DNA from: Candidatus Auribacterota bacterium
GTDB taxonomy: Bacteria; Auribacterota; JAFGBW01
Length of the DNA stretch: 6,870 nt
Assembly (NCBI GenBank): GCA_016932965.1
Contig: JAFGBW010000275.1
Coordinates: 1 to 6,870, forward strand
Direction: 5' to 3'
Shown here: positions 1 through 6,870 of the stretch, in pieces
Layout: every line of letters starts with the position of its first letter
Position numbering within the stretch: the first letter of the stretch is position 1
Notes under the pieces: generated by a model
Seen by the model: the letters and a program-made list of their open reading frames with translations, nothing else
Told to the model about the DNA's origin: nothing
Database searches by the model: none
Translations under genes and position numbers: made by a program

Positions 1-417
1 AAGATGATTGATGGTCAACAAAACCCTGTTTTTATGACAGCATTCCAGCATCCGGTCAGCCTCTTCCAGGCTGAGCGCCATGGGTTTTTCACAGAAAACG
101 GCTTTGACCCCTGCTTGGGCCGCCTGTATCGTCATGTCTGCATGAAAGGAGGCGGGTGTGCAGATGGAAACAATATCCAGTTTTTCCTTTGCGAACATTT
201 CTTCTGAGGAAACATACCAGGCTGGCATCTTCCATTTATCCGCAAATTCTGCTGCACGGTTGATATCAGGGCAGCAGCAGGCTGCCAGCTCGATCTTTGA
301 AGAAGACGAGTATATTCCGGCATGGGTGCAGGGATGCTCTCTCAGAGGGTCATCCTCCAGTTTTCCGGCGATCCGGCCGCATCCGATGATTCCGGCTCGA
401 TAACGTGTTGATGGCAT
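1..417 (-). CDS. Gfo/Idh/MocA family NAD(P)-dependent oxidoreductase, N-terminal part (cut by left edge)
   Basis: The frame is open from the ATG at 417 to the left edge, giving 139 residues of a family that usually has about 320-380. It begins MPSTRYRAGIIGCGRIAG. GIIGCGRIAG at about residues 9-18 is the Rossmann dinucleotide-binding glycine motif. A beta strand, DIVSICTPASFH, follows at about 83-94, and then FCEKPMALSLEEAD near 111-124. The EKP lysine is the family's conserved catalytic or cofactor-contacting residue. TINHL at the edge matches the start of the usual N-H-x-R-R segment. Such enzymes oxidise or reduce sugars, inositols or related polyols using NAD(P). The substrate cannot be told from this half. 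The CCC at residues 48-50 is unusual but lies in a variable stretch. A GTG two codons upstream (421-423) is an alternative start, just after an in-frame TAA. The Shine-Dalgarno is weak. The gene is divergent from ispE, so no functional link is implied. Confidence 0.9.
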   Translation of the reverse strand, partial: MPSTRYRAGIIGCGRIAGKLEDDPLREHPCTHAGIYSSSSKIELAACCCPDINRAAEFADKWKMPAWYVSSEEMFAKEKLDIVSICTPASFHADMTIQAAQAGVKAVFCEKPMALSLEEADRMLECCHKNRVLLTINHL

Positions 418-449
418 ATCCACTTATTAAGTATAGATGATTCTGAAAC

Positions 450-479
450 AAAATAGTTTGCTGTCTAAATTATTATCAA
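450..479 (-). promoter_or_regulatory. Candidate promoter for the oxidoreductase gene
   Basis: On the minus strand, TTGATA (474-479) is followed after 18 bp by TATTTT (450-455), about 33 bp before the ATG at 417. The -35 matches consensus at 5 of 6 bases and the -10 at 4 of 6. The region is very AT-rich, so chance matches are likely. Confidence 0.35.
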
Positions 480-486
480 TAATAAT
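458..486 (+). promoter_or_regulatory. Candidate promoter for ispE-spoVG-tRNA-Gln
   Basis: TTGCTG (458-463), a 17-bp spacer and AATAAT (481-486) precede ispE by about 60 nt. The -10 matches at 5 of 6 bases and the -35 at only 3 of 6. It overlaps the divergent minus-strand candidate, so the two may compete. This is a position-based guess from sequence alone. Confidence 0.3.
469..486. repeat. 8-bp inverted repeat in the divergent intergenic region
   Basis: ATTATTAT (469-476) and ATAATAAT (479-486) form a perfect inverted repeat around a 2-nt CA centre. It lies midway between two divergently transcribed genes and overlaps both candidate promoters, as an operator might. Because it is built of an ATT/AAT trinucleotide pattern, it may be no more than low-complexity AT sequence. 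Confidence 0.35.
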
Positions 487-548
487 AATGAAAAAACATA
501 AAAGTGTCTTTAACTATGCAGTATTAGAACAGGCATCTTGAACTTCAT

Positions 549-1409
549 ATGAAATTTTTTTCTCCGGCCAAAATCAATTTATTTTTATGGGTTAAGGAAA
601 AACGCAAAGACGGCTACCATGAGCTGGAAACTGTCATGCAAACCATTGACTTTGGGGATGAGATTGAATGGAACATTCATGACAGGGGGCAGATATCGAT
701 AGAGTGCAACTGCCCGGAAGTTCCCCTGGATTCCTCAAACCTGGTCTGGAAAGCCATCGAGTTCTTTTTCCAGGAAGCCAGGATCAGCAATCCGGGGATT
801 TCCGTCCGGATTAATAAAAAAATTCCTGTGGGAGCCGGTTTGGGCGGCGGCAGTTCCAATGCCATACGGATGCTGGTTGCTTTGAACCGCCATTTCAACT
901 GTCCTCTTTCTGAGACGCAAATGGGTTTGATTGCAAATGCGTTAGGGTCAGACACTCATTTTTTTCTGAAAGGAGGTACCTGGCTGTATCGGGGAAGAGG
1001 TGAGATTCCTGTCCAGGAGATTGATGCAGTACCCCTTGTTTATCTGCTCATATTTCCCGGGATAAATAGTTCCACCAAAATGGTCTACTCCCGTTTTATT
1101 TTCGACTTGACAAAACCCGGACCAGACCCTAGCTTACTTTTGCTTAAGTTGAAGCAAGGTTCTTTGAAAGAAATAAAAAATGCGATAGTGAATAATTTAA
1201 CTGACGCATTCGTGGGCTGCTATCATGATGCCGAGGAATTATTCATCAAAATAAGCGGGGAAGAAAAAAAACAAGTTTTCGTATCCGGTTCAGGCTCCGC
1301 GTTATTTTGCCTCTTTGATAAGGAACAAGAAGCCATCAAGATGAAAGGGGAATTGGAAAAAAGACTCAATAAAACAATTGTTATTGCCAGGACTTATCAA
1401 TGTAGTTAA
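549..1409 (+). CDS. ispE: 4-diphosphocytidyl-2-C-methyl-D-erythritol kinase (IspE)
   Basis: IspE phosphorylates the 2-hydroxyl of CDP-methylerythritol with ATP in the cytoplasmic MEP (non-mevalonate) pathway to IPP and DMAPP. The 286 residues match the family's full length. It is a GHMP kinase with all expected motifs. PAKINLFLWV at 6-15 contains the substrate-contacting Lys8, and GYHELETVMQ follows at 22-31. The ATP-binding glycine loop PVGAGLGGGSSN is at 93-104. LGSDTHFF at 132-139 carries the catalytic Asp135. The C-terminal SGSGS is at 246-250. His136 stands where most homologues have Val-Pro (GADVPFF), a tolerated position. An in-frame TAG at 525-527 leaves ATG 549 as the only plausible start, although no good Shine-Dalgarno precedes it. 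spoVG follows after 34 nt on the same strand, probably in one transcript. ispE-spoVG proximity is also known from Bacillus-type genomes. Confidence 0.97.
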   Translation: MKFFSPAKINLFLWVKEKRKDGYHELETVMQTIDFGDEIEWNIHDRGQISIECNCPEVPLDSSNLVWKAIEFFFQEARISNPGISVRINKKIPVGAGLGGGSSNAIRMLVALNRHFNCPLSETQMGLIANALGSDTHFFLKGGTWLYRGRGEIPVQEIDAVPLVYLLIFPGINSSTKMVYSRFIFDLTKPGPDPSLLLLKLKQGSLKEIKNAIVNNLTDAFVGCYHDAEELFIKISGEEKKQVFVSGSGSALFCLFDKEQEAIKMKGELEKRLNKTIVIARTYQCS

Positions 1410-1443
1410 ACATCATGAAACCTGCCAGGAAAGCGAGGGGGAA

Positions 1444-1965
1444 ATGGAAATCACTGAAGTCAGAATCAGTCGTCGCGCTCAAGGTGAGGCAAAATTAAAG
1501 GGATACGCCGCAGTTACATTTGATGATTCGTTTGTAGTACGGGATTTGAAAATCATCGAAGGAAAAAACGGCCTCTTTGTGGCTATGCCAAGTCAAAAAA
1601 TGCAGGAAGCATGTCCCCGTTGCAGAAAGAAAAATGCCATACGGAGTCATTTTTGCAACGAATGCGGTCACAGGCTCCAGCATAAGGAACGAAGAGACCG
1701 GAAAGAAATTCATCGCGATATAGCCCATCCGGTGACGTCGGACATGAGGGCGTATCTTCAAAAAGTCATCATCGATGCTTATCATGCCAATCAAGGTTCG
1801 AATCATGAAGAAGAAAACGGCGAAGCATTCAGGGAGGATGAAGAGATCGAACACGAAGAAAAACACCGTGAGCAGGATTACTTGAGCTCTACTCCCTTGA
1901 AAGTCGAAGAGAGAATGACCAAGGAAGATGATTCAAAACAGACCCTTTTGGACACGATAGAATAG
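1444..1965 (+). CDS. spoVG: SpoVG family regulator with an internal zinc-ribbon insertion
   Basis: SpoVG proteins are small nucleic-acid-binding regulators that bind DNA in Staphylococcus and Borrelia and RNA in Listeria. This one has 173 residues, against about 85-100 in ordinary members. MEITEVRISR opens the fold. LKGYAAVTFDDSFVVRDL (18-35) and KIIEGKNGLFVAMPSQK (36-52) are the family core. The core resumes at RDIAHPVTSDMRAYLQ (91-106). Between them, at about 53-90, sits an extra CPRC (57-60) ... CNEC (71-74) zinc-ribbon-like module with a basic stretch (KERRDRKE) after it. A Glu-rich, charged tail runs from about 119 to the end. The ATG at 1444 is chosen because GAGG (1435-1438) is well placed and the SpoVG fold begins there. 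A TTG at 1378 in the same frame would add 22 residues overlapping ispE. The insert is visible. Its metal binding, and any role in nucleic-acid contact, are inferred. Confidence 0.92.
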   Translation: MEITEVRISRRAQGEAKLKGYAAVTFDDSFVVRDLKIIEGKNGLFVAMPSQKMQEACPRCRKKNAIRSHFCNECGHRLQHKERRDRKEIHRDIAHPVTSDMRAYLQKVIIDAYHANQGSNHEEENGEAFREDEEIEHEEKHREQDYLSSTPLKVEERMTKEDDSKQTLLDTIE

Positions 1966-1971
1966 CTATCT

Positions 1972-2043
1972 TGGGGTGTCGTCAAGCGGTAAGACAGAGG
2001 ATTTTGGATCCTTTATTCCCAGGTTCGAATCCTGGCACCCCAG
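1972..2043 (+). tRNA. tRNA-Gln (anticodon UUG)
   Basis: The 72-nt sequence folds as a full cloverleaf. The 7-bp acceptor stem pairs TGGGGTG (1972-1978) with CACCCCA (2036-2042), and the discriminator is G2043. The D arm is GTC/GAC with a GG-containing loop (1981-1995). The anticodon stem is GAGGA/TCCTT, with loop TTTTGGA (2002-2008) and anticodon TTG at 2004-2006. A 5-nt variable region precedes the T arm CCAGG-TTCGAAT-CCTGG (2019-2035). A U1-A72 pair and G73 are typical glutamine identity elements. CCA is not encoded, so it must be added after transcription. The gene starts 6 nt after the spoVG stop, so it is probably cut out of a shared transcript. Confidence 0.97.
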
Positions 2044-2068
2044 TTCTAAGCATTCAATGTTAAAATAA

Positions 2069-2100
2069 TTCTAAGTGAAAAGTTTTTAGAAGGTATTTTT
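2069..2100 (+). terminator. Weak terminator-like hairpin after tRNA-Gln
   Basis: TTCTAA (2069-2074) and TTAGAA (2086-2091) can pair around an 11-nt loop, followed by GGTATTTTT. The stem is short and AT-rich, so strength is doubtful, but position and the trailing T-run fit the end of the ispE-spoVG-tRNA transcript. The rest of the gap to 2219 is AT-rich, with no further gene or convincing promoter seen. Confidence 0.3.
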
Positions 2101-2219
2101 AATCGCAATAAGATATTAGTTTTGAGTTGGAATGATGATTTTTCCTTGTTCAGAAAGAATAATTTAATGCTTTTTAACAAGAAAATATGTTTTTCAATTC
2201 TTATTCTTTTTTATAACTC

Positions 2220-2891
2220 ATGACTCAACATTCACAACTTTATTCAAAAACCATGTCCTCTCAAACTCATTCATTAACTGAGTCTAAATTCCGTCAGAAA
2301 TTTTTAACCCTTTTTTTAATCGTGGGTATTCTGAGCGGCTTTTTTTGTTTTTTCAGGATGATTCATTTGCTGGATCAGTATTCCTCTCCGATCAGAATCG
2401 ATTATGCCCCTCCTGAAAAAAAGGATTCAGTAGAGGATCCGGATGCCTGTGAGAAATATCCGGAAGTGGGTTCTCAAGGACGAAATCAGAAACTATCCAA
2501 AGAATTGATCGATGTGAATACGGCGGATGAAGAAGCATTGATGAAGCTTCCCGGAATCGGCCCGGTTCTTGCAAAGGAGATCATCAAAGACAGGGAAAAT
2601 CTAGGGCCTTTTATACATGAAAAAGACCTGCTGCGCGTACCAGGCATAGGAGAAAAAAAATTCCAGAAAATTCTGCCTGGCTTGAAACCTTTTTCAACCA
2701 GCCCTTCGTTGGATTCCGTTGTCATGCCTATAACCATCCAGCCGGAAGCGAATCTGTCCGGATATTGTCCGCGTTGTCATCAGAAGCTCCCGGTTAGTCA
2801 TTCTAGATATTCCCATGTCGGCCCGTATTGTCCGGCATGCTTACATTATATTCAGGAAACAGAAACCGGGAAACAGGATGCCCATGGGTAA
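2220..2891 (+). CDS. ComEA-like helix-hairpin-helix protein, membrane-anchored, with C-terminal zinc ribbon
   Basis: ComEA proteins bind incoming double-stranded DNA at the outer face of the inner membrane during natural transformation, through a tandem helix-hairpin-helix domain. The order here is a polar N-terminus, one hydrophobic segment at about 28-48, a Pro/charged linker, then the domain at about 97-156. That domain begins LIDVNTADEEALMKLPGIG, and its two hairpins carry PGIG at 111-114 and 141-144. These features are diagnostic of the family. After it come about 25 linker residues and an extra module, CPRC (183-186) ... CPAC (204-207), not usual in ComEA. With a conventional N-in orientation, both the DNA-binding domain and the ribbon would be periplasmic. 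No Shine-Dalgarno precedes the ATG at 2220; an in-frame ATG at 2253 is an alternative and also lacks one. The 3' end overlaps the next gene. Involvement in competence is inferred from family only, because no other com gene is in view. Confidence 0.85.
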   Translation: MTQHSQLYSKTMSSQTHSLTESKFRQKFLTLFLIVGILSGFFCFFRMIHLLDQYSSPIRIDYAPPEKKDSVEDPDACEKYPEVGSQGRNQKLSKELIDVNTADEEALMKLPGIGPVLAKEIIKDRENLGPFIHEKDLLRVPGIGEKKFQKILPGLKPFSTSPSLDSVVMPITIQPEANLSGYCPRCHQKLPVSHSRYSHVGPYCPACLHYIQETETGKQDAHG

Positions 2892-3147
2892 AGTAGCTTT
2901 GGCGATCTGGCTTTTTCTCATTGCTTATAAAATATATGACATGAAGAGACCTCAGGTTGAGGAAAAGGAAGAAATTTCATCCCGACAGGAGATGGTTCAG
3001 CAGACACCTGCAGAACAGACGCCCGTTTTTGATCCGAACTGGGAGGGGCATAAATACAGCAAAAACATCATTCCTAAAATGCAGGGGCATTTTTCAAAAG
3101 CCATGACTACCACGGAAAAAGCCAGGCAAAAACGGGATGCCAGATGA
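2878..3147 (+). CDS. Small single-pass membrane protein of unknown function
   Basis: I do not recognise this family. From the ATG at 2878 it is 89 residues. A short hydrophobic segment, VALAIWLFLIAYKIY, lies at about 6-20, followed by a basic-acidic linker (KRPQVEEKEE), a Gln/Pro-rich stretch and a basic C-terminus ending KARQKRDAR. The start codon overlaps the end of the ComEA-like gene by 14 nt, so translational coupling is likely. A second ATG at 2884 has AGGA (2875-2878) at better spacing and may be the true start. A further in-frame ATG at 2815 lies inside the neighbour's zinc-ribbon coding region and is less likely. The overlap suggests joint expression with the ComEA-like protein and perhaps a shared membrane location. 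Nothing in the sequence shows an enzyme. Confidence 0.7.
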   Translation: MPMGKVALAIWLFLIAYKIYDMKRPQVEEKEEISSRQEMVQQTPAEQTPVFDPNWEGHKYSKNIIPKMQGHFSKAMTTTEKARQKRDAR

Positions 3148-3167
3148 ATTCGCCGGCTGCAACCCCC

Positions 3168-3197
3168 TTTTTTCAGCATGGGGGGATGCTGAAAAAA
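3168..3197. repeat. 12-bp perfect inverted repeat with a six-G loop
   Basis: TTTTTTCAGCAT (3168-3179) and ATGCTGAAAAAA (3186-3197) are perfect complements around GGGGGG. The repeat begins 20 nt after the stop of the small membrane-protein gene. The T-run precedes the stem and the A-run follows it, the reverse of a classic terminator, so termination in either direction is not obvious. CCCCC at 3163-3167 could instead pair with the G loop, giving a competing structure. It may act as a 3' stabilising or attenuating hairpin. Confidence 0.6.
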
Positions 3198-3216
3198 AGC
3201 TTTGATGCACCCTTTT

Positions 3217-3246
3217 GAGTGAGCGGAGATTTCTCGGAGCTCGCTT
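3217..3246 (+). repeat. Imperfect hairpin downstream of the ComEA-like operon
   Basis: AGTGAGC (3218-3224) pairs with GCTCGCT (3239-3245), allowing one G-U pair, and an inner GAGA/TCTC stem (3226-3229 with 3232-3235) continues it. TTT follows, then GGGGG. It could be a weak transcription end or a structured RNA piece. The 3148-3403 gap otherwise holds only the neighbouring inverted repeat and the lipoprotein promoter. Confidence 0.35.
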
Positions 3247-3304
3247 TGGGGGCAGCCTCAATATAATCGATTTTAACGTTTGCTGTTACGGAAATTGTTT
3301 AACC

Positions 3305-3333
3305 TAGACAAAATGGAGAAATCCATTTATAAT
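3305..3333 (+). promoter_or_regulatory. Strong sigma-70-type promoter for the lipoprotein gene
   Basis: TAGACA (3305-3310), exactly 17 bp, and a perfect TATAAT (3328-3333) give one mismatch to consensus over twelve bases. Transcription would start near 3340, leaving an AT-rich leader of about 64 nt before the ATG at 3404. This is the best promoter match in the window and suggests high basal expression. Confidence 0.7.
3311..3328. promoter_or_regulatory. 18-bp palindrome filling the promoter spacer (possible operator)
   Basis: AAATGGA (3311-3317), GAAA, and TCCATTT (3322-3328) form a perfect 7-bp inverted repeat. It occupies the whole spacer between the -35 and -10 boxes and shares the first T of the -10. 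A repressor bound here would block RNA polymerase. The palindrome is seen directly; that it is an operator is inferred. Confidence 0.45.
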
Positions 3334-3390
3334 TATTTTTTTGAATATTTAAAAAAATTTAACGTCTTAAAAGATATAAATGAAATTAAA

Positions 3391-3396
3391 AGGAGA
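3391..3396 (+). promoter_or_regulatory. Strong ribosome binding site of the lipoprotein gene
   Basis: AGGAGA sits 7 nt before the ATG at 3404. It is the clearest Shine-Dalgarno on the plus strand here and fixes the start of the lipoprotein gene. Confidence 0.8.
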
Positions 3397-3403
3397 TTGA
3401 ATC

Positions 3404-3751
3404 ATGAAAAAATGCATAGGGATTTTGCTGGCAGCCTTGTTTTTCTCCGGATGTTCAGAAACAGGACAATACGCTGGTGGAGGAGCTGTGGCAGGGGGAG
3501 CCTTGGGTGCTATCATAGGACACAATAGTGGAAGGAGAGGCGGAGAAGGTGCTGTAATCGGAGCCGCTGTCGGGGCGCTGGCTGGAACAGCAATAGGTCA
3601 GCAAAAACAGATTGACAAAATGCAGCAGGGCGGGACTGGACAAATGCAAATTGCTGTTTGTCCGTCCTGTAATTCCAGGGTGGATGTCTCAGGTTTTCCC
3701 CCTCATTCCACGGTTGCTTGTCCTAATTGTAAAACAGAGTTTACCTACTAA
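3404..3751 (+). CDS. Glycine-zipper lipoprotein with C-terminal zinc ribbon
   Basis: A 115-residue exported lipoprotein. Residues 1-16 form a signal peptide (MKK, hydrophobic core) ending in the lipobox FSG, with Cys17 as the lipidated residue. Serine at +2 would allow outer-membrane sorting under the E. coli rule. Residues 24-65 are a Gly/Ala-rich double hairpin (GGGAVAGGALGAIIG, then GAVIGAAVGALAGTAIG) split by a basic turn, HNSGRRGG. This is the glycine-zipper pattern of SlyB/Rcs-type 17-kDa-antigen lipoproteins, which insert in or brace the outer membrane. After a Gln-rich linker comes CPSC (86-89) ... CPNC (106-109), an MJ0042-like ribbon that is unexpected outside the cytoplasm. Whether the four cysteines bind zinc or form disulfides cannot be told. 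A strong promoter and ribosome site precede it, so it is probably abundant. Its precise role is unknown. Confidence 0.88.
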   Translation: MKKCIGILLAALFFSGCSETGQYAGGGAVAGGALGAIIGHNSGRRGGEGAVIGAAVGALAGTAIGQQKQIDKMQQGGTGQMQIAVCPSCNSRVDVSGFPPHSTVACPNCKTEFTY

Positions 3752-3776
3752 AACAAGCCTAGTTGGAACTCTTTTC

Positions 3777-3805
3777 ATTCCGGGCCATTAAGAGAGGCCC
3801 GGAAT
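3777..3805. repeat. 10-bp perfect inverted repeat after the lipoprotein gene
   Basis: ATTCCGGGCC (3777-3786) and GGCCCGGAAT (3796-3805) pair perfectly around a 9-nt loop, 25 nt after the lipoprotein stop. The stem is GC-rich and stable, but no T-run follows on either strand. It may be a terminator of non-canonical type or a 3' end stabiliser that sets the lipoprotein mRNA apart from the small gene at 3828. Confidence 0.6.
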
Positions 3806-3827
3806 AGGATCATAAAGAGAGTCCGCC

Positions 3828-3995
3828 GTGAAAATGTGGATCATTCTTAGTATTAGTCTCATCATTGTTGCGTTGATTGCCTATTTCTTCTGGAGAAAAG
3901 CACAAGACGCTATGATCGAAGCGGAGATTGAAAAAATCAAAATACCCGACGATACCTTTGAAGAGTCTCCGCCCTTCAAGAAGAACGGCGAATGA
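3828..3995 (+). CDS. Small 55-residue single-pass membrane protein
   Basis: From GTG 3828 the reading frame gives a 55-residue protein. MWIILSISLIIVALIAYFFW (residues 3-22) is a textbook transmembrane segment, followed by Arg-Lys, an acidic amphipathic stretch (EAEIEKIKI) and a polar Pro/Lys tail ending FKKNGE. ATG 3834, two codons later, is the alternative start. AGAGAG at 3816-3821 is a weak Shine-Dalgarno, better spaced for the GTG. No homologue is recognised. The positive residues after the helix predict N-out/C-in orientation. It follows the lipoprotein gene by 76 nt and an inverted repeat, so it may share that transcript. Its last 20 nt overlap the end of rodA on the other strand. Hydrophobic-then-charged composition and a clean stop support a real gene, but coding status rests on that alone. 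Confidence 0.6.
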   Translation: MKMWIILSISLIIVALIAYFFWRKAQDAMIEAEIEKIKIPDDTFEESPPFKKNGE

Positions 3996-5130
3996 TTTTT
4001 TCCTTATTGGAATAGAAATTCAGAAGCAGCCCCAGTGATATCATGTTGGTCATCAGTGAAGATCCCCCGTAACTGATAAGGGGAAGCGGTAAGCCTGCAA
4101 TCGGCATCAGACCAATGGTCATTCCTATATTGATGGCAATATGGGAGAGAAACAACATGACAATACCTGTGGCGACCAATTTCATATAGAAATCCTGGCA
4201 GGATTCGGCAATGGAAAATCCCTGCATTAAAACACTCAGGTAAAGAAAGAGCAGGATTCCTCCCCCGATCAATCCCCATTCCTCTCCCACCACTGAAAAA
4301 ATAAAATCCGTATGACGCTCGGGGAGAAACTGGAGATGGGTTTGCGTCCCTTTTAAGAGTCCTTTGCCCCATAATCCTCCGGAACCAATCGCTATTTGAG
4401 ACTGAATCAGGTTGTAAGAAAGGCCCTGAGGATCAATGTTGGGATCGATAAAAACCAGGATTCGATTCTGCTGATAGGGTTTCAGGAAGAAAAGGATATG
4501 CCGCATTTGTTCAATGGAAATCGTCCCGTTTTTCGCCAGCATGAGAATGATGAGGGGAATGAAAGCAAAAGGAAACAGCATCAAGAAATATCTTTTCTTG
4601 ATTCCCGCCATAAACAGCATGCAGATCAAGGTCGGAATTAATGTCATGGCTGTTCCAAGGTCCGGTTGTTTGAGAATCAAAATAAAAGGAACAAGCGTGA
4701 TCAATCCTACTAGAACGATATAATGCAGCTTTTGGTTATTGTCGATGTCCAAACTCATGTATTTTGCCACTGCCATGATGATGGCGATTTTGGCAAATTC
4801 AGAAGGCTGGATATCCATGAATCCAAGAGCAATCCAGCGTTGCGCTCCATGACTGCTTTTTCCGATAAAGAACACCGAAACAAGAAGTCCTATCGTAAAA
4901 AAATAGTAAAGCCAGGTGATATTGAAAAAGAATTTGACGTCTATAAAAAATATCAGAAATACGATTCCCATCGCCAGAAGAACAAAAATAAGCTGTTTGA
5001 AGGCGAGTGGAATCGTCCTTACTTCGGATATCACTGATGCCGCGCTGTAAATCACCATACAGCCAAGCAGCATGATGATCACAACCGTGAAAAAAAGGAA
5101 TCCATGGAGTTCTCGGTCAAAAAGTTTCAT
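3976..5130 (-). CDS. rodA: Rod-shape SEDS peptidoglycan glycosyltransferase RodA
   Basis: RodA polymerises lipid II into glycan strands for lateral wall growth, as partner of PBP2 in the inner membrane. The 384 residues and roughly ten hydrophobic helices match family size. SEDS motifs are present in order: GAQRWIALGFMDIQPSEFAK (95-114), KQPDLGTA (154-161), and YQQNRILVFIDPNIDPQG (219-236). Then come GTQTHLQFLPERHTDFIF (261-278) with the likely catalytic Asp275, GEEWGLIG (282-289), and GLPLPLISYGGSS (346-358). The GTQ...LPERHTDFIF wording fits RodA rather than FtsW. GGAGA at 5141-5145 lies 10 nt before the ATG. pbp2 ends 61 nt upstream on the same strand, the standard elongasome arrangement, and no terminator is seen between them. 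The 3' end overlaps the small membrane-protein gene that converges from the other strand. Confidence 0.97.
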   Translation of the reverse strand: MKLFDRELHGFLFFTVVIIMLLGCMVIYSAASVISEVRTIPLAFKQLIFVLLAMGIVFLIFFIDVKFFFNITWLYYFFTIGLLVSVFFIGKSSHGAQRWIALGFMDIQPSEFAKIAIIMAVAKYMSLDIDNNQKLHYIVLVGLITLVPFILILKQPDLGTAMTLIPTLICMLFMAGIKKRYFLMLFPFAFIPLIILMLAKNGTISIEQMRHILFFLKPYQQNRILVFIDPNIDPQGLSYNLIQSQIAIGSGGLWGKGLLKGTQTHLQFLPERHTDFIFSVVGEEWGLIGGGILLFLYLSVLMQGFSIAESCQDFYMKLVATGIVMLFLSHIAINIGMTIGLMPIAGLPLPLISYGGSSLMTNMISLGLLLNFYSNKEKIIRRSS

Positions 5131-5191
5131 GTATTTTTTTTCTCCAAATCAATTCTTTAAGTTCAATGTATTATTATCCCGCTTGTTCTGG

Positions 5192-6870
5192 TTAGGGAAG
5201 GGAAGAGGGGGGTGACTCATCTTCAAGTTGTAATGAACCTTCTTCAGGATCCATGGCCACAATCGGTGGAGCTCCATCTAAATCCGCACCGGATTCCGAA
5301 GAAATCTGTTCGCCGCCTGTTTCTTTTTCCCGAGGAAGAGGAATATGATGCCAGGCGGCCAATACTTTTTTTGCCACCGGTGCTGCATCCTGTCCGCCAG
5401 ATTCCGCATTTTCTATGAAAATAGTCACGGCTATCTGCGGATTTTCATAAGGAGAAAAACAGATGAACCACACATTTTTTATTTCCCCTTTTCTTTTCGT
5501 CACCTGAACCGTTCCGGTTTTCCCCGCACTATGAACACCTTTCAGTCTTGCCAATCTTCCGGTTCCCCGTTTGGCCTCAATGACATTCAGCATTCCTTCC
5601 CTGACTTTATCCAAATATTCCACATTGATATTTATTTTTCTTGGAGGATCAGGAACAGGAATGGTAACGGCCTTGCCATTCGGATCGATAACTTTTTTCA
5701 GCAAATGCGGGGCAGGAAGGTATCCTCGGGAGGCGATTGCTGCAGTCAGGCAGGCCATCTGGATAGGCGTCACCAGAAGGTATCCTTGTCCGATGGAAAT
5801 ATTGATGGTATCGCCAAGGTTCCATTTCTTAGCGTATCTGTCTTTCATCTGTTTCTGCTTCCATTCAGGGGAAGGCACCAGTCCTTCCTTTTCACCGAGA
5901 AGCGGAATCCTTGTTTTAGCCCCTAAACCGAATTTAATTGACATGTCCTTAATCGGATTGATCCCCATTTCCTTGCCCACATTATAAAAAAAAACATTGC
6001 AGGACTGCTCCAGAGCCCTGGACAGATTTGTTTCCCCGTGTCCCCATTTGTTCCAGCATTTGAAGACAACATTTTTGAGATGAAATTCCCCGTTGCAGAA
6101 AAATGAAGTCTGGTCAGTGATGGTTTTGGACTCTAATCCTGCCATGGCCATGATGGGCTTATAAACTGATCCGGGAGAATATTCCCCGCTGACGACCTTG
6201 TTTAAAAGGGGGAAAGCAGGATCTGTGAAGTATTGTTTAATTATTTCAGAGTTACCCGTGGAAAAAACATTAGGATCAAAAGAGGGATGACTGGTCATGG
6301 CCAATATATTGCCGGTTTTCACTTCCATGATTATCCCCGCTCCTTTTTTGTCCTGGAATGCCTCCTCCAGCGTCTTCTGCATTTTCAAATTAAGGGTCAG
6401 ATAAATATCCGAGCCTTTTACGGGGGATTTTTCTCCTAAAATTTTATCCAGGTGCCCCAAGCTATTGACTTGCACCTGTCTGCCTCCCGGAGTTCCCCTT
6501 AGATAATTTTCATAAGCTTCTTCCACGCCGATTTTACCTATTTCATCATTGAGATTATACCCTTTGTCTTTCAGTATCTCATAATCCTTTTCCGTGATTT
6601 GTCCGGTATAGCCCAGAAGATGGCAAGCTAAACTATCGTGGGTATAATGTCTGACCGGGAATGTCTTGATATCGACACCAGGAAGCCGATATAATTGTTC
6701 CGATATTTTGATCACATTCACCATGGAGAGATCGGAAAAAATCACCGATGGTTCATGAAGAGGGGAAGTCGGATAAAGCATGCTTTTTTTGATCCGTTCC
6801 CTGGGAATTTGGATGATTTTGGAGATGGTATCAGCAACCATATCCGGATTGAGAATATCTTTGGCTTCCA
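5192..6870 (-). CDS. mrdA: Penicillin-binding protein 2 (elongation transpeptidase), N-terminus beyond right edge
   Basis: PBP2 cross-links new peptidoglycan during cell elongation, in complex with RodA. An in-frame ATG occurs at 6841, but the frame stays open to the edge (...EAKDILNPD precedes it) and the usual membrane anchor is missing, so the gene continues outside the window. Counting from that ATG, the visible part holds the dimerisation domain (about 20-150; GVEEAYENYLRGTPG at 105-119). The transpeptidase follows, with SVYK (225-228, nucleophile Ser225), SCN (280-282) and KTGT (441-444). All three catalytic motifs are intact. C249, C262, H268 and C281 cluster around the SxN motif, where E. 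coli PBP2 is reported to hold zinc. A disordered, acidic, Pro/Ser-rich tail of about 45 residues follows the catalytic domain. mreC/mreD may lie upstream, outside the window, as in many genomes. Confidence 0.96.
   Translation of the reverse strand, partial: EAKDILNPDMVADTISKIIQIPRERIKKSMLYPTSPLHEPSVIFSDLSMVNVIKISEQLYRLPGVDIKTFPVRHYTHDSLACHLLGYTGQITEKDYEILKDKGYNLNDEIGKIGVEEAYENYLRGTPGGRQVQVNSLGHLDKILGEKSPVKGSDIYLTLNLKMQKTLEEAFQDKKGAGIIMEVKTGNILAMTSHPSFDPNVFSTGNSEIIKQYFTDPAFPLLNKVVSGEYSPGSVYKPIMAMAGLESKTITDQTSFFCNGEFHLKNVVFKCWNKWGHGETNLSRALEQSCNVFFYNVGKEMGINPIKDMSIKFGLGAKTRIPLLGEKEGLVPSPEWKQKQMKDRYAKKWNLGDTINISIGQGYLLVTPIQMACLTAAIASRGYLPAPHLLKKVIDPNGKAVTIPVPDPPRKININVEYLDKVREGMLNVIEAKRGTGRLARLKGVHSAGKTGTVQVTKRKGEIKNVWFICFSPYENPQIAVTIFIENAESGGQDAAPVAKKVLAAWHHIPLPREKETGGEQISSESGADLDGAPPIVAMDPEEGSLQLEDESPPSSLP

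Follow-up and report, generated by a model that had tools for sequence, protein, structure and literature searches.

Zinc ribbons on three neighbouring, unrelated proteins of an Auribacterota bacterium were very probably acquired independently

The 6,870-nucleotide stretch of Candidatus Auribacterota DNA analyzed here (contig JAFGBW010000275.1, probably in its entirety; hereafter the window) encodes three proteins of unrelated families, SpoVG, a ComEA-like protein and a glycine-zipper lipoprotein, each carrying a putative zinc ribbon, and our data make it very probable that these ribbons were acquired independently and inherited vertically, with the genes lying within 2.3 kb of one another by chance and in this genome only. 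Since each module is old in its own family and the adjacency was found only in this genome, the ribbons are not mutual copies and the proteins are unlikely to form one system; no module is shared among the three, and a shared function is unsupported. New here are the occurrence of the SpoVG insert beyond Planctomycetes, a stepwise loss of cysteines from the lipoprotein ribbon and a phage contig with a ribboned SpoVG. Two CxxC knuckles are present in all three proteins, and the sequence-only reading had given both their motifs and their spacings correctly: CPRC-x10-CNEC in SpoVG (1612..1665, + strand), CPRC-x17-CPAC in the ComEA-like protein (2766..2840, + strand; sequence and profile) and CPSC-x16-CPNC in the lipoprotein (3659..3730, + strand; sequence and AlphaFold). 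The Pfam signal for the ribbons is weak and below cut-off (DZR, E=1.3e-4, for SpoVG; Zn_ribbon_LysW, E=0.012, for the lipoprotein). Two of the six CPxC/CPxC pairs in the 3.14-Mb host genome fall in the window. As a counterpoint to chance adjacency, these two lie less than 900 bp apart, for which random placement gives P ~0.008, uncorrected for the scanning of many windows. When any two-CxxC protein was counted, 5-7 of 183 ORFs qualified in a 175-kb sample of genome stretches, used rather than the full proteome, and at this rate about 0.3-0.8 five-gene runs with three such proteins are expected per genome. The three-ribbon cluster is mildly unusual, not compelling.

The spoVG gene (1444..1965, + strand) encodes a 173-aa protein with a zinc-ribbon insert and an acidic C-terminal tail. 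Its SpoVG domain scored 100.6 bits with Pfam PF04026, above the gathering score of 29.6; the NCBIfam SpoVG equivalog, the standard annotation model, scored 99.2 bits, under its threshold of 108, with the match split by the insert in a core that is intact elsewhere. In Foldseek, ten structures matched with E<0.001, every one of them a SpoVG chain (TMt 0.68-0.79), indicating the SpoVG core fold, and the predicted fold agrees with the structures from B. subtilis (2ia9) and S. epidermidis (2i9x, 2i9z), which matched the core with E 1e-24. Comparison with other SpoVGs placed the ribbon (residues 57-74) in the loop that joins the VAMPS strand to DIAHP, a loop of 39-49 aa in the ribboned SpoVGs compared versus 8 aa in those without, and AlphaFold modeled the insert with few strands and a pLDDT of ~80 over residues 61-80. 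The ribbon occurs with one fixed geometry in 14 of 14 SpoVGs of the phylum Auribacterota. It had been supposed that ordinary SpoVG lacks such a module; this did not hold, since the ribboned form is common in Planctomycetota, Omnitrophota and Auribacterota, and for SpoVG, homologs in distant phyla were found to carry the same ribbon. At least 117 contigs of genome_contigs encode a ribboned SpoVG, at least 91 of them named Planctomycetota and at least 15 Omnitrophota, and it was also found on at least four named Auribacterota contigs, in at least one Desantisbacteria MAG and in at least one PVC bacterium. From this pattern scan L103 and L145 were dropped as not SpoVG, and in our judgement two further hits, L081 (named Actinomycetes) and L091 (named Bacteroidales), are probably PVC MAGs with a wrong label or wrong binning. 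A contig bearing a phage terminase also encodes a ribboned SpoVG. In the best SpoVG tree one change accounts for the insert, but with a support of 41/56, and its origin may or may not have been single.

An insert of 32-36 aa in SpoVG was published as specific to Planctomycetes (Gupta et al., 2012; PMC3444138), in a report that mentions neither zinc nor cysteine in connection with it and does not call it a ribbon. The length fits our insert, and Planctomycetes sequences have it at the same VAMPS/DIAHP place, but the restriction fails, as Auribacterota, Omnitrophota, Desantisbacteria and PVC sequences also carry the ribbon. This corrects a published molecular marker, the insert being a zinc-ribbon-type module that is not Planctomycetes-specific, and given its wider occurrence it may bear on the relationships of Planctomycetota, Omnitrophota and Auribacterota. 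The ribbon is very probably an old insertion into the loop that leads from the final core strand to the helix, common to these three phyla and a few other lineages, and most likely forms a folded extra surface that would widen or position the nucleic-acid or partner contacts of a cytoplasmic regulator. It is unlikely that SpoVG, an RNA/DNA-binding regulator, is metal- or redox-responsive in the three phyla, the ribbon gating or redirecting nucleic-acid binding; if it were, these proteins would differ from the Gram-positive form in sensing zinc or oxidation.

The ComEA-like gene (2220..2891, + strand) encodes 223 aa with an N-terminal TM-like helix (hydrophobic segment at residues 27-45), a pair of HHH motifs (Pfam HHH_3, 71 bits) and the C-terminal ribbon. 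The membrane helix and the HHH pair are shared with ComEA/ComE operon protein 1 (8dss, 8dfk; TIGR01259), and the ComEA structures matched the HHH region with E 4e-24 (A3 profile). In contrast to ComEA, the protein adds a C-terminal ribbon and falls under the family cut-offs (TIGR01259, 49.2 against 152.35; TIGR00426, 42.7 against 53.1), and we therefore name it ComEA-like only; no comEC adjoins the gene in the window. Its ortholog in the related genome G001 bears the same ribbon, while the G002 gene runs off the end of its contig, so that the absence of a ribbon there is uninformative. The protein is most likely anchored in the inner membrane and exposed to the periplasm, where it would bind DNA through the HHH pair and the ribbon would add a further contact with DNA or a partner.

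The third gene (3404..3751, + strand) encodes a 115-aa lipoprotein of a family conserved in Auribacterota, with a lipobox (FSGC, residues 14-17) read from the sequence, a glycine zipper (Gly-zipper_Omp, PF13488; 36 bits against a cut-off of 25) and a C-terminal ribbon that AlphaFold modeled as four short strands with a pLDDT of ~90. Lipobox and zipper are shared with glycine-zipper outer-membrane lipoproteins of the YiaD type (PF13488), but where YiaD-type proteins have an OmpA-like C-terminal domain this one has the ribbon. The nearest solved fold to the ribbon is the zinc-ribbon domain of LysW, a cytoplasmic amino-acid carrier protein (PF21344; 5k2m, 3wwn), which superposes with an rmsd of 1.1-1.3 over 31-33 columns and a probability of 0.99 but an E of only 0.3-0.6, a likeness of fold and not membership of the family. 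Among relatives the ribbon cysteines were lost stepwise, and in one lineage all of them are gone. Since these relatives keep the rest of the module, the fold may matter more than the metal, and the family, with its module still recognizable, offers a natural case in which to ask what such small domains do without metal. The lipoprotein most likely inserts its glycine-zipper hairpin into a membrane and would present the ribbon as a docking domain, small and rigid.

A lineage with unusually widespread ribbon fusions had been proposed as one source of the cluster, and this stood insofar as two of the fusions recur in Auribacterota: HHH plus ribbon was found in 12 of 44 genomes and glycine-zipper lipoprotein plus ribbon in about 18, and the search of 340 genomes from outside Auribacterota gave no match spanning both domains of either fusion. 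A literature search for ribbon fusions of ComEA or of glycine-zipper lipoproteins found none, and we record the two periplasmic fusions as typical of Auribacterota. The proposal fell short at the level of the genome, where the CPxC-pair density of the host (1.9 per Mb) is ordinary, at the 55th percentile of other phyla, and a genome-wide ribbon excess was thus not seen; the medians were 2.2 per Mb in Auribacterota and 1.8 in others (p=0.002, the related genomes not being independent). Because both fusions are phylum-restricted in the searched genomes, Auribacterota may put their periplasmic ribbons to some common use peculiar to the lineage. Outside the cytoplasm, the ribbons could serve the HHH proteins and the glycine-zipper lipoproteins as a shared docking element, for example when DNA is taken up or the envelope assembled. 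Besides this recurrence, such docking is favored by genomes that encode several ribbon-HHH proteins, one of which (L366) has 409 aa and carries its ribbon at the N-terminus. We nevertheless consider it improbable, as the ribbon families of the two proteins differ from each other, one lineage has a lipoprotein ribbon devoid of cysteines, the host density is unexceptional and the linkage of the two genes is not conserved.

Copying of a ribbon between the lipoprotein and ComEA-like genes in either direction, and possibly also to spoVG, is highly improbable. The resemblance noticed after the first knuckle is real in its letters, HQKLPVS and NSRVDVS sharing the pattern CPxC-x2-(K/R)-x2-VS with a similar gap to the second knuckle, and the two ribbons are 0.8 kb apart, but it does not amount to special relatedness. 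The lipoprotein ribbon scored 43, 41 and 39 against its orthologs and -1, a background value, against the neighboring ComEA-like ribbon, which ranked 18th of 72, the top ranks going to the orthologs of the lipoprotein ribbon; in a profile search of the host genome, each of the two ribbons matched itself only. As a counterpoint to independence, hhalign gave 95% between the ComEA-like and lipoprotein ribbon sets. The best reading of this value is a general resemblance among zinc ribbons, since the SpoVG and ComEA ribbons also reached 85% despite different spacing and history; SpoVG against the lipoprotein gave 7.6%. Each ribbon is common to orthologs elsewhere in the phylum, and in G001 each protein already has its orthologous ribbon, with the SpoVG, ComEA-like and lipoprotein genes on separate contigs (C44, C57 and C74). 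The self-only profile matches, the background pairwise score and these pre-attached orthologs refute a recent duplication, although the ribbons in general may have a very old common ancestor.

Least probable of all is that the three genes make up one functional unit, such as an operon of regulator, DNA receptor and envelope lipoprotein, which we reject on spacing, compartment and synteny. All lie on the same strand within 2.3 kb, but they are separated by wide gaps that hold a tRNA gene and a promoter-like site, and their order is not conserved in relatives. The predicted compartments differ as well, for the ComEA-like protein has a TM-like helix and the lipoprotein a lipobox, and SpoVG has neither. 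The functional link raised in the sequence-only reading is accordingly unsupported. No ComEA-like or lipoprotein gene was found in the flanks of SpoVG loci outside the host genome, flanks that often span only 1.5 kb and could miss looser linkage. An 87-aa ORF with a hydrophobic N-terminus (2884..3147, + strand) overlaps the ComEA-like gene by 8 bp, and neither a family match nor a counterpart in the searched loci outside the host genome was found for it. Between this ORF and the lipoprotein gene, an inverted repeat with flanking T/A runs (3164..3201) looks terminator-like by eye; the terminator scan missed it and its folding was no better than that of shuffles (z -0.98). It is followed by the promoter-like site upstream of the lipoprotein gene (3305..3333, + strand), a consensus match of 11/12 positions only. 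ARAGORN predicted the tRNA gene as tRNA-Gln (TTG; 1971..2044, + strand), and several Auribacterota loci likewise have a tRNA-Gln near spoVG. The sole conserved linkage is that of ispE, a GHMP kinase gene directly upstream of spoVG (549..1409, + strand; Pfam GHMP_kinases_N, 2.6e-15), which is the neighbor of spoVG in most of the loci that were examined in the different phyla.

The window covers the whole of a 6,870-bp contig (G000:C66) from a draft genome of 3.14 Mb, and the three two-CxxC motifs described by the sequence-only reading are present in it exactly as described, all on the plus strand: CPRC-x10-CNEC in SpoVG (1444-1965; ribbon 1612-1665), CPRC-x17-CPAC in the ComEA-like protein (2220-2891; ribbon 2766-2840) and CPSC-x16-CPNC in the glycine-zipper lipoprotein (3404-3751; ribbon 3659-3730). 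The gene order is ispE, spoVG, tRNA-Gln, the ComEA-like gene, a small ORF (2884-3147), the lipoprotein gene and a small membrane ORF (3828-3995), followed on the opposite strand by what we take, from our own reading, to be rodA and a penicillin-binding protein gene. The gap of ~250 bp between spoVG and the ComEA-like gene contains the tRNA gene, and the 256-bp gap between the small ORF and the lipoprotein gene contains a predicted promoter-like site. Both small ORFs have a hydrophobic N-terminus; neither was assigned to a family or matched anything beyond its own genome in the loci searched. Each of the three ribbons is part of its own protein family, and the adjacency of the genes is most likely accidental.

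The proposal of a lineage unusually rich in ribbons was assessed by counting CPxC pairs. The window's genome has 1.9 per Mb, which puts it at the 55th percentile among 196 genomes from outside its phylum, Auribacterota. The phylum median is 2.2 per Mb versus 1.8 outside (p = 0.002, with kinship ignored). Two of the six pairs of this genome lie inside 900 bp (P ~0.008, uncorrected), and at the rate seen in a 175-kb sample, a run of five genes with three ribbons should turn up 0.3-0.8 times per genome. Because the window was selected for looking unusual, such clustering is unremarkable. The other proposal, local duplication of one module, proved wrong, since the lipoprotein-ribbon and ComEA-ribbon profiles each matched only themselves in the window's genome, and the lipoprotein spacer, with its CPxC anchors removed, scored 43, 41 and 39 with its own orthologues but -1 with the ComEA ribbon next to it, which ranked 18th among 72 ribbons. 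Profile-profile comparison gave 95% for ComEA and lipoprotein ribbons, 85% for ComEA and SpoVG, and 8% for lipoprotein and SpoVG, a pattern that fits generic ribbon likeness. In the relative G001 the three genes each lie on a separate contig, and the ComEA-like and lipoprotein genes were found in the flanks of no SpoVG locus examined except that of the window's genome.

The SpoVG ribbon, CxxC-x10-CxxCG seven residues past VAMP, is shared by every one of the 14 SpoVGs identified in Auribacterota, a phylum assigned to the PVC superphylum in PMC12057145. When 42 SpoVGs were compared, some from this phylum and some from others, the loop had 8 residues and no cysteine pairs in 19 and 39-49 residues with the ribbon in 23, intermediate lengths being absent. 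A 2012 paper described the insert, 32-36 aa long, as a signature that marks Planctomycetes and is absent elsewhere, and mentioned neither zinc nor cysteine for it (PMC3444138). Scanning DNA from 84,980 species for the pattern gave at least 119 stretches; after removal of two non-SpoVG matches, the at least 117 retained included 91 from Planctomycetota, 15 from Omnitrophota and four from Auribacterota, and the others listed were one each from Desantisbacteria and a PVC bacterium, three without a name and two whose names are probably wrong. Phyla without ribboned SpoVG cannot be read from a pattern that requires this ribbon geometry. Besides Planctomycetes, for which it was called specific, the insert occurs in Omnitrophota and Auribacterota, in one Desantisbacteria MAG and in one PVC bacterium. 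It is useful to know that this insert is a ribbon in nature, with a distribution wider than published. A tree built from 82 SpoVGs after removal of the insert needs one state change, as a single origin would, but with support of 41/56. AlphaFold predicted a SpoVG core for the window protein, with the ribbon at moderate confidence, and the strong PDB matches were ten chains, all SpoVG. The protein scores 99.2 bits, under the NCBIfam equivalog cut-off of 108, so ribboned SpoVGs may escape automatic annotation. In Listeria, SpoVG is an RNA-binding protein that also has weak affinity for DNA (PMC4959528); we infer that the ribbon may alter binding of this kind.

Across the SpoVG loci examined, the usual neighbour is IspE. 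Clusters of ispE, spoVG and tRNA-Gln(TTG) were seen in several families of the phylum (window 549-2044; loci L012-L014 and L018-L020), with varying tRNA orientation. SpoVG with the same ribbon was also seen on contigs classed as viral (L185, L186, L188-L192 and, at 7236-7769, the 37.9-kb IMG/VR contig L187). A gene for a terminase large subunit (PHROG 38, E 9e-52) lies on L187 as well, so ribboned SpoVG seems to be carried by one phage at least.

The ComEA-like protein consists of a hydrophobic N-terminal helix, an HHH pair and the C-terminal ribbon, and its G001 orthologue shares both the domain order and the ribbon, along with the YCPxCLxYxxET motif that flanks it. With a profile of HHH plus ribbon, 12 of 44 phylum genomes gave matches that extend into the ribbon, at 125-235 bits; in genomes from elsewhere the top matches reached at most 99 bits and none of these spanned both domains. 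A shorter ribbon type, KCWRCG...CPxCGxKW, is frequent in this class within the phylum, so that one origin for the whole class is not required. A 409-aa protein with the reverse layout, an N-terminal ribbon and a C-terminal HHH pair, was seen on contig G035:C243 (L366; 546-1773, minus strand); its middle part looks metallo-beta-lactamase-like by eye, and G016, G023 and G027 may have relatives of it, judging by matches at corresponding positions.

The glycine-zipper lipoprotein with its C-terminal module has full-length matches in ten genomes, and a related, weaker-scoring module occurs in eight genomes of the f3 family (CPHC or CPFC, then CPYC, in the four read); in 340 genomes outside the phylum no match spanned both domains. 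Most orthologues have four module cysteines, whereas those of G005 (L058) and G012 (L060) have two, with histidine (CPQGH...CPIDN), and that of G020 (L059; Theseobacter exili) has none (SPSGN...DPLSG), VDVTGY..G..VR.P....F being kept despite the loss. At the sequence level this is a stepwise erosion, from four cysteines to two plus His to zero, and in the two-cysteine modules His and Asp could be replacement ligands. The ComEA-like and lipoprotein ribbon fusions, typical of Auribacterota, and the stepwise cysteine loss in the latter are useful findings alongside the SpoVG insert. Single-sequence AlphaFold predicted four strands for the window lipoprotein's module (pLDDT ~90), to which the closest solved fold is the zinc ribbon of LysW.
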